DNA from: Synechococcus sp. UW105
GTDB taxonomy: Bacteria; Cyanobacteriota; Cyanobacteriia; PCC-6307; Cyanobiaceae
Assembly (NCBI RefSeq): GCF_900473935.1
Contig: NZ_UCNN01000017.1
Span: 1-64,000, forward strand
Direction of reading: 5' to 3'
Length of the DNA: 64,000 nucleotides
The notes beneath the pieces were generated by a model. The model saw only the letters and a program-made list of their open reading frames with translations, searched no databases and was not told where the DNA came from. The position numbers and the translations under genes are program-made. The first letter of the stretch is position 1. The number at the start of each line of letters is the position of its first letter. Shown here piece after piece: positions 1-64,000 of this stretch.

Positions 1-2
1 AC

Positions 3-347
3 GCCCTGAAACCTTTTCTGCCCCAAGAAGCTCAACAACAAATCGAAGGCGTCGACAAGGTCGCCAAAGCATTCACCGCAACAGGCCAAGCCCTTCAGCA
101 CTTTGGTTTTGATGAAGATGAAGGCTTTGAGGGAGACGACCCAGCGTTCGAGGCAAGTACTGAGCGTCGTGCTGCAATCTTTGCATCCACTCCAGAAACA
201 ATCTTGCCCCTTGATGCACAGTCGCTAGGAACAACTGCAGCCGTAGAGCATCAAGCCGACCCACTGCGTGATTCACTACTCGGCAGCACTGATACTGTCC
301 AACTTGGCAGCCAGGAGGCATTGAATCAGTCCACGATTGCCCTGTGA
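3..347 (+). CDS. C-terminal end of an unrecognised protein (partial)
   Basis: An open frame runs from the window edge to a TGA, giving the last 114 residues of a protein whose start lies outside. It is rich in acidic residues and Ala/Gln, with a DEDEGFEGDD acidic run near residue 40, and has no membrane segment. I recognise no family. A clear Rho-independent terminator follows 25 bases after the stop, which supports this being a real gene end. The function is unknown. Confidence 0.6.
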   Translation, partial: ALKPFLPQEAQQQIEGVDKVAKAFTATGQALQHFGFDEDEGFEGDDPAFEASTERRAAIFASTPETILPLDAQSLGTTAAVEHQADPLRDSLLGSTDTVQLGSQEALNQSTIAL

Positions 348-371
348 TGAACGTCTTGATGCCCTTACCAG

Positions 372-395
372 CCCCGCTTTGAGCGGGGTTTTTTA
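372..395 (+). terminator. Rho-independent terminator
   Basis: A perfect 6-bp GC stem (CCCCGC/GCGGGG) with a 5-base loop is followed by six T residues. It lies just after the truncated first gene and probably ends its transcript. Confidence 0.85.
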
Positions 396-545
396 TTGTC
401 TGCGCTCCAACAGGAAGTGGGCTGGGTCCCTGAACAGCCTCGTTGCTGCGCAACAACGGGGTGACCAAGATCACAGTAAAAAGGATCTGAGTCACACCTG
501 ACCACAACCAGTTCAGAGAGGGTGATTGCAGTTTCAACCTTTACC

Positions 546-725
546 ATGAACCGCGATCTCAACAACGCCGCCCTCCAGCAGATGATTGCCGTGATTGAGT
601 CCGGCAGCCTCAACACTTTGGATATGCTGCGTTTAAGACAAGCCGCCTATTTGCATAGCATCGTTGCCGCAATGCTCAACGAGCAAGTGGAACGTCTGCC
701 CGAAACCGCTGAGATCCATCACTAA
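546..725 (+). CDS. small conserved-type hypothetical protein (59 aa)
   Basis: The ATG at 546 gives a 59-residue soluble, mostly helical protein beginning MNRDLNNAALQQMI. A GTG 24 bases upstream is also in frame but is less likely. I recognise no catalytic motif or named family. It converges on the secreted protein that ends at 741, with only 15 bases between the stops. Small helical proteins of this kind are common in marine picocyanobacteria, but the function is unknown. Confidence 0.55.
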   Translation: MNRDLNNAALQQMIAVIESGSLNTLDMLRLRQAAYLHSIVAAMLNEQVERLPETAEIHH

Positions 726-740
726 GGCGAGATGGGGGCC

Positions 741-1112
741 TTACCAATCCGCGCTGTAAAGCTTCTCATAGGCTTCATAAACAGCGTCATTGTCAGGACC
801 AGCCACCACCAGCATTGTGAGGCCTCGCTTCTTATCGCACTCAATCAGTGCGGCCACATACTCCACGGAGTGATTAGCCTTCACCTCCTTGAGTTTGGGA
901 TTGACATCCAGAACCCGCACGTTCTTATCAAACCCATGGATTTTCAGAGCCTTGGTGGCACCATCGATGCAGCTCTGAAGGCTTCCGTCATAGCTGAACT
1001 TGCTTGCATACACGAAGGGCGTGCGAGCAACAACGGGAGCTGCAGCAAGCAGCATCGCGCTGGCAACCATCGGTGCCATTCGGACCAGCCGTGATGTTTT
1101 CATTCTGATCAC
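741..1112 (-). CDS. secreted small hypothetical protein
   Basis: A 123-residue protein with an N-terminal signal peptide: basic residues (MKTSRLVR), a hydrophobic core of about 15 residues and a VVA-R cleavage-type junction near residue 29. The mature part has two Cys (in QSCIDGATKAL and IECDKKRG) that could form a disulfide. It alternates beta-like and helical segments, with the conserved-looking patch LTMLVVAGPDND near the end. A second in-frame ATG at 1100 (MKT) is an equally good start. It is probably periplasmic. No function is assigned. Confidence 0.65.
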   Translation of the reverse strand: MIRMKTSRLVRMAPMVASAMLLAAAPVVARTPFVYASKFSYDGSLQSCIDGATKALKIHGFDKNVRVLDVNPKLKEVKANHSVEYVAALIECDKKRGLTMLVVAGPDNDAVYEAYEKLYSADW

Positions 1113-1163
1113 CTATCTGCGCCGAAGTTATCACCAGTGGCATCAGTGTGGTGCGCTCGTCAA

Positions 1164-1187
1164 CAAAAAACCCCGCCGGAGCGGGGC
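1164..1187 (-). terminator. Rho-independent terminator
   Basis: On the minus strand a CCCCGC/GCGGGG stem with a 4-base loop is followed by a run of T residues (A residues at 1165-1170 on the plus strand). It lies 34 bases beyond the stop of the DUF4278 protein and ends its transcript. Confidence 0.85.
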
Positions 1188-1220
1188 GAATGGCTAACGA
1201 CCTGGATCAGGTACGACGTT

Positions 1221-1391
1221 TCAGAAAGACCGTTGATAGTGCACGCCGCGGTAGGTGAGACCTGCTGAAGCAGCTTGGGCATCAGCCTGGCGGGCTTGAT
1301 AAGAAGCATGGCGATAGACGAGGGCGACAGTCGGCTTGACGACTGCGACGGACTGACGCGTGTAGACATTGCCCATGTAGGTGAGCTGCAT
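1221..1391 (-). CDS. DUF4278 domain protein (56 aa)
   Basis: A 56-residue protein starting MQLTYMGNVYTR at the ATG at 1391, with GGAGAACC just upstream as ribosome binding site. The frame stays open 90 bases further upstream, but that part looks non-coding. It carries repeats of the aromatic pattern Y-x-G-x-x-Y (YMGNVY, YRGVHY), typical of cyanobacterial DUF4278 proteins. The molecular role of this family is not established. A second DUF4278 protein with three copies of the motif lies at 58842-59060. Confidence 0.8.
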   Translation of the reverse strand: MQLTYMGNVYTRQSVAVVKPTVALVYRHASYQARQADAQAASAGLTYRGVHYQRSF

Positions 1392-1564
1392 GGTGGTTCT
1401 CCGAGTTAGCTCAGACCCCCGTTCCTTGGTCTGAAACGAACTGCGCTCTGTGAAACACAGAGTGAACGTGTCGCGACGCATTCAGATGAATGCCTCACAT
1501 TCCATAAATAGCGAAAGTGTCGCTCCCTCTGGCGTTCAGTGCGCTACAGACCCATCAATTCCGA

Positions 1565-4500
1565 TCATTGCGGTATGCCCCAGCCTCCTCCGCCTGGAGT
1601 CGCAATCGTCAGACAATCACCTTCCTCCAATTGAAGCTGCACACAACCGGGCAAGTGCTCCCTGGACCCATCGGCGCGTTCGAGCTGATTGCTCCCACAG
1701 AGTCCATCCCCTCCACCCGCAAGCCCGAACGGCGAGACGAAACGACTACCGGACAGCAGTCCCACCGTCATGGGTGCAAGGAAACGTAAACGGCGTTCCA
1801 GCCCATCTCCCCCGGGCCATCGACCCGCGCCACCACTGCCCTTGCGGCGAGCGAAGCGCTCCACGCGAACAGGAAAGCGCTGTTCAAGCACCTCGGGATC
1901 CGTCAGCCGGGAATTGGTCATATGACATTGCAGACCCGATGCACCAGCAAAGCCTTCTCCTGCCCCGCTGCCTCCGGCGATGGTCTCGTAATACTGAAAG
2001 TGCTGGTTGCCGAAGCTGAGATTGTTCATGGTGCCTTGGGAGGCAGCCATTACTCCCAGGGCAGCAAACAGCAGATTGCAGAGTGCCTGGGAGGTCTCCA
2101 CATTGCCGCCGACGACAGCCGCAGGAGCTTTCGGATTCAACAGCGATCCAAACGGCACCGTGAGTGTGAGGGGGCGAAAGCAGCCAGCATTCAGAGGGAT
2201 GGGTTCCTGCACAAGACAGCGCATCACGTAGAGCACTGCCGCCTTCGTTACCGCCAGCGGAGCATGAAAGTTGTGGTCTGCCTGCGGCGAACTACCGCTG
2301 AAATCGAGATGGGCTCGCCGCCGCGTCTGATCCACCCGGACCTCAAGCTGCAGGCAAGCACCGTTGTCGAGCTTCACCTCAAAGCACTGGTCGGATAGAC
2401 GAGAGAGCAGCGTTTCCACCGCCTCCGCAGCGTGCTGCTGCACATAATCCATGTAACCAGCCACCCTCTTGTGGCCCTCTCGGGCGACAAGAGCCTCGAG
2501 CAAGTCCACCCCAAGTCGATTGGCAGCGACCTGGGCCTGGAGGTCAGCAAGAAGGACATCAGGGCAGCGCGGAGGCAACCGCTCGGCTGCAAGGCGCGTC
2601 GTCCAGGCCTCGCGATCAAGACGTCCTTGCCGCACCAGAGGCCAGTGACGCAAGCACAACCCCTCGTCCTCAATGCATCGACTGAAGGGAGGCATCGAGC
2701 CGGGGGTCAGACCACCCACATCAGCATGGTGGCCCCTACTAGCCACGAAGAAGAGCGGTTCACTTCCCCCTGCGAACACAGGTGTGATCGCAGTGATATC
2801 TGGCAGATGGGTGCCTCCATGGAAAGGGTCATTGCTGATCACCACATCACCTGGCTGCAGCGGCGGGGCCTTGCCGGCCGCCACCTCAGTGAGCAAATCA
2901 ACCACCGCCTCCCCCATCGACCCCAAGTGCACTGGGATGTGGGGAGCATTGGCCACCAAGGCACCAGCACCATCAAACAAGGCACAGGAGAAGTCGAGCC
3001 GTTCGCGGATATTCACAGACCGACTGGTCTGCCGCAGCCGCTCCCCCATCCGTTCGGCGATCACCATGAAGCGATGGTGAAACAAGCTGAGGTCCACTGG
3101 ATCCACAGCCTCATCGGCACCCCCACCAGCCAAAGCCTCAGCTGCCTGAGGCACCAGATCGGAACCTGCTGAGGCTGAATCGCTCCCCGCTTTCACACCC
3201 CGACCACTGATCACAAGGTCTTCAAGAATGAGATCGCCATGACAGGCGCAGCGTGCCCTCCAACCGGGGTCCAGCACAATGCACCCGGTGGCCTCAAGGA
3301 TCAGGGCAGGGCCAACCAAGTGCTGACCCTCGTGCAGCTGCTCACGACGCCACAACGGGACAGAACACCAGCCACGTCCAGGGCAGTGCATCGAGACGAG
3401 CTCAGATCGGTCGCCTGAAGCCAACACGGACGGGGTTGCCTCGGCACCAGACCCACGAACCGACGGCATGGCCAACAGAGGTGGCGCCACCACCTCCACC
3501 TCAAACCGCTCCACCACAAGAGGGACCTGGCGCTGGGGGAGAAAACCGAAACGCTGCTGATGCAGCCTGGCAAAGGCTCCTTCTAGATCGGTGATCGTTG
3601 GCAAGGCCAGGAGATTGGCCTCGCCTGGATCGGCAATCTCAACCATCAACCCCTGCTCGGAGGCTGGATCACGCAACTCCAACGACACTTTCCGTTCCAG
3701 GAGACCGCCCTGTGCGTCGCCATCGGAAAGCAACTGCTGCTCTGCCAGCTCCAAAGCCGCACGCAGCTGCTCCGCTAACGGAAGCAGTTGCTTCTCCTGC
3801 AATGGCTGGCGCACGGCACCCTGTCGCCACTGCCGCTGACGCGCCTGTCCCATGCCGTAAGCCGACAGCACGCCTGCCAGAGGATGCAGCAACACCTGCC
3901 GAAGGCCGAGAGCGCGAGCCACACGGCAAGCCAGTTGACCAGCGGCTCCGCCATAGGCCACCAACACACCACCACGGATGTCATGGCCACGACAGAGCGA
4001 CACCTGCTCAATCGCAGCCGCCATGGTTTCCACCGCAAGATCGAGGGCCCCTTCCGCCAACTGCTCAGGGGTGCAGGCAAGGGCCTCGGCAAGCGCAGCA
4101 AAGCGTTGCTGCACCACCTCCCCATCGGGCAGCTGGTTGCCGGTGTCCCCAAACACAGCCGGGAAACCCTGCACCTGCAGTCGTCCCAGCAGCATGTTCG
4201 CGTCTGTGATCGTGAGCGGACCGCCGCGGCGGTAACAGGCAGGCCCCGGATCAGCACCGGCCGAACGGGGACCGACGGTGAGGCGATCACCATGCCGATC
4301 AATCATCGACCCTCCCCCCGAGGCCACCGTGTGAATCGGCAGCCTTGGCGCCAAAAGCGTCAACCCAGCCACCTCCGTTTCAGCGCTGCGCTCCCAAGCA
4401 CTGTCCGAGGAACCGGCCGGGAGACAAAACACGTCCGTACTGGTGCCGCCCATATCGAAGCCCACCAGCGGCTGGGTCGCGAAACCCGCCCTACGCGCCA

Positions 4501-5344
4501 CCGCCACCGCTCCCACCATTCCACCAGCTGGACCAGACAAAATCGTGTCCTTGGCCTGGAGGTGCCCTGGTGCCTGCAGGGCACCGCTGGAGGTCATCAC
4601 CCGTAACTGAGTCCGGTGACCGAGCGCCTGCTGCACCTGTTGCAGATAGCCAAAGAGGCATGGCGCCACCGTCGCCTCCACCAGCGTGGTCTGCCCGCGC
4701 GGCACCAACCTCGGCAACGGACACACCCGATGAGAACAGACAACGGTGGTGAAACCGATCCGCCGAGCAAGGGCCTCCAAACGTTGTTCATGCTCTGGAT
4801 AGCGCCAGGCATGCAACAGAGCGATGGCACAACAGCGCAATCCCTGACGGTGGTGATGACGCAGTCGCTCCTCAAGCGCATCATCAAGCTGCAACGGAAT
4901 CACCTCCGCACCATCGGCATCAAGCCGCCCGTTCACCGCCTCCACCGCCACCGCAAGAAAGGGCGGTTCCTCGAGTTCGAGAGCGAAAAGATCCACTCGG
5001 TGCTGATCACCGATGCGCAATAGATCCTCCAGGCCAGCATTGGTCAGCAAAAGGACAGGATCCCCAGCTCCCTCCAGCAGGGCATTGGTCGCGACAGTCG
5101 TGCCCAGCCTCAGTTCCCCGATGGAGGACTCCGGCTCCGCAGACAGCTCCTCCTCTAGCAGCATCTCCTGCATGGCCTGCACTGCGGGATCTCCTGATTT
5201 CCACGGCTGCTCCGAGAGCACTTTTCGGACCACCAGACGTCCGTCCGGAGCCATCCCGACCAGGTCCGTAAAGGTACCGCCGCGATCAACCCAGAAGCGC
5301 CAGTCCGTCAAGGTGCCGTTATCGCAACCCAAGAGCGGCATCAT
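1565..5344 (-). CDS. 5-oxoprolinase (HyuA-HyuB fusion)
   Basis: A cytoplasmic ATP-dependent hydrolase family that opens 5-oxo-L-proline (pyroglutamate) to glutamate. About 1259 residues match the single-chain length of this family. The N-terminal hydantoinase A half shows the phosphate-binding DRGGTFTDLVG motif near residue 20 and the ATPase patch GFDMGGTSTDV. The hydantoinase B half begins near residue 740 and includes NDPFHGGTHLPDI and the C-terminal TPGGGGWG. The start is placed at MMPLLG (5344 or 5341); the open frame further upstream lies inside nagB and looks unrelated. Its 5' end overlaps the nagB stop by about 26 bases, so the two are probably co-transcribed. A hydantoinase activity cannot be excluded. 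Confidence 0.88.
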   Translation of the reverse strand: MMPLLGCDNGTLTDWRFWVDRGGTFTDLVGMAPDGRLVVRKVLSEQPWKSGDPAVQAMQEMLLEEELSAEPESSIGELRLGTTVATNALLEGAGDPVLLLTNAGLEDLLRIGDQHRVDLFALELEEPPFLAVAVEAVNGRLDADGAEVIPLQLDDALEERLRHHHRQGLRCCAIALLHAWRYPEHEQRLEALARRIGFTTVVCSHRVCPLPRLVPRGQTTLVEATVAPCLFGYLQQVQQALGHRTQLRVMTSSGALQAPGHLQAKDTILSGPAGGMVGAVAVARRAGFATQPLVGFDMGGTSTDVFCLPAGSSDSAWERSAETEVAGLTLLAPRLPIHTVASGGGSMIDRHGDRLTVGPRSAGADPGPACYRRGGPLTITDANMLLGRLQVQGFPAVFGDTGNQLPDGEVVQQRFAALAEALACTPEQLAEGALDLAVETMAAAIEQVSLCRGHDIRGGVLVAYGGAAGQLACRVARALGLRQVLLHPLAGVLSAYGMGQARQRQWRQGAVRQPLQEKQLLPLAEQLRAALELAEQQLLSDGDAQGGLLERKVSLELRDPASEQGLMVEIADPGEANLLALPTITDLEGAFARLHQQRFGFLPQRQVPLVVERFEVEVVAPPLLAMPSVRGSGAEATPSVLASGDRSELVSMHCPGRGWCSVPLWRREQLHEGQHLVGPALILEATGCIVLDPGWRARCACHGDLILEDLVISGRGVKAGSDSASAGSDLVPQAAEALAGGGADEAVDPVDLSLFHHRFMVIAERMGERLRQTSRSVNIRERLDFSCALFDGAGALVANAPHIPVHLGSMGEAVVDLLTEVAAGKAPPLQPGDVVISNDPFHGGTHLPDITAITPVFAGGSEPLFFVASRGHHADVGGLTPGSMPPFSRCIEDEGLCLRHWPLVRQGRLDREAWTTRLAAERLPPRCPDVLLADLQAQVAANRLGVDLLEALVAREGHKRVAGYMDYVQQHAAEAVETLLSRLSDQCFEVKLDNGACLQLEVRVDQTRRRAHLDFSGSSPQADHNFHAPLAVTKAAVLYVMRCLVQEPIPLNAGCFRPLTLTVPFGSLLNPKAPAAVVGGNVETSQALCNLLFAALGVMAASQGTMNNLSFGNQHFQYYETIAGGSGAGEGFAGASGLQCHMTNSRLTDPEVLEQRFPVRVERFARRKGSGGAGRWPGGDGLERRLRFLAPMTVGLLSGSRFVSPFGLAGGGDGLCGSNQLERADGSREHLPGCVQLQLEEGDCLTIATPGGGGWGIPQ

Positions 5345-6101
5345 CAACCCAAAGCCGAACCCGCGGATGACGCAGTAACCAGCTTGCCGGCAAGGAGGGG
5401 TTGCAACCGTTGGCAAACACGCGCCGGAGAATCTCAGTTTTCGTCGCACCTGTGACGATCAGATGTAGCTCCTGCGCAGCGAGAATCTCTGCGATACCCA
5501 GAGTGATCGCCCGAGCCGGCACCTGATCAGACACTCCACCAAAGGCCGCTGCGTTCTGCTCACGGGTGGCAGCGCAGAGCTGAACGCAGCGGCAGGGTGC
5601 ATCGGCACCGCAGGGGGGTTCATTGAAGCCAATATGACCATTACCACCGAGGCCTAACAGCTGCAGTCCGATGCCACCGGCCCTCTGCAGCTCCTGGCTG
5701 TAACGCCTTGCTTCCAGATCAGGCTGGGCCGCTGCACCATCGGGCAGATGCAGTTGCTCGGGAAGCAATCCCAGCGGGTCTGCCAGCCTCTGCTTCATGT
5801 AGAAGGCAAAGCTGTTGGCATGCGTGCTGGAAAGACCGACATATTCATCGAGATTGAAACTGAGCCAGCCGCTACGGAGCCGCTCCAAGTCAGAGCCGCT
5901 CCATTGCTGCAGGCGCCGCACCAAGGCCGCATAGAACAATTCCATCGTGCGTCCGGTGGCCAGGCCCAACGGACGGGGGGCCACCGTGTTCAACCGCTTG
6001 CGTAGCTGCCCTTCCCAGTCATCAACGATGGCGTCCATCAGCGCGGCTGGATCGGCTCGCTGTGAGACAACAATCGTGTGCGGAAGTTGCTGGAGATCCA
6101 A
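5319..6101 (-). CDS. nagB: glucosamine-6-phosphate deaminase / 6-phosphogluconolactonase family protein
   Basis: A 260-residue sugar-phosphate isomerase/lactonase-fold protein. NagB converts glucosamine 6-phosphate to fructose 6-phosphate and ammonia. Visible family motifs are LGLATGRTM (phosphate loop), FNLDEYVGL with the catalytic Asp, and LGLGGNGHIGFNEP. The only usable start is a TTG at 6101, because an in-frame stop lies just upstream. The gene begins 12 bases after the stop of the SpoIID-domain gene and overlaps the 5-oxoprolinase, which suggests one minus-strand operon linked to amino-sugar or cell-wall turnover (inference). Confidence 0.85.
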   Translation of the reverse strand: MDLQQLPHTIVVSQRADPAALMDAIVDDWEGQLRKRLNTVAPRPLGLATGRTMELFYAALVRRLQQWSGSDLERLRSGWLSFNLDEYVGLSSTHANSFAFYMKQRLADPLGLLPEQLHLPDGAAAQPDLEARRYSQELQRAGGIGLQLLGLGGNGHIGFNEPPCGADAPCRCVQLCAATREQNAAAFGGVSDQVPARAITLGIAEILAAQELHLIVTGATKTEILRRVFANGCNPSLPASWLLRHPRVRLWVDDAALGLR

Positions 6102-6113
6102 CGATGAGAACTA

Positions 6114-7577
6114 TCAACTGCTCCAGGCTGGCCTGAGTGGGGCGATCCATGCCATCGCCGGGTCATCAGCAGGCAAGAACGGTCGGATCGTGACACCGCG
6201 GTAATAGTGCTGGAGAATCTGGCGGAAGTCAGCGCCCTGCTCCGCCAGGCCACGGGCTCCCCACTGACTCATGCCGACGCCGTGGCCGAAGCCGCGACCG
6301 CGAACCGCCAGCACTCTCTTGGTACCACCACCTCTAGTCACAAGGGGAGAGAGCTCCAGTGGCGGGGGTGGCGGCGGCATCACCCCAGGCCGAGCAGCGG
6401 AGGAGGTCGCAGGCAAGGAGGCAGGTCCCTTGGACTCGACATCAACAGATCCAGTCGCCGAATCCCGCCACACGCCGATCAAAACAGCCCTGTCGCGCAT
6501 CCGGCTTGTGGTGGGTGCGGGCACTGCAGCCGCCGTCGAGGGGAGGGGGCTTGTAGCGGGCACGGCCGCGACGGGCGCTTGAGCCAGCCAGTTAAAACTG
6601 ACCATCGTGCTTTTGAGACCGAGGCGCTGACGCAACTCCCGGCCCGTGATTTCAAGCGCGCCTCGAGGACCGCGCACACGCACTGCGCGCAGTCGGCCGG
6701 TCGAGCTGGTCTGCAAGACCTCCAGCCTCTGCAACCCCCCGGTTTCCCGAAAGGCCTTCTTGAGCTGACGGGTATCAAAGCGCTGCTCCCAGCGATGCAC
6801 CGGGCTGTTTTGATCGTGATCACGCACGCTCACTAGATAGGGCAGCTGGTTGCGCCACACCTCACCACTGGGCTCGGTCGCACCGCCGGAGCTGCTGTGA
6901 AAGACGGCGCTGATCAGCTTGCCGCCATGCACCATGACTAAGGAGCGGGTGCTGTCAACCGCCTCGCGGGTGCGGGGCGTCGCCGATTCCAACCCTTGAT
7001 ACACCTGACTAGCCACAGTCGCTTTCAAGTCAAAGCTGCCGTTGCGCCCGCGCTGACGCAGGGCATAAGTGCGAGCAGCAACCGCCTGAGCCTGCAGCGC
7101 GGCCATCGGCCAGTCCTGGGGCATTTCACTGCCCACGACACTGGCCAGATAACTCTCGATGCCGAGATGGTTGACCACCTGGATCCGACCCTCTCGTGAC
7201 GCCAGACGCAGTTCACCGCTATAGCGACGCTGACCGAGCCAGATGCCGCGCGGATCTCTGCTGTGGATCGTCAATCTGGCTGTGCGAGGAAGGCTCCGAC
7301 GTCCCAGCTCAGGAGACTCGATCAGCCATTGTCCGTGGCTGCTTTTAATCAGAAGACGGGACAGTTGCAGCGGCTCCCCACCCAGTCCTGACAGCTCCAA
7401 GCGCTGTCGACCGTCGGCGCGCAGGCGCAAGGTGCTCGCCTCCGCGACCAACACCCGCATCTGGGGTTGCCGAGCAGCAATCTCAACAGCTGCTGCTGGC
7501 ACCATGGCCGGCAGCAACGGTTGCAACAACAGAGCGGCAACGGGTCCGAACAGAAGGGAAGGGAAGGGCCTCACCAC
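6114..7577 (-). CDS. SpoIID/LytB domain protein, exported
   Basis: About 487 residues. SpoIID-type proteins are lytic transglycosylase-like enzymes that cut glycan strands lacking stem peptides. The N-terminus from the GTG at 7577 (or 7574) is a signal peptide with a long hydrophobic stretch ending near PAAAVE. The SpoIID core contains [10 protein letters not shown] and VFHSSSGG. The C-terminus holds the signature [21 protein letters not shown] Pro/Ala-rich insertion lies between these parts. The frame is open to 7793, but that part overlaps rnz and is not expected to be translated. It is the first gene of a run with nagB and the 5-oxoprolinase. Confidence 0.85.
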
Positions 7578-7671
7578 GCGATCCGATCGGCAGGGCAGCT
7601 CAGTGTGCCCCCCTCTGCCCCGTTCATCCAGGGTGCTGCATGGCAAATTTGATGCTTGCCCGCCCCAGACC

Positions 7672-8619
7672 GTGCAGGTCACTTTCCTCGGCACCAGTTC
7701 CGGCGTTCCCACCCGGGCCAGAAACGTTTCAGCTGTGGCACTGCGATTACCGCAGCGGTCGGAACTCTGGCTGTTCGATTGTGGAGAAGGCACACAACAT
7801 CAATTTCTGCGCAGCGAGCTGCGCCTTTCCCAACTGCGAAGGGTGTTCGTCACCCATATGCATGGCGACCATGTCTTCGGCCTGCCTGGCCTGCTGGCCA
7901 GCCTCGGCCTAGCCGGCAACAGTTCGGGAGTGGATCTCTATGGTCCTGAGGCGCTGGAGGACTATCTGCAGGGAGTTCTGCGGACAAGCTCCACCCGAAT
8001 CGGCTATCCGATCACTGTGCATCGAGTGAAAGAGGCCGCCCAGCAAGGGAGGCTGGTACTGGAAGACGACGACATCATTGTGCGGGCCACTCCCCTCACC
8101 CATCGGGTTCCCGCCTACGCCTACCGGATCGACCAAAAACCGCGCACAGGACGATTCGACATCGACAAAGCCCGTGCCCTAAATATCCCGCCTGGACCTG
8201 TCTATGCCCAACTCAAGCAGGGGCGAACCGTCACCCTGGAGGATGGCCGCCGCATCGACGGTCGGGAACTATGCGGACCAGACCGGCCTGGGGTAAGCAT
8301 TGTGTACTGCACAGACACAGTGTTTTGCGAGGCGGCTGTGGAGCTAGCCCGCGGCGCCGATCTGCTGATCCATGAAGCAACCTTCTCCCACGCCGAAGCG
8401 GAGATGGCCTTCCAGCGCCAACACTCCACCAGCACCATGGCGGCTCAAACCGCAGCGGAAGCTGGGGTCAAGCAGCTGGCTCTCACCCACCTCAGCCCCC
8501 GGTATGCGCCGGGCAATGCCGTCACCCCCGATGACCTGCTGCATGAGGCACAGGCGATCTTCCCCAACACGCTCCTCGCCAAGGACTTCCTCACCCTGGA
8601 CATCCACCCGGCTGAGTGA
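7672..8619 (+). CDS. rnz: ribonuclease Z
   Basis: tRNA 3'-end processing endonuclease of the metallo-beta-lactamase fold. At 315 residues it is the usual length. The start [14 protein letters not shown] fits a GTG at 7672; a second in-frame GTG at 7633 is less likely. Zinc ligands are visible in [13 protein letters not shown], in YCTDT with the metal-binding Asp, in HEATF and in LTHLSPRY. It is divergent from the SpoIID gene, with the two GTG starts 94 bases apart. It belongs to the tRNA maturation machinery of the cytoplasm. Confidence 0.93.
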
Positions 8620-8746
8620 GCGGAACCACAAGCCATCCTCCCGGCTGCAACAGTTCATGAGCACGCTCCAGGAACATCACCAAGGGACCATCACCGCGTG
8701 ATACAAGAACTTGGTGCGGTGTATCCGTCAGATTCTGGTGTCCTTC

Positions 8747-9259
8747 ATGGTCTCTCCCTTCCATTCCCTGCGACGGTCCCTGAGCCGACTGCTGCTCGTG
8801 CTGCCTGCGCTGGTCGCTCTCGCCTTCAGCTCCCCCGCTCTTGCTGCCCAGTGGGATGCCCAGACCCTCACCGTTCCCGCTGACACCAGCGGCGCTGAGG
8901 TGACTTTCTCCGAGCAGGAGATCAAAACTGGCCGCAAGGTGTTCAACACCAGCTGTGGCACCTGCCATGCCGGTGGTATTACCAAGACCAACCACAACGT
9001 GGGACTCGACCCTGAGACCCTTGCGCTGGCAACTCCAGCGCGCGACAGCATTGAAGGCCTGGTGGATTACATCAACGATCCAACCTCCTACGACGGCGAA
9101 TACAGCATTGCTGACGTCCACCCCAGCATGCGCAGCCGCGAGCTCTATCCAGCAATGCGTGATCTCACCGATGAAGACCTCCGCCTGATGGCTGGCTACA
9201 TCCTTGTGGCACCAAAGGTGCTTGGCAAAGAATGGGGCGGCGGAAAGATCTACTTCTGA
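8747..9259 (+). CDS. psbV: photosystem II cytochrome c-550
   Basis: Extrinsic luminal haem protein that stabilises the oxygen-evolving complex of photosystem II. The 170-residue precursor has a basic N-terminus, a hydrophobic core and a SPALA|AQWD type cleavage site near residue 34. The haem motif CGTCH is followed by AGGITKTNHNVGLDP, a PsbV hallmark, and a distal axial His lies in ADVHPSMRS. The protein ends WGGGKIYF as expected. Start ATG 8747 gives a normal signal peptide; the 12 codons upstream are probably untranslated. A strong terminator follows 26 bases after the stop. Confidence 0.96.
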   Translation: MVSPFHSLRRSLSRLLLVLPALVALAFSSPALAAQWDAQTLTVPADTSGAEVTFSEQEIKTGRKVFNTSCGTCHAGGITKTNHNVGLDPETLALATPARDSIEGLVDYINDPTSYDGEYSIADVHPSMRSRELYPAMRDLTDEDLRLMAGYILVAPKVLGKEWGGGKIYF

Positions 9260-9284
9260 TCTCTCAACCAGCTCTCAATTAAAA

Positions 9285-9309
9285 AGCCGCCCCAAAGGGC
9301 GGCTTTTTC
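9285..9309. terminator. bidirectional Rho-independent terminator
   Basis: A perfect 7-bp stem (GCCGCCC/GGGCGGC) with a CAAA loop is flanked by AAAAA on the left and TTTTT on the right. It can end psbV on the plus strand and the convergent gene at 9308-9739 on the minus strand. Confidence 0.9.
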
Positions 9310-9739
9310 ATGACTGGGAACCCGGTGCTGTATTCGCCGGTTCAAAGGAACGGGGATGGCGGCTATACCACCATTCCTGGAGCGCAGAGCTGAAACGGAT
9401 CGAGAACAGCGTCAGCACCGTGGCCGTGGGTCTTGAGCCAGGTTGCAACAACTCGACGGCATAGGAGGGGCATCGACGCGCCGCCAGATCAGGCACAAAG
9501 CGCCGTCCGACCCTTCTCCAACTGGGCTCCTTGCTTCGCCAGACGAGACGGCAGCAGGGCCACGGCAGCTCCTCCCGATCGAAAAGGCGGCAGCAGGGTC
9601 CAATGACCCGAAAGCTGTATTGACCACCAGGACTGGTGTGAACACTGCCGTGTTCCATCAGTGCATCGACTTCAGGCCTGGAGGAGGCAGAAGCAGCGGC
9701 TGACGCTGCAGGCATGGGAGATCCTGATCGTGGGTTCAC
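9308..9739 (-). CDS. conserved-looking hypothetical protein
   Basis: Up to 143 residues. The N-terminal 27 residues are low-complexity, and an ATG at 9658 (MEHGSVHTSP) may be the true start, giving about 116 residues. The body looks structured and rich in Trp, Arg and Cys (FRVIGPCCRLF, LPWPCCRLVWRSKEP, WRRVGRRFVPDL), with no membrane segment. It lies downstream of petF and its terminator, and its stop falls inside the bidirectional hairpin shared with psbV. No family is recognised. The terminator arrangement supports a real gene. Confidence 0.5.
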   Translation of the reverse strand: MNPRSGSPMPAASAAASASSRPEVDALMEHGSVHTSPGGQYSFRVIGPCCRLFDREELPWPCCRLVWRSKEPSWRRVGRRFVPDLAARRCPSYAVELLQPGSRPTATVLTLFSIRFSSALQEWWYSRHPRSFEPANTAPGSQS

Positions 9740-9748
9740 GATGCCATC

Positions 9749-9771
9749 AAAAAGCCACCCCTGGGGGTGGC
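9749..9771 (-). terminator. Rho-independent terminator of petF
   Basis: A GCCACCC/GGGTGGC stem with a CTGG loop and a T run on the minus strand, 63 bases beyond the petF stop. Confidence 0.85.
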
Positions 9772-9834
9772 GGATGGACAGTCCATCAAAGCGACGGAGG
9801 ACTGCATACGAGATTCAGGACCCTGAGGTCGAAC

Positions 9835-10134
9835 TCAATAGAGCTCTTCTTCAGCGTGGGTCTTGATGGTGCAATCTGACGTGGGATACGCCACACAGGT
9901 CAGAACGAAGCCAGCTTCAATCTGGTCGTCGTCCAGGAAGCTCTGGTCGGACTGGTCGACAGTGCCAGAGGTGATCTTGCCAGCGCAGGTGGAGCAGGCG
10001 CCTGCACGACAGGAATAGGGCAGATCGATGCCCTGCTCTTCAGCGGCGTCGAGGATGTACTGATCGTCGGGCACTTCGATGGTCTTGTTCAGACCTTCGC
10101 TCTCAGCGACCAGAGTGACCTTGTAGGAAGCCAT
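9835..10134 (-). CDS. petF: plant-type [2Fe-2S] ferredoxin
   Basis: Soluble 99-residue ferredoxin that takes electrons from photosystem I and passes them to FNR, nitrite reductase, FTR and others. The start MASYKVTLV is the classic one. Cluster ligands appear in CRAGACSTC (C-x4-C-x2-C) plus the fourth Cys in LTCVAYP, and the C-terminus ends EEELY. Length and motifs match cyanobacterial ferredoxin I. The ATG at 10134 is preferred over an upstream alternative at 10182. It is followed by its own terminator, so it is probably monocistronic. Confidence 0.95.
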
Positions 10135-10273
10135 GGATGGATGGAGTGCGCACTGACCTGAAAAACAGGCATGCAGGACCAAACCCTTCTACATCGGACT
10201 GGGGCACTCTCAGTCTTTTAGGACAAGCTTTCCGGGCAAGGCCAATCAAAGCCCATGCACTGATAAGGCAGGC

Positions 10274-11188
10274 TTATGCAGATTCGACCCTGCTGATCTC
10301 CATCAATCCCCAGCTTCCCTGGGAACGAAGCGCCACAACAGTCCATCCCAGTTCTTCCAGCACGCTGGTGAGCCGCGGAGCCTGTTCTACAAGCAAACCA
10401 CTGAGGAGGCCGCGCCCTCCCGGGGCCAACACCGAGGTGAAATGAGGCGCCAGGGCTTCGATCACAGGCGCCAGGATGTTGCAGAGCAACAGCTGGGATT
10501 GAACACCTGCGTGCATCAGAGCCAATGTCTCGACCGAGCCTTGGCGCACCATCAGATGGTCTTCATCGAGCCCATTCAGACTGGCGTTATCCCTTGTAGA
10601 GCGTTCGGCGAGAGAATCAGTGTCTGCCGCTAACACCCGTTCGGCGCCTAGGGCCAAGGCCGCCAGCCCAAGGACACCGCTGCCGCATCCGAGATCGGCC
10701 ACCTGCAAGCCCTGAGGGGGAGAGGCTTCCAAGGCCTCGAGGCAAAGCCGAGTGGTGGGATGACTGCCAGTACCAAAAGCGCTGCCTGGATCCATCCGCA
10801 ACACCAGACGATCGGCATGTTCCGGAGGCAGCTCAAGCCAGGCAGGCAGGATCAACAATCGATCTCCGACGGGATCGGCCTGCCAATGCTGTTTCCAGGT
10901 GAGGCTCCAATCCTCATCATCCAGTTGCTTCCATTCCACCCTGGGCAAGCTCAGGCCGAACGTGGTCGCCAACGGCCGAAGACTATCGATCAGCTCTGTG
11001 CGCTGATCTTCAGGCCATTCTGGCTCCGGCAACCAAGCGAAAAGGGTGCGCTGGTGTGGCGTTTCCGGTGCATGCTGCACCGCCACGCGATGCAGCCCAA
11101 GACTCTCCATCTTCCAGAGAAGCGACTCCTCAAGTTCGGGCTGAAGTGGCAGGGAAAAACGCCACCAACGAAGGGAGGTCGATGTCAT
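10274..11188 (-). CDS. prmA: ribosomal protein L11 methyltransferase
   Basis: Cytoplasmic SAM-dependent enzyme that trimethylates ribosomal protein L11. It has 304 residues, the family length. The N-terminal substrate-recognition domain is followed by the Rossmann methyltransferase domain with SAM motif VADLGCGSGVLGLAALALG near residue 165 and the preceding PGSAFGTGSHPTT block, typical of PrmA. It lies 26 bases after serA on the same strand and is probably co-transcribed with it. Confidence 0.92.
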   Translation of the reverse strand: MTSTSLRWWRFSLPLQPELEESLLWKMESLGLHRVAVQHAPETPHQRTLFAWLPEPEWPEDQRTELIDSLRPLATTFGLSLPRVEWKQLDDEDWSLTWKQHWQADPVGDRLLILPAWLELPPEHADRLVLRMDPGSAFGTGSHPTTRLCLEALEASPPQGLQVADLGCGSGVLGLAALALGAERVLAADTDSLAERSTRDNASLNGLDEDHLMVRQGSVETLALMHAGVQSQLLLCNILAPVIEALAPHFTSVLAPGGRGLLSGLLVEQAPRLTSVLEELGWTVVALRSQGSWGLMEISRVESA

Positions 11189-11214
11189 GGCAAAGGAGGT
11201 TGAACAACAAACCG

Positions 11215-12801
11215 TCAGAGGGTGACGGGATGTGCTTCCTGGATGCCGTTGATGGCACTGATGGTGGCCAGCAGGCTCGGTGGGATTGGGTCATCAATGC
11301 TGAGAACCATCACCGCGTCACCTCGGACGATGCGACGTCCCACCTGCATTGAAGCGATATTGACGTTGTGCTCACCCAGAACGGATCCAAGCTGGCCAAT
11401 AATCCCGGGCATGTCGCGATGCCGGGTGAACAACATGTGCCGACTGGGCGGCACATTCACTGGAAATTCATCGATGGTGGTGACACGCAGCTCACCATCG
11501 GCAAACACCGCACCAGTGACACTGTGCCCCCCCTGGGAGCCACGGGTGGTGAGCTGGAGCGAGCCCCCTGCGAAGTCACGACTGGACTCGTCTTTCACCT
11601 CCAGCACGTGGATGCCGCGGGCCTTGGCCTCAAGCAGAGCATTGACGTAGTTGATGCGCTCGCCAAGGGCACTGGAGAGCAGACCTTTAAGAGCAGCCAC
11701 AACCAAGGGCTGGGATGGATACTCCGAGAAGTCACCCTGGAGCCTGACCTCCAGTTCCTCCACCTGCCCCCCGGACAACTGGCTAACAAGGAGGCCCAGT
11801 GTTTCGGCCAACTGCAAATGGGGCTTGAGACGCTCCATGATCTCGGCACTGAGACCGGGGATGTTCACCGCACTGCGTGCCGGAAGACCGAGGAGCACAT
11901 CGCGGATCTGCTCGGCCACGTCGGTGGCGACATTTTCTTGGGCTTCCTCAGTGGACGCACCAAGATGGGGTGTCAGCACCAGACCACGCTCAACGCTGCG
12001 CAGCGGTGAATCAGCCGCGAGTGGTTCAGTCGCAAACACATCCACACCGGCTCCTGCGATCACACCGTTCTCGATCGCCTCGGCCAAGGCACTTTCATCA
12101 ATGATTCCGCCACGGGCACAGTTCACGAGGCGAGCGGTGGATTTCATGCTTCGAAGCAGCTCCGCATTCACCAGGTTTTCGGTGTCTGGGGTTCGCGGGA
12201 TATGCAGCGTCACGTAATCAGCGCTGCTGAACAGATCAGCCAACTGCGTCAGACGCACCTGCATCTGCTGAGCTCGCTCACTGGACACGAAGGGGTCATA
12301 AGCGATCACATCCATGCCCATTGACTTGGCCACCTTCGCCACATGGGAGCCGATCTTGCCGAGACCCACAACGCCGAGCACTTTTTTATAGAGCTCGTTT
12401 CCGACGTACTTTTTCCGATCCCAGGCCCCTTGACGCATCGATGCGTGAGCCTGGGGCACATGGCGAGACAACGAGAGCAGTAACGCCAGGGCATGCTCAG
12501 CTGCAGCGATCGTGTTCCCCTCAGGGGAATTGACCACGAGCACCCCACGCTGGGTCGCGGCCGGCACATCAACGTTGTCAACGCCCACTCCGGCGCGACC
12601 AACGATGCGCAGGCGATCGGCCGCTGCGATCACATCGGCGGTGACCTGCGTGCCCGAGCGAATCATCAGAGCGTCGTACTCGCCAATGATTCCCTTCAGC
12701 TCTTCTGGGCTGAGACCAGTGCGTTGATCAACCTGAGCCACCTGGCTCAGGATGTCTATGCCGGCCTGATCAATGGGATCGGAAACCAGAACTTTTGTCA
12801 T
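11215..12801 (-). CDS. serA: D-3-phosphoglycerate dehydrogenase
   Basis: First enzyme of serine synthesis, oxidising 3-phosphoglycerate with NAD. The 528-residue long form has a substrate domain, a Rossmann domain with VGLGKIGSHVAKVAKSMGM, catalytic Arg/Glu/His regions (NCARGGIIDE, HLGAST), an intervening ASB-type domain and a C-terminal ACT domain (RHRDMPGIIGQLGSVLGE). The ACT domain suggests allosteric control by serine, as in the family. The start is MTKVLVSD at 12801; a TTG codon directly before it is also in frame. Confidence 0.95.
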   Translation of the reverse strand: MTKVLVSDPIDQAGIDILSQVAQVDQRTGLSPEELKGIIGEYDALMIRSGTQVTADVIAAADRLRIVGRAGVGVDNVDVPAATQRGVLVVNSPEGNTIAAAEHALALLLSLSRHVPQAHASMRQGAWDRKKYVGNELYKKVLGVVGLGKIGSHVAKVAKSMGMDVIAYDPFVSSERAQQMQVRLTQLADLFSSADYVTLHIPRTPDTENLVNAELLRSMKSTARLVNCARGGIIDESALAEAIENGVIAGAGVDVFATEPLAADSPLRSVERGLVLTPHLGASTEEAQENVATDVAEQIRDVLLGLPARSAVNIPGLSAEIMERLKPHLQLAETLGLLVSQLSGGQVEELEVRLQGDFSEYPSQPLVVAALKGLLSSALGERINYVNALLEAKARGIHVLEVKDESSRDFAGGSLQLTTRGSQGGHSVTGAVFADGELRVTTIDEFPVNVPPSRHMLFTRHRDMPGIIGQLGSVLGEHNVNIASMQVGRRIVRGDAVMVLSIDDPIPPSLLATISAINGIQEAHPVTL

Positions 12802-12879
12802 CAACCGGCGAAAGACTGCCTCAAACCACTTTAAAGACAGGCCAGCAGGCCAGAATTAAACGCTCTCAGGAAATCACCC

Positions 12880-13395
12880 ATGCCCGTCTGCGTGCTGGTG
12901 CTGAAGGAACAAGTCGCTGCGGCATCCCTGCAGGAGAAGCTGAGGGCCAACGGAGTCCCCCTGCAGCGCTGCCTGCTGGTTCCGCCTGCGGATCGCACGG
13001 AACAAGGGACGCCAATCGATTCTGTTGATCTGCTCACACCTCGCCTGGCGCGACAGCGACGCCAACGGTCCATGGCCCGATGGCTACTGCCATTCGGCTT
13101 CATGGCAGGCCTCACCTTCACCCAGATCACGAACCTCGAAACCTTTTCCAGTCTTGGTCCCTGGGGACAACCCGTGATTGGCGGACTGCTGGGGATGGGT
13201 GCAGGCCTGATGGGCAGTTACTCAGCCGCGGCGAGCGTGCCTTCTGAGAATGAGGACGGAGTTCGCATCCTGCGCAACCGGCATGAGGAGAACCGGTGGT
13301 TGTTGTTGCTTGAGACACCCACTGGGATCGAGCCGCCATGGCAGCTGCTACAGAGCTCCCGACCACTCCAGGTGGTGCGCCTCAACGATCTGTGA
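12880..13395 (+). CDS. conserved-type membrane protein of unknown function
   Basis: 171 residues. The N-terminal part (MPVCVLVLKEQVAAASLQEKL) resembles an alpha/beta domain. It is followed by a basic stretch (RLARQRRQRSMARW) and two hydrophobic segments around residues 68-85 and 98-116, the second glycine-rich (GGLLGMGAGLMG). The topology suggests a cytoplasmic N-domain and a membrane hairpin. The stop overlaps the ATG of the S4-domain gene by one base (TGATG), so translation of the two is probably coupled. No named family is recognised. Confidence 0.7.
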   Translation: MPVCVLVLKEQVAAASLQEKLRANGVPLQRCLLVPPADRTEQGTPIDSVDLLTPRLARQRRQRSMARWLLPFGFMAGLTFTQITNLETFSSLGPWGQPVIGGLLGMGAGLMGSYSAAASVPSENEDGVRILRNRHEENRWLLLLETPTGIEPPWQLLQSSRPLQVVRLNDL

Positions 13396-14183
13396 TGCTG
13401 CCCAAACAAGAGCTGCTTGAAGGCTGCAGGGACCCGCAGGGCATCAAGACGCTGCTGGAGCTTTCAGAAACCGTGCTTCGCACCTGGCAACCTCTCTGGT
13501 CTCCTTTTCTCTCCGCCCCCTTGAGGGAGGAGGCAGTGGGACGGCTTCTCGAGCTCGCAGAACTCCAGGTGCACAGCGATGGCGGACGCCAGGGCGCTGA
13601 ACGCCAGCGCCTGCTGATCAGTCGGCGCTGTGAGGTCAATGACGTGCTGGAACGCCATCCCCTTCCTGTGATGGGGCTGGAGGTGGAAGGCAACTTCCTG
13701 TTTGATCCATTGGAACCGGAAGACATGCGTACCGCTATCGCCTCCCTAGGGATTTCAGACGGGGAGATCGGCGACATCTGGATTCGTGGCGATCGTGGTG
13801 CCCAGGCCCTCTGCACACCCGAGGCTGCCGCTGCGCTGAACGGAAAGACAAGTCACGTCAGGGAGGTAGAGATTCAGATGGAGCAGCGAGGGGTTGAGAT
13901 GCTGCAACTCCCTTCAATCCGTACGACCAAACGGTTCACCAGCGTTGAGGCCTCTTGCCGCTTGGACGCGATCGCTTCAGCGGGATTCGGCATCTCCCGC
14001 GCCAGGGTGTTGCAGCAGATCCGCAGCGGCCGCCTGCGTCTCAATTGGCAAGCGGTGCGGCTGGCTAGTAAAAGTCTCAGCAGCGGCGACCGTTTGCAGC
14101 TTCAGGACCGCGGCAGCCTAGAAGTGCTGTCTCTAGAGCTCACGAAACGGGACCGCTGGAGGGTCACCATGGAGAGAAGCTGA
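13395..14183 (+). CDS. S4-domain RNA-binding protein (YlmH-like, photosystem II S4 family)
   Basis: 262 residues. The protein has an N-terminal YlmH-like fold and a C-terminal S4 RNA-binding domain starting near residue 187 (SCRLDAIASAGFGISRARVLQQIRSGRLRLNWQ, shown here only to mark the domain by its pattern R-LD-I-S-FG-SR). Confidence 0.
   Translation: MLPKQELLEGCRDPQGIKTLLELSETVLRTWQPLWSPFLSAPLREEAVGRLLELAELQVHSDGGRQGAERQRLLISRRCEVNDVLERHPLPVMGLEVEGNFLFDPLEPEDMRTAIASLGISDGEIGDIWIRGDRGAQALCTPEAAAALNGKTSHVREVEIQMEQRGVEMLQLPSIRTTKRFTSVEASCRLDAIASAGFGISRARVLQQIRSGRLRLNWQAVRLASKSLSSGDRLQLQDRGSLEVLSLELTKRDRWRVTMERS
13395..14183 (+). CDS. YlmH-type S4-domain RNA-binding protein
   Basis: 262 residues from the ATG at 13395, which overlaps the upstream stop by one base. 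The N-terminal two thirds look like the YlmH / photosystem II S4 family fold, with the central patches FLFDPLEPEDMR and GDIWIRGDRGAQ. The C-terminus carries an S4 RNA-binding domain with RLDAIASAGFGISRARVL and the following SGRLRLNWQ. Cyanobacterial members have been linked to photosystem or cell-division phenotypes, but the RNA target is not defined. It is translationally coupled to the membrane protein before it. Confidence 0.82.
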   Translation: MLPKQELLEGCRDPQGIKTLLELSETVLRTWQPLWSPFLSAPLREEAVGRLLELAELQVHSDGGRQGAERQRLLISRRCEVNDVLERHPLPVMGLEVEGNFLFDPLEPEDMRTAIASLGISDGEIGDIWIRGDRGAQALCTPEAAAALNGKTSHVREVEIQMEQRGVEMLQLPSIRTTKRFTSVEASCRLDAIASAGFGISRARVLQQIRSGRLRLNWQAVRLASKSLSSGDRLQLQDRGSLEVLSLELTKRDRWRVTMERS

Positions 14184-14277
14184 ATGCCATATGTCAGCCG
14201 TGCAGATCATGGCCGGCTGCTACATTCTTCAGCGCACCAGGGTGTGCAGACCGCTTTCACATCAATGTGAAATGTGC

Positions 14278-14349
14278 GGGCGATTAGCTCAGGGGTAGAG
14301 CACTACATTGACATTGTAGGAGTCACTGGTTCAAATCCAGTATCGCCCA
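14278..14349 (+). tRNA. trnV-GAC: tRNA-Val (anticodon GAC)
   Basis: A 72-base cloverleaf. The acceptor arms GGGCGAT and ATCGCCC pair, followed by discriminator A. The D arm is GCTC-AGGGGTAGA-GC. The anticodon stem CTACA/TGTAG encloses loop TTGACAT with anticodon GAC. The T arm is ACTGG-TTCAAAT-CCAGT. CCA is not encoded. It ends 27 bases before the murD ATG. Confidence 0.95.
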
Positions 14350-14376
14350 TTTCTCTTGCAGGGACAGGAGTTCTCC

Positions 14377-15753
14377 ATGACAGCCAGCGTGGTCGTCGGG
14401 ATTGGACGATCCGGGATGGGAGCGGCGCGTCTGCTCCAGGCCCAGGGACACACCGTGACTGTGCTGGACAGCAAGAACGACAAGACCCAGCAGGCGTCCG
14501 CCAAGGCGCTACGGCAACTTGGCATTGAAGTGCACCTTGGCTGCCCTCTTCACCCTGATCCATTCGATCCCTTGGCCGATCGTCTGGACCAAGTTGTGAT
14601 CAGTCCCGGGATCGCCTGGGACCACCCAGCCATGACCCAATTGCGCCGGAAGGGCATCAATGTGTGTGGCGAAATGGCCGTTGCCTGGGATGCTCTTCGT
14701 CATATCCCCTGGATTGGCATCACCGGAACCAACGGCAAAACCACCGTGACCCATCTGCTTCAGCATGTGCTCAATGAGGCAGGCCTCCAGGCTCCGATGG
14801 CAGGGAATGTGGGACATTCCGCCGCCGAACTTGCACTGCAGTGCATGAACACCAAGCAGCATCAGCCCGACTGGGTGGTGATGGAAATGAGCAGCTACCA
14901 GATCGAGGCCGCTGAGCAGGTAGCACCCAGGATTGGCATCTGGACCACCCTCACCCCTGACCATCTCGAGCGACACGGAACGCTTGAGGCCTATCGAGCC
15001 ATCAAACGTGGATTGCTAGTCCGCTCCGAACATGCAGTCCTGAATGGAGACGACCCCGATCTGCGCAAGCATCAGCACGCATGGACTGACGCCACCTGGG
15101 TCAGCACCAGACCATGTCCAACCATGCCGTGCTCGCTGTGGATCGATTCGGAGCACTGGGTGCGTACCACCGCCGACCGCCTGTTCCCTGCTGAAGCCCT
15201 GTCATTACCAGGCGCTCACAATCGCCAAAACATGCTGCTGGTCACCGCCGCAGCCCTGAAGACCGGCCTAACCGCGGCGGCGATAGAAGCGGGTCTGCGC
15301 AGTTTTTCTGGAGTACCCCATCGCCTTGAACCACTAGGGCTCCTGAAAGGCATGGAGGTCTTCAATGACAGCAAAGCCACCAATTACGACGCAGCCGCCG
15401 TCGGCCTTCGTGCTGTAGCCAGTCCCACGGTGGTTCTTGCGGGTGGACAGACCAAACAAGGTGATGCTTCCGAATGGCTCGACCTGCTGAAGCAACGGGC
15501 TTGTGATGTCGTGCTGTTCGGCGATGGCGCCGAGGAATTGAAAAGGCTGATCAACGCCTGCGGATTCGCTGGTGGCGTGTGGATGGAGAACGATCTTGAG
15601 GCCGCCCTTCCAACAGCAATCCACTGCGGTGCAGCGCACACTGCCCACTCGCTTCTGCTCTCGCCAGCATGCGCCAGTTTTGATCAGTACAAAGACTTTG
15701 AAGCCCGAGGCGAAGACTTCCGCCGCCTAGTCAAAGCAGCGCAGAAACCCTGA
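14377..15753 (+). CDS. murD: UDP-N-acetylmuramoylalanine--D-glutamate ligase
   Basis: ATP-dependent cytoplasmic enzyme of peptidoglycan precursor synthesis that adds D-Glu to UDP-MurNAc-L-Ala. 458 residues. The N-terminal Rossmann-like substrate domain shows VVGIGRSGMGAARLL. The central Mur ligase ATPase has WIGITGTNGKTTVTHLL, and the C-terminal domain contains VFNDSKATNYDA, a MurD hallmark. The start is ATG 14377; an in-frame TTG at 14356 lies only 6 bases after the tRNA and is unlikely. Confidence 0.95.
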   Translation: MTASVVVGIGRSGMGAARLLQAQGHTVTVLDSKNDKTQQASAKALRQLGIEVHLGCPLHPDPFDPLADRLDQVVISPGIAWDHPAMTQLRRKGINVCGEMAVAWDALRHIPWIGITGTNGKTTVTHLLQHVLNEAGLQAPMAGNVGHSAAELALQCMNTKQHQPDWVVMEMSSYQIEAAEQVAPRIGIWTTLTPDHLERHGTLEAYRAIKRGLLVRSEHAVLNGDDPDLRKHQHAWTDATWVSTRPCPTMPCSLWIDSEHWVRTTADRLFPAEALSLPGAHNRQNMLLVTAAALKTGLTAAAIEAGLRSFSGVPHRLEPLGLLKGMEVFNDSKATNYDAAAVGLRAVASPTVVLAGGQTKQGDASEWLDLLKQRACDVVLFGDGAEELKRLINACGFAGGVWMENDLEAALPTAIHCGAAHTAHSLLLSPACASFDQYKDFEARGEDFRRLVKAAQKP

Positions 15754-16566
15754 ACATTGCGATCAGAGCGCAGCGAGTGCCGCACGAGTCTTCAAAAAAA
15801 CCATTCACCAGGCAGTCAATCCTTCTATTTCAACAACATTTTCTAGGCAGGTATAGACCCGGCAATCCCACAGACCAACCGCAAGCACAAGACAGCAATC
15901 AACCCACACAAATAGGGGGCGACAGAGAAGAGACCTCCCGTTGCGATCATTGAATTCAGATACACATAGGCCTATGATCTTCCGTCTCAATCGCTTCACT
16001 CAACAACAGCCAGAGGATTAGTGCCTGACCAGACGCGTAATGGATACGATGAGGCTCAGGCCTCGACCAATCGTTCTGAGGTCAATCAGGGCAAGCAATC
16101 GCGATTGAGGCAATCGCCGCAATGGCAGCGTCGACGACCACGAGACCACCAGAGCGAATGGAGTTTGCCGCTCAACTGTAGTGACCCAAAAGAAGCAAGA
16201 AGAGAACGAGCATGACCATCAACAGCAGCAACCCCAGAAAGACAGACAGAGAGCTGTTGCCGGCACCGTCATTTTGACAGTGCCTTGATCAGCGTTCCTC
16301 AACATCGAAGCGATAGCAGAGGCGCTCTCGCTGTACCGCAAGCCGCCAAAGCAGGCACATCATTAGGAAGAGAAGGAATCGGGATAAAAAACCCGTGTTG
16401 CCCAACAAGGCCAAACCGCTGCGTGTCACTGCTATACAAAACGGGCAGAACTCTGCTGCCTTGTCCAGTATGTGATCGCTTTCATTCGAAAGCCCACGCG
16501 AATATGGCCCAAACGCTGGCCATAGCAAGGGCATCCCAATAGCCTCAACTCACAAGAATCATTGCT
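15754..16566. other. intergenic region without a recognised gene
   Basis: About 810 bases between murD and the EVE gene, less GC-rich than its neighbours. Several open frames of 60-85 codons on both strands overlap each other and look random. The only suggestive item is an open minus-strand frame (16172-16288) encoding a strongly hydrophobic stretch without a start codon; see findings. No terminator with a convincing T run, no tRNA and no recognised regulatory RNA were seen. Confidence 0.5.
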
Positions 16567-17037
16567 ATGACTGATATTTCATACTGGCTAATGAAAAGCG
16601 AGCCAGATGTCTATGGAATCCACGACCTAAAACGCGAACAGACCACTCTTTGGGATGGCATTCGCAACTACCAGGCTCGCAACTTCATGCGCACCATGGC
16701 AATCGGTGATCGCGTTTTTTTCTATCATTCCAATTGCAAACCTCCAGGAATTGTCGGCCTGATGGAGGTCTGCGAACTTAACGTGGTAGATCCTACCCAA
16801 TTTGATAGCAGTTCGAAGTATCACGATGCTGCATCAAAACAAGACTCTCCACGCTGGGACTGCGTTCGGCTCCGCTATCTCGGAGAATTCAAGACGATGC
16901 TCAGCCTGGATGCCCTCAAGGAGACCTACAACCCTGAAGAACTCACTGTCGTCAGAAGGGGCAACAGGTTGTCGATCCTGCCAGTGAGCTCTGCGATTGC
17001 AACCGATCTACTCAAGCGTCTCGGTCCTCTCCAATAA
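16567..17037 (+). CDS. EVE domain protein
   Basis: 156 residues forming a single EVE (PUA-like) domain. The family binds modified bases in DNA or RNA, as judged from fold and known relatives. Visible family features are YWLMKSEPDVYGI at the start, TLWDGIRNYQARNFMR, GDRVFFYHSNCKPPGIVGL and the C-terminal LSILPVS. The ATG at 16567 places the YWLMKSEP motif at its usual N-terminal position. It is followed 13 bases later by a membrane-protein gene. The substrate here is unknown. Confidence 0.88.
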   Translation: MTDISYWLMKSEPDVYGIHDLKREQTTLWDGIRNYQARNFMRTMAIGDRVFFYHSNCKPPGIVGLMEVCELNVVDPTQFDSSSKYHDAASKQDSPRWDCVRLRYLGEFKTMLSLDALKETYNPEELTVVRRGNRLSILPVSSAIATDLLKRLGPLQ

Positions 17038-17050
17038 GAGATAGGCCGTC

Positions 17051-17791
17051 ATGTCTCCGGAACGCCTTCCGCTCAGCACAGTTCTGCCGCGCGCCTGGAT
17101 TGGCTTCTGCAGCTCACCCTGGCCCTGTATCGGCCTGGCTGCTTTAGCTCTGAGTAGCGCCTTCGCCCTGGGAAGCCTGGCCCAGGAGCTTCACACCAGT
17201 GAAGATGCCTGGGTCCGACACCTGGGAGACCTGTTCTGGGTGCTCTCCATGCTGGCTCCCCTTGTGCCGCTTCTCGCACTTCTTCAACTCGCCGACAAGC
17301 TGCTACCTGGCTCAGGCCCTGACGAACGGGACCAAGCGCAGACCAGGGAGCGCATGCCCTGGCTGATGCGTCAATCCATCGCACTCGTGTTGATTGAAGC
17401 CTTGATCTTGTTTGGCGGCATCACGGCGATTCGCAGTGTTTCTCTCAGCCTGATCACACACAGCGGAGTCCTCGCAGCATTCAGTGCGCTGATTGGCAGC
17501 GTTGCTCTGATCGCATGGACCTTCGAACAGTGCTTGGCCCTGCCCCTACTGATTCATCACGGCTATCGACCACTGGCAGCGATGGAACACAGCCGCAAAC
17601 TTGTGCAGCAGAACCGGCTGAAGGTTTTGGCTCTCGTCGGCCTGATCTTGGGTATCAATCTGGTTGGGCTGATGGGGGCCTGCCTGGGCCTGATTCTCAG
17701 CCTCCCGTTCAGCGCCCTCATTCTGATGGCCAGCTGCCGAACTCAAGCGCCCTGGAGCAAGGACTGGCGACGAAACATATTGCCCACGTAG
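17051..17791 (+). CDS. multi-pass membrane protein of unknown function
   Basis: 246 residues with about five to six hydrophobic segments (near residues 17-42, 58-82, 108-130, 134-160 and 190-232) and a basic C-terminal tail (SKDWRRNILPT). The central charged loop (DERDQAQTRERM) is probably cytoplasmic. I recognise no transporter or enzyme signature. It follows the EVE gene by 13 bases and its 3' end overlaps the convergent DUF2811 gene by 49 bases. Confidence 0.7.
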   Translation: MSPERLPLSTVLPRAWIGFCSSPWPCIGLAALALSSAFALGSLAQELHTSEDAWVRHLGDLFWVLSMLAPLVPLLALLQLADKLLPGSGPDERDQAQTRERMPWLMRQSIALVLIEALILFGGITAIRSVSLSLITHSGVLAAFSALIGSVALIAWTFEQCLALPLLIHHGYRPLAAMEHSRKLVQQNRLKVLALVGLILGINLVGLMGACLGLILSLPFSALILMASCRTQAPWSKDWRRNILPT

Positions 17792-18045
17792 AGACGGGTG
17801 ATCTCGCGAGATTCCACTCCGTTCTGGACCAGAAAGCCAGCGAGAGCGGCCTGAATCAATCGGTACTGGTCCCAATTGGGGTAACGCTCGATGAAGCTGG
17901 TCATGGCCTGCTGCAGAGGCTCCGGCAGCTCAGCATGGAAGCTCACCATTGCGTCAGTGACCTCATCCACCAAAGCGGCGGAAGCCCGAGTTTCCATGCA
18001 AGGAAGAATGGCCTGTTCCTGATCCACTGACTGCACGTGCTGCAT
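17743..18045 (-). CDS. DUF2811 family protein
   Basis: A small cyanobacterial protein with the DUF2811 pattern: LPEPLQQAMTSFIERYPNWDQYRL, AALAGFLVQNG and a tail REITRLYVGNMF. The family core is about 60-80 residues. Starts are possible at 18045 (MQHVQS, used here), 17997 (METRAS) or 18078, and the sequence does not decide. One DnaA-box-like sequence sits at 18071-18079 just upstream. The function is unknown. The 3' end overlaps the convergent membrane protein gene. Confidence 0.75.
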   Translation of the reverse strand: MQHVQSVDQEQAILPCMETRASAALVDEVTDAMVSFHAELPEPLQQAMTSFIERYPNWDQYRLIQAALAGFLVQNGVESREITRLYVGNMFRRQSLLQGA

Positions 18046-18070
18046 CCTGAAGCCCTCGAACGCTAACCAG

Positions 18071-18291
18071 TTCTCCACATTCGTCAGCCAACGTCAAGGA
18101 CGCCCGAACACGAGAGTCGCATCCAATCTCCGGATAAGACACAAGGCCCAGACTCCTTTCAGGGCAAGCGATGCAAAATCTGCATGAAACCCTGAACCGA
18201 CCAGGCAGCCGTCAAGGCCTAGACCCCACGACCAGCGCTTTTCCACAGAACGGCCCCAGGAGAACGATCCAGGCCGCAAGCGTGTGGAAAA
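18071..18291. promoter_or_regulatory. cluster of DnaA-box-like 9-mers
   Basis: Two perfect copies of the cyanobacterial-type box TTTTCCACA lie at 18239-18247 (plus) and 18283-18291 (minus), in inverted orientation. A one-mismatch copy (TTCTCCACA) lies at 18071-18079. The non-coding gap around them (18079-18343) holds no other recognised element. No dnaN or other origin-associated gene is visible nearby, so this may be a DnaA-binding or regulatory site rather than oriC. Confidence 0.4.
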
Positions 18292-18343
18292 CCTGTGAAA
18301 GGTCGTCGTGAATTCCGGGAAAAATCAAACAAAGTGCTATCGA

Positions 18344-18730
18344 TCAGCCCTGCTTATTCCCGGATGTGTCCCAGGCCGTTCTCATCGCAGCCACAAAGGC
18401 CTGGGCAGCCGGTGCAGGCCAATGCCCCTCAACGCCACGGCCGGTCCATCCCCCCTCAAGCACGACACGCAGACCCCAGCTCTCCCTGCTGCCTTCAAGA
18501 CATCCCCACCAGGGCTCAAGCTCCATCTCCAGCTCGATGGACTCTTCAGACATCAACTGGGATTGAAGTGCTTGATACTGATCGGTGAGTTCACACAGCA
18601 GTGCCATCAGCACCTGACTCTCCTTCTGCGTGAGCTCAAACGCCCATCCTTCTCCACCAATCAAGGCAGGGAAATCAGCACGGGATAGATCCCGGGCCAA
18701 GCGCCAGCCGGGCCCCTCCTGCTGAATCAT
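18344..18730 (-). CDS. DUF1818 family protein
   Basis: A 128-residue soluble cyanobacterial protein matching DUF1818: [28 protein letters not shown] at the start (pattern W-L-R-F-L-GG--WA-ELT), a helical middle ([17 protein letters not shown]), and EPWWGCLEG followed by a Trp-rich beta region. The start ATG overlaps the rpoZ stop by 4 bases, so it is co-transcribed with rpoZ. The function is unknown; the conserved link to the RNA polymerase omega gene is suggestive only. Confidence 0.8.
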
Positions 18731-18954
18731 CCAGGCAGCAGGTCGGGCTGATCCTGCTCATCGCTGAGCTCAACAATGGCTCTCTGCACGGGCTTGACAC
18801 TGGATTCCTCAAGCAGTCCGTCGAAATCATCAAAACGACGCTGCTTTGCACGGAATGCGATCCGGACGGTCGTGAGATAACGGTTGCTGGACTGACGAAT
18901 CAGACTTTCACCGCGCTTGGCCAGATCCTGGGAATCCACACCGGCACTGATCAC
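18727..18954 (-). CDS. rpoZ: RNA polymerase omega subunit
   Basis: 75-residue omega subunit that aids assembly of the RNA polymerase core. The cyanobacterial form is recognisable from [40 protein letters not shown] and the acidic tail [11 protein letters not shown]. The start is a GTG at 18954 ([10 protein letters not shown]). It overlaps the DUF1818 start by 4 bases. The upstream gene on the same strand (18981-19265) ends 26 bases before it, so the three may be one transcript. Confidence 0.93.
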
Positions 18955-18980
18955 GTTTGTCCACGCAAGGATTCCCCATC

Positions 18981-19265
18981 CTAGGTGAGGAGGTCACTAT
19001 GAAACGGCACATGCATTGGGTACGTGCGCTGAAGGCTGCCTGGCACCTTCAAAACAATCTGACGTCCAAGCCCCATGGCCGCGAGTGGACGGCGCAGCAG
19101 AGCCAGGAGAGCGCTGACCTCCTCCAAGTGGCGGGCATCCACGCACTCCACCCGGATACTCCCCCAGCTACGGGACAACTTGCAGTCACGCAAGGGTTCC
19201 AACTGAGCCTCCAGTTGGGGTTCCTCCCGATAGAAGGACCACACGAGCCGCTGCAAGCGATCCAT
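18981..19265 (-). CDS. small hypothetical protein (94 aa)
   Basis: 94-residue soluble protein starting [17 protein letters not shown]. It is Arg/Leu-rich with predicted alternating strands and helices ([26 protein letters not shown]). I recognise no family. It starts 39 bases from the divergent Hsp70-like gene and ends 26 bases before rpoZ, so it may be the first gene of an operon with rpoZ and DUF1818. Confidence 0.6.
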
Positions 19266-19304
19266 TCAGATTCCCCGTAACCTCTTCCTCTCACCAACCT
19301 GCCA

Positions 19305-20936
19305 ATGGCGGTGGACCAGGCCCCTACGGACGAACAAAACCTTCAGGTTTCCGAAAACGCAGGCACCCTTGCCATCGACCTTGGGAGCACCACCACGGTG
19401 GTCGCGTTCCAAGGACCACAGACTCCTGAGCCAAAACTCTTGGAGCTCGAGGCGATCACCCGTTCCCCAGGCCAGGTGCCGAGCCTGATCTGGGCACAAA
19501 GCCAGGAAGACCCGAGTCCCCTAGTCGGACGCCAGGTCCTGGATGCCGGCCTTGGAGACAGTGATGCCCCCCAACTGCTGCGTGATTTCAAACGGGCGAT
19601 TGGGGCACCAGCACCTCTCGATTCCCACCAGACCTGCCTGAGCGCAGAGGCAGCGGCGGAATCACTGTTATTGCAAATCTGGAAACGGCTACCGACTGAT
19701 CTGCACATCAAGCGTCTCGTGCTGACGGCGCCAGTGGAGCACTACCGGGGCTATCGCCAATGGCTTCTCCAGGCCAGTCAAGCCCTCCCCATCGACGAGG
19801 TGGCCCTGGTGGACGAACCCACCGCAGCAGCTCTTGGGGCCGGCCTCGCGCCAGGCAGCCGACTGCTCGTGGTGGACATGGGTGGCAGCACCATCGACCT
19901 TTCCATCGTGGCTCTGGAGGGAGGAGAAGGGCGGGCAGCCCCTCTCGCCCAGTTGCTTCGTTTCGGGGGCCAGAGTCTTGACAACAGTCGCCAGACCCTC
20001 CGCTGCGCTCGGGTACTGGGGAAAGCAGGTCTTCAGCTTGGGGGGCGAGATCTCGACCACTGGATCGTGGAGTATCTCCAGCCATCTGCGGATCCAACCA
20101 GCATCAGCAAGCCCACGCCAGCGGTTCTGAACGCCGCTGAACGGCTGAAATGCCGCCTGAGTGACCCAACACTGGCAGACAGAACCGTACTCACGGAATT
20201 CGCGGCAGCCGACGACGGCTCACAGCACGAGTTGCGCCTCAGCCGCCATCAGCTAGAGACCTTGCTTGTGGAACGAGGCGTTCTCGAGGTCCTCGATGAT
20301 CTTCTGGAGCAAACGCTCGCCGGAGCCCGTCAGCATTCGTGCCAACTCGAAGATCTGCAGGGCGTCCTACCCGTGGGTGGCGGTGCCCAGCTACCTCTGC
20401 TTCGCGATTGGCTCAGCAAGCGCACCCGACCGGTACCTCTGCTGAGCGCGCCCCCTGTGGAGGCAGTGGCCAAAGGCGCCCTCAGCCTGACGCCTGGGGT
20501 TCGTGTGCGCGATGTGCTGCAACGGGGGGTGTCTCTGCGCTGCTGGGACCGACGCAGCGGGACCCATCACTGGCACCCACTGTTTGTCGCCGGACAGACC
20601 TGGCCATCCGAATCTCCTCTCACACTTGTGCTTGCGGCCGGTCAGGACAATCAGAGCAATATCGAGCTGGTGCTCGGAGAGCCCGACAACCATGCACGCC
20701 ATGACGTGGTGTTCGTGAACGGATTACCCACTGTTCAGGAGCACCAGGGCACGCCCGAAGTCAACGCCTGGGATCAGCCCGTCAGCAGCATCGAGCTGGA
20801 TGAGCCTGGATCTCCCGGTCAAGACTGCTTGAAACTGCACTTCCGTCTCAATGATGGTGCCGATCTGCTGATGGACGGAGAAGACCTCCGCACCGGGGCA
20901 GCCATTGAACCGAGAAAGCTGGGACGCGTGCGCTGA
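19305..20936 (+). CDS. Hsp70 (DnaK)-family protein, short form
   Basis: 543 residues with an N-terminal actin-like ATPase domain: AIDLGSTTTVVAFQG (phosphate 1), VVDMGGSTIDLSIV (phosphate 2), VDEPTAAALGAGLA and LPVGGGAQLPLL (adenosine). The C-terminal part (about residues 400-543) resembles a reduced beta substrate domain. The helical lid of DnaK and its C-terminal motif are absent, so this is not the main DnaK but a divergent Hsp70-like protein. A gene for a membrane-anchored protein follows 103 bases later on the same strand. The client is unknown. Confidence 0.8.
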   Translation: MAVDQAPTDEQNLQVSENAGTLAIDLGSTTTVVAFQGPQTPEPKLLELEAITRSPGQVPSLIWAQSQEDPSPLVGRQVLDAGLGDSDAPQLLRDFKRAIGAPAPLDSHQTCLSAEAAAESLLLQIWKRLPTDLHIKRLVLTAPVEHYRGYRQWLLQASQALPIDEVALVDEPTAAALGAGLAPGSRLLVVDMGGSTIDLSIVALEGGEGRAAPLAQLLRFGGQSLDNSRQTLRCARVLGKAGLQLGGRDLDHWIVEYLQPSADPTSISKPTPAVLNAAERLKCRLSDPTLADRTVLTEFAAADDGSQHELRLSRHQLETLLVERGVLEVLDDLLEQTLAGARQHSCQLEDLQGVLPVGGGAQLPLLRDWLSKRTRPVPLLSAPPVEAVAKGALSLTPGVRVRDVLQRGVSLRCWDRRSGTHHWHPLFVAGQTWPSESPLTLVLAAGQDNQSNIELVLGEPDNHARHDVVFVNGLPTVQEHQGTPEVNAWDQPVSSIELDEPGSPGQDCLKLHFRLNDGADLLMDGEDLRTGAAIEPRKLGRVR

Positions 20937-21039
20937 ACATCGCTGACCTGTGGATCAGGGCGGTGGACCGTCCGTCCACCGCAACGTGAGAAGCGGTGGA
21001 CATCTCCATAGAAAGAAGTGATCTCTCGCCTCCACCTCC

Positions 21040-21888
21040 TTGGCGCTCCGACGCCACCGGCTCCCGCGCTACTGGCTTGGGCTCACCCTGGGCGGAGTGG
21101 CCATGCTCTGCGGCGTGGCGTACTGGTGGGAACGTCAGCTCCCCGCACGCCTGTCCAATGCGCTCCTTGAGGGCGACAACATGGCCTGCTTGCGTTACAG
21201 CGAACAGCTTGCAGCCCTGCGCTGGCTGGGTCAGCGAGTCCCTGAGGAGCAAGCCCTATGCCGAAGACGTGCCGCTCAAGAAGCTTGGGAAACAGGGCGC
21301 CAGGCCGAAGCTCTCCAGCTCCAAGAACAGCTGGTCAATTCCGCTGTCGGCTCCGATGAGAACCAACGTACCGATCGTCAGCGCCTAACGCGCTGGCGCA
21401 AGCACCTGCAACGCACAGCACTGGAGGCATTCCGGGATGGTGACATCGAGGCGGCCCTTGAGCTGCTGGCACCGATGGAAACCAGCATCCGCTCCAGAGG
21501 CGACCGACTGAGCGACAGCCTGCGCGAGACCTGGAACCGCAATCAACTCGACCACCAACGCCTTGCTGATCTGGTGGAGAGCCAACGCTGGTGGGAAGCT
21601 CTCGCAGTTCTCAACAGACTGGATCACCCCTGGTGGCAGAGCCGATCAGAACCCTTACGAGCAAAGGTCGAAGCAGCGATCGATGCGCTCAAAGACCTTG
21701 AGGAGCACCACAACCATGGCGACCTTCCTGCCCACAGCGTGTCCCAAGCGGATCTGGACCGTGCCGTGAAAGCAAGAATCGCGGAAGGACTCGAGCCCTG
21801 GCAGGCATTCCAGGCTGGCTGCAGTGATGTGGGCGGTCATGTTGAAGAAGAAGGCCCAGAAAGTCTTTGCAAGAGGAACAGACCCTAA
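21040..21888 (+). CDS. membrane-anchored helical protein of unknown function
   Basis: 282 residues. A basic N-terminus (MALRRHRLPRYW) is followed by a single hydrophobic anchor (about residues 12-28). The rest is almost entirely helical and rich in Arg, Glu, Gln and Leu, with repeat-like features such as LRYSEQLAALRWL, AAQEAWETGRQAEALQLQEQL and ALEAFRDGDIEAALELLAPM, resembling TPR-type helices. The only plausible start is a TTG at 21040 (GAAAGAAG about 20 bases upstream). It follows the Hsp70-like gene and could be its membrane-linked partner (inference). Confidence 0.6.
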   Translation: MALRRHRLPRYWLGLTLGGVAMLCGVAYWWERQLPARLSNALLEGDNMACLRYSEQLAALRWLGQRVPEEQALCRRRAAQEAWETGRQAEALQLQEQLVNSAVGSDENQRTDRQRLTRWRKHLQRTALEAFRDGDIEAALELLAPMETSIRSRGDRLSDSLRETWNRNQLDHQRLADLVESQRWWEALAVLNRLDHPWWQSRSEPLRAKVEAAIDALKDLEEHHNHGDLPAHSVSQADLDRAVKARIAEGLEPWQAFQAGCSDVGGHVEEEGPESLCKRNRP

Positions 21889-21933
21889 GGGCGTGGCACG
21901 CATGACAAAATGCCGCCAGGAACGCCATGGCTC

Positions 21934-22155
21934 ATGCAACCCGGAGACAAAGTTGTCGTGTCAGCCAACGTTGTGGTCTTCAACCACCCTCAGCACAGGG
22001 GGGAGGCCTTTGACATGCAGGGCAGTAGCGGTGAAGTGGTCAGCGTTCTGAATGAATGGAAAGGCCGGCCGATCAGCCCGACCTTGCCTGTGATCGTCGC
22101 CTTCGGTCGCTACAAGGCCCATTTCCGCAGCGATGAGCTCAGCTTCGCTGACTGA
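21934..22155 (+). CDS. ftrV: ferredoxin-thioredoxin reductase, variable chain
   Basis: 73-residue beta-barrel subunit that pairs with the catalytic chain of FTR, which relays electrons from ferredoxin to thioredoxin in the light. Start MQPGDKVVVSANVVVF, then GEVVSVLNEWKGRPISP and YKAHFRSDEL are diagnostic. The ATG at 21934 is chosen because it gives the standard N-terminus; the frame is open further upstream (21910). The catalytic chain gene is not in this window. Confidence 0.92.
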   Translation: MQPGDKVVVSANVVVFNHPQHRGEAFDMQGSSGEVVSVLNEWKGRPISPTLPVIVAFGRYKAHFRSDELSFAD

Positions 22156-22232
22156 GGCCATCAAAGAGCGACAGATCTGCGCTGAGAAAATGATCGCTTG
22201 GATAGTGCATGCCTTTGTGTCATCACTGCACG

Positions 22233-22784
22233 TCATTGCTCACGACGCAAATACACACCCTCTTCACCATCCAGATCCTGAAGGCGCAGCTCGATGGTTT
22301 CGCTCCGTCGTGTAGGCACGTGACGGCCGCAAAAATCAGGCTGAATGGGTAGCTCGCGGTGACCACGGTCCACCATCACCAACAGCATGACTCGGCGGGG
22401 GCGCCCCCACGCCTGAATCGCCTCCAGAGCAGCACGGATGGTGCGACCCGTGAAAATCACGTCGTCAACCAGCAGCACATCCCGCCCCTCCACGCTGATC
22501 GGTAGATCAGTGGCCTGCACCATGCGTGTGCCAACACGCTGCAGATCATCCCGGTGGAAGGTGGGATCAAGCGTTCCCTGGGCCAGCGGGTACCCACTCA
22601 TCGTCTCAAGCTGCTTGGCGAGCACACGGGCAAGCTGGACCCCTCGGGTGGGTATGCCCAGCAGTAACAACGCTTCGCTGTTCTCAACGGTTTCCAGCAC
22701 TTGGCTGGACAGACGCTGCAGCGTCCGCGTCAGATCCTGGGCAGAGAGGAGTTCAATCCGCTCGGATCCTGCAGGAGCAGTCAT
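22233..22784 (-). CDS. pyrR: PyrR, pyrimidine regulator / uracil phosphoribosyltransferase
   Basis: 183 residues. PyrR proteins bind pyr mRNA leaders in response to UMP and/or act as uracil phosphoribosyltransferases. The PRPP-binding motif VLLVDDVIFTGRTIRAAL is clear, with upstream LLLGIPTRGVQLA and the PyrR-typical DPTFHRDDL. It is divergent from gpmI. No obvious PyrR-responsive attenuator was recognised beside it, and the pyr biosynthetic genes are elsewhere. Confidence 0.92.
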   Translation of the reverse strand: MTAPAGSERIELLSAQDLTRTLQRLSSQVLETVENSEALLLLGIPTRGVQLARVLAKQLETMSGYPLAQGTLDPTFHRDDLQRVGTRMVQATDLPISVEGRDVLLVDDVIFTGRTIRAALEAIQAWGRPRRVMLLVMVDRGHRELPIQPDFCGRHVPTRRSETIELRLQDLDGEEGVYLRREQ

Positions 22785-22888
22785 GACTCTGTCGCCGAGG
22801 CCACTCAGTTTATGAGCGTTGGCGTGAGCAAAACCTGACCGACCCGAGAGCAGCCATCGCGATCGGGTCCTCTGGAGGTAACTTGAAT

Positions 22889-24553
22889 ATGGAGAAGCTC
22901 TTAAGAACGAATAGCCGCGGAGTGAGCGTGACGATTAGCAGTGATAAAGCCATCAATCGCACCATCCCAGTCGCGCCGGTGGTCCTGGCCATTCTCGACG
23001 GCTGGGGACATCGGGAGACAGAGACCCATAACGCCATCCGTAGCGCTGAAACGCCTGTGATGGATGCGCTCTGGCATGCCTATCCGCACAGTCTGATTCA
23101 AGCCAGCGGAGCTCACGTGGGCCTTCCTGCCAACCAGATGGGCAATTCCGAGGTGGGGCATCTCACGATCGGGGCAGGCCGGATCATCCGCCAAGAGTTG
23201 GTTCGCATCACGGAAACGGTCCGCAATGGTGAACTGAGCCAGACCCCTGCCCTGGCCCAGCTGGCTGAGTCGCTGCGCAGCAGCGGTGGCACGCTCCATC
23301 TGCTGGGGCTTTGCTCCGACGGCGGGGTCCACAGCCATGTGGATCACCTCTGTGGCCTCTTGCAATGGGCAGCGGACGCGGGCATCAGCCGGGTCGCCAT
23401 TCATGCGATCACCGATGGCCGCGACACGCCCACCGAAAGCGCCCCCCGTTATATCCAGCAGGTACGCAAAGCGATCCAAAGCAGCGGCATTGGCGAGATC
23501 GCCAGCCTTTGTGGTCGTTATTGGGCCATGGATCGCGACCACCGTTGGGAACGGACCGCCAAGGCCTACACCTTGTTCACCGACCCGGCGGTCGACATCA
23601 GCGACACCGATGTGGAGGCCGCCCTGGCCGCCAGCTATGCAGAAGGTATTACCGATGAATTCCTCGAACCTGTTCGGCTAAGCGACACCTTCCTGCGTGA
23701 TGGCGATGGGCTGGTGATGTTCAACTTCCGCCCAGACCGTGCTCGCCAGCTGGTCCAAGCCCTCACAGTCCCATCCTTCGAAGGGTTCGAACGAGCCAAT
23801 CAACCAAAATTGGAGGTGGTGACCTTCACCCAGTACGAAGCCGGGCTCCCAGTTGCCGTGGCCTTCCCCCCTGAATCCCTTGACCATCTCCTCGGACAGG
23901 TGGTTGCTGAACATGGTCTCAAGCAATACCGGACGGCAGAAACTGAGAAATATCCCCATGTGACCTATTTCCTGAACGGAGGCATCGAACAGCCTCTAGA
24001 GGGAGAAGAACGCCATTTGGTGCCGTCACCTCGGGTCGCCACCTATGACGAAGCTCCTGCCATGTCGGCTGACATCCTCACCAACAGCTGCATTGCAGCG
24101 ATCGAGAAGGGTGAATACTCGTTGGTGGTGATCAACTACGCCAATCCCGACATGGTCGGCCACACGGGCGTGATGACAGCAGCCACAGAAGCCATACAAA
24201 CGGTTGATCACTGCATCGGCCGCCTGCTTGATGCGGTGGGTCGCATGGGAGGAACCCTGCTGATCACTGCCGATCACGGCAATGCAGAGCTCATGCAGGG
24301 CCCTGACGGTCAGGCCTGGACCGCACACACCACGAACCCGGTGCCCGTCATTCTGGTGGAAGGCGAGAAGCGCAAGGTCGCAGGGATGGGCAATTCGATC
24401 AATCTCCGCGACGACGGCGGCCTGGCCGATATCGCGCCAACTCTGCTCCAGCTGCTAGAGCTTCCAAAGCCGGAAGCCATGTCAGGATCCAGCCTGATCG
24501 AAGCGGTCGAAGCCGGGTCTGCCTTCAGTGCCAGACTTCCCCAACCGGTCTAA
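22889..24553 (+). CDS. gpmI: 2,3-bisphosphoglycerate-independent phosphoglycerate mutase
   Basis: Glycolytic/gluconeogenic enzyme interconverting 3- and 2-phosphoglycerate, a Mn-dependent alkaline-phosphatase-fold enzyme. 554 residues. Motifs: [13 protein letters not shown], the serine nucleophile in [21 protein letters not shown], and metal ligands in [14 protein letters not shown] and [10 protein letters not shown]. The ATG at 22889 has GGAGG about ten bases upstream, which decides the start; GTG codons at 22922 and 22928 are alternatives closer to the family start. Confidence 0.94.
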
Positions 24554-24577
24554 TTCATCACCCCTATTTCTGTAGAT

Positions 24578-24808
24578 ATGCTCACTTCCATTCTCTCCTG
24601 GGTCTGGATAGGCAGTGGACTCATTCTCATCCTTCTGGTGTTACTGCACAGTCCCAAAGGCGATGGCATGGGTGGTCTTGCCGCTAGCGGCAGTTCAATG
24701 TTTACGAGTGCAAGTAGCGCAGAATCCACGCTCAACCGCATCACATGGACCTGCCTTGCAATTTTTCTAACTCTGGCCGTGATCCTCAGCGCGGGCTGGC
24801 TCAGCTAG
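24578..24808 (+). CDS. secG: preprotein translocase subunit SecG
   Basis: 76-residue membrane protein with two transmembrane helices (about residues 5-23 and 55-74) and the SecG loop signature LLHSPKGDGMGGLAASGSSMF between them. It assists SecYE-dependent export. It starts 24 bases after gpmI and is probably co-transcribed with it. Confidence 0.93.
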   Translation: MLTSILSWVWIGSGLILILLVLLHSPKGDGMGGLAASGSSMFTSASSAESTLNRITWTCLAIFLTLAVILSAGWLS

Positions 24809-25240
24809 GCGCTCAATTCATTCATGCATCCACGGGTATAAAGCAAAAGCAATCAATCCGTCACTGAACCAGGCAAGGATCGCAGGCATGGCCTTATACC
24901 CCTAGGGAATATTTGCAGAATTGCTGGGAATACTCTAAATCTTTTTCAACCTCCAGAGGAGAGCAGACACTACACCCGCAGCAATCGGGAAAACCGTATT
25001 CATCATTTTTCAGGAGCCTGCAAGGCAGACCATTCTTCCCCTATACGGAGGGATCCTATTCTTCCAAGGGTGGAGATTAGATCCAATTCTTCAGTTTGGA
25101 CAATTCCTAATAGCCATTGAGATCTTGCTTACATCAGCCAGCTCTATGATTACTGACTACCAGAAGTGACGAGCTCGCACTGGTCGAGCGAAGGCAGCTT
25201 TACCAGTGAAAATGCAACCAACCGATCTCAAGGAGTAAGC
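24809..25240. other. intergenic region, AT-richer, no clear gene
   Basis: About 430 bases after secG. A minus-strand frame at 24935-25006 encodes a 23-residue peptide with one hydrophobic segment and a basic tail; it is too short to judge. No terminator, tRNA or recognised RNA motif was seen. Base composition is more AT-rich than in the flanking operons. Confidence 0.45.
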
Positions 25241-25597
25241 CTATTTAGATTGACTGGGCTCCTGCAATCCTGACCGGATAAATGCAACGGACTTCTGCAC
25301 TCTCTCGATTTCATAGTCCGTCTTGACCTTCTGCTTCTCCAACACCTCCACCCTCTTGAGGAGGTCTTCAAGCAACTTGTTCTGGAGGGATTCGACCTGA
25401 ACCTGCCTCTTTTTGGCATCCGGCACTGGAACAGACGAGGCAACACCGTCCAGCACTCCACCACCTGTTTCCAGATAGACCTCTGCCAACCTCTCCAGCA
25501 CCTTTGTGTATTGCTTTCCCTGTTGCTTACAGAGACCTCTAAACCGGTTCAGGGTGTCCGGAGAGAAGTTGGCAGCAAAGGCACCTGGCCTTGACAT
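25241..25597 (-). CDS. hypothetical protein with RHH-like N-terminus and C-terminal coiled coil
   Basis: 118 residues from the ATG at 25597 (a TTG at 25621 is the alternative). The first 45 residues show a strand followed by two helices (AANFSPDTLNRFRGLCKQQG, then YTKVLERLAEVYLETGG), which resembles a ribbon-helix-helix DNA-binding unit. Residues 65-105 form a probable coiled coil (VESLQNKLLEDLLKRVEVLEKQ). There is no membrane segment. It stands alone in a gene-poor stretch between secG and groEL, so it may be an acquired gene. The DNA-binding role is inferred from pattern only. Confidence 0.5.
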   Translation of the reverse strand: MSRPGAFAANFSPDTLNRFRGLCKQQGKQYTKVLERLAEVYLETGGGVLDGVASSVPVPDAKKRQVQVESLQNKLLEDLLKRVEVLEKQKVKTDYEIERVQKSVAFIRSGLQEPSQSK

Positions 25598-26177
25598 AGA
25601 AGGACAAAGGTATTGATCCAACTATATCGGTGTTGTAGAAGCTAGGGGCCTCATTTTCACCCCCTCCGGACCCCACCTCCATCAATTCTTTGATGAGGAT
25701 TGCTCCTGGGAGCCGCTGAAGCGACAGGCCAATACCCTCCCTTTTTGAGGACATCCCCAATCCACGGACACCTTCCCTTCTCCTGGACTGAGGCCAGGCC
25801 CTCCAAAGAACAATGAATCGACCCCTGGGAGCGGTCACCGAAGGGTCGCTCAACGCGATGCGCTTGAGATTGTTGCAAGGCAAATACGCGCAAAGACCTA
25901 GGAGCAATACCCTGATTCCTGTATTGGCACACCTAGCAATGCCTATGCAAATTGCATCGCCAAGAAATTTCTATGGGCCAAATCCGATTGGGTGCTCCTG
26001 CAATTTGCTGGCATTAGAAGCAGCGACTCACATTGACTAGCCTAGTTTCGTCTATACAGAATGCTCCACGCGCTGCTCCAGGCAAGAAATCAGGAGCGAT
26101 GGCGGGAATTGGATTGCCGTGAATGCTCCACACAAATCACCCGATGTTCCACACATCCCAGAATGGGCAGGCAATCA
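25598..26177. other. intergenic region without a recognised gene
   Basis: About 580 bases between the coiled-coil gene and the groEL terminator. Overlapping open frames of 75-122 codons on both strands lack starts with ribosome binding sites and do not look like proteins. No repeat, att-like duplication or RNA gene was recognised. Confidence 0.45.
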
Positions 26178-26201
26178 AAAAGGGGCACCGAAGTGCCCCA
26201 G
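26178..26201 (-). terminator. Rho-independent terminator of groEL
   Basis: A GGGGCAC/GTGCCCC stem with a 4-base loop and a T run on the minus strand, about 60 bases beyond the groEL stop. Confidence 0.88.
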
Positions 26202-26260
26202 AAACGTTGCTATCAGGTAACTGAAGCGTTCGGGAGGAAATAGTACCTCCCGTTTCAGCC

Positions 26261-27964
<1,704 letters not shown>

Positions 27965-27996
27965 TCAGCCGGGTCGAAACAACGCGATGGACTTGA

Positions 27997-30008
<2,012 letters not shown>

Positions 30009-30085
30009 TTCGTAATAGGGACATCAAAATGATGTCCCTATCTTCTTCTTTTATGGCTTTTTTCGCTCCCACGTTCTGACTCCCC

Positions 30086-30487
30086 ATGTCCCTCACCCTT
30101 CGCGTGCTGGCGCCCGACCAGAGCGTGTTTGATGGTTCCGCTGATGAGGTCATCCTCCCCAGCACCACAGGCCAACTTGGCATCCTCCCCGGTCACGTTT
30201 CTCTCTTGGCCGCCCTTGATGTTGGTGTCTTGCGCGTACGGACCAACAACGACTGGCAGTCCATCGCTCTGATGGGCGGTTTTGCAGAAGTTGAAGCTGA
30301 CGACGTCACTGTTCTGGTGAACGCTGCCGAACTAGGAAGCAGCATCGACACCAGTAAGGCTGCGACTGAACTGGAATCAGCTCGGGCCAATGTCACCCGA
30401 CTGGAAGGCCAGCCCTCCACACCTGAAAAAGTCAAAGCTCAGCAATCGCTTGATCGTGCTCGTGCACGCATGCAAGCCAGCAAGTAA
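30086..30487 (+). CDS. atpC: ATP synthase subunit epsilon
   Basis: 133-residue epsilon subunit of F1, which couples rotation and inhibits ATP hydrolysis. The N-terminal beta barrel begins MSLTLRVLAPDQSVFDG and includes LPSTTGQLGILPGHVSLL. The C-terminal part is two helices (TELESARANVTRLEG, AQQSLDRARARMQA). It lies 77 bases after atpB and is followed by a terminator. Confidence 0.95.
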   Translation: MSLTLRVLAPDQSVFDGSADEVILPSTTGQLGILPGHVSLLAALDVGVLRVRTNNDWQSIALMGGFAEVEADDVTVLVNAAELGSSIDTSKAATELESARANVTRLEGQPSTPEKVKAQQSLDRARARMQASK

Positions 30488-30522
30488 TCAAGACTGCCGG
30501 GTCCAAACCCGCAAGACATCAG

Positions 30523-30552
30523 GCCGGAGAGATCAAACTCTCCGGTTTTTTT
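30523..30552 (+). terminator. Rho-independent terminator of atpBC
   Basis: A CCGGAGAG/CTCTCCGG stem with a short A/T loop is followed by seven T residues, 36 bases after the atpC stop. Confidence 0.9.
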
Positions 30553-30737
30553 GTGCCTGGAAGACAGATCGCGTGGGTCGCAGCCTCACCTCTCCATCCT
30601 CAAAGCTGGCCTGATTAAGCCCAACCACTGCTGGGTCCCATCCAGATCCAAACAACAGCCCGAACAATCCCTTCCAGCTGCAAGGCGCCTAACGCCGACA
30701 GAAGGAAGGAAGCGGCCACCGGCGAGGACCATGAGGC

Positions 30738-30768
30738 AAAAAAAAACGACCCGGCTAAGCAGGTCGTC
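30738..30768 (-). terminator. terminator downstream of PSRP-3
   Basis: On the minus strand ACGACC and GGTCGT arms with a loop of about ten bases are followed by eight T residues. It lies 25 bases past the PSRP-3 stop. The rest of the 305-base gap between atpC and PSRP-3 holds nothing recognised. Confidence 0.75.
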
Positions 30769-30792
30769 GAAGATCCAAGGCTGAAAGCCCAA

Positions 30793-32181
<1,389 letters not shown>

Positions 32182-32360
32182 TTGCCGCGCTCCGCAAGGA
32201 ATGGGCACTGCTGCGCAGACTCCTCATCCTGGTTGCAATCGGGGCAAAAGCGCTGTTGACGGAGCTGCTTCAGCACTCCGCAAGTCTGATGCTGAGGCGC
32301 TCATGCTGCTCACCGTAGGGATGACATGGATCGTCTGAAGGCTGGCGGGATCAGGGAAGT

Positions 32361-33695
32361 TCACCCCTCCATGTCGGCAGTGTCCTTGAGCGCCGCGGCC
32401 GTTAGCACCTCATGGCCGCAGGCCAGCTCGGAACCATCACGCACCGCCACATCGTCCTCAATACGGATGCCGATGCCCTTCCAGCGCTCCTCAATGGCGG
32501 GCTGACCTTCCGGTACAGGCAACCGGTCGCTCACATACAGACCAGGCTCAACGGTCAACACCATGCCCGGGCTGAGACTGACCGGATGCTCACCCAAGCG
32601 GTAGGCACCTACATCGTGCACATCAAGCCCCAGCCAGTGACCGGTTCGATGCATATAGAGATGGCGGTAGGCGCCCTGCTCAATCACGCTATCGACCTGC
32701 CCTGCAAGCAGCCCCAAATCCAACAGACCCTCCACAAGCACCCGCAGAGCCGTGGCATGCACTTCTTCGGCGGTGCCTCCAGGCTTCACCGAAGCAATCG
32801 CCGCGTTCTGAGCCTCCAGAACGAGCTCATAGAGAGCCCTTTGCTCACCGCTGAAACGCCCATTGATCGGGAAGGTACGCGTGATGTCGCCGTTGTAGTA
32901 GTCACTGATCGAGCAACCTGCATCGATCAATAGCAAGTCGCCATCTCGCAACACGTCACTGTTGGCGATGTAATGGAGCACGCAGGCGTTGTCTCCACCG
33001 GCCACGATCGATCCGTACGCAGGCCCCCGCGCACCAGAGGAGAGAAAGTGCTGCTCAATCACGGCTTGGATCTGTCGTTCACTCCCACCGGGTGCCGCCG
33101 CCTGGCGGGCCAGTTCATGGGCCTCGGCCGAGATCCCACACGCCTTCCGCAGGCGTTCAAGCTCCTCAGGGGTCTTCTGCAGACGAAGACGATGCAGCAA
33201 CGGGCAGGGGGCCACCAGGGCCAGGGCTGCCGATCCGACGCGGGGCTGACGATCCAGCTGGCCAGCCCAGGCCTTGAGTACCAATGGTTCCACTGACGGA
33301 TGGTGACCGACACGGAAGGCAATGCCCTCCGCGCCGTGGAGATAGTCCGGCAGCAAAGTGGGTAGATCCGCCAGGGGATGGGCAATATCAACCCCGAAAT
33401 GGTGAACAACACCCTCCGTTCCCCAGCGCCTCCCGGTCCACACTTCGGCGCCAGGCTCACGTGGCTGAACGAACAACACGTAGCGCTCGCCCTCTGGGCG
33501 ATGGGGCAGCAGCAGCGCCACCGCATCGGGCTCATCGAAACCGGTCAGATACCAGAAGTCACTGTTCTGACGAAACGGCCATTCACAGTCGGCATGGTGG
33601 GTGACCAGCGGGGCAGCAGGGATGACTGCCGCGGCACCACCGAGCAGCTCGAGAAAGCGCTGGCGCCGCTCGGCATGGCAGTGCTGATCGATCAC
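32361..33695 (-). CDS. pepP: Xaa-Pro aminopeptidase (M24B)
   Basis: Metallopeptidase releasing N-terminal residues before proline. About 444 residues from a GTG at 33695; a TTG at 33737 is the alternative and would leave only 11 bases to the divergent CNNM gene. The N-terminal domain shows NSDFWYLTGFDEPDAVALLLPH. The C-terminal pita-bread domain carries metal ligands in LLIDAGCSISDYYNGDITRT (two Asp), MHRTGHWLGLDVHDVG (His) and the two Glu in LTVEPGLY and IRIEDDV. It is probably cytoplasmic. Confidence 0.92.
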   Translation of the reverse strand: MIDQHCHAERRQRFLELLGGAAAVIPAAPLVTHHADCEWPFRQNSDFWYLTGFDEPDAVALLLPHRPEGERYVLFVQPREPGAEVWTGRRWGTEGVVHHFGVDIAHPLADLPTLLPDYLHGAEGIAFRVGHHPSVEPLVLKAWAGQLDRQPRVGSAALALVAPCPLLHRLRLQKTPEELERLRKACGISAEAHELARQAAAPGGSERQIQAVIEQHFLSSGARGPAYGSIVAGGDNACVLHYIANSDVLRDGDLLLIDAGCSISDYYNGDITRTFPINGRFSGEQRALYELVLEAQNAAIASVKPGGTAEEVHATALRVLVEGLLDLGLLAGQVDSVIEQGAYRHLYMHRTGHWLGLDVHDVGAYRLGEHPVSLSPGMVLTVEPGLYVSDRLPVPEGQPAIEERWKGIGIRIEDDVAVRDGSELACGHEVLTAAALKDTADMEG

Positions 33696-33748
33696 GGCGG
33701 AGACAGAGCGACAGGGAACCGTCAGGATGGCAGGCAAAGCGTCCCGGC

Positions 33749-34765
33749 ATGAGCTCCGATCTGCTGATCCTGCTGTTGATGGTAGTGGTGGTTCTCGCCG
33801 GGTCCGCCCTCTGCTCGGGTGTCGAAGCCGCCCTGCTCTCAGTCAACCCAGTGCGCCTGCACGAACTGGCAAGTCGCACCAAGCCCCTTGCAGGAGCACG
33901 CACTCTGGCCCGCCTGCGCCAACGCCTCGGTCGCACCCTGTCAGTGCTGGTGATCGCCAACAACGCCTTCAACATCTTTGGCAGCATGATGTTGGGTGGT
34001 TACGCCGCCTGGGTGTTCCAGCAGCACAACTTCAGCGAGGTCGCATTACCGCTGTTTTCTGTGGCACTCACAGTGCTGGTGATTCTCCTGGGAGAAATCC
34101 TGCCCAAGGCTCTCGGCACCCGCTTAGCCCTGCCGGTAGCCCTCAGCAGTGCACCTGTGCTGCAAACCCTTGGGGTGCTGATGCGGCCACTGGTGCTGCT
34201 GCTCGAACGCCTCCTTCCTGCAATCACCGAAGAGAACGAAATCAGCACCGACGAGAACGAGATTCGGCTGCTTGCACGCCTGGGATCCCAGAAGGGTCAG
34301 ATCGAAGCCGATGAAGCGGCGATGATCGCCAAGGTGTTTCAACTCAATGACCTCACTGCCCGTGAGCTGATGACCCCGCGGGTGGCGGCTCCAACCCTTG
34401 CCGGCAGCGCAAGCCTGCATCAACTACGCCAGCAGCTGGTCGATAATTCCTCACCATGGTGGGTGGTCCTGGGCAAGGAAGTCGACAACGTGTTGGGCGT
34501 CGCCAGCCGTGAGAATCTGCTCACCGCTCTGCTGGAGCACAAAGGTCATCTCAGCGCCTTCGACCTGGCAGAACCGGTCGAATTTGTTCCCGAAATGATC
34601 CGGGTTGACCGTTTGCTCACAAGCTTTCGACGCGACAACAGCGGCGTGCGGGTGGTTGTGGATGAATTCGGTGGCTTTGTAGGGGTGATTGGAGCCGATT
34701 CCGTCCTGGCCGTGCTGGCTGGCTGGTGGCGCAAATCCTCAGCGACCAGTGGAGCGACACCGTGA
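33749..34765 (+). CDS. CNNM/CorC-type transporter (DUF21 plus CBS)
   Basis: 338 residues. The N-terminal DUF21 domain has about three to four membrane segments (residues 4-26, 55-80, 88-110, 125-150) and typical GSALCSGVEAALLSVNPVRL and GEILPKALGTRLA motifs. The cytoplasmic CBS pair follows with RELMTPRVAAPTL and VVDEFGGFVGVI. Family members export or sense Mg2+/Co2+ (known for relatives, not shown here). Its stop overlaps the GTG of the next GTPase gene by 4 bases. It heads a run of five same-strand genes. Confidence 0.85.
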   Translation: MSSDLLILLLMVVVVLAGSALCSGVEAALLSVNPVRLHELASRTKPLAGARTLARLRQRLGRTLSVLVIANNAFNIFGSMMLGGYAAWVFQQHNFSEVALPLFSVALTVLVILLGEILPKALGTRLALPVALSSAPVLQTLGVLMRPLVLLLERLLPAITEENEISTDENEIRLLARLGSQKGQIEADEAAMIAKVFQLNDLTARELMTPRVAAPTLAGSASLHQLRQQLVDNSSPWWVVLGKEVDNVLGVASRENLLTALLEHKGHLSAFDLAEPVEFVPEMIRVDRLLTSFRRDNSGVRVVVDEFGGFVGVIGADSVLAVLAGWWRKSSATSGATP

Positions 34766-36108
34766 GGGACGTGTCGCCTCCCACGCTGGAGCATGCCCTG
34801 GAGCTGCTCCAACGCTGGCGCAGCGAGCTCAGCCTCAGCGGCAGAGAACGCAGCACGCTGGCCGGAACCATGACCAACCTGGACCGGCAGATGCAAAGGC
34901 TGCGCGATCGCCGCCTTCGCGTGGCCGTTTTCGGCAGGGTGGGTGTAGGCAAGTCAAGTCTGGTCAATGCTCTCGCGGGGGAGGCGCTGCTCGCCACCGA
35001 CGTTGCCCATGGCTGCACGCGCCTTCAGAAAGCAGTGGCCTGGCCACAGCCAATCCCGGGTCTAAAGGGAGTGGAACTGGTGGACACCCCTGGAATCGAC
35101 GAAGTCTCTGCTGAAGCGCGAGCCCGCTTGGCCGCGCGTGTTGCCCTGCAATCGGATCTGGTGCTGCTGGTGCTCGATGCCGATATCAGTCGCGTCGAAC
35201 TCGACGCTCTCGACAGCCTTGTAGCAAGCGGCAAACCGGTGCTGCCAGTTCTGAATCGGAGCGATTGCTGGTCTGAGCAGGAACGCCTCTCCCTGCTGGC
35301 CAGCATTCGGCGGCGCATCAGTGACCACTGCGGACCCACCGCTGGGCTCAGTCTGCGCTCACCAGTGGCGGTGGCCGCTGCACCACGACAGGCCAGTCTT
35401 CTCCAAGACGGTCGGGTTAGAAGCAAAATGCAACCGGCACGCGTGGATGCACTGCATCAGGTGCTGGTCGAACTGCTCAGCGCGCAAGGGGCACCGCTAC
35501 TTGCCCTCAATGCGCTGCGGCAAGCCGACAGGCTGCAACGACAGATCGAACAAGGGCGGTTACAACGCAGACGCCGTGATGCCCAAAGCCTGATTGGTCG
35601 CTTTGCCGCACTCAAGGCAACAGGAGTGGCCGCCAACCCACTAGTGATTGTCGATCTAGCCGGTGGAATGGCCTGCGACACCGCCTTGGTGATGCAACTT
35701 TGCCAGCTCTATGACCTGCCGATGGGAGGCCCAGCGGCCCGACGTTTGCTCCAACGACTCTCAGGCCATAACGCCCTGATCGGTGGTGCACAACTGGGCA
35801 TTCAGGCCGCGCTAGCAGGCATACGCCAACTGCTCATGGCAGCAGTGCCGTTCACAGCAGGCCTGAGTCTTGCCCCGGCAGCCCCCGTGGCCATCGCCCA
35901 GGCAGCCCTTGCCGTTCATACAACCCGCCGGACGGGGCGACTCACGGCCCGTTGGCTGTTGGAACAACAGGGACGAGGACGCCGCAGTCAACCGGTGCCG
36001 GCCTCCCTACTGCGTCACCTGGCTGGCAGCGACCCGACATTGCGCCTCTTGTTGAACGACTGGCCCCATCACAGCCAGCGGAACAGCATCGCGGATGTGT
36101 TGCCATGA
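34762..36108 (+). CDS. Era/dynamin-like GTPase with C-terminal DUF697-like membrane domain
   Basis: 448 residues from the GTG at 34762, which overlaps the upstream stop (GTGA). The G domain is clear: P-loop FGRVGVGKSSLVNAL, G3 VDTPGIDE and G4 LNRSD. The C-terminal half holds hydrophobic, Ala/Gly-rich segments (ALAGIRQLLMAAVPFTAGLSLAPA) resembling the DUF697 membrane domain. The ATG of nadD overlaps its stop by 4 bases. A role in membrane or ion homeostasis with the CNNM protein is an inference from context. Confidence 0.83.
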   Translation: MRDVSPPTLEHALELLQRWRSELSLSGRERSTLAGTMTNLDRQMQRLRDRRLRVAVFGRVGVGKSSLVNALAGEALLATDVAHGCTRLQKAVAWPQPIPGLKGVELVDTPGIDEVSAEARARLAARVALQSDLVLLVLDADISRVELDALDSLVASGKPVLPVLNRSDCWSEQERLSLLASIRRRISDHCGPTAGLSLRSPVAVAAAPRQASLLQDGRVRSKMQPARVDALHQVLVELLSAQGAPLLALNALRQADRLQRQIEQGRLQRRRRDAQSLIGRFAALKATGVAANPLVIVDLAGGMACDTALVMQLCQLYDLPMGGPAARRLLQRLSGHNALIGGAQLGIQAALAGIRQLLMAAVPFTAGLSLAPAAPVAIAQAALAVHTTRRTGRLTARWLLEQQGRGRRSQPVPASLLRHLAGSDPTLRLLLNDWPHHSQRNSIADVLP

Positions 36109-36692
36109 GTGCCATCGCTCTGCTTGGCACCAGCGCGGATCCACCCACCTGTGGTCATCAGGCCCTGCTTGAGCAATTACTGACCCATTTCACTCACGTT
36201 GTGACCTGGGCCAGTGACAATCCAGGCAAGCAACATGCCCTACCGCTTGCACAGCGAAGTGCACTGCTGCAAGCACTGGTGCAGTCAGTCGGTGATCCGC
36301 GCCTGACACTGGTGCAAGAGCTCAGCAGTCCCTGGGCCATCACCACGCTTGAACGAGCAGAGGCCCTCTGGCCTGGGCAGGTGCTTTGCTTCGTGATTGG
36401 CAGCGACCTGATGGATCAGGTCTTGCGGTGGAAAGAGGCCGACGCAGTGCTGGCCCGCTGTCGGTTGATCATCGTGCCCAGGGAAGGCTGGCCCTTGAAC
36501 CACACCGCCATCGCCATGCTCCGCCGCCATGGTGCTCAGCTGGATGTGCTCTCACTGCACATACCGGGAACGGCCAGTTCCAGCGTCCGACGCGACACTG
36601 ATCCCTCTCAAATCCCAGCAGTCCTAAGGCCACTGCTCATGCAAAACAAGTTCTACGGTTTCGACACAGATTCCGGTTCAGCCGCTCTCTAA
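36105..36692 (+). CDS. nadD: nicotinate-nucleotide adenylyltransferase
   Basis: 195-residue enzyme joining nicotinate mononucleotide and ATP to deamido-NAD. The nucleotidyltransferase start LLGTSADPPTCGHQALLEQL contains the T-x-GH motif; FVIGSDLMDQVLRW and GTASSSVRRD complete the family pattern. The cyanobacterial form has GTSADPP in place of the common GGTFDPP. ATG 36105 overlaps the GTPase stop. The NAD synthase gene follows 6 bases later, so this is an NAD assembly unit. Confidence 0.92.
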   Translation: MSAIALLGTSADPPTCGHQALLEQLLTHFTHVVTWASDNPGKQHALPLAQRSALLQALVQSVGDPRLTLVQELSSPWAITTLERAEALWPGQVLCFVIGSDLMDQVLRWKEADAVLARCRLIIVPREGWPLNHTAIAMLRRHGAQLDVLSLHIPGTASSSVRRDTDPSQIPAVLRPLLMQNKFYGFDTDSGSAAL

Positions 36693-36698
36693 AGGTCC

Positions 36699-38441
36699 AT
36701 GCGCATCGCCCTGGCCCAGCTCAACCCCTTCGTCGGCGACCTGGCCGGCAATGCCAACAAGATCCTTCAGTCCTGCCGTCAAGCCAACGGACTTCAAGCG
36801 GACCTCGTTGTAACGCCAGAGCTTGGCTTGTGGGGATATCCACCACGAGATCTGCTGCTCAACCGTTCTCGCGTCGCCCAGCAGCAGTCGGTGATGGATC
36901 GACTCAGCCGTGATCTGTATGCAGTGTCACCGGCGCTAGGTGTACTGGTTGGGCTAGTGGACCCTGCCGATGATGGCCAGCAGCCACGACTGTTCAATGC
37001 CGTCGCTCTGATCCGCGGCGGGCAATGGCAGGTGGTGGGGCGAAAGCAATTGCTGCCCAGCTACGACGTGTTTGATGAAAGCCGCTATTTCCGGCCGGCC
37101 AGCGCCCCATCCAGTTTCAACTTCACAGTGGGCAACCGTGATTGGCAGCTTGGACTGAGCCTCTGCGAAGACCTCTGGGTCGACCCAGGCCTGCATCGGG
37201 AGCGACTATGCGGCCCCGATCCGATCGGAGCTCTTGCCAAACAAGAGATCGATCTGCTGCTCAATCTCTCCGCTTCCCCTTTCGGGCGGCACAAGCAGGC
37301 AGTCCGACATCAGCTGGCCCAGCAGGCCGCATGTCGCCTGGATTGCCCAGTGGTCTATGTCAACCAGGTGGGAGGAAACGACGAATTGGTGTTCGATGGC
37401 GCCAGCTTCGTGATGGTTCCCGCCACAGATGATCCATCCACAAAGACATCTGCAAAGAGCGGCACACCGCTTGGGCTAGCCCTGCAGCTACCCAGCTACA
37501 GCGAAGAGCTGGCTGTATGGGAAGCCGTCACCACCCCACACCAAGCACAGGCAACAACGCCGATGCCGGTGGAAGAGAGCCTGTTCCGCGCCCTCGTTCT
37601 CGGGGTATGCGACTACGCCGGAAAATGCGGATTCGACCAAGCCCTGCTGGGTCTGAGTGGAGGCATTGATTCGGCTTTGGTGGCAGTGATCGCAGCGGCA
37701 GCTCTGGGTGCAGACCAGGTGGAAGGACTCCTCATGCCATCTCCCTGGAGTTCAAAGGGCTCGATCGAGGATGCGGAAGCCCTTGCAAGCCGCCTGGGAC
37801 TTCGCACCCACACCGTGCCGATTTCCGCCTTGATAGCCAGCTTCGATGCCAGCCTCACACCGGTGATGCAAGCGGCACCCGCGAATGTGACTGCCGAAAA
37901 CCTGCAGTCGCGCATCCGCGGCACCCTGCTGATGGCCGTAGCCAATCAGCAGGGCCAGTTGCTGCTCTCTACTGGTAATAAATCGGAGCTTGCTGTGGGC
38001 TACTGCACTCTGTACGGCGACATGAACGGTGGACTGGCAGTCATCGGTGACCTCTACAAATCGACCGTATTTGCTCTTTGCAACTGGCTGGACAGCGATG
38101 CAGCCTGCGCATGCCGCAAAGACCTCAATCTGCCGGGGGGAGGGGAACTGGTGGGCCGAGCGATCCGCGAAAAACCACCGAGTGCCGAACTGAGGCCGGA
38201 CCAAAAAGATAGTGATTCCCTTCCGGATTACGCCGTGCTCGATCCACTGCTGCGCGATCTGATCGAGGAACGCTGCGGCCGGGAAGAACTGCTGGAGCGA
38301 GGCCATCCGGCAGAGGAGATCGACAGGGTGCAACGACTGTTCCGCCGCTCTGAGTTCAAACGCCGCCAGGCAGCGCCTTTACTGAAGGTGAGCAGCCAGG
38401 CATTCGGGACTGGATGGAGGCTGCCGATCGCCGCCAGCTGA
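36699..38441 (+). CDS. nadE: glutamine-dependent NAD+ synthetase
   Basis: 580 residues with two domains. The N-terminal nitrilase-type glutaminase (MRIALAQLNPFVGDL, TPELGLWGYPPRDLL, GLSLCEDLW with the catalytic Cys, NLSASPF) supplies ammonia. The C-terminal synthetase has the ATP pyrophosphatase motif LGLSGGIDSALVAVIAAAALG and LSTGNKSELAVGYCTLYGD. It catalyses the last step of NAD synthesis from deamido-NAD made by NadD just upstream. Confidence 0.95.
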   Translation: MRIALAQLNPFVGDLAGNANKILQSCRQANGLQADLVVTPELGLWGYPPRDLLLNRSRVAQQQSVMDRLSRDLYAVSPALGVLVGLVDPADDGQQPRLFNAVALIRGGQWQVVGRKQLLPSYDVFDESRYFRPASAPSSFNFTVGNRDWQLGLSLCEDLWVDPGLHRERLCGPDPIGALAKQEIDLLLNLSASPFGRHKQAVRHQLAQQAACRLDCPVVYVNQVGGNDELVFDGASFVMVPATDDPSTKTSAKSGTPLGLALQLPSYSEELAVWEAVTTPHQAQATTPMPVEESLFRALVLGVCDYAGKCGFDQALLGLSGGIDSALVAVIAAAALGADQVEGLLMPSPWSSKGSIEDAEALASRLGLRTHTVPISALIASFDASLTPVMQAAPANVTAENLQSRIRGTLLMAVANQQGQLLLSTGNKSELAVGYCTLYGDMNGGLAVIGDLYKSTVFALCNWLDSDAACACRKDLNLPGGGELVGRAIREKPPSAELRPDQKDSDSLPDYAVLDPLLRDLIEERCGREELLERGHPAEEIDRVQRLFRRSEFKRRQAAPLLKVSSQAFGTGWRLPIAAS

Positions 38442-38469
38442 GCCAGATTGAGGGCACTTCCCCGCAACC

Positions 38470-39609
38470 ATGGTCCACTCCGTCCTGACGGCGCCGATGG
38501 CCACGATCGGCGTGCCAAGCGAAATCAAAGTCGATGAGCAACGGGTCGCACTCACCCCAGATGCTGTGCGGGAACTGGTGACCCAGGGTCTAGAGGTGCG
38601 GGTCCAGAGTGGTGCTGGCTCAGGTGCTGGCCTCAGCGACGCTGACTTTGCAGCAGCCGGGGCACGGGTTGTGACCAGGGAGGAAGCCTGGGCAGCCCAT
38701 TTGATCGTGAAGGTGAAGGAACCACAGGAGGAGGAATTCGACTTTCTCCGCGACGACATGGTTCTATTCACGTATCTCCACCTTGCCGCCTATCCAAAAG
38801 TTGGAGAGGCGCTCTTAGAGGCGGGGACCACAGGTGTGGCCTACGAAACGGTGCAGCTGGAGAACGGCAGCCTCCCACTGCTTGCCCCGATGAGTGAAAT
38901 CGCCGGGCGACTGGCAGCACAGGTGGGAGCCCATTTGCTGGAACGCCCCCATGGTGGCCGTGGTGTGCTGATCGGAGGATGCACAGGCGTGCGACCGGCA
39001 CGGGTTGTGGTGCTGGGGGCCGGCACCGTGGGCTGGAACGCGGCGAGGCTGGCGGCCGCCATGGATGCGGAAGTGATGCTGCTAGATCGCTCTCCCGAAC
39101 GGCTTCGGAGCCTGGAGGCGGATCGGCGCGGTCGCCTGATGAGCGTGGTGAGTAGTCGCGGTCTGCTGGAGCGGCTCGTGCCCAGCACCGATCTCCTCAT
39201 TGGGGCTGTTCTCACGCCCGGTGGTCGGGCCCCGACGCTTGTGGACGAAGAGATGGTCAAGCAGATGAAGCCGGATTCGGTGATTGTTGATGTGGCGATC
39301 GACCAGGGCGGCTGTGTGGCAACCAGCAGGGAAACCACCCACACCAACCCAACCGTGAAAATCCATGGTGTTCAGCACTATGCCGTCGGCAACATGCCAG
39401 GAGCTGTGCCGTTTACATCCACGGAAGCCCTTGTGAGCGTCACCCTGCCTTACATCCTTGGCATCGCAGGACGCGGCCTTGAAGAAGCGGTGACGGAACG
39501 ACCTGAGCTTCTATCAGGCCTGAATACTGTGCAGGGGGCGGTCTGTCATCCCAGCGTGGCGAAGGCTTTGGGTGTGCAGCCTCGCCATCCGATGGCCTGC
39601 CTTCGCTGA
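38470..39609 (+). CDS. ald: alanine dehydrogenase
   Basis: NAD-dependent interconversion of alanine and pyruvate plus ammonia. 379 residues from ATG 38470; the common family start IGVPSEIK corresponds to a second ATG at 38497. Visible features are the substrate-binding DEQRVALTPDAVREL, FTYLHLAAYP, the Rossmann motif VVVLGAGTVGWNAARLAAAM and the C-terminal HYAVGNMPGAVPFTST. It follows the NAD synthase gene by 28 bases, in keeping with an NAD-linked cluster, though co-transcription is inferred. Confidence 0.93.
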   Translation: MVHSVLTAPMATIGVPSEIKVDEQRVALTPDAVRELVTQGLEVRVQSGAGSGAGLSDADFAAAGARVVTREEAWAAHLIVKVKEPQEEEFDFLRDDMVLFTYLHLAAYPKVGEALLEAGTTGVAYETVQLENGSLPLLAPMSEIAGRLAAQVGAHLLERPHGGRGVLIGGCTGVRPARVVVLGAGTVGWNAARLAAAMDAEVMLLDRSPERLRSLEADRRGRLMSVVSSRGLLERLVPSTDLLIGAVLTPGGRAPTLVDEEMVKQMKPDSVIVDVAIDQGGCVATSRETTHTNPTVKIHGVQHYAVGNMPGAVPFTSTEALVSVTLPYILGIAGRGLEEAVTERPELLSGLNTVQGAVCHPSVAKALGVQPRHPMACLR

Positions 39610-40041
39610 GACGGGGCGCACAGCTGTGCCAACAGCTCATGACCTAGGCAGATAGATCAATCGATAACCCCTAATTCAGAAAAGAGCCGCATATGTTCAA
39701 TGTCAGGGAGCGGCCAAAGGCACAGCACACACAGAATGAACCCTTCATTCCAGCCAAACGCTTCAGCCAAATCCCTCTTTCGAAGACAACACCTTCATCA
39801 GCATCTTGAAGCAGCGAAGCCCCAAAGCTGACGACACAATGAGCTGATTCCAGAGCATCAACGACATCGACAGTGGACCATCAAAAGTGGGAGCATCGAG
39901 AGCCTCTGCCTCATCAACAACAATCACTTGATGCTTATGACTCAGCACTCTAGAGGCCACAATCTGCCGCGAAAACAAAGGCCCACACGCAGAAAAGATG
40001 TTAAATAGAATCCAAAACTTGCTCAGTAGCTGCCAAAACAA
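39610..40041. other. gap without a convincing gene
   Basis: About 430 bases between ald and the YchJ gene. The only long frame is the in-frame continuation of YchJ on the minus strand after its TGA (39763-40041, 92 codons, hydrophobic at its start). It has a TTG directly after the stop but no ribosome binding site or family resemblance; see findings. No terminator was recognised. Confidence 0.4.
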
Positions 40042-40497
40042 TCAGGCATGAACAAGCTCTAACGAAAGAGGTCGTAGATAGAGCCAGTTGCCCTCAATTC
40101 GATCAGCACAGCGTTTGAACAGTGATGCTTCTTTCAAGATTCTGTGCTGCCCAGATTCTTTAAAATCCGCTTCAAAGCGAACACAACCGGTCAGATCGCC
40201 GCTTCCTCCTCCCTCCACCGCTTGGATGCGAAGTTCCAGCCATCGTGTCTGGCGGCAATGCGCGCGAAGGTCTCGCCGCTGGCGCGCCGGCGAATTCTCG
40301 CGATCGAGATGGGTCTTGATCAAGTAATCCACCTCCCCTTTCGCAAAGGCGCTGTAGCGGGAGCGCATCAACTGCTCAGCCGTGTCCGCCATCACCAAAC
40401 CCTGGTGCAAGGGTGCGCAACAAACGGCATAGCTCTTACCACTTCCACAGGGGCATGGAACAGCGCTGTCTTCCGCAACTGAGAATCCTCGTCCCAC
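40042..40497 (-). CDS. YchJ/UPF0225 family protein with SEC-C motif
   Basis: 151 residues. A zinc-binding SEC-C motif CPCGSGKSYAVCC lies at residues 15-27, followed by the YchJ NTF2-like domain (LMRSRYSAFAKGEVDYLIKTH, the family hallmark, and VRFEADFKESG). The start is a GTG at 40497 that comes immediately after the DUF3326 stop codon (no spacer), so translation is coupled. The function of YchJ is not established. Confidence 0.87.
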   Translation of the reverse strand: MGRGFSVAEDSAVPCPCGSGKSYAVCCAPLHQGLVMADTAEQLMRSRYSAFAKGEVDYLIKTHLDRENSPARQRRDLRAHCRQTRWLELRIQAVEGGGSGDLTGCVRFEADFKESGQHRILKEASLFKRCADRIEGNWLYLRPLSLELVHA

Positions 40498-41577
40498 CTA
40501 GAGCAGCTCCTGCAACCCAGAGAGGGGACGCTGAAGAGAGGCTGGGCTGACCCCTTCCCGCAGCGCCAGCACCAGTCCTGCCGCTTCTGCATAGGACGCT
40601 GCAGGTAGCAACTGGGCGTAGGACTTGAGGCCGAGAGCTTGCGCCGTCACCGTCAACAACGACGGATTGGCGACCGTGATCAAAGGGATGTTTTGCTCTA
40701 GGCAAGCGAGCACCGGTTCTCCCCCAAGCGCATCTGCAGGCACCACCACGGCACCCAGATGCTCAACGCTCAGATCCGAACCGTGGGCAGAGGCCTCCGC
40801 AGAGAGCAGAGTTGGGGCCCGGCTCAGCCCCACCAAGACGCAGGCCAAAAAGGTATAACCCAGCTCTTCAGCAGCTGCTCTTGGATCAAGCTCAGGCTCG
40901 AGAGGAAGTGGTGACAAGGCAGGAGCATGGGCACAGGGAATCTGCAGGTGACGCACCAGAAGATGACTGATCACGGCCTCCGCACCGGCAAGAGCATCCA
41001 CACCACTGCCGTGCCGATAGGCCGCCAGCGCCTCACTGTGAGGGTCCTCAGGGAAACGTGTCACAACGGCAATAGCAGTGGCACCAGCCGCCTTGAGCTG
41101 ATCGCCGGCACGCAGCAAGGCATCGGGACGTTCCAGCGTGCCCGAGCTGATACCGCTCTCCCCAAGCTCCAGATGCACCCCCAGGGACACATCACTCGTC
41201 ACCACAGGTCCAATCTCCAGACCAAGGCTGGCGCGACAAGCATCGGCCACTTGCAGGTGCCGATGCCGCAACTCAGGTTCAATGGCCGCATCCAGCAGCA
41301 AGCCAATCCGATGCCCCCGAACTGACCGCAAGCGCCAGTCCCCGACCATGAATCGGTCGATCGCATAGCCCTCCACGTAGTGGATGCGGGGATCACTCCA
41401 GTACAGCGCCGCGCCGTTCATCACGTTGGGATGGGTGATCAGGCAACCACTAGCAGCGGCCAACAGCCGTGCACTAGGGAGCGCATCACCAGCGAAACCA
41501 CCGATCTGACAGCCGATACCAGTGGGAACCAGCAGCAGCGTGGGGAAGGGTGCGGCGCATCGGTCAGGCCCGCTCAT
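40498..41577 (-). CDS. DUF3326 family protein
   Basis: 359 residues matching cyanobacterial DUF3326: LLVPTGIGCQIGGFAGDALPSARLL, ASGCLITHPNVMNGAALYWSD, IHYVEGYAIDRF, then LGLEIGPVVTSD and AGAEAVISHLLVRHLQIPCAHAP. It is soluble, with many strand-helix alternations. No catalytic motif is known. It sits in the middle of a four-gene minus-strand operon: ferredoxin, 70-residue protein, DUF3326, YchJ. Its ATG overlaps the 70-residue gene by 4 bases. Confidence 0.85.
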   Translation of the reverse strand: MSGPDRCAAPFPTLLLVPTGIGCQIGGFAGDALPSARLLAAASGCLITHPNVMNGAALYWSDPRIHYVEGYAIDRFMVGDWRLRSVRGHRIGLLLDAAIEPELRHRHLQVADACRASLGLEIGPVVTSDVSLGVHLELGESGISSGTLERPDALLRAGDQLKAAGATAIAVVTRFPEDPHSEALAAYRHGSGVDALAGAEAVISHLLVRHLQIPCAHAPALSPLPLEPELDPRAAAEELGYTFLACVLVGLSRAPTLLSAEASAHGSDLSVEHLGAVVVPADALGGEPVLACLEQNIPLITVANPSLLTVTAQALGLKSYAQLLPAASYAEAAGLVLALREGVSPASLQRPLSGLQELL

Positions 41578-41786
41578 TGGATCAAGACAGCCTCGACTTG
41601 CAGGGTCAGCACAGCAATGGCATCAGTCGTAGAAGCAGTCGTGCCAGCAGTGCGGTGAACACTGGTGATCGCCCAACGCAAGGGCTCCCCCTCATCGCGG
41701 AGCTGATTCAGAACCCAAGCATGCAAACCGGAAGGTGGAAGGTCTGCCGGGCAGGCCAGCATCAATCGCCGAGAGGCGAGTTTCAC
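41574..41786 (-). CDS. 70-residue protein in ferredoxin/DUF3326 operon
   Basis: 70 residues from a GTG at 41786 that overlaps the ferredoxin stop by 4 bases; its own stop overlaps the DUF3326 ATG by 4 bases. The double overlap makes translation likely. Features: MKLASRRLMLACP, a Trp-containing middle (SGLHAWVLNQLRDEGEPLRWAI) and a hydrophobic beta-like end (AIAVLTLQVEAVLIQ). No family is recognised. Confidence 0.7.
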   Translation of the reverse strand: MKLASRRLMLACPADLPPSGLHAWVLNQLRDEGEPLRWAITSVHRTAGTTASTTDAIAVLTLQVEAVLIQ

Positions 41787-42118
41787 TTCTGATATTGACC
41801 AAATTGCGCTTCATAGAGAGCATCCTCTTGGCCGGCCACAATTTTGAGGTCTGAGCGAGGGAACGAAACACAGAGGAGGGCAAAGCCGTCGTTGCGCAGC
41901 TCCTCCTTCACTCCCATGGCATCGGGCTGATGCACTTCACCCTGCGTGATGCGCGCAGCGCAGGTGGTGCAAACACCAGCACAGCAAGAGCTCGGAATCA
42001 TCACCCCGGCATCCTCTGCCGCTGACAGCACGGTCTGATCTTCAGCACACTGGAAAACCTGCTGCTGACCATCCAGCTCAATGCTGATGGCATAGCTCGT
42101 GCCAGTCGTGTTGCTCAT
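41783..42118 (-). CDS. [2Fe-2S] ferredoxin, divergent type
   Basis: 111-residue plant-type ferredoxin distinct from PetF. Cluster ligands: SCCAGVCTTC (C-x4-C-x2-C) plus Cys in LLCVSFP. It differs from PetF in the loop, in an insert (HQPDAMGVKEELRNDGFA) and in a C-terminal extension QEDALYEAQFGQYQK. It is the first gene of an operon with a 70-residue protein, DUF3326 and YchJ, linked by overlapping stops and starts. It may be the dedicated electron carrier for that operon (inference). Confidence 0.88.
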   Translation of the reverse strand: MSNTTGTSYAISIELDGQQQVFQCAEDQTVLSAAEDAGVMIPSSCCAGVCTTCAARITQGEVHQPDAMGVKEELRNDGFALLCVSFPRSDLKIVAGQEDALYEAQFGQYQK

Positions 42119-42489
42119 CCTTCCAGGAACGCACCAGAAAGTTCATCCTCTCAGGGCGAGGGACGATTGCGACCCTTCTCTTGCATCAGAGCAGTGAGAG
42201 ATGGGCATTGGGATGGCGAGACCAGCCCTACGGACTCAGCCAGGACTCCCCCACAGAGGGCAGCCAACTGTGGTGATCCGAAGGCGCTTGATCTCAGCTG
42301 CGATCAAGCCTGCGTGTGCTGGAGACGAATCCGTGCACGCGCCCTCGGAGCATGACCATCTCCGGCAACGCACAAGACTCCAAAGTGATGATCGAGACAG
42401 GCGCCAGTTCCCGACACTGAAATTCGACAAATAAAAAGCCGGTCCCGTCAGGAACCGGCTGAAGAAAGAGGTGACAATCAATTCAGCGA
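42119..42489. other. intergenic region between ferredoxin and atpG
   Basis: About 370 bases. The right part holds the terminator of the large atp operon. The rest should contain the promoter of the ferredoxin operon (minus strand reads away from it). No other gene or RNA motif was recognised; short open frames on both strands look random. Confidence 0.45.
42433..42460 (-). terminator. Rho-independent terminator of the large atp operon
   Basis: A perfect 7-bp stem (AGCCGGT/ACCGGCT) with a ten-base loop is followed by a T run on the minus strand, 30 bases past the atpG stop. Confidence 0.9.
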
Positions 42490-43440
42490 TTAGCCAGCTG
42501 CTGCGGCACCACCAACCACTTCAAGAATTTCCTGAGTAATGGCGGCCTGACGCGCTTTGTTGTAATCCAGAGTCAGCTCCTTGGCGAGTGCCTTGGCGTT
42601 GTCACTGGCATTGTTCATCGCCGTCATTCGACTGGCCAATTCAGACGCTGCCGATTCCTGCAGAGAGCGCAGAAGCTGGTTCTGGAGGTAAAGGGGCAGC
42701 AAGGCATTCAGCAACTGATCAGGAGTTTGCTCAAACACAATGTCCGAAGGAATCTTCGGTTCAGTGTTGGCTGGTGCTGCACCAGACTCGACAGTGAGGC
42801 GCCCCTCTTTCGTTGTGAGACGGAAAATCTCATCGTCTGGATCCGCAATGTCTTGAGGATCAAGCGGAAGGAGTGTCTGAACAACCGGCTTGCAGCTCAC
42901 CAGGTTGATGAACTTGGTGTAGATAATCTCCACACGATCGGTGCTCCCCGAGAGAAACTCAGCGAACAACTCATTTGCGATTGAGCCGGCTTCCTCAGCG
43001 GTTGGGACCTGCTCAAGACCAGTAAATGTGGCCTGAGTTGGATAGTTGCGGTTCGTGAAATAGGTGATCGCCTTGCGGCCAATCAGAACCACATCAACCT
43101 TAAAACCCTTGGCCTTGAGTTCATTAAAACGCTGTTCGGTGCGCTTAATGATGTTGGTGTTGTAGCCACCGCAGAGACCACGATCGCCGGTGACAGCCAC
43201 AAGAGTGATGGTGTCGACAGCTCGCTGCTCCAGCAGAGGAGCGTCAGCGTCCTCAAAGCGCATTCGTGACTGCAGATTTTCCAGCAGACGAGCGAGTCGA
43301 TCCGCGAATGGACGACTGCGCAACACCTGTTCCTGGGCTCGACGGACCTTTGCCGCCGCCACGAGACGCATGGCCTCAGTGATCTTGCGTGTGTTTTTGA
43401 CCGATTTGATCCGGTCTCTGATCTCCTTGAGATTCGCCAT
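42490..43440 (-). CDS. atpG: ATP synthase subunit gamma
   Basis: 316-residue central shaft of F1. Start [24 protein letters not shown] and the C-terminal [20 protein letters not shown] plus [20 protein letters not shown] are diagnostic. The inserted stretch in the middle (around residues 195-235, ending [11 protein letters not shown]) is a cyanobacterial/plastid gamma feature; I do not see the two regulatory Cys of chloroplast gamma there. It is the last gene of the minus-strand operon and is followed by a terminator. Confidence 0.95.
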
Positions 43441-43453
43441 GAGTGAAAACCTC

Positions 43454-44986
<1,533 letters not shown>

Positions 44987-45032
44987 CTAGGAAGGGTGGT
45001 GAGTAGAGGAGCAGGAAGGGGTGGAGGAGAAC

Positions 45033-45581
45033 TCAGCTCGTCTTGGCGAGTGCCAGACCGAGGCGGCGAACCTGACCAGCGAGGCTGGCATCAATGACCT
45101 GGGAACCCAGGTTGACAACAAAGCCGCCAATCAAAGAAGGATCAACGCTCAGATCCATCTCGACAGATCCTTTGCCGAGCATCGCCTGAACCTTTTGGGT
45201 CAGGGCTGCCTGCTGGGCTTCGGAAAGCGCTTGGGCCGTGGCCACCTTGGCCAAGGAGATCTGGCGGGACTGCCGATAGAGATCGAGGTAGCGATTGAGA
45301 ACCGCGTCAAAGGCAACAAGACGCTGGCGATCAGCGAGAACCTTGAGCAGATTCAGCAAAGAAGGCTGGATCTGTTCTGAAAGCAGAGTGGAGAGAACCT
45401 GCTTCTTTGCATCAGGCTCCAGAACTGGTGAGGTCATCGCTTCCCTGAAATCAGAGGAAGATGACCAGATCGACAGCAGTTGCTTGCACTGATCAGCCAC
45501 ATCATCAGACTCCTTGCGGGCATCGGTGACCTGAAGCAAAGCTTGCGCGTAAGGGGTGGCCAGTGAATTCAGTAGGGGCAT
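45033..45581 (-). CDS. atpH: ATP synthase subunit delta
   Basis: 182-residue delta subunit linking F1 to the peripheral stalk. Start [19 protein letters not shown], then LLNLLKVLADRQRLVAFDAVLNRY and the C-terminal VDPSLIGGFVVNLGSQVIDASLAGQVRRL, a family hallmark. Its ATG overlaps the subunit b stop by one base (TGATG). Naming differs between schemes (atpD in plastid-like usage). Confidence 0.93.
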   Translation of the reverse strand: MPLLNSLATPYAQALLQVTDARKESDDVADQCKQLLSIWSSSSDFREAMTSPVLEPDAKKQVLSTLLSEQIQPSLLNLLKVLADRQRLVAFDAVLNRYLDLYRQSRQISLAKVATAQALSEAQQAALTQKVQAMLGKGSVEMDLSVDPSLIGGFVVNLGSQVIDASLAGQVRRLGLALAKTS

Positions 45582-46102
45582 CAGGCATCCTCCAGGTTCG
45601 AGATGGAGGCATCGATCAGTTGAGACTGCGTCTTCTCATCGAGCCGTCCGGGCAGATCGGCCAAGACCTTGTCAATCGCGGCAAGAGCAGCCTGACGACG
45701 AAGCTCTTCGGTCAGGCGTGCACCCTCAGCGTTGAGATCAGCAAGGGCATCTTGCTTGAGTGCCGCCATGGCCTCGATGGTGCGCTTTTCACCATCAGCA
45801 CGAATGGCCTCAGCTCGAGCCTTACCATCAGCGCGAATTTTTTCTGCTTTTTGTTGGGCCGAAGCAAGCTCACCCTGGGCTTTGCTCAGCTCAGTAGTGG
45901 CGGCCTTTAAGCGAGCCTCAGCGTCGTCCAGTTCCTTAAGAATGGACTGACGACGGCGATCAAGCATGTCGCCAAGAAATCCCTTGAGGAAATAGACAAG
46001 AACCCCGATCACGATCACGAGGTTGATCAGATTCGTCTCAAGAGGATTGAGGTTGATCGAGAAGCCACCCTCAGTGGCGAGCACGGTGAGGAAAGACATC
46101 AT
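45581..46102 (-). CDS. atpF: ATP synthase subunit b
   Basis: 173-residue peripheral-stalk subunit with one membrane helix (about residues 26-46, [20 protein letters not shown]) and a long helical, Ala/Glu/Lys-rich coiled coil thereafter ([21 protein letters not shown]). The sequence [17 protein letters not shown] upstream of the helix is typical. The start overlaps the b' stop by 4 bases. Confidence 0.93.
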
Positions 46103-46566
46103 GAAACGGCCAGCAGACGTTGAATGATCTGAGAGCTGAGCTGATCAACCTTGGCCATCAGCTTGGACTGAGCTGCTTCTCGTTGCTCTTCAATCTCACG
46201 ACGAGCCTTCTCACGAGTGCGGTTCGCCTCGGTCTCAGCTGTGGTGATCGCATCGCGATAAAGCTTATCGACTTCCTGCTCAGCTTCGACAATCGCAGTT
46301 TGAGCAGACTGGCGAGCACCACGCAGTTGTTCAGTGAGATCAGCTTCCAGACGCTCAACTTGCGCAAGCTTCTGCTTGGCATCAGCAAGACTGGTGGAGA
46401 TGTAGCCCTCACGTTCTTCAACGACCTTGCCGACCGGACGGAAGAAGAGGGAATTAAGCAGGAAGGTAAGGAGAACCACCTGAACTGCCATAAGAGGCAA
46501 GGTGGCATCGAGGTCGAAGAGACCTCCCTCCGGAACCGCCGCTTCAGCGAGCAGAAGCCAGGTCAT
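46099..46566 (-). CDS. atpG2: ATP synthase subunit b'
   Basis: 155-residue second peripheral-stalk subunit that photosynthetic bacteria use together with b. It has a single membrane helix ([20 protein letters not shown], about residues 27-46) and [13 protein letters not shown], followed by a coiled coil. The 3' end overlaps atpF by 4 bases. Also named atpF' or atpX in other schemes. Confidence 0.92.
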
Positions 46567-46660
46567 GGAAGAGGAGCGCTAGGAAAAAGCGAAAGAATGC
46601 AGAGCAGGTTTCAAAGAGGGAGGAGCGATGCCTTAACAGACATCGCTCCTCTCACCTGCA

Positions 46661-46990
<330 letters not shown>

Positions 46991-47081
46991 TCAAGAGAGA
47001 GCGGGCCCGGGTATAAGCGCCGGACCTACGCGCAGATGTGTATAGCAGATCGCCTTGAAAAGGCGAATAGCGAATGTGTGA

Positions 47082-47807
47082 CTAGTGCGACTCGTGCAGA
47101 CCTTCGCCGATATAGAAGGCGGCAAGAGTCGCAAAAATCAGAGCCTGGATTGCACTGGTAAAGAGTCCCAGCAGCATCACAGGAAGAGGAACAATCAATG
47201 GAACGAGATAAACAAGCACTCCAACGGCAAGTTCATCGGCCAAGATGTTCCCGAAAAGACGGAAGGAGAGAGAAAGAGGCTTCGTGAATTCCTCGATAAT
47301 CTTGAACGGGAGCATGATCGGAGTCGGCTCCACGTAAAGCTCGAAGAACCGCAGTCCTTTACGGCTGAGACCTGCATAGAAATATGCAAGGGACACGAGC
47401 AAGGCCATCGCCACAGTCGTGTTGATATCAGCTGTTGGAGCCCCGAGTTCACCCTCAGGAAGTTCAATGATCTTCCAGGGGATCAGTGCACCACCCCAGT
47501 TGCTGACGAAGATAAAAAGGAAGAGGGTTCCGATGAATGGAAGCCAATCGCGATAGTACTTCTCACCAATCTGATCACGTGCAAGATCACGCAAGTAATC
47601 CCACATGAACTCGAGGAGGTTTTGCACACCCCGGGGATCACGATCGAGCTTTCGGGTGCCGACCACTACAAGAGCGAGCAAGGCACCGATCAGGATCCAG
47701 GAGCTAAGAAAAACCTGGCCATGAAGATTGAGGTTGCCGATCTGCCAATACAGATGATGGCCAACCTCCAGTTCGGCGAACGGCAGTGATAAAGGCAGCA
47801 AAGCCAT
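47082..47807 (-). CDS. atpB: ATP synthase subunit a
   Basis: 241-residue membrane stator subunit (cyanobacterial atpI/atpB naming varies). About five to six membrane segments, with the essential Arg in the [20 protein letters not shown] segment and [19 protein letters not shown] upstream. ATG 47807 gives [18 protein letters not shown]. It lies between the c-subunit gene and the small Atp1-type gene. Confidence 0.96.
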
Positions 47808-47831
47808 GAATGCAGGAGGGGGTGCGCGGAC

Positions 47832-48167
47832 TCAGCCGTCAATGACGGTCTGAAGAATCAGGGCGGGCTTGTAGAGGAGAAAACCCACAAAGGCTGGGAG
47901 GAGTTCAAGTTGGGGGAATCGAGCGGCAGAGACGATGAGAACAATCGGCACGACCAGCTGAAAACGACCAACTTGACGGGATCCTCCGCCGAGCCGGGCC
48001 ACGCTGCGGGAGAGCAGGCGCAAGTAGAGAACTCCTGCGCAGGCTCCGACCAACAGGCTGCGGGCCACCAAGAGATCGAATCGCCAAGCTGCGACCAGAG
48101 TCGCAACAAGAGACACCATCAAGGTGGCCAGCATCAGGCGTCGCTGCAGGCGTGCGTAGTCCTCCAT
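47832..48167 (-). CDS. ATP synthase accessory subunit I (Atp1-type)
   Basis: A small membrane protein at the head of the operon, the usual place of the cyanobacterial Atp1/AtpI assembly protein. It has about four hydrophobic segments and a patch GVLYLRLLSRSVARLGGGSRQVGRFQLVVPI. From ATG 48167 it has 111 residues (MEDYARLQRRLM). The frame is open to 48314, but that end overlaps the methyltransferase gene; a TTG near 48230 is another start. The start is uncertain. Confidence 0.8.
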   Translation of the reverse strand: MEDYARLQRRLMLATLMVSLVATLVAAWRFDLLVARSLLVGACAGVLYLRLLSRSVARLGGGSRQVGRFQLVVPIVLIVSAARFPQLELLPAFVGFLLYKPALILQTVIDG

Positions 48168-48271
48168 ACCGTTATCGGAAGGGGCGTTCGCCTCGTCCGA
48201 ACTAGTGGAAGTCGCAGCCTGCAAACAACACTTGAGAAAGCGCGCGGAATCTATCACGCGAAACACCCAAC

Positions 48272-49474
48272 TCAGCCTGAACCAGGCTTCAGCAGCAGCA
48301 GGCGTCTTTTGCAAAGGTCTCGCGCTACGTCAACGACTTCAGCTCCGATCCCGAGAGATTTCAGGGATGTCCCTGGGTGCTGCTCGACGGCTTGTAGCAG
48401 CGCGAGAGACGGCTCGTCGAGGCTGATCGGCTCGAGATCTGTGCCGAGCAGACTCGACGAAGGCCAGCCCCAGAGACAGGGCTGAAGCTCTCCATAGGCA
48501 TCAAGCAATGCCTGGTCATCCCCCCAGGTCTCGACCTGCACAGGCTGGGCGCTGACAAAGAATTCGAAATGACTGATGTCTGGATCGAGTTGCTCGATCA
48601 AGGCCCATTGCTGGGGCAATGGGAGGGAAGAAGCCCTCTGAAGCAGTTCGCCCTCAAGCAAACGAGCTGGATCCCAGACAGCAGGATTTGAAAATCCTGC
48701 GAAGTGAAGCCCGGAGGCTTCGATGAAACCCATCAGTCGCTCGAGGTCGTAGCTGGTCTCCTGAGGGTGGAGATACATGTCAGCGAAATTCGCTTCAGCA
48801 GCACAATCCACTGACCAGCGTTGTTCGTGGTGGCGCCGCAGACGATTGTTCTGAGGAAGCGTCTCGAACAATTCACGTCCCAGACGCAAGCCCTCAGCTC
48901 CTGTACCCACCTCCAGGAGGTTCAGAGCTCTCTGGGTTCGATGAATTTCCCAACGTCCAGCATCCGCATAAAGGAAAAGATGCAAAAGCCCGTGGGGCGC
49001 GAGCAACTGAGCCAAGGACGTCAGTCCGGCCTCAGGGGCATCGAGATGATGCAGGACACCCACGGAATTGATGTAATCAAAAGGTCCTTCGCCCTGAAGA
49101 TCCAGCAGGCTCCGTTGTTCCTGCCTTAATGAGATGACCTGATCTGCCCCACCGGAACGACGGAGGCGTTCACGGGCAACCTCGAGAGCACCTGCACTGA
49201 TATCAACAGCCAGCACATCAGCACCTGGATTGAGATAGCAGAGGTAATCAGTGCTGACTCCTGTGCCGCAACCGGCATCGAGAATCTTCCAGGGCCTTCC
49301 CCCAGCCGGCTCAGGCTGAAGTTCACCATGCACGGCTGCATGCACGCTGCGTAGGCACCAGCGCCAGTTGTATCCAGGCGGAGGACCATCCTGCACAGGA
49401 TCACCCGGATAGGGGAAACGGTCATAGAAGGCGCTGACGACAGGGGTGGCGGCGTCGGTTGAGTGCTCAGGCAT
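48272..49474 (-). CDS. class I SAM-dependent methyltransferase
   Basis: 400 residues. The SAM-binding motif ILDAGCGTGVSTDYL lies near residue 65, followed by ADVLAVDISAGALEVAR, FDYINSVGVLHHLDAPE and GLLHLFLYADAGRWEI. An additional C-terminal domain of about 200 residues has no recognised motif. The N-terminal SAFYDRFPYPGDPV is typical of a cyanobacterial/plant methyltransferase group. It is divergent from apcE. The substrate is unknown. Confidence 0.85.
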   Translation of the reverse strand: MPEHSTDAATPVVSAFYDRFPYPGDPVQDGPPPGYNWRWCLRSVHAAVHGELQPEPAGGRPWKILDAGCGTGVSTDYLCYLNPGADVLAVDISAGALEVARERLRRSGGADQVISLRQEQRSLLDLQGEGPFDYINSVGVLHHLDAPEAGLTSLAQLLAPHGLLHLFLYADAGRWEIHRTQRALNLLEVGTGAEGLRLGRELFETLPQNNRLRRHHEQRWSVDCAAEANFADMYLHPQETSYDLERLMGFIEASGLHFAGFSNPAVWDPARLLEGELLQRASSLPLPQQWALIEQLDPDISHFEFFVSAQPVQVETWGDDQALLDAYGELQPCLWGWPSSSLLGTDLEPISLDEPSLALLQAVEQHPGTSLKSLGIGAEVVDVARDLCKRRLLLLKPGSG

Positions 49475-49639
49475 CGGCTTGGGTGCTGGGCGGTGAAGTG
49501 CAGGGTCGACGGGCCGAGCATTTCACGGGCGATGGCCAACAAAGCGACCAGCACCGACCCCCTGCAAACATTTGTTCATGCAGGCAAGGAAGGCCATGAA
49601 GCGAGCCGTAATCTGGCTCGATCTGGCTTGCTTTCGTTC

Positions 49640-52600
49640 ATGACCGTGACCGCCAGCAGCGGCAGCCCAAGGGTGACGCCCCAGCTCTTCGACACACTGC
49701 CGCTGTCCAGCGTGCGTCAGGCCGAACAGCAGGACCGCTTTCCTGATGGTGGCGAGCTCAACAACCTGATTACCTTTTTCCGGAGTGGTCAGGATCGGAT
49801 TGAGGCATCAAGGGTTCTAGCTGACAACGCCGAAGCCATCGTGGCGAGGGCCGCCAATAAGATCTTTGCCGGAGGGACGCCTCTCTCCTTTCTGGAAGCA
49901 CCGCTCAGCAGAGGGGAAGTACAGCGTCGAGACGGCACGGTGCTTGCCTCCGACCAAGCAGCGTTCCAAGCGTCAATCGAGACATTTACAGGAGCCAGTG
50001 CGGCAACAGGCGGCGGTAATGCCTTCACCCGCCTTCTGCGGGGAAGTAGCGAAGATGCCGACGTTCGAGTCGTTCTCCCGACCGGTTTCGCTCCGATCAG
50101 CGTGGCCAAATATGGCCCCGAACGCATGCGCAAATCGGTGCGTGACCTCGGCTGGTTCCTCCGTTATGTGGGCTATGCCCTAGTGGCAGGAGACCCAAGC
50201 ATTCTTTCGGTCAATACCCGCGGACTTCGCGACGTTCTTGAGAAGGGATGTTCGCTTGCTGCCACCAATGTGGCGCTCCAGGAGATGCGTGCTGCAGCCG
50301 CCAGCTTGCTGCGCGATCGCCCAGAAGCACGTGAGATGGCCGTTCAGTGTTTCAACGTGCTGCTCCAAGAGCTCGCCATCGCAACGCCCTCCAGCCGACA
50401 GAAACTAGGCAGTTCAGAGCGTCAAGGCCTTCAACTGCCAGCGATCTATGCCCTCGCTTCACAGGGAAAATCCCCGCGTTACAGCATCAAGCTGGGGATG
50501 AGTGGGGCTGAACGTCAGGAGATCGTACGTGCCGCTTACCGCCAGGTTTTTGAACGCGATATCGCCAAGGGTTATTCCCAGGCACCTTGTGCCCAAGAAG
50601 CCTCTCAGTTAGTCCAGGGCAAAATCTCAATGCGCGAATTCATTCGCGCCCTTGGTCGATGCAAGGAATACCGCCAGCAATTCCACGACAGGTTTGTGAA
50701 CAGCCGAGTTGTTGAACTCGCTTATCGTCACTTCCTCGGCCGAGGGGTTAGCTCCCTCGAGGAATTCAAAACCTCATTTGCCATCCTCAGCGACCAAGGC
50801 CTCCATGGTCTGATTGATGTGCTTGTGAACTCCAGTGAGTACGCACAGACCTTCGGAGAAGAGACAGTTCCATTCCTGCGTGACCTTGGTGAAGAGGCCC
50901 AAGAAAGTGCTGGGTGGGGTTCGAACCGAAAGCTTTTCCGCTTCAGCGCACCTTTCGAGGGAGCACCCCAATACGTCACCCTTTACGCCTCTTATCGACA
51001 GCCTTTCGCTGATCAACACGTCTACGGAGGTGGGAATGATCCGATTGGCAATCAGTACGGTGCGATTTTCCCGAGTGGCACTGCTTCCGTAGCCACACGC
51101 CCAGCGCCCTATGGCTACGACAGCCGACGGCTGCTGGTCAGCAACGGGCTGGCCTCTCCAGGCCAGATGGACAGCGCTCAGTTCCGAAGCAGCCGTCCCC
51201 GCAAAGTCGGTCCCCGTGTGGTCCGACTTCAGCAGATCGCCACCGGCGGAGCAGCGCGTCCTCGGCGGGGTGGTTTGCCCAGCGTTCGAAATACGGAAGC
51301 CAGTACGCAAGCGGTGATCAACGCTGTCTATGTGCAGGTTCTCGGCAATGCCGGCTATGCGGGTGAACGCGTCTCATCAGACGAAGCACGTCTGGAGAAC
51401 GGCGACATTTCCCTGCGCGATTTTGTGCGCAGTGTTGCCCGTTCTGATGCCTTCCGGCGTCGCTACTGGAGCGGCCTCTACATCGCCAAGGCCATCGAGG
51501 TCATGCATCGTCGCCTCCTGGGGCGACCAACATTTGGTCGTTGGGAGATCGATTCTCTGTTTGATGTCGCGGCTCGCCATGGCTTCTACGGTCTGATTGA
51601 TGCCTTGATCAACAGCAAGGAATACTGCGATTGCTTCGGGGAAGACACCGCTCCCTATGAACGCTTCATCACCCCAGCCGATCTCAATACGCGGCGGGTT
51701 CCAACTTGGAAGCAAGCCATCAATCTCGAAGCTCTTGCTTCTGGTACAAAGTCAGAGAGGCCTGAGGCCCAAACTGTCGAGAGCCTCAAGACCAGCGGCG
51801 ATCTCACACAGCGAAACATCCAGGGAGCCGGAGGTCAGATCAAATGGGAACAATCCTCATCCATTAACAATCGGAACAACGAGCAACTAACGTCGTTTGC
51901 TCTCACCAAGCAATTCAACAAAACAACTAAAGCAAAAACTCCATCCTGGCAAGCCAAGGTTGAGTTCAGAGGGATCGTTAATCCCGAGATTCCTGGAGAA
52001 AAAATCCTTCAGGCCCTAAGGCGTAATGACATCAATGGCTTTGCAGCACGCGTTGGCCTGAAAACCTCGATTGAATTAAAGCCACCATTTACAGAGGAAG
52101 CTCTTTCTTCCGTCATCGACGAAACCTATCGACAGCTCCTCAATCGCATCCCATTCGATGACGAACGCTTAGTTGAAGCAGAGTCTCAACTCAGAAACCA
52201 GACAATCCCCCTTGTTGGTTTTATTGAAGCTGTTGCCCTCAGCGACACGTTCCAGAAACGTCTGAGCGCAATGGCTCCATTAAGAGCAGCTGCTGCAGTC
52301 AGCCTGGCCATTCTTGGTCGCGCTTCAACTCCTGGAGAAGCGGCTGAATTCGTTCAGACCAGAGCCGCCAATGGCCAACCCGCTGCCATTCGCAAGGTCT
52401 TCGAACGGCGCGAGGCCGATGATGCCAACCGCCTCCTCCAAATCAAACTTCCTTCCACGGATGGTCGCCAAAGCTTCAGAGAGCTGCAAACCACCCGGCA
52501 GGACAGCTTGCCAAGACCCATTGCTCCGGTGACACCACCGATCTTCGAGGGAGATGGTGAAGGCAAAACAACCACCCTCTTCAATGCGGTCAAGACCCAG

Positions 52601-53182
52601 GCCATTCAAGCGACTGCAGCACCTCTGCCTCCATTAGCCAGAGCACTTGAGAGCAAAGACACCACAGGATTCCAACGCAAGGCAGGGATCCCATCACCCA
52701 TCCTTCTCACTCCTCCGTTTAGCGAGGATGAATTAAGCATTGCCATTGATGCGACCTATCGCCAACTCATCAACCGCATCCCCTTAGATAACGAGCGATT
52801 GACGAGCGCTGAATCCCTGCTTCGCAATCAAGATCTGGACATCTCAGGATTTGTTGAAGCAGTCGCCATGAGCGATCTCTTCCAACAACGCCTCTCGAGC
52901 ATGGCGCCCCTTCGCGCGGCATCTGCCGCCGCCCTAGCCCTGCTAGGACGAGCAGCCACCCCAGCGGAAGTCGCCGAGTTCTTGAAGATTCGCGCTGGGG
53001 CTGGACAGCTAGAAGCGGTGCGCTCGCTTCTGATGGCTGCAGAGTCCCTCTCAACAAATGAAGTCCCTCGCGTCCAAGGGATGGAAACAAGTCCAGGCCA
53101 ATCGCAATCAACAGTGATTCGCACAGCATCACTGTATCGAGGCAATTCAGCTCTCAATCCTCCAAAAGATTCGGCGATCTAG
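49640..53182 (+). CDS. apcE: phycobilisome core-membrane linker (Lcm)
   Basis: About 1180 residues. ApcE anchors the phycobilisome core to the thylakoid and is a terminal energy emitter. The N-terminal phycobiliprotein-like domain carries the chromophore Cys in EKGCSLAATNVALQEM (about residue 204), with the PB-loop insertion before it. Canonical linker repeats lie at about 285-420 (ERQEIVRAAYRQVFERDI) and 553-690 (FGRWEIDSLFDVAARHGFYG). Two diverged, mutually similar repeats follow near 800-925 and 1010-1135. ATG 49640 matches the usual N-terminus MTVTASSGSPRVTPQLF; an in-frame ATG at 49532 would add 36 residues. Confidence 0.94.
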   Translation: MTVTASSGSPRVTPQLFDTLPLSSVRQAEQQDRFPDGGELNNLITFFRSGQDRIEASRVLADNAEAIVARAANKIFAGGTPLSFLEAPLSRGEVQRRDGTVLASDQAAFQASIETFTGASAATGGGNAFTRLLRGSSEDADVRVVLPTGFAPISVAKYGPERMRKSVRDLGWFLRYVGYALVAGDPSILSVNTRGLRDVLEKGCSLAATNVALQEMRAAAASLLRDRPEAREMAVQCFNVLLQELAIATPSSRQKLGSSERQGLQLPAIYALASQGKSPRYSIKLGMSGAERQEIVRAAYRQVFERDIAKGYSQAPCAQEASQLVQGKISMREFIRALGRCKEYRQQFHDRFVNSRVVELAYRHFLGRGVSSLEEFKTSFAILSDQGLHGLIDVLVNSSEYAQTFGEETVPFLRDLGEEAQESAGWGSNRKLFRFSAPFEGAPQYVTLYASYRQPFADQHVYGGGNDPIGNQYGAIFPSGTASVATRPAPYGYDSRRLLVSNGLASPGQMDSAQFRSSRPRKVGPRVVRLQQIATGGAARPRRGGLPSVRNTEASTQAVINAVYVQVLGNAGYAGERVSSDEARLENGDISLRDFVRSVARSDAFRRRYWSGLYIAKAIEVMHRRLLGRPTFGRWEIDSLFDVAARHGFYGLIDALINSKEYCDCFGEDTAPYERFITPADLNTRRVPTWKQAINLEALASGTKSERPEAQTVESLKTSGDLTQRNIQGAGGQIKWEQSSSINNRNNEQLTSFALTKQFNKTTKAKTPSWQAKVEFRGIVNPEIPGEKILQALRRNDINGFAARVGLKTSIELKPPFTEEALSSVIDETYRQLLNRIPFDDERLVEAESQLRNQTIPLVGFIEAVALSDTFQKRLSAMAPLRAAAAVSLAILGRASTPGEAAEFVQTRAANGQPAAIRKVFERREADDANRLLQIKLPSTDGRQSFRELQTTRQDSLPRPIAPVTPPIFEGDGEGKTTTLFNAVKTQAIQATAAPLPPLARALESKDTTGFQRKAGIPSPILLTPPFSEDELSIAIDATYRQLINRIPLDNERLTSAESLLRNQDLDISGFVEAVAMSDLFQQRLSSMAPLRAASAAALALLGRAATPAEVAEFLKIRAGAGQLEAVRSLLMAAESLSTNEVPRVQGMETSPGQSQSTVIRTASLYRGNSALNPPKDSAI

Positions 53183-53223
53183 ATTAATAACAGCCCCCAA
53201 AACAAAGACCTCTAAAAACATTG

Positions 53224-53248
53224 GCCCGCAATACGCGGGCTTGTTTTC
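53224..53248 (+). terminator. terminator after apcE
   Basis: A perfect GCCCGC/GCGGGC stem with a 5-base loop followed by TTGTTTT. It separates apcE from apcABC. The T run is interrupted, so read-through is possible. Confidence 0.7.
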
Positions 53249-53365
53249 TTTGGTTGCTAACACAATGTGACAAAAAGAGGCGGACCTTTCAATAGCAGAA
53301 AATAACAAACGCGAAACAGCAGAATCGCTGCGCTGCAACCGTTTTGGGCCCGCACCGCCCATGAA

Positions 53366-53426
53366 GAACTGTTAACGAGTTCTAATAAGTGCAGGCCGCT
53401 GACCGCACAATGATTGGGCGGTCAGC
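53366..53426 (+). promoter_or_regulatory. apcA leader: imperfect palindrome and perfect stem-loop
   Basis: A 17-base imperfect palindrome (53366-53382, arms GAACT and AGTTC) is followed by a -10-like TAATAA at 53383-53388. A perfect 9-bp inverted repeat then follows, GCTGACCGC at 53398-53406 and GCGGTCAGC at 53418-53426, with an 11-base loop. If transcription starts near 53395 the hairpin would sit at the 5' end of the apcABC message, about 75 bases before the apcA ATG. The roles are inferred. The rest of the apcE-apcA gap (53249-53365) holds nothing recognised. Confidence 0.5.
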
Positions 53427-53499
53427 CAAAATGATCGCGTAAACCTTTCACCGGATCTCGGCCTCCTACGGGCGGTCGCTTGTTTCGAGGCAGAACTGC

Positions 53500-53985
53500 A
53501 TGAGCATCGTCTCCAACTCGATCATCAACGCGGACGCCGAAGCCCGCTATCTGAGCCCTGGCGAACTCGACCAGATCAAGGCTTTCGTTAACGGCGGCGA
53601 ACGACGCCTGCGTGTTGCTCAGGTTCTCTGTGAGAGCCGAGAGCGCATCGTCAAGCAGGCTGGTGGTCAGCTTTTCCAGAAGCGTCCAGATGTCATCTCC
53701 CCTGGCGGCAATGCTTACGGTCAGGAAATGACCGCGACCTGCCTGCGGGACATGGATTACTACCTCCGCTTGGTGACATACGGCATCGTCGCCGGTGACA
53801 TCACCCCAATCGAAGAGATTGGCGTGATTGGCGCGAAGGAGCTCTATAGGTCCCTAGGCACCCCCCTCGAAGCCCTCGCAGACTCCGTGCGTGAAATGAA
53901 GACCGTCGCCATGGGCCTGCTGACCGGCTCAGATGCAGAGGAAGCCGGTTTCTACTTCGACTACGTGGTGGGCGCCCTCGCCTGA
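53500..53985 (+). CDS. apcA: allophycocyanin alpha subunit
   Basis: 161-residue core phycobiliprotein. Start [24 protein letters not shown]. The chromophore-binding Cys lies in [14 protein letters not shown], with the following [10 protein letters not shown] and FDYVVGAL C-terminus. The heterohexamer with ApcB forms the phycobilisome core cylinders. It is preceded by a structured leader and is the first gene of apcABC. Confidence 0.98.
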
Positions 53986-54026
53986 TCCCCTGTCCCTCCT
54001 ACTGACAACGCTCTTCCTACGGATCC

Positions 54027-54515
54027 ATGCAAGACGCCATCACCAACGTCATCAATAAGTCCGACGTCCAGGGCCTGTACCTGGACACGGCTTCGATGAC
54101 CAGCCTTGAGTCCTATTTCTCCAGTGGTGAGCTGCGCGTTCGTGCCGCAGCCACCATCAGCTCTAACGCCTCCGGCATCATCCGTGATGCCGTCGCCAAG
54201 GCACTGCTGTACTCGGACATCACCCGTCCAGGCGGCAACATGTACACCACCCGCCGCTACGCAGCCTGCATCCGCGATCTGGATTACTACCTGCGCTACT
54301 CCACCTACGCCATGCTGGCCGGTGACACCTCCATCCTTGATGAGCGTGTTCTCAACGGTCTTAAGGAGACTTACAACTCCCTGGGTGTTCCCATTGGCGC
54401 AACCGTTCAGGCCATCCAGGCAATGAAGGAAGTGGTTGCCACCCTCGTCGGCGCAGATGCTGGCAAGGAGATGGGCGTTTACTTGGATTACATCTGCTCT
54501 GGTCTCGGCAACTGA
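54027..54515 (+). CDS. apcB: allophycocyanin beta subunit
   Basis: 162-residue partner of ApcA. Start [20 protein letters not shown]. The phycocyanobilin Cys is in [20 protein letters not shown], and the preceding [10 protein letters not shown] contains the Asn commonly methylated in beta subunits. It lies 41 bases after apcA. Confidence 0.98.
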
Positions 54516-54520
54516 GAACC

Positions 54521-54721
54521 ATGCGGTTGTTCAAAGTTACGGCCTGCATTCCCAGCCCTGAGAAAGTGCGCACGCAACGCGAGTTGCAAAACACTTTCTT
54601 CACCAAGTGGGTGCCCTACGACAGTTGGTTCGCTGAACAACAGCGAATCCAGAAGCAAGGTGGACGAATCATCAAAGTTGAGCTCTGCACAGGTGGCCGT
54701 CAGGTCAACGTGGGCAACTAA
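54521..54721 (+). CDS. apcC: phycobilisome small core linker
   Basis: 66-residue linker (Lc 7.8) that caps the core cylinders, with the CpcD/ApcC fold: MRLFKVTACIPSPEKVRTQREL, then RIQKQGGRIIKVELCTGG. It lies 5 bases after apcB. A strong terminator follows, so apcABC forms a unit. Confidence 0.96.
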   Translation: MRLFKVTACIPSPEKVRTQRELQNTFFTKWVPYDSWFAEQQRIQKQGGRIIKVELCTGGRQVNVGN

Positions 54722-54748
54722 GAGTCACCACCAAACCAATTCGTTTCC

Positions 54749-54777
54749 AAGCCCGGTCAATGACCGGGCTTTTTTTG
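54749..54777 (+). terminator. Rho-independent terminator of apcABC
   Basis: Eleven-base complementary arms (AAGCCCGGTCA and TGACCGGGCTT) followed by a run of seven or more T residues, 28 bases after apcC. Confidence 0.93.
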
Positions 54778-54782
54778 CTTCC

Positions 54783-56108
54783 ATGCCTTGGCAAACACGG
54801 TTTAAAACGGCTGAATGGACTGAATCAGATCCTGAGTCTTTGTCCCGCAAAAGCTTGAACTCCCGACGGAGGGCTTCCTCGCGACAGGCTCGGATCAGCG
54901 CCGCAGCAGATGCGGTGCCAAAGGCCAGCAGCATCTGGTCCCGCATGCTGCCCCTTGACTGGTCTCTCTGGCCTGCCGAAGCGCGCCTGCTACTGACTCT
55001 CACGCTGATCTGGAGCGTTGCAGGACTTCTCATCCTGGGTTCTGCCAGTTGGTGGGTTGCCAGTCGTGAGATGGGAGAAGGGGCCTATTACCTCAAAAGA
55101 CAAGTGATCTGGATGGTCGCAAGCTGGGGCCTCCTCAGTCTTGCTGTCAGCACCGACCTACGACGTTGGATGAAAGTGGCCGGCCCAGCTCTGTGGATCG
55201 GCTGTCTACTGGTGGCCGCCACGCTTCTTTTTGGGGACCCAGTCAATGGCGCTAGCCGCTGGCTACCGATCGGTCCGATGCAGATTCAGCCATCCGAGCT
55301 GGTGAAACCCTTCGTGGTACTACAGGCAGCCAACTTATTTGCGCACTGGAAACGCAGTGCTGTGGATCAGAAGTTGCTCTGGCTAGGCAGCTTCGGGGCT
55401 CTGATACTGCTGATTCTCAAACAACCGAATCTGAGTACAGCGGCTCTGACGGGACTCCTGCTCTGGCTCATGGCTTTTTCTGCCGGCCTTCGTCTTCGCA
55501 GCCTCTTTGGAACAGCACTGGTCGGCGCTGCACTCGGGGTCAGCAGCATCATGATCAACGAATACCAGCGGCTGAGGGTGGTCTCCTTCCTCAACCCGTG
55601 GCAAGACCCCCAGGGCGATGGTTACCAACTGGTCCAGAGCCTTCTGGCGATCGGTTCCGGAGGCATTGTCGGCCAAGGCTTCGGACTGTCCACCCAGAAA
55701 CTGCAGTACCTGCCCATTCAGAGCACCGATTTCATCTTCGCTGTCTATGCCGAAGAATTCGGATTCATCGGATCAGTCATGCTGCTGCTGTTCTTGATGC
55801 TGGTGGCATTTCTTGGGCTGCGCGTTGCCCTGCGTTGCCGCAGCAATCAGACGAGACTCACCGCCATTGGCTGCACCACCCTCTTGATCGGCCAATCCTT
55901 GATGAATCTTGCCGTTGCTTCTGGTGCCATGCCGACAACGGGGCTGCCATTACCGATGGTGAGTTACGGCGGCAACTCTCTGCTCTCCAGCCTTCTGGTG
56001 GCAGGCCTTCTGATCCGCTGTTCGCTTGAATCCACCAGTCTCGTGGGAGGACGCCGACCGAGGCGAGCCAACGAGCGCTCCAATCAGCACCTGGCGCCAA
56101 GTCGATAG
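54783..56108 (+). CDS. ftsW: FtsW-type lipid II polymerase / SEDS protein
   Basis: 441 residues with about ten membrane segments after a basic N-terminal tail of some 55 residues. SEDS features are visible: ILGSASWWVASREMGEGAYYLKRQ, SRWLPIGPMQIQPSELVKP, the conserved YQLVQSLLAIGSGG and PTTGLPLPMVSYGGNSLLS. FtsW polymerises septal peptidoglycan. ATG 54783 comes 5 bases after the apc terminator; ATG 54945 is an alternative that would remove the tail. Confidence 0.92.
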   Translation: MPWQTRFKTAEWTESDPESLSRKSLNSRRRASSRQARISAAADAVPKASSIWSRMLPLDWSLWPAEARLLLTLTLIWSVAGLLILGSASWWVASREMGEGAYYLKRQVIWMVASWGLLSLAVSTDLRRWMKVAGPALWIGCLLVAATLLFGDPVNGASRWLPIGPMQIQPSELVKPFVVLQAANLFAHWKRSAVDQKLLWLGSFGALILLILKQPNLSTAALTGLLLWLMAFSAGLRLRSLFGTALVGAALGVSSIMINEYQRLRVVSFLNPWQDPQGDGYQLVQSLLAIGSGGIVGQGFGLSTQKLQYLPIQSTDFIFAVYAEEFGFIGSVMLLLFLMLVAFLGLRVALRCRSNQTRLTAIGCTTLLIGQSLMNLAVASGAMPTTGLPLPMVSYGGNSLLSSLLVAGLLIRCSLESTSLVGGRRPRRANERSNQHLAPSR

Positions 56109-56149
56109 GGTGATCCATCAAGCGCACTCCGGATGCTCCGGCAGCGACC

Positions 56150-56884
56150 ATTCACGTTTCCCTCCTGGCGATTGCTTCCCTGGATCTGTCGGATCTGGCG
56201 CGCAGCAGTGAGCAGCTGCTCACCCAGGCGCTCAATCAGCCCGGTCCCCTCACCATCGGGCTTGTCTTTGCGGGCGGTGCTCTCACCAGCCTGGGGCCTT
56301 GTTCGCTCTCCTTGCTTCCGGTGACCCTTGCCTATCTTGCTGGCTTCAAGGGCCAGCAGCCAGGCTGGCAACGCAGCCTGCTGTTTTGCTCGGGCATCGT
56401 GGGTGCCTTGGTCGTGCTGGGCAGCCTCAGCGGACTTGTGGGCCGCATCTATGGCCAGGTACCGGATGTGGTGCCAAGCCTCGTCGGCCTGCTGGCGGTG
56501 GTGATGGGACTCAATTTGCTTGGCCTGGTGCGGCTCCCCCTTCCTTCAGGCCCGGATCCAATGCGCTGGACTGAGCGAGTGCCAGCCCCCCTGGCACCGA
56601 TCGCAGCCGGACTCGCCTTCGGCTTAGCAGCGTCGCCCTGTACAACGCCTGTGCTGGCGGTGTTGCTGGGCTGGATTGCCACAAGCGGCAGACCACTCGT
56701 GGGCGTGCTGCTCCTCACAAGCTTCGGGGTCGGCCAAGTGCTGCCCTTGCTGGTCGCCGGCAGTGCTGCCGCCAGTGTGCCCAAGCTGCTGGCATTGAGA
56801 CCGATCGGCCGATGGGTTCCACCCATCAGTGGTGTGGTGTTGATCTGCACTGGCATGCTCACCCTTCTGGCCCGCTGGAGCTGA
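56150..56884 (+). CDS. ccdA: thiol-disulfide interchange protein CcdA (cytochrome c biogenesis)
   Basis: Polytopic membrane protein that passes reducing power across the thylakoid membrane for cytochrome c maturation. Key Cys pair: GALTSLGPCSLSLLPVT and GLAASPCTTPVLAVLLGW. About six membrane segments. The catalytic region begins before the first TTG (56312), and no ATG, GTG or TTG lies in frame back to the stop at 56111. ATT codons at 56150 and 56171 are possible starts; alternatively one missing base after the ATG at 56133 would restore a full N-terminus. Three bases separate it from ccs1. Confidence 0.85.
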   Translation: MHVSLLAIASLDLSDLARSSEQLLTQALNQPGPLTIGLVFAGGALTSLGPCSLSLLPVTLAYLAGFKGQQPGWQRSLLFCSGIVGALVVLGSLSGLVGRIYGQVPDVVPSLVGLLAVVMGLNLLGLVRLPLPSGPDPMRWTERVPAPLAPIAAGLAFGLAASPCTTPVLAVLLGWIATSGRPLVGVLLLTSFGVGQVLPLLVAGSAAASVPKLLALRPIGRWVPPISGVVLICTGMLTLLARWS

Positions 56885-56887
56885 TCG

Positions 56888-58183
56888 ATGACACCGCTCC
56901 GACGCCTCGCAGCCCTGCTCTCCGACCTGCGGCTGGCCATCCTTCTCCTTTTGCTCATTGCCAGCGCTAGCGCCATCGGCACCATCCTTCCCCAGGGGGA
57001 AGACCCTGCTCTCTATCTGGAGCGATTCAATGCCGACCCTTGGCTGGGAGTGATCAACGGCGAGCGCATGCTGCAATTGCAGCTGGATCATGTCTATTCG
57101 AGTGGTTGGTTCCTAGGCCTCCTTGGCTGGCTCGGTGTGGCGCTCATGCTCTGCAGCTGGCGGCGTCAATGGCCTGCACTGCAATCCGCCCTGCGCTGGA
57201 TCGACTACCGCGAACCCCGACAACTCAGCAAAATGGCGCTCGCCGAAACGGTGAGCAGCCCTGATCCGAAGAAGGGGATCACCAATCTGGCGACCAGCTT
57301 GCGAGCGCAGGGATGGCAGGTTCAGGAACAGCAAGGTCGGCTGGCAGCCCGGCGTGGGGTGGTGGGCCGCGTAGGGCCTCTCCTGGTGCATACCGGGATG
57401 GTCCTGCTGATGCTCGGGGCGGCCTGGGGGTCCCTCGGAGGCAATCGACTGGAACGGTTTCTGGCGCCAGGCCGCAGCCTTGACCTTCTCGACAGGTCCG
57501 GTAACAGCCAGCTCACGCTCAGGCTCGATCAATTCACGATTGAACGTGACCCGGCGGGACGAACCGAACAGTTTCGTTCGCAACTCTCGCTTCAACCCCC
57601 AGGGGATCAGGAGGCGGTTTTCAAAGAAATCAGTGTCAATCACCCGCTGCGATATCGCGGCATGACCGTTTATCAAGCGGATTGGTCCCTCGCCACAATC
57701 ACAGTTCAGCTGGGCCGAAGCCCCCTGCTGCAACTGCCGCTCCAGAACTTCCCTGAGCTCGGAGACCAGCTCTGGGGCCTTGTCCTACCAACCCGCCCCG
57801 ATGGGAGCGAACCTGTGCTCCTGACCTTAGGGAGCGAAGCCGGGCCGGTTCAGGTGTTCGGGGAGGGCGGCGAGCTGATCACCAACCTGCGCCCAGGTGG
57901 TTCCTCCGTCGAAGTCAATGGCCTGCCCTTGAGGGTGGTCGAGGTGATGCCCGCGAGCGGACTTTTGCTGAAGCGCGACCCTGGGGTGCCTCTGGTTTAC
58001 TCCGGCTTCGCCATCACCCTTCTGGGGGGGGGGCTGAGCCTGGTAGCCACCCGTCAACTTTGGGCCGTGGAAGACCCCAAGCATCAGAAATTACATATCG
58101 CCGGACTTTGCAACCGCAATCTGAGCGGCTTTGCGCAGGAGTTCCCCACTTTGCTTAGCAGGGCTGACGAAATCCGTGCGTGA
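56888..58183 (+). CDS. ccs1: cytochrome c maturation protein Ccs1 (ResB family)
   Basis: 431 residues. Start [21 protein letters not shown] with membrane segments near residues 16-34, 70-90 and 160-180, a large luminal domain and a final segment near 375-395. Typical motifs: SALGTILPQ-type (here [12 protein letters not shown]), [18 protein letters not shown] and [17 protein letters not shown]. With CcsA (not in this window) it ligates haem to apocytochromes such as PsbV. It lies 3 bases after ccdA and overlaps the convergent queF by 29 bases. Confidence 0.93.
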
Positions 58184-58565
58184 CACGCACAACCGTGTGC
58201 ACATTGCCTCTGGGATTGAAATCGGCTTCGAGCTGCATCCACACCGGCTCACAGGCCACCACAAGATCATCCAGGATCCGATTGGCTACTTCCTCATGGG
58301 AAATCGTCCGGTTGCGGTAACTATTGATATAGAGCTTGATCGCCTTGAGCTCAACCACTTTCGGCCCCGGTTGATAGAGCAACCGGAGCACAGCGAAATC
58401 GGGATACCCCGAAAACGGACACAGGCAGGTGAACTCTGGCAGTTCGATCGAGACCTCGTAGGGCCGTCCTGGGCGAGGGTTCTCAAAGCAGATCAGTTCT
58501 GCATCGGCAATCGACCTCTCCCCATATAGAGGCGTGCGCGTGGCATCAGGGGCGACTTCGCTCAC
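58155..58565 (-). CDS. queF: NADPH-dependent 7-cyano-7-deazaguanine reductase
   Basis: 136-residue enzyme of queuosine synthesis reducing preQ0 to preQ1. The catalytic Cys is in [14 protein letters not shown], followed by the QueF motif [23 protein letters not shown]. The short (type I) form is expected in cyanobacteria. It is convergent with and overlaps ccs1. No preQ1 riboswitch was recognised upstream. Confidence 0.93.
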
Positions 58566-58621
58566 AGGTCGGCAACAGACAAGTCGAACACTAAGGCTCA
58601 GGGCAAGCCCACCGCCACCAC

Positions 58622-58650
58622 ATTCCTTCAGGAAATATCCATGAAGGAAT
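58622..58650. repeat. perfect inverted repeat between queF and DUF4278 gene
   Basis: Nine-base arms ATTCCTTCA and TGAAGGAAT separated by 11 bases, in the 276-base divergent gap between queF (58565) and the DUF4278 gene (58842). It could be an operator or a hairpin; no T run follows. Nothing else was recognised in the gap. Confidence 0.5.
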
Positions 58651-58841
58651 GATCAAATGTTCACCATGAACAGCGGCATCTCGATAAAATGATAATGAAG
58701 GACAAAACGTTGAGCTCCAGCGGTGCTTTGCACCGACCCACCAGCAGGAAGTAGCCAGTCCGCAAGGCGAAGCAACGCTCCTTCTATCGAAGCGGACCCG
58801 GCCAAAGCCGGGACAAGGTTCATCCCTTCGAGTTGCCCACC

Positions 58842-59060
58842 ATGACCATTCAACTGCGCACCTATCGCGGGATCCAGTACGACCCCAGCAAGCACGAACA
58901 GGCCAGCAGAGCCAAGGTTGATCACACCTACCGTGGCCTGCACTACGAAGCTCCTCTGCGACACGACGCTGCAGCGCCCGATCCACACGTAGAGCTCCAT
59001 TACCGAGGCAGCGTGTATCACCATCGCCGCCAAGAGGCCCAGAGCAGCTTGGACTCCTGA
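58842..59060 (+). CDS. DUF4278 domain protein (72 aa)
   Basis: 72 residues from ATG 58842 (MTIQLRTYRGIQYDPSK); a TTG at 58833 is also in frame. It has three copies of the aromatic motif Y-R-G-x-x-Y (YRGIQY, YRGLHY, YRGSVY) separated by charged linkers, which defines the cyanobacterial DUF4278 family. The function is unknown. It relates to the shorter protein at 1221-1391. Confidence 0.82.
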   Translation: MTIQLRTYRGIQYDPSKHEQASRAKVDHTYRGLHYEAPLRHDAAAPDPHVELHYRGSVYHHRRQEAQSSLDS

Positions 59061-59083
59061 ATCAGTAGCAGCCAGCACAATCC

Positions 59084-59132
59084 TCTCTCCGAGGCTGAGT
59101 CCTAATGGGCGAAACCTCAGAGAGACCTTTTC
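59084..59132 (+). terminator. possible terminator hairpin after DUF4278 gene
   Basis: Arms TCTCTC-GAGG and CCTC-GAGAGA pair with one mismatch around a 20-base loop, followed by CCTTTTC. The T run is weak. It may instead be part of the glnB leader. Confidence 0.4.
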
Positions 59133-59188
59133 AATTCATCCTGCAATATCTTCCGGTGCAGGCTCTACCGAAAGCAGGCCTTTTCTGA

Positions 59189-59563
<375 letters not shown>

Positions 59564-59589
59564 CGACAGGTCCACCCGCTCGGATGACT

Positions 59590-60450
59590 TCATTCAGCCT
59601 TCGCCAGGGTGGTAGTCACCACTCTGGCGATGTCTGTGTCATCGACCTCGGTCACAGCTTGACCCTTGCGTGAACCAGACAACCAGACCAGATCCGGGCG
59701 CCCGGCGCGCAACCAGAGCAGATATTCGTGATTGCCGGCCGGTCCGGTAATGGGCGAGCCAACGAGTCCGTAAGCCTGCCAAGCGAGACCAGATGCAGCC
59801 TGAATCACTCCACGCAAAGCATCGCGATGGGCCCCAGGATCTCTGACGACTCCTCCCTTCCCCACCCGTTCACGACCCACTTCAAACTGGGGTTTCACCA
59901 GCAGCACGGCTTCCGCTTCCGAAGGGGCAAGCAAGGCCTGAATCGCTGGCATCACCAGACCTAGCGAAATGAAAGAGACATCCGCTACCGCAAAGTCGGG
60001 GCGGGGATCATCAGGTCCATACATCTCTTCGGGGGTGAGCCTGCGCAGATTGGTGCGTTCTCGCAGCACCACCCTGGGGTCGGTGCGCAGGCTCCAGGCC
60101 GTCTGGCCATAGCCCACATCAATTCCATAGACCCGACGCGCACCGTGCTGCAAAAGGCAATCGGTGAATCCACCGGTAGAGATCCCACCATCCAGACAAA
60201 CGCGACCCTCAACTGTCAGAGGAAACACCTCGAGCCCCTTCAGCAATTTCTCTCCTCCACGGGAGACAAAACGTGGGGGTTGCTCCACAGTCACCGTGAG
60301 ATCCATGGCCACCTGCTGGCCAGGCTTATCCAGCAGCAGCCCGCTTCCATCACGAACCTTGCCAGCACGAATCAACAGCTGAGCCTGCTGCCTGGTTGGC
60401 ACCAGGCCCAGCGTCAGCAAATGCTGGTCCAAACGGGTCTTGTGTGCCAT
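59590..60450 (-). CDS. TlyA-family rRNA 2'-O-methyltransferase
   Basis: 286 residues with an N-terminal S4 RNA-binding domain (RLDQHLLTLGLVPTRQQAQLL, residues 6-60) and an FtsJ-type methyltransferase domain (RGGEKLLKGLEVF, LDGGISTGGFTDCLLQHGA, VYGIDVGYGQ, VADVSFISL and LVKPQFEVGRERVGKGGVV). ATG 60450 is chosen; the frame extends upstream to 60483. Family members methylate ribosomal RNA; some have haemolysin annotations. Confidence 0.9.
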   Translation of the reverse strand: MAHKTRLDQHLLTLGLVPTRQQAQLLIRAGKVRDGSGLLLDKPGQQVAMDLTVTVEQPPRFVSRGGEKLLKGLEVFPLTVEGRVCLDGGISTGGFTDCLLQHGARRVYGIDVGYGQTAWSLRTDPRVVLRERTNLRRLTPEEMYGPDDPRPDFAVADVSFISLGLVMPAIQALLAPSEAEAVLLVKPQFEVGRERVGKGGVVRDPGAHRDALRGVIQAASGLAWQAYGLVGSPITGPAGNHEYLLWLRAGRPDLVWLSGSRKGQAVTEVDDTDIARVVTTTLAKAE

Positions 60451-60549
60451 TTCGTCATAAAAGCAGAGGGGAAAACCGAACAAATCCGGGGGGTAAGTCC
60501 AAAGCCTGGATGACCTCCGGGAAGATCAACCCAATCCGCCCATCGGGAC

Positions 60550-60813
60550 GTGTCAGCTAGTCAGCCTCCCCGCAGCCATCGCCACGGCCGAAACCGGGCT
60601 GAACGCGTTCTCAGCGCCGTCTCCCCAGCTCCAAAGCACGATGTGTTCGAACTGCTGCACCCCGGTAGTTTCGTGACCCTCGATAACCATCCCTCAGACC
60701 TTCCTCCCTTTCAGGTCATCCACTGCCGTGGCGGTCGTTGCCTAGTGCGGCAGCAGGCCTGGGGCCAGCATGTGCAGTGGGAAGTGGAGCACCAGCGGCT
60801 GCATTCAGCCTGA
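60550..60813 (+). CDS. small hypothetical protein (87 aa)
   Basis: 87 residues from a GTG at 60550 (MSASQPPRSHRHGRNRAERV). The first 28 residues are basic and probably disordered; the rest shows beta-type segments (FELLHPGSFVTLDN, FQVIHCRGGRCLVRQQAWG, VQWEVEHQRL) like a small barrel. No family is recognised. It precedes purB by 43 bases on the same strand. Confidence 0.55.
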   Translation: MSASQPPRSHRHGRNRAERVLSAVSPAPKHDVFELLHPGSFVTLDNHPSDLPPFQVIHCRGGRCLVRQQAWGQHVQWEVEHQRLHSA

Positions 60814-60856
60814 AGGCAGGGCCATACATTGGTGACGTCGTTGCCACGCGCTGGCC

Positions 60857-62152
60857 TTGATCGAGAGATACACCCTGCCCGAAATGGGCAACCTCTGGAC
60901 TGATAAAGCCAAATACCAGAGCTGGCTCGACGTTGAAGTGGCCGCTTGTGAAGCGAACTGCAGCCTTGGACGCGTGCCTGAGGACGCGATGGAGGAGATC
61001 AGGACCAAGGCCGCCTTCGAGCCGGAGCGGATCCTCGAGATCGAGGCGGAGGTTCGTCACGATGTGATTGCCTTCCTCACGAATGTGAACGAGCACGTGG
61101 GTGATGCAGGACGCTTCATTCATGTCGGCATGACCAGCAGCGACGTGCTGGATACCGGCGTTGCCTTGCAGCTCAAGGCATCGGTTGGCTTGCTGCGAAA
61201 GGAACTCGCCGATCTGGATCAGGCGATCGCCAAGCTGGCGATCGCCCACAAGGCCACCGTGATGATCGGTCGCTCCCACGCCATTCATGGCGAACCGATC
61301 ACCTTTGGTTTCAAACTGGCTGGCTGGCTAGCGGAGACCCGCCGCAACGCAGAGCGGCTTGAGCGACTTGAGCGTGATGTGGCCGTCGGCCAGATCAGCG
61401 GTGCCATGGGCACCTACGCCAATACCGACCCTGAAGTGGAGCGCCTGACTTGCGAGCGGCTGGACCTCACCCCAGACACCGCCAGCACTCAGGTGATCTC
61501 ACGCGATCGCCATGCCGATTACGTGCAGACACTCGCACTGGTGGGAGCGTCTCTCGACCGATTCGCCACCGAGATCCGCAACCTGCAACGCACTGACGTG
61601 CTTGAGGTGGAGGAGAGCTTCGCCAAGGGACAGAAAGGCAGTTCAGCCATGCCTCACAAGCGCAATCCGATCCGCAGCGAGCGGATCAGCGGTCTGGCGC
61701 GCGTACTGCGCAGCTACGTGGTGGCAGCACTGGAAAACGTGGCGCTCTGGCATGAACGCGACATCAGCCACAGTTCCACCGAGCGCATGATGCTGCCCGA
61801 CTGCTCTGTCACCCTTCACTTCATGCTGAGAGAGATGACCGCCGTCATCTCCCAACTGGGGGTGTATCCCGACAACATGCGCCGCAATATGAACGTCTAC
61901 GGCGGCGTGGTGTTTAGCCAGCGAGTCCTACTTGGATTAGTCGATGCCGGCATGAGCCGTGAGGATGCCTACCGGGTCGTGCAACGCAACGCCCATACGG
62001 CCTGGAACACCGACGGTGGTGATTTCCGCGGCAATTTAGAAGCCGACCCCGATGTGACCAACAAGCTCAATCCCGAACAACTGGCGGCCTGCTTCAGCAC
62101 CGATCTACACCAGGCCAACCTAGGGGTGATCTGGTCACGCCTGGGGCTCTGA
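60857..62152 (+). CDS. purB: adenylosuccinate lyase
   Basis: 431-residue enzyme acting twice in purine synthesis, releasing fumarate from SAICAR and adenylosuccinate. Start MIERYTLPEMGNLWTD is read from a TTG at 60857. Family motifs are MTSSDVLDTGVALQ, GRSHAIHGEPITFG (catalytic His) and the signature GSSAMPHKRNPIRSE with the mobile loop Ser. Fumarate released here can be used by the fumarase encoded just downstream. Confidence 0.95.
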   Translation: MIERYTLPEMGNLWTDKAKYQSWLDVEVAACEANCSLGRVPEDAMEEIRTKAAFEPERILEIEAEVRHDVIAFLTNVNEHVGDAGRFIHVGMTSSDVLDTGVALQLKASVGLLRKELADLDQAIAKLAIAHKATVMIGRSHAIHGEPITFGFKLAGWLAETRRNAERLERLERDVAVGQISGAMGTYANTDPEVERLTCERLDLTPDTASTQVISRDRHADYVQTLALVGASLDRFATEIRNLQRTDVLEVEESFAKGQKGSSAMPHKRNPIRSERISGLARVLRSYVVAALENVALWHERDISHSSTERMMLPDCSVTLHFMLREMTAVISQLGVYPDNMRRNMNVYGGVVFSQRVLLGLVDAGMSREDAYRVVQRNAHTAWNTDGGDFRGNLEADPDVTNKLNPEQLAACFSTDLHQANLGVIWSRLGL

Positions 62153-62167
62153 TCACCCGCTCAGCCG

Positions 62168-62269
62168 ATGTTCTGGACCCCCTATGCCGACTGGATTTAC
62201 GTGGTCGTGAGCCTGTCAGGCTTAGCGGCTGTGACCTGGCTGGTGCTGCGACCTAGACCAGACAGCTGA
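62168..62269 (+). CDS. 33-residue single-span membrane protein candidate
   Basis: ATG 62168 to TGA gives 33 residues: MFWTPYADWIYV, a hydrophobic segment of about 17 residues (VVVSLSGLAAVTWLVL) and a short basic tail RPRPDS. It lies in the purB-fumC gap on the same strand, 15 bases after purB. Size and layout resemble small thylakoid or inner-membrane subunits, but I do not recognise it. A chance frame is possible. Confidence 0.45.
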   Translation: MFWTPYADWIYVVVSLSGLAAVTWLVLRPRPDS

Positions 62270-62361
62270 AGACAGCTGACCAACACCAGAGTCGGTCATC
62301 CAAGCCCTGCTGGCAGGATGAAGACGTGTGCAAGTGCGTCGCAGCGGGGCGAGACGAACTG

Positions 62362-63759
62362 ATGGTGGCAGCGACACGGGTCGAAACCGACAGCATGGGG
62401 CCTGTTGAGGTGCCTGCTGAAGCCCTATGGGGCGCTCAAACCCAACGGTCTCTGCAGAACTTCGACATTGCAGCCGACAGGATGCCAACTGAGCTGATCC
62501 ATGCCCTGGCAAGGATCAAGCAGGTGGCAGCCATCGTCAACACCAAACTTGGTGTCCTGGACGAAGCGAAACGCGATTTGATTGTTGACGCTGCTGCCTC
62601 CATTGCAGAAGGCCAACACGACGATCAATTTCCTCTTCGGGTCTGGCAGACCGGCAGCGGGACCCAGACCAACATGAACCTCAACGAGGTGATCAGCAAT
62701 CTGGCAGCACGCAGCTCAGGAGAAGAGCTCGGCAGCCATCAACCAGTCCATCCCAATGACCACGTCAACAAGTCGCAATCGACCAACGACGCCTTCCCAG
62801 CAGCGATTCACGTCGCCGCAGCTGATGGGATCTGCCACCGTCTATTACCTGAACTACAACGGCTGAGCCAAACCTTTGCGGCCAAAGCTGAGGCCTGGGG
62901 AAGCATCGTGAAAATCGGCCGCACGCACCTCCAGGACGCGGTACCTCTCACCTTGGGGCAAGAGGCCTCCGCATGGCGAGATCAGATCAACACTGCGTCT
63001 GTGCGCATCAACGCCAGCCTGAAGGAAGTGCTGTTGCTGCCGCTCGGGGGCACCGCCGTAGGCACAGGCCTCAATGCCCCCGATGGCTATGCGGACCAAG
63101 CCGCCGCGGAATTAGCCCGCCTGATGGGGTTGCCTTTCAGCTCCGCACCGAACAAATTCGCCGTGATGGCGAGCCATGACGGCCTGGTCAACGCCATGGG
63201 GCAACTCCGACTGCTGGCTGTGAGCCTGCTCAAGATCGCCAACGACATCCGCCTGCTTGCCTGCGGACCCCGCGCCGGCCTGGCGGAACTGCATCTCCCA
63301 GAGAACGAGCCCGGGAGCTCGATCATGCCTGGCAAGGTGAACCCCACGCAGTGTGAAGCCATGGCGATGGTATGCACCCAGGTGATCGGTCTGGATGCAG
63401 CCGTGGCCATGGCAGGCGCCGGTGGCCATCTACAAATGAACGTCTACAAACCACTGATCGGCTTCAACCTGCTGCAGGCCATCACGTTGCTAACGGATGC
63501 CAGCCGCTGCTTCCGGGTCGCGATGGTGGAAGGGATCACGCCCAACAACACCCGAATCCAGCGCGACGTTGAGCAGTCGCTGATGCTGGTGACCCCCTTG
63601 GCACCGGTGATTGGCTACGACAAAGCCAGCGCTATCGCTAAATATGCCCATGAACAGGGCTCAAGTTTGCGCGATGCAGCCCTAGAGCTCGGCTATGTCA
63701 GCGCCGAAGACTTCGATCGCATCGTCGATCCGGCCGCCATGACCATCCCCCACGGCTAA
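62362..63759 (+). CDS. fumC: class II fumarate hydratase
   Basis: 465-residue fumarase interconverting fumarate and malate. It has ETDSMGPVEVPAEALWGAQTQR at the N-terminus, RVWQTGSGTQTNMNLNEVI, QSTNDAFPAA, GRTHLQDAVPLTLGQE and the superfamily signature GSSIMPGKVNPTQCEA. ATG 62362 is the standard start; the frame is open to 62326. It lies after purB, which also yields fumarate. Confidence 0.95.
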   Translation: MVAATRVETDSMGPVEVPAEALWGAQTQRSLQNFDIAADRMPTELIHALARIKQVAAIVNTKLGVLDEAKRDLIVDAAASIAEGQHDDQFPLRVWQTGSGTQTNMNLNEVISNLAARSSGEELGSHQPVHPNDHVNKSQSTNDAFPAAIHVAAADGICHRLLPELQRLSQTFAAKAEAWGSIVKIGRTHLQDAVPLTLGQEASAWRDQINTASVRINASLKEVLLLPLGGTAVGTGLNAPDGYADQAAAELARLMGLPFSSAPNKFAVMASHDGLVNAMGQLRLLAVSLLKIANDIRLLACGPRAGLAELHLPENEPGSSIMPGKVNPTQCEAMAMVCTQVIGLDAAVAMAGAGGHLQMNVYKPLIGFNLLQAITLLTDASRCFRVAMVEGITPNNTRIQRDVEQSLMLVTPLAPVIGYDKASAIAKYAHEQGSSLRDAALELGYVSAEDFDRIVDPAAMTIPHG

Positions 63760-63771
63760 GGGGAAAGCTGG

Positions 63772-64000
63772 TCAAGCTGCCCGTTCAGTCGCAGGATTGA
63801 GTCCCTCACCAGTCTTGAGCAGATCCTCGGCTTCAGCCACCGGGAAGCGGTTGATCGCCCTCAGCGCCTGACGGGCATGACTGCGCAGCTGCTCGCTGAT
63901 CGCTTCGCAGTAGGGCACCTGGGCCAAAAGATCCACCGTTCGCCGCATGATTCGCACCACATCGCCCTCATCCAAGGAGGTGTTAGCGATGAGGTCATTC
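63772..64000 (-). CDS. C-terminus of a DEAD/DEAH helicase with DSHCT domain (partial)
   Basis: The last 75 residues of a protein that continues beyond the window. The visible part matches the end of the DSHCT domain of Ski2/Mtr4-like RNA helicases: SLDEGDVVRIMRRTVDLLAQ, ISEQLRSHARQALRAINRFPV. It is convergent with fumC with 12 bases between stops. Confidence 0.8.
   Translation of the reverse strand, partial: NDLIANTSLDEGDVVRIMRRTVDLLAQVPYCEAISEQLRSHARQALRAINRFPVAEAEDLLKTGEGLNPATERAA

Follow-up and report, generated by a model that had tools for sequence, protein, structure and literature searches.

A conserved P70–DUF3326 gene pair as the likely core of a ferredoxin-linked operon in Cyanobacteriota

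Why are four minus-strand genes, encoding a ferredoxin, a 70-residue protein (P70), a DUF3326 protein and a YchJ-like protein, joined without spacing in a picocyanobacterial genome, and do their products share a single, possibly redox-dependent, role, as was proposed from the sequence of the locus? We followed the four genes from the window, a stretch of 64,000 nucleotides from Synechococcus sp. UW105 (contig NZ_UCNN01000017.1), through the genomes of the phylum. These comparisons are best explained by translational coupling of the genes in one operon, with P70 and DUF3326 together as its likely functional core. DUF3326 is near-universal in Cyanobacteriota, and the partner that accompanies it most constantly is a small protein for which Pfam has no model.

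Architecture of the locus and identity of its products

The gene junctions are exactly as the original prediction described them. The stop codon of the ferredoxin gene overlaps the GTG of P70 by 4 bases (GTGA, 41786–41783), the P70 stop overlaps the ATG of DUF3326 by 4 more (ATGA, 41577–41574), and the GTG of YchJ is the next base past the DUF3326 stop, with zero gap (Table 1). The atp genes probably do not belong to the operon, since a terminator-like hairpin separates atpG from the ferredoxin gene; its stem is followed by T's and none of 200 shuffles was as stable, in a terminator scan that overall found 2 such structures versus a mean of 3.1 in shuffles, i.e. no excess. No sigma-70-like promoter was found by the same scan.

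Table 1. Features of the operon and of its upstream context (window coordinates)
Feature	Position	Strand	Basis
YchJ/UPF0225-like protein (SEC-C + NTF2-like), 151 aa, GTG start, lineage-restricted neighbour	40042..40497	-	Pfam, 9vxg
DUF3326 protein, 359 aa, ATG start, Rossmann-like middle domain	40498..41577	-	PF11805, AlphaFold2, fold searches
P70, 70 aa, GTG start, R37-W38 motif, predicted strand-helix-strand-strand	41574..41786	-	alignments, AlphaFold2; without Pfam family
Fed3-class plant-type [2Fe-2S] ferredoxin, 111 aa, ATG start	41783..42118	-	Fer2, TIGR02008, tree
Intrinsic-terminator-like hairpin between atpG and the ferredoxin gene	42437..42460	-	-18.7 kcal/mol, z -4.5
ATP synthase gamma subunit atpG, upstream context	42490..43440	-	PF00231 1.6e-97

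The ferredoxin matches Fer2 of Pfam (2.8e-18) and passes TIGR02008 (83.2 bits, cut-off 81.15). Its C-terminal tail, EDALYEAQFGQYQK, had been considered unusual; the tail is indeed present but is rather a class signature, with Y..QFG found in 19/19 aligned DUF3326-linked ferredoxins. A tree was built from 50 rows of plant-type ferredoxins, 29 of them taken from eight genomes and 21 being further DUF3326-linked ones; in it the protein falls into a clade of 29 rows, composed of itself, 26 DUF3326-linked and 2 unlinked rows, in which one gene (of genome G191) is present twice and whose support is 82/90, under the tool's star. Outside this clade lie two others, which from their tails we take to be PetF-like (100/99) and Fed2-like (97/89). 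The window ferredoxin thus groups with DUF3326-linked proteins and apart from both, falling outside the Fed2-like clade. We infer that it is Fed3, because the published 'cluster d' couples fed3 with DUF3326 in the section devoted to it (PMC4284462); the name comes from this context. In the relevant passage, barley authors describe SynFed3 as the exception among ferredoxins of Synechocystis related to the canonical type (PMC8408499). Genetic results for fed3 disagree between two papers, going by the passages that deal with the gene: it was reported essential (PMC4284462), whereas fx3 (slr1828) was fully deleted in Synechocystis with wild-type-like photoautotrophic and impaired photomixotrophic growth (PMC8887894).

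DUF3326 of the window is an unequivocal member of PF11805 (2.1e-146, 487.7 bits versus a cut-off of 25, model positions 2–336 of 337). Its AlphaFold2 model, built from 53 sequences (pLDDT 89.5, pTM 0.88), gave no match at E <= 1e-3 in a Foldseek search of the PDB, and a 34-member profile found nothing among PDB sequences up to E 10. Only the middle domain of the model, residues 87–257, aligns with known folds, and these are generic ones of Rossmann type (LacI, Z 11.2; hydantoin racemase, Z 9.8; lumazine synthase, Z 9.7). Positions invariant among the 34 diverse members include P18, G20, G22, G26, G27, A29, G30, D31, N51, N54, Y67, E200, H217 and E237, and none of the invariant or nearly invariant residues is a cysteine. 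In the papers searched we found no function for DUF3326; a single mention, in the part of PMC13294368 concerned, is of one potato gene annotated with this domain.

P70 matches no Pfam family, and we regard it, from its alignments, as an undescribed family with an Arg-Trp motif: R37-W38 is invariant in 65 aligned sequences and also in an 18-member set. The AlphaFold2 model from the 65 sequences has a strand-helix-strand-strand order (pLDDT 89.8); Foldseek returned no match for it at E <= 1e-3, and the P70 profile against PDB sequences stayed at chance level (best 0.38). Fold searches with the predicted models of both proteins returned generic matches only and assigned no activity to either.

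The YchJ-like protein carries both Pfam domains expected of YchJ/UPF0225, the YchJ middle domain (PF17775, YchJ_M-like; 4e-25, 88.9 bits) and SEC-C (PF02810; 1.4e-6, 28.5 bits), both above cut-off, and the solved YchJ structure 9vxg matches it at 6.4e-18. It stays below the NCBIfam equivalog thresholds (NF002449, the best, 89.1 versus 141 bits; NF002486, YchJ family protein, 83.1 versus 120).

Distribution and gene neighbourhood in the phylum

DUF3326 is present in 315/319 Cyanobacteriota genomes (156/156 of the window's class, 159/163 of other classes) and P70, at E <= 1e-3, in 211/319, namely in 156/156 genomes of the class, two of which match only at 1.1e-4, and in 55/163 of the others. No DUF3326 relatives were found in plasmids and phages at E 1e-3. 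Gene neighbourhoods were compared in 74 loci of the class, chosen by hand from 68 of 75 sampled genera (some genera twice), and in 20 loci from other classes; absences are upper limits, because some loci end at contig edges.

In 62/74 class loci P70 is found 5' of DUF3326 and in the same orientation, and 15 of 66 fetched loci with a separate adjoining P70, 3 of them from other classes, have the 4-base overlap of the two genes. These two observations show that the arrangement is not due to chance. A ferredoxin is found upstream in 42/74 class loci, and all 42 also have P70; both are missing upstream in 12/74, a number which includes genome G171, where the P70 match is weak (1.1e-4). YchJ is a neighbour in only 3/74, atpG is present in 19/74, and the conserved gene 3' of DUF3326 belongs instead, in 42/74, to a cluster with a CPBP/Rce1-like representative (PF02517), none of these loci being from the window's own family. 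Among 80 named relatives, most of them with Synechococcus, Prochlorococcus or Cyanobium in the title, a profile search detects P70 in 76, while the ferredoxin is present in 58 and YchJ in 8; the 22 relatives without a ferredoxin are 20 Prochlorococcus records, 1 uncultured Synechococcaceae (L110) and 1 end-cut locus (L063). Two genomes (L278 and L283) keep Fed3 and P70 together away from DUF3326, which makes P70 look like the pivot of the cluster.

It should be noted that some of these counts speak against the explanation given at the outset: P70 and DUF3326 are apart in 12/74 class loci, P70 occurs in only 55/163 other-class genomes, and Fed3 lies upstream in just 42/74 class loci.

The comparison therefore gives a different answer for each partner. 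DUF3326 usually occurs without YchJ, is found with the ferredoxin in about half of the class loci and is usually accompanied by P70. The idea that tight coupling reflects a shared role is supported for P70 and DUF3326, through conserved adjacency, recurrent overlap and a fusion in one family (below), and fails for YchJ, which was appended in some picocyanobacteria and probably travels on the transcript as a passenger. The proposed link with the ferredoxin is supported within the class (42/74 loci, and the Fed3–P70 pairs of L278 and L283), and it has been in print since 2014.

The pair outside the photosynthetic class and without Fed3

PsaA/PsaB were absent in 21/21 other-class genomes tested; the two genomes of the class that were searched along with them were both positive. 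DUF3326 is present in all 21, which, lacking PsaA/PsaB, would be non-photosynthetic. A separate P70 adjoins DUF3326 in 4/20 other-class loci, three with the 4-base overlap. In one family (f30) DUF3326 is longer, and hhalign matches the added N-terminal part to the P70 profile (score 40.8, E 2.3e-7, Prob 93.5). Among 35 control clusters the best, 26.9, was one (L155) that itself has a P70 frame, and the best unrelated one reached 17.8. The fusion consists of three sequences (L216, L219 and L223), singly weak in a three-sequence search (3.2e-5, 4.5e-4 and 0.11), and L216 is without the Arg-Trp motif. The DUF3326 extension of another family (f37) shows no significant similarity to P70 (E 0.58).

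One may argue that P70, DUF3326 and Fed3 are only co-expressed, being needed simultaneously with no physical contact. Separation of P70 and DUF3326 in the 12 class loci agrees with this, and so does a group of two families, f31 and f38, sampled by 12 genomes picked among those with a P70 match: there, in 11/11 genomes with both, P70 and DUF3326 are on separate contigs or 19 kb or more apart, and in G126 P70 is present and DUF3326 absent. P70 is often 3' of glmS instead, directly so in 7/12 genomes (L268–L271, L273, L276 and L277); in L272 glmS lies ~370 bases upstream of P70, and in L266 P70 is followed by ahcY. The 4-base overlap in 15/66 loci across classes and the f30 fusion speak against mere simultaneous need, and we consider this explanation rather unlikely.

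No Fed3-class gene was found in 7/7 genomes of the window's family that have no upstream ferredoxin; their best matches to the Fed3 profile (1.8e-29 to 3.3e-34) are at the level of PetF and Fed2 of the window genome (1.3e-30 and 3.1e-30). The same 7/7 genomes retain P70-DUF3326. In 7/7 other-class genomes the profile found no match at 1e-25. Outside the window's family, 19 of 23 class genomes without an upstream ferredoxin match the profile at 1.7e-45 or better, and four are ambiguous (G129, 3.6e-42; G207, 4.2e-43; G187, 2.1e-38; G276, 2.7e-39), as matches down to 8.9e-41 also occur among second-best copies (that of G022, 1.9e-38, being Fed2-like). Fed3-like copies are located elsewhere in the genome in G033 and G171, which have no adjacency. 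Judged by these profile searches, one family of the class and genomes outside it have P70-DUF3326 but no Fed3, and most other class genomes keep Fed3 somewhere.

These results leave little room for the four proteins acting as one redox-dependent unit, with the ferredoxin as obligatory electron source and YchJ as a functional member. The overlaps in the window, the ferredoxin upstream in 42/74 class loci and present in 58/80 relatives, the Fed3–P70 pairs kept without DUF3326 alongside (L278, L283) and the impaired photomixotrophic growth of the Synechocystis fx3 (slr1828) deletion, as given in the relevant part of PMC8887894, are all compatible with such a unit. In contrast, DUF3326 has no invariant cysteine and is kept without PsaA/PsaB, the pair is kept where Fed3 is not found, and YchJ is a neighbour in 3/74 and 8/80 loci; we regard such a unit as improbable. 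The shared, possibly redox-dependent role of the original prediction is not borne out on the same grounds: no invariant Cys, DUF3326 in 21/21 genomes without PsaA/PsaB, and the pair without Fed3.

We favour, at a probability of roughly 0.55, a two-subunit housekeeping activity formed by P70 and DUF3326, with Fed3 as an accessory electron donor and YchJ as a passenger. P70 would be the small subunit of a housekeeping enzyme or of an assembly factor and would dock where the N-terminal side of DUF3326 lies. The complex would predate the split of the photosynthetic class from its relatives without photosystem genes, and Fed3 would have been added in the photosynthetic class, donating electrons either to a partner enzyme or to some cofactor that the complex holds. 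Fed3 can be seen as useful and not required, because some lineages without it retain P70-DUF3326; as no cysteine of DUF3326 is invariant, transfer from Fed3 would have to go through a bound cofactor or a further partner. A bolder version, which we hold to be rather doubtful, makes the pair an unrecognised two-subunit core enzyme of Cyanobacteriota, older than the class split, which later acquired Fed3 as a private ferredoxin and could thereby be driven or regulated by photosynthetic electrons, the Arg-Trp subunit carrying the cofactor for a cysteine-free enzyme. That the pair survives without the ferredoxin, and that the steadiest partner of DUF3326 is a small protein outside Pfam, makes a loose redox idea easy to test. 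The fusion, it may be added, is known from three sequences.

Comparison with known systems

Dodecins have a strand-helix-strand-strand order and a flavin-stacking Trp close to where the second strand begins. P70 shares this order and, by prediction, the position of its motif Trp, and might accordingly bind flavin or another aromatic ligand, passing or storing a cofactor between Fed3 and DUF3326. Foldseek lists 3onr (TMq 0.65/TMt 0.67, E 0.2–0.5) and 2cz8 (0.60/0.63, E 0.51), and dodecins themselves (PF07311) are absent from 146/146 genomes of the phylum searched. Such a binder is nevertheless very improbable, given that no match reaches E <= 1e-3, that Rpb7-type RNA-polymerase domains score higher (Z 6.8 versus 5.4), which makes the topology of P70 generic, and that the profile scores 12–14 against ten dodecins, within unrelated controls (116 comparisons, best 20.3; the top score, 124.7, is the P70-bearing frame of L200 and was set aside). 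The likeness consists of the predicted strand order and the Trp position, with no significant sequence or fold score; P70 has no PF07311 profile match and does not belong to the dodecins by sequence.

DUF3326 was compared with the Asp/Glu/hydantoin racemase superfamily (PF01177). The middle domain aligns with 2eq5 (Z 9.8, 133 residues, 4.1 A) and 1/34 members touches PF01177 (E 0.03), but LacI and ribose-binding folds score equal or higher. The DUF3326 profile reaches 28.2 against two hydantoin racemases, over 14 columns, 19.4 against glutamate racemases and 21.0 against all racemases, the best of 35 controls being 20.8; as positive controls, racemase–racemase gave 37.4 over 140 columns (Prob 69) and CobT–CobT 24.3 (Prob 5). 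The link to racemases is at most a hint. A relationship to CobT found no support (12.7–13.5, versus 20.8 for the best control).

Fed2/FdC2 (Synechocystis sll1382, Arabidopsis FdC2, barley Viridis-k) resembles Fed3 in that Fed2-like copies have QFG. It differs by its separate clade (97/89) and by tails that are mostly longer and end in GLPLDE or similar, and the window genome has a Fed2-like copy of its own (at G000:C2). A role in chlorophyll cyclase is ascribed to FdC2 in the corresponding part of PMC8408499, and it should not be carried over to Fed3.

The middle gene of cluster d was named DUF650, a family presumably renamed by Pfam since. Pfam searches gave P70 and its relatives no match under that label up to E 1, nor up to E 10 in a further search; judged by its position, this middle gene would be P70. 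P70 as a phylum-wide family, its fusion with DUF3326 and the persistence of the pair without Fed3 were not found in the papers searched and are in this sense new here. Cluster d itself, fed3 - DUF650 - DUF3326, was described by Cassier-Chauvat and Chauvat in 2014 (PMC4284462), whose section on it lists Nostoc/Anabaena strains, Synechococcus elongatus 7942, marine Synechococcus and some Prochlorococcus. That section does not contain the fusion, presence outside the photosynthetic class, the pair without Fed3 or the CPBP neighbour, and YchJ is never mentioned in the portion of the text available. As in the window, where a Fed3-class ferredoxin, a small gene and DUF3326 follow one another on one strand, cluster d combines a ferredoxin distinct from fed1/fed2 with a small hypothetical gene and DUF3326. 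The link between ferredoxin and DUF3326 was thus already known, and the window locus is a variant of cluster d with YchJ added.

A second home of P70 beside glmS

P70, the 70-residue Arg-Trp-motif protein usually encoded upstream of DUF3326 in the window's class, has a second home next to glmS (TIGR01135). At seven loci from small genomes outside the window's class of Cyanobacteriota (L268, L269, L270, L271, L273, L276 and L277), a P70-like gene starts at the glmS stop or within ∼10 bases of it, and at L277 it is followed by metK. The dodecin family PF07311 was found in none of the 146 phylum genomes searched and in 2 of the 14 control genomes of the same search.

Genes around DUF3326 and YchJ

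Downstream of DUF3326 and on the same strand, 42 of 74 loci of the window's class (within L142-L201) carry a member of a gene cluster that we label CPBP/Rce1-like (PF02517) after its representative; such a gene follows DUF3326 at 0 of the 14 loci among the 74 that come from the window's own family. The TTG-initiated frame after YchJ is probably not a gene. In one small genome of another class (G003:C1:47902-49564), a glutamate-racemase-like gene (PF01177) converges on DUF3326, ∼200 bases apart.

Features of the window outside the operon
Feature	Coordinates	Strand	Family match
92-codon TTG frame after YchJ	39763-40041	minus	none over cut-off
PetF ferredoxin + prmA + serA	9835-12804	minus	prmA, TIGR00406; serA, TIGR01327

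Distribution of DUF3326

Within family f31, the phylum genome search gave a DUF3326 match in every genome except G047, G078 and G126, all of genus g95; a fourth genome of this genus, G303, has one. A record titled Bifidobacterium breve (L086, CALPNT020000002.1) holds a DUF3326 gene 70% identical to that of the window, with a Fed3-like ferredoxin upstream; the record is probably a mislabelled cyanobacterial bin.

The canonical ferredoxin of the window

The window also encodes the canonical PetF ferredoxin, located behind prmA and serA, an arrangement that corresponds to 'cluster b' of the 2014 paper naming ferredoxin gene clusters (PMC4284462).
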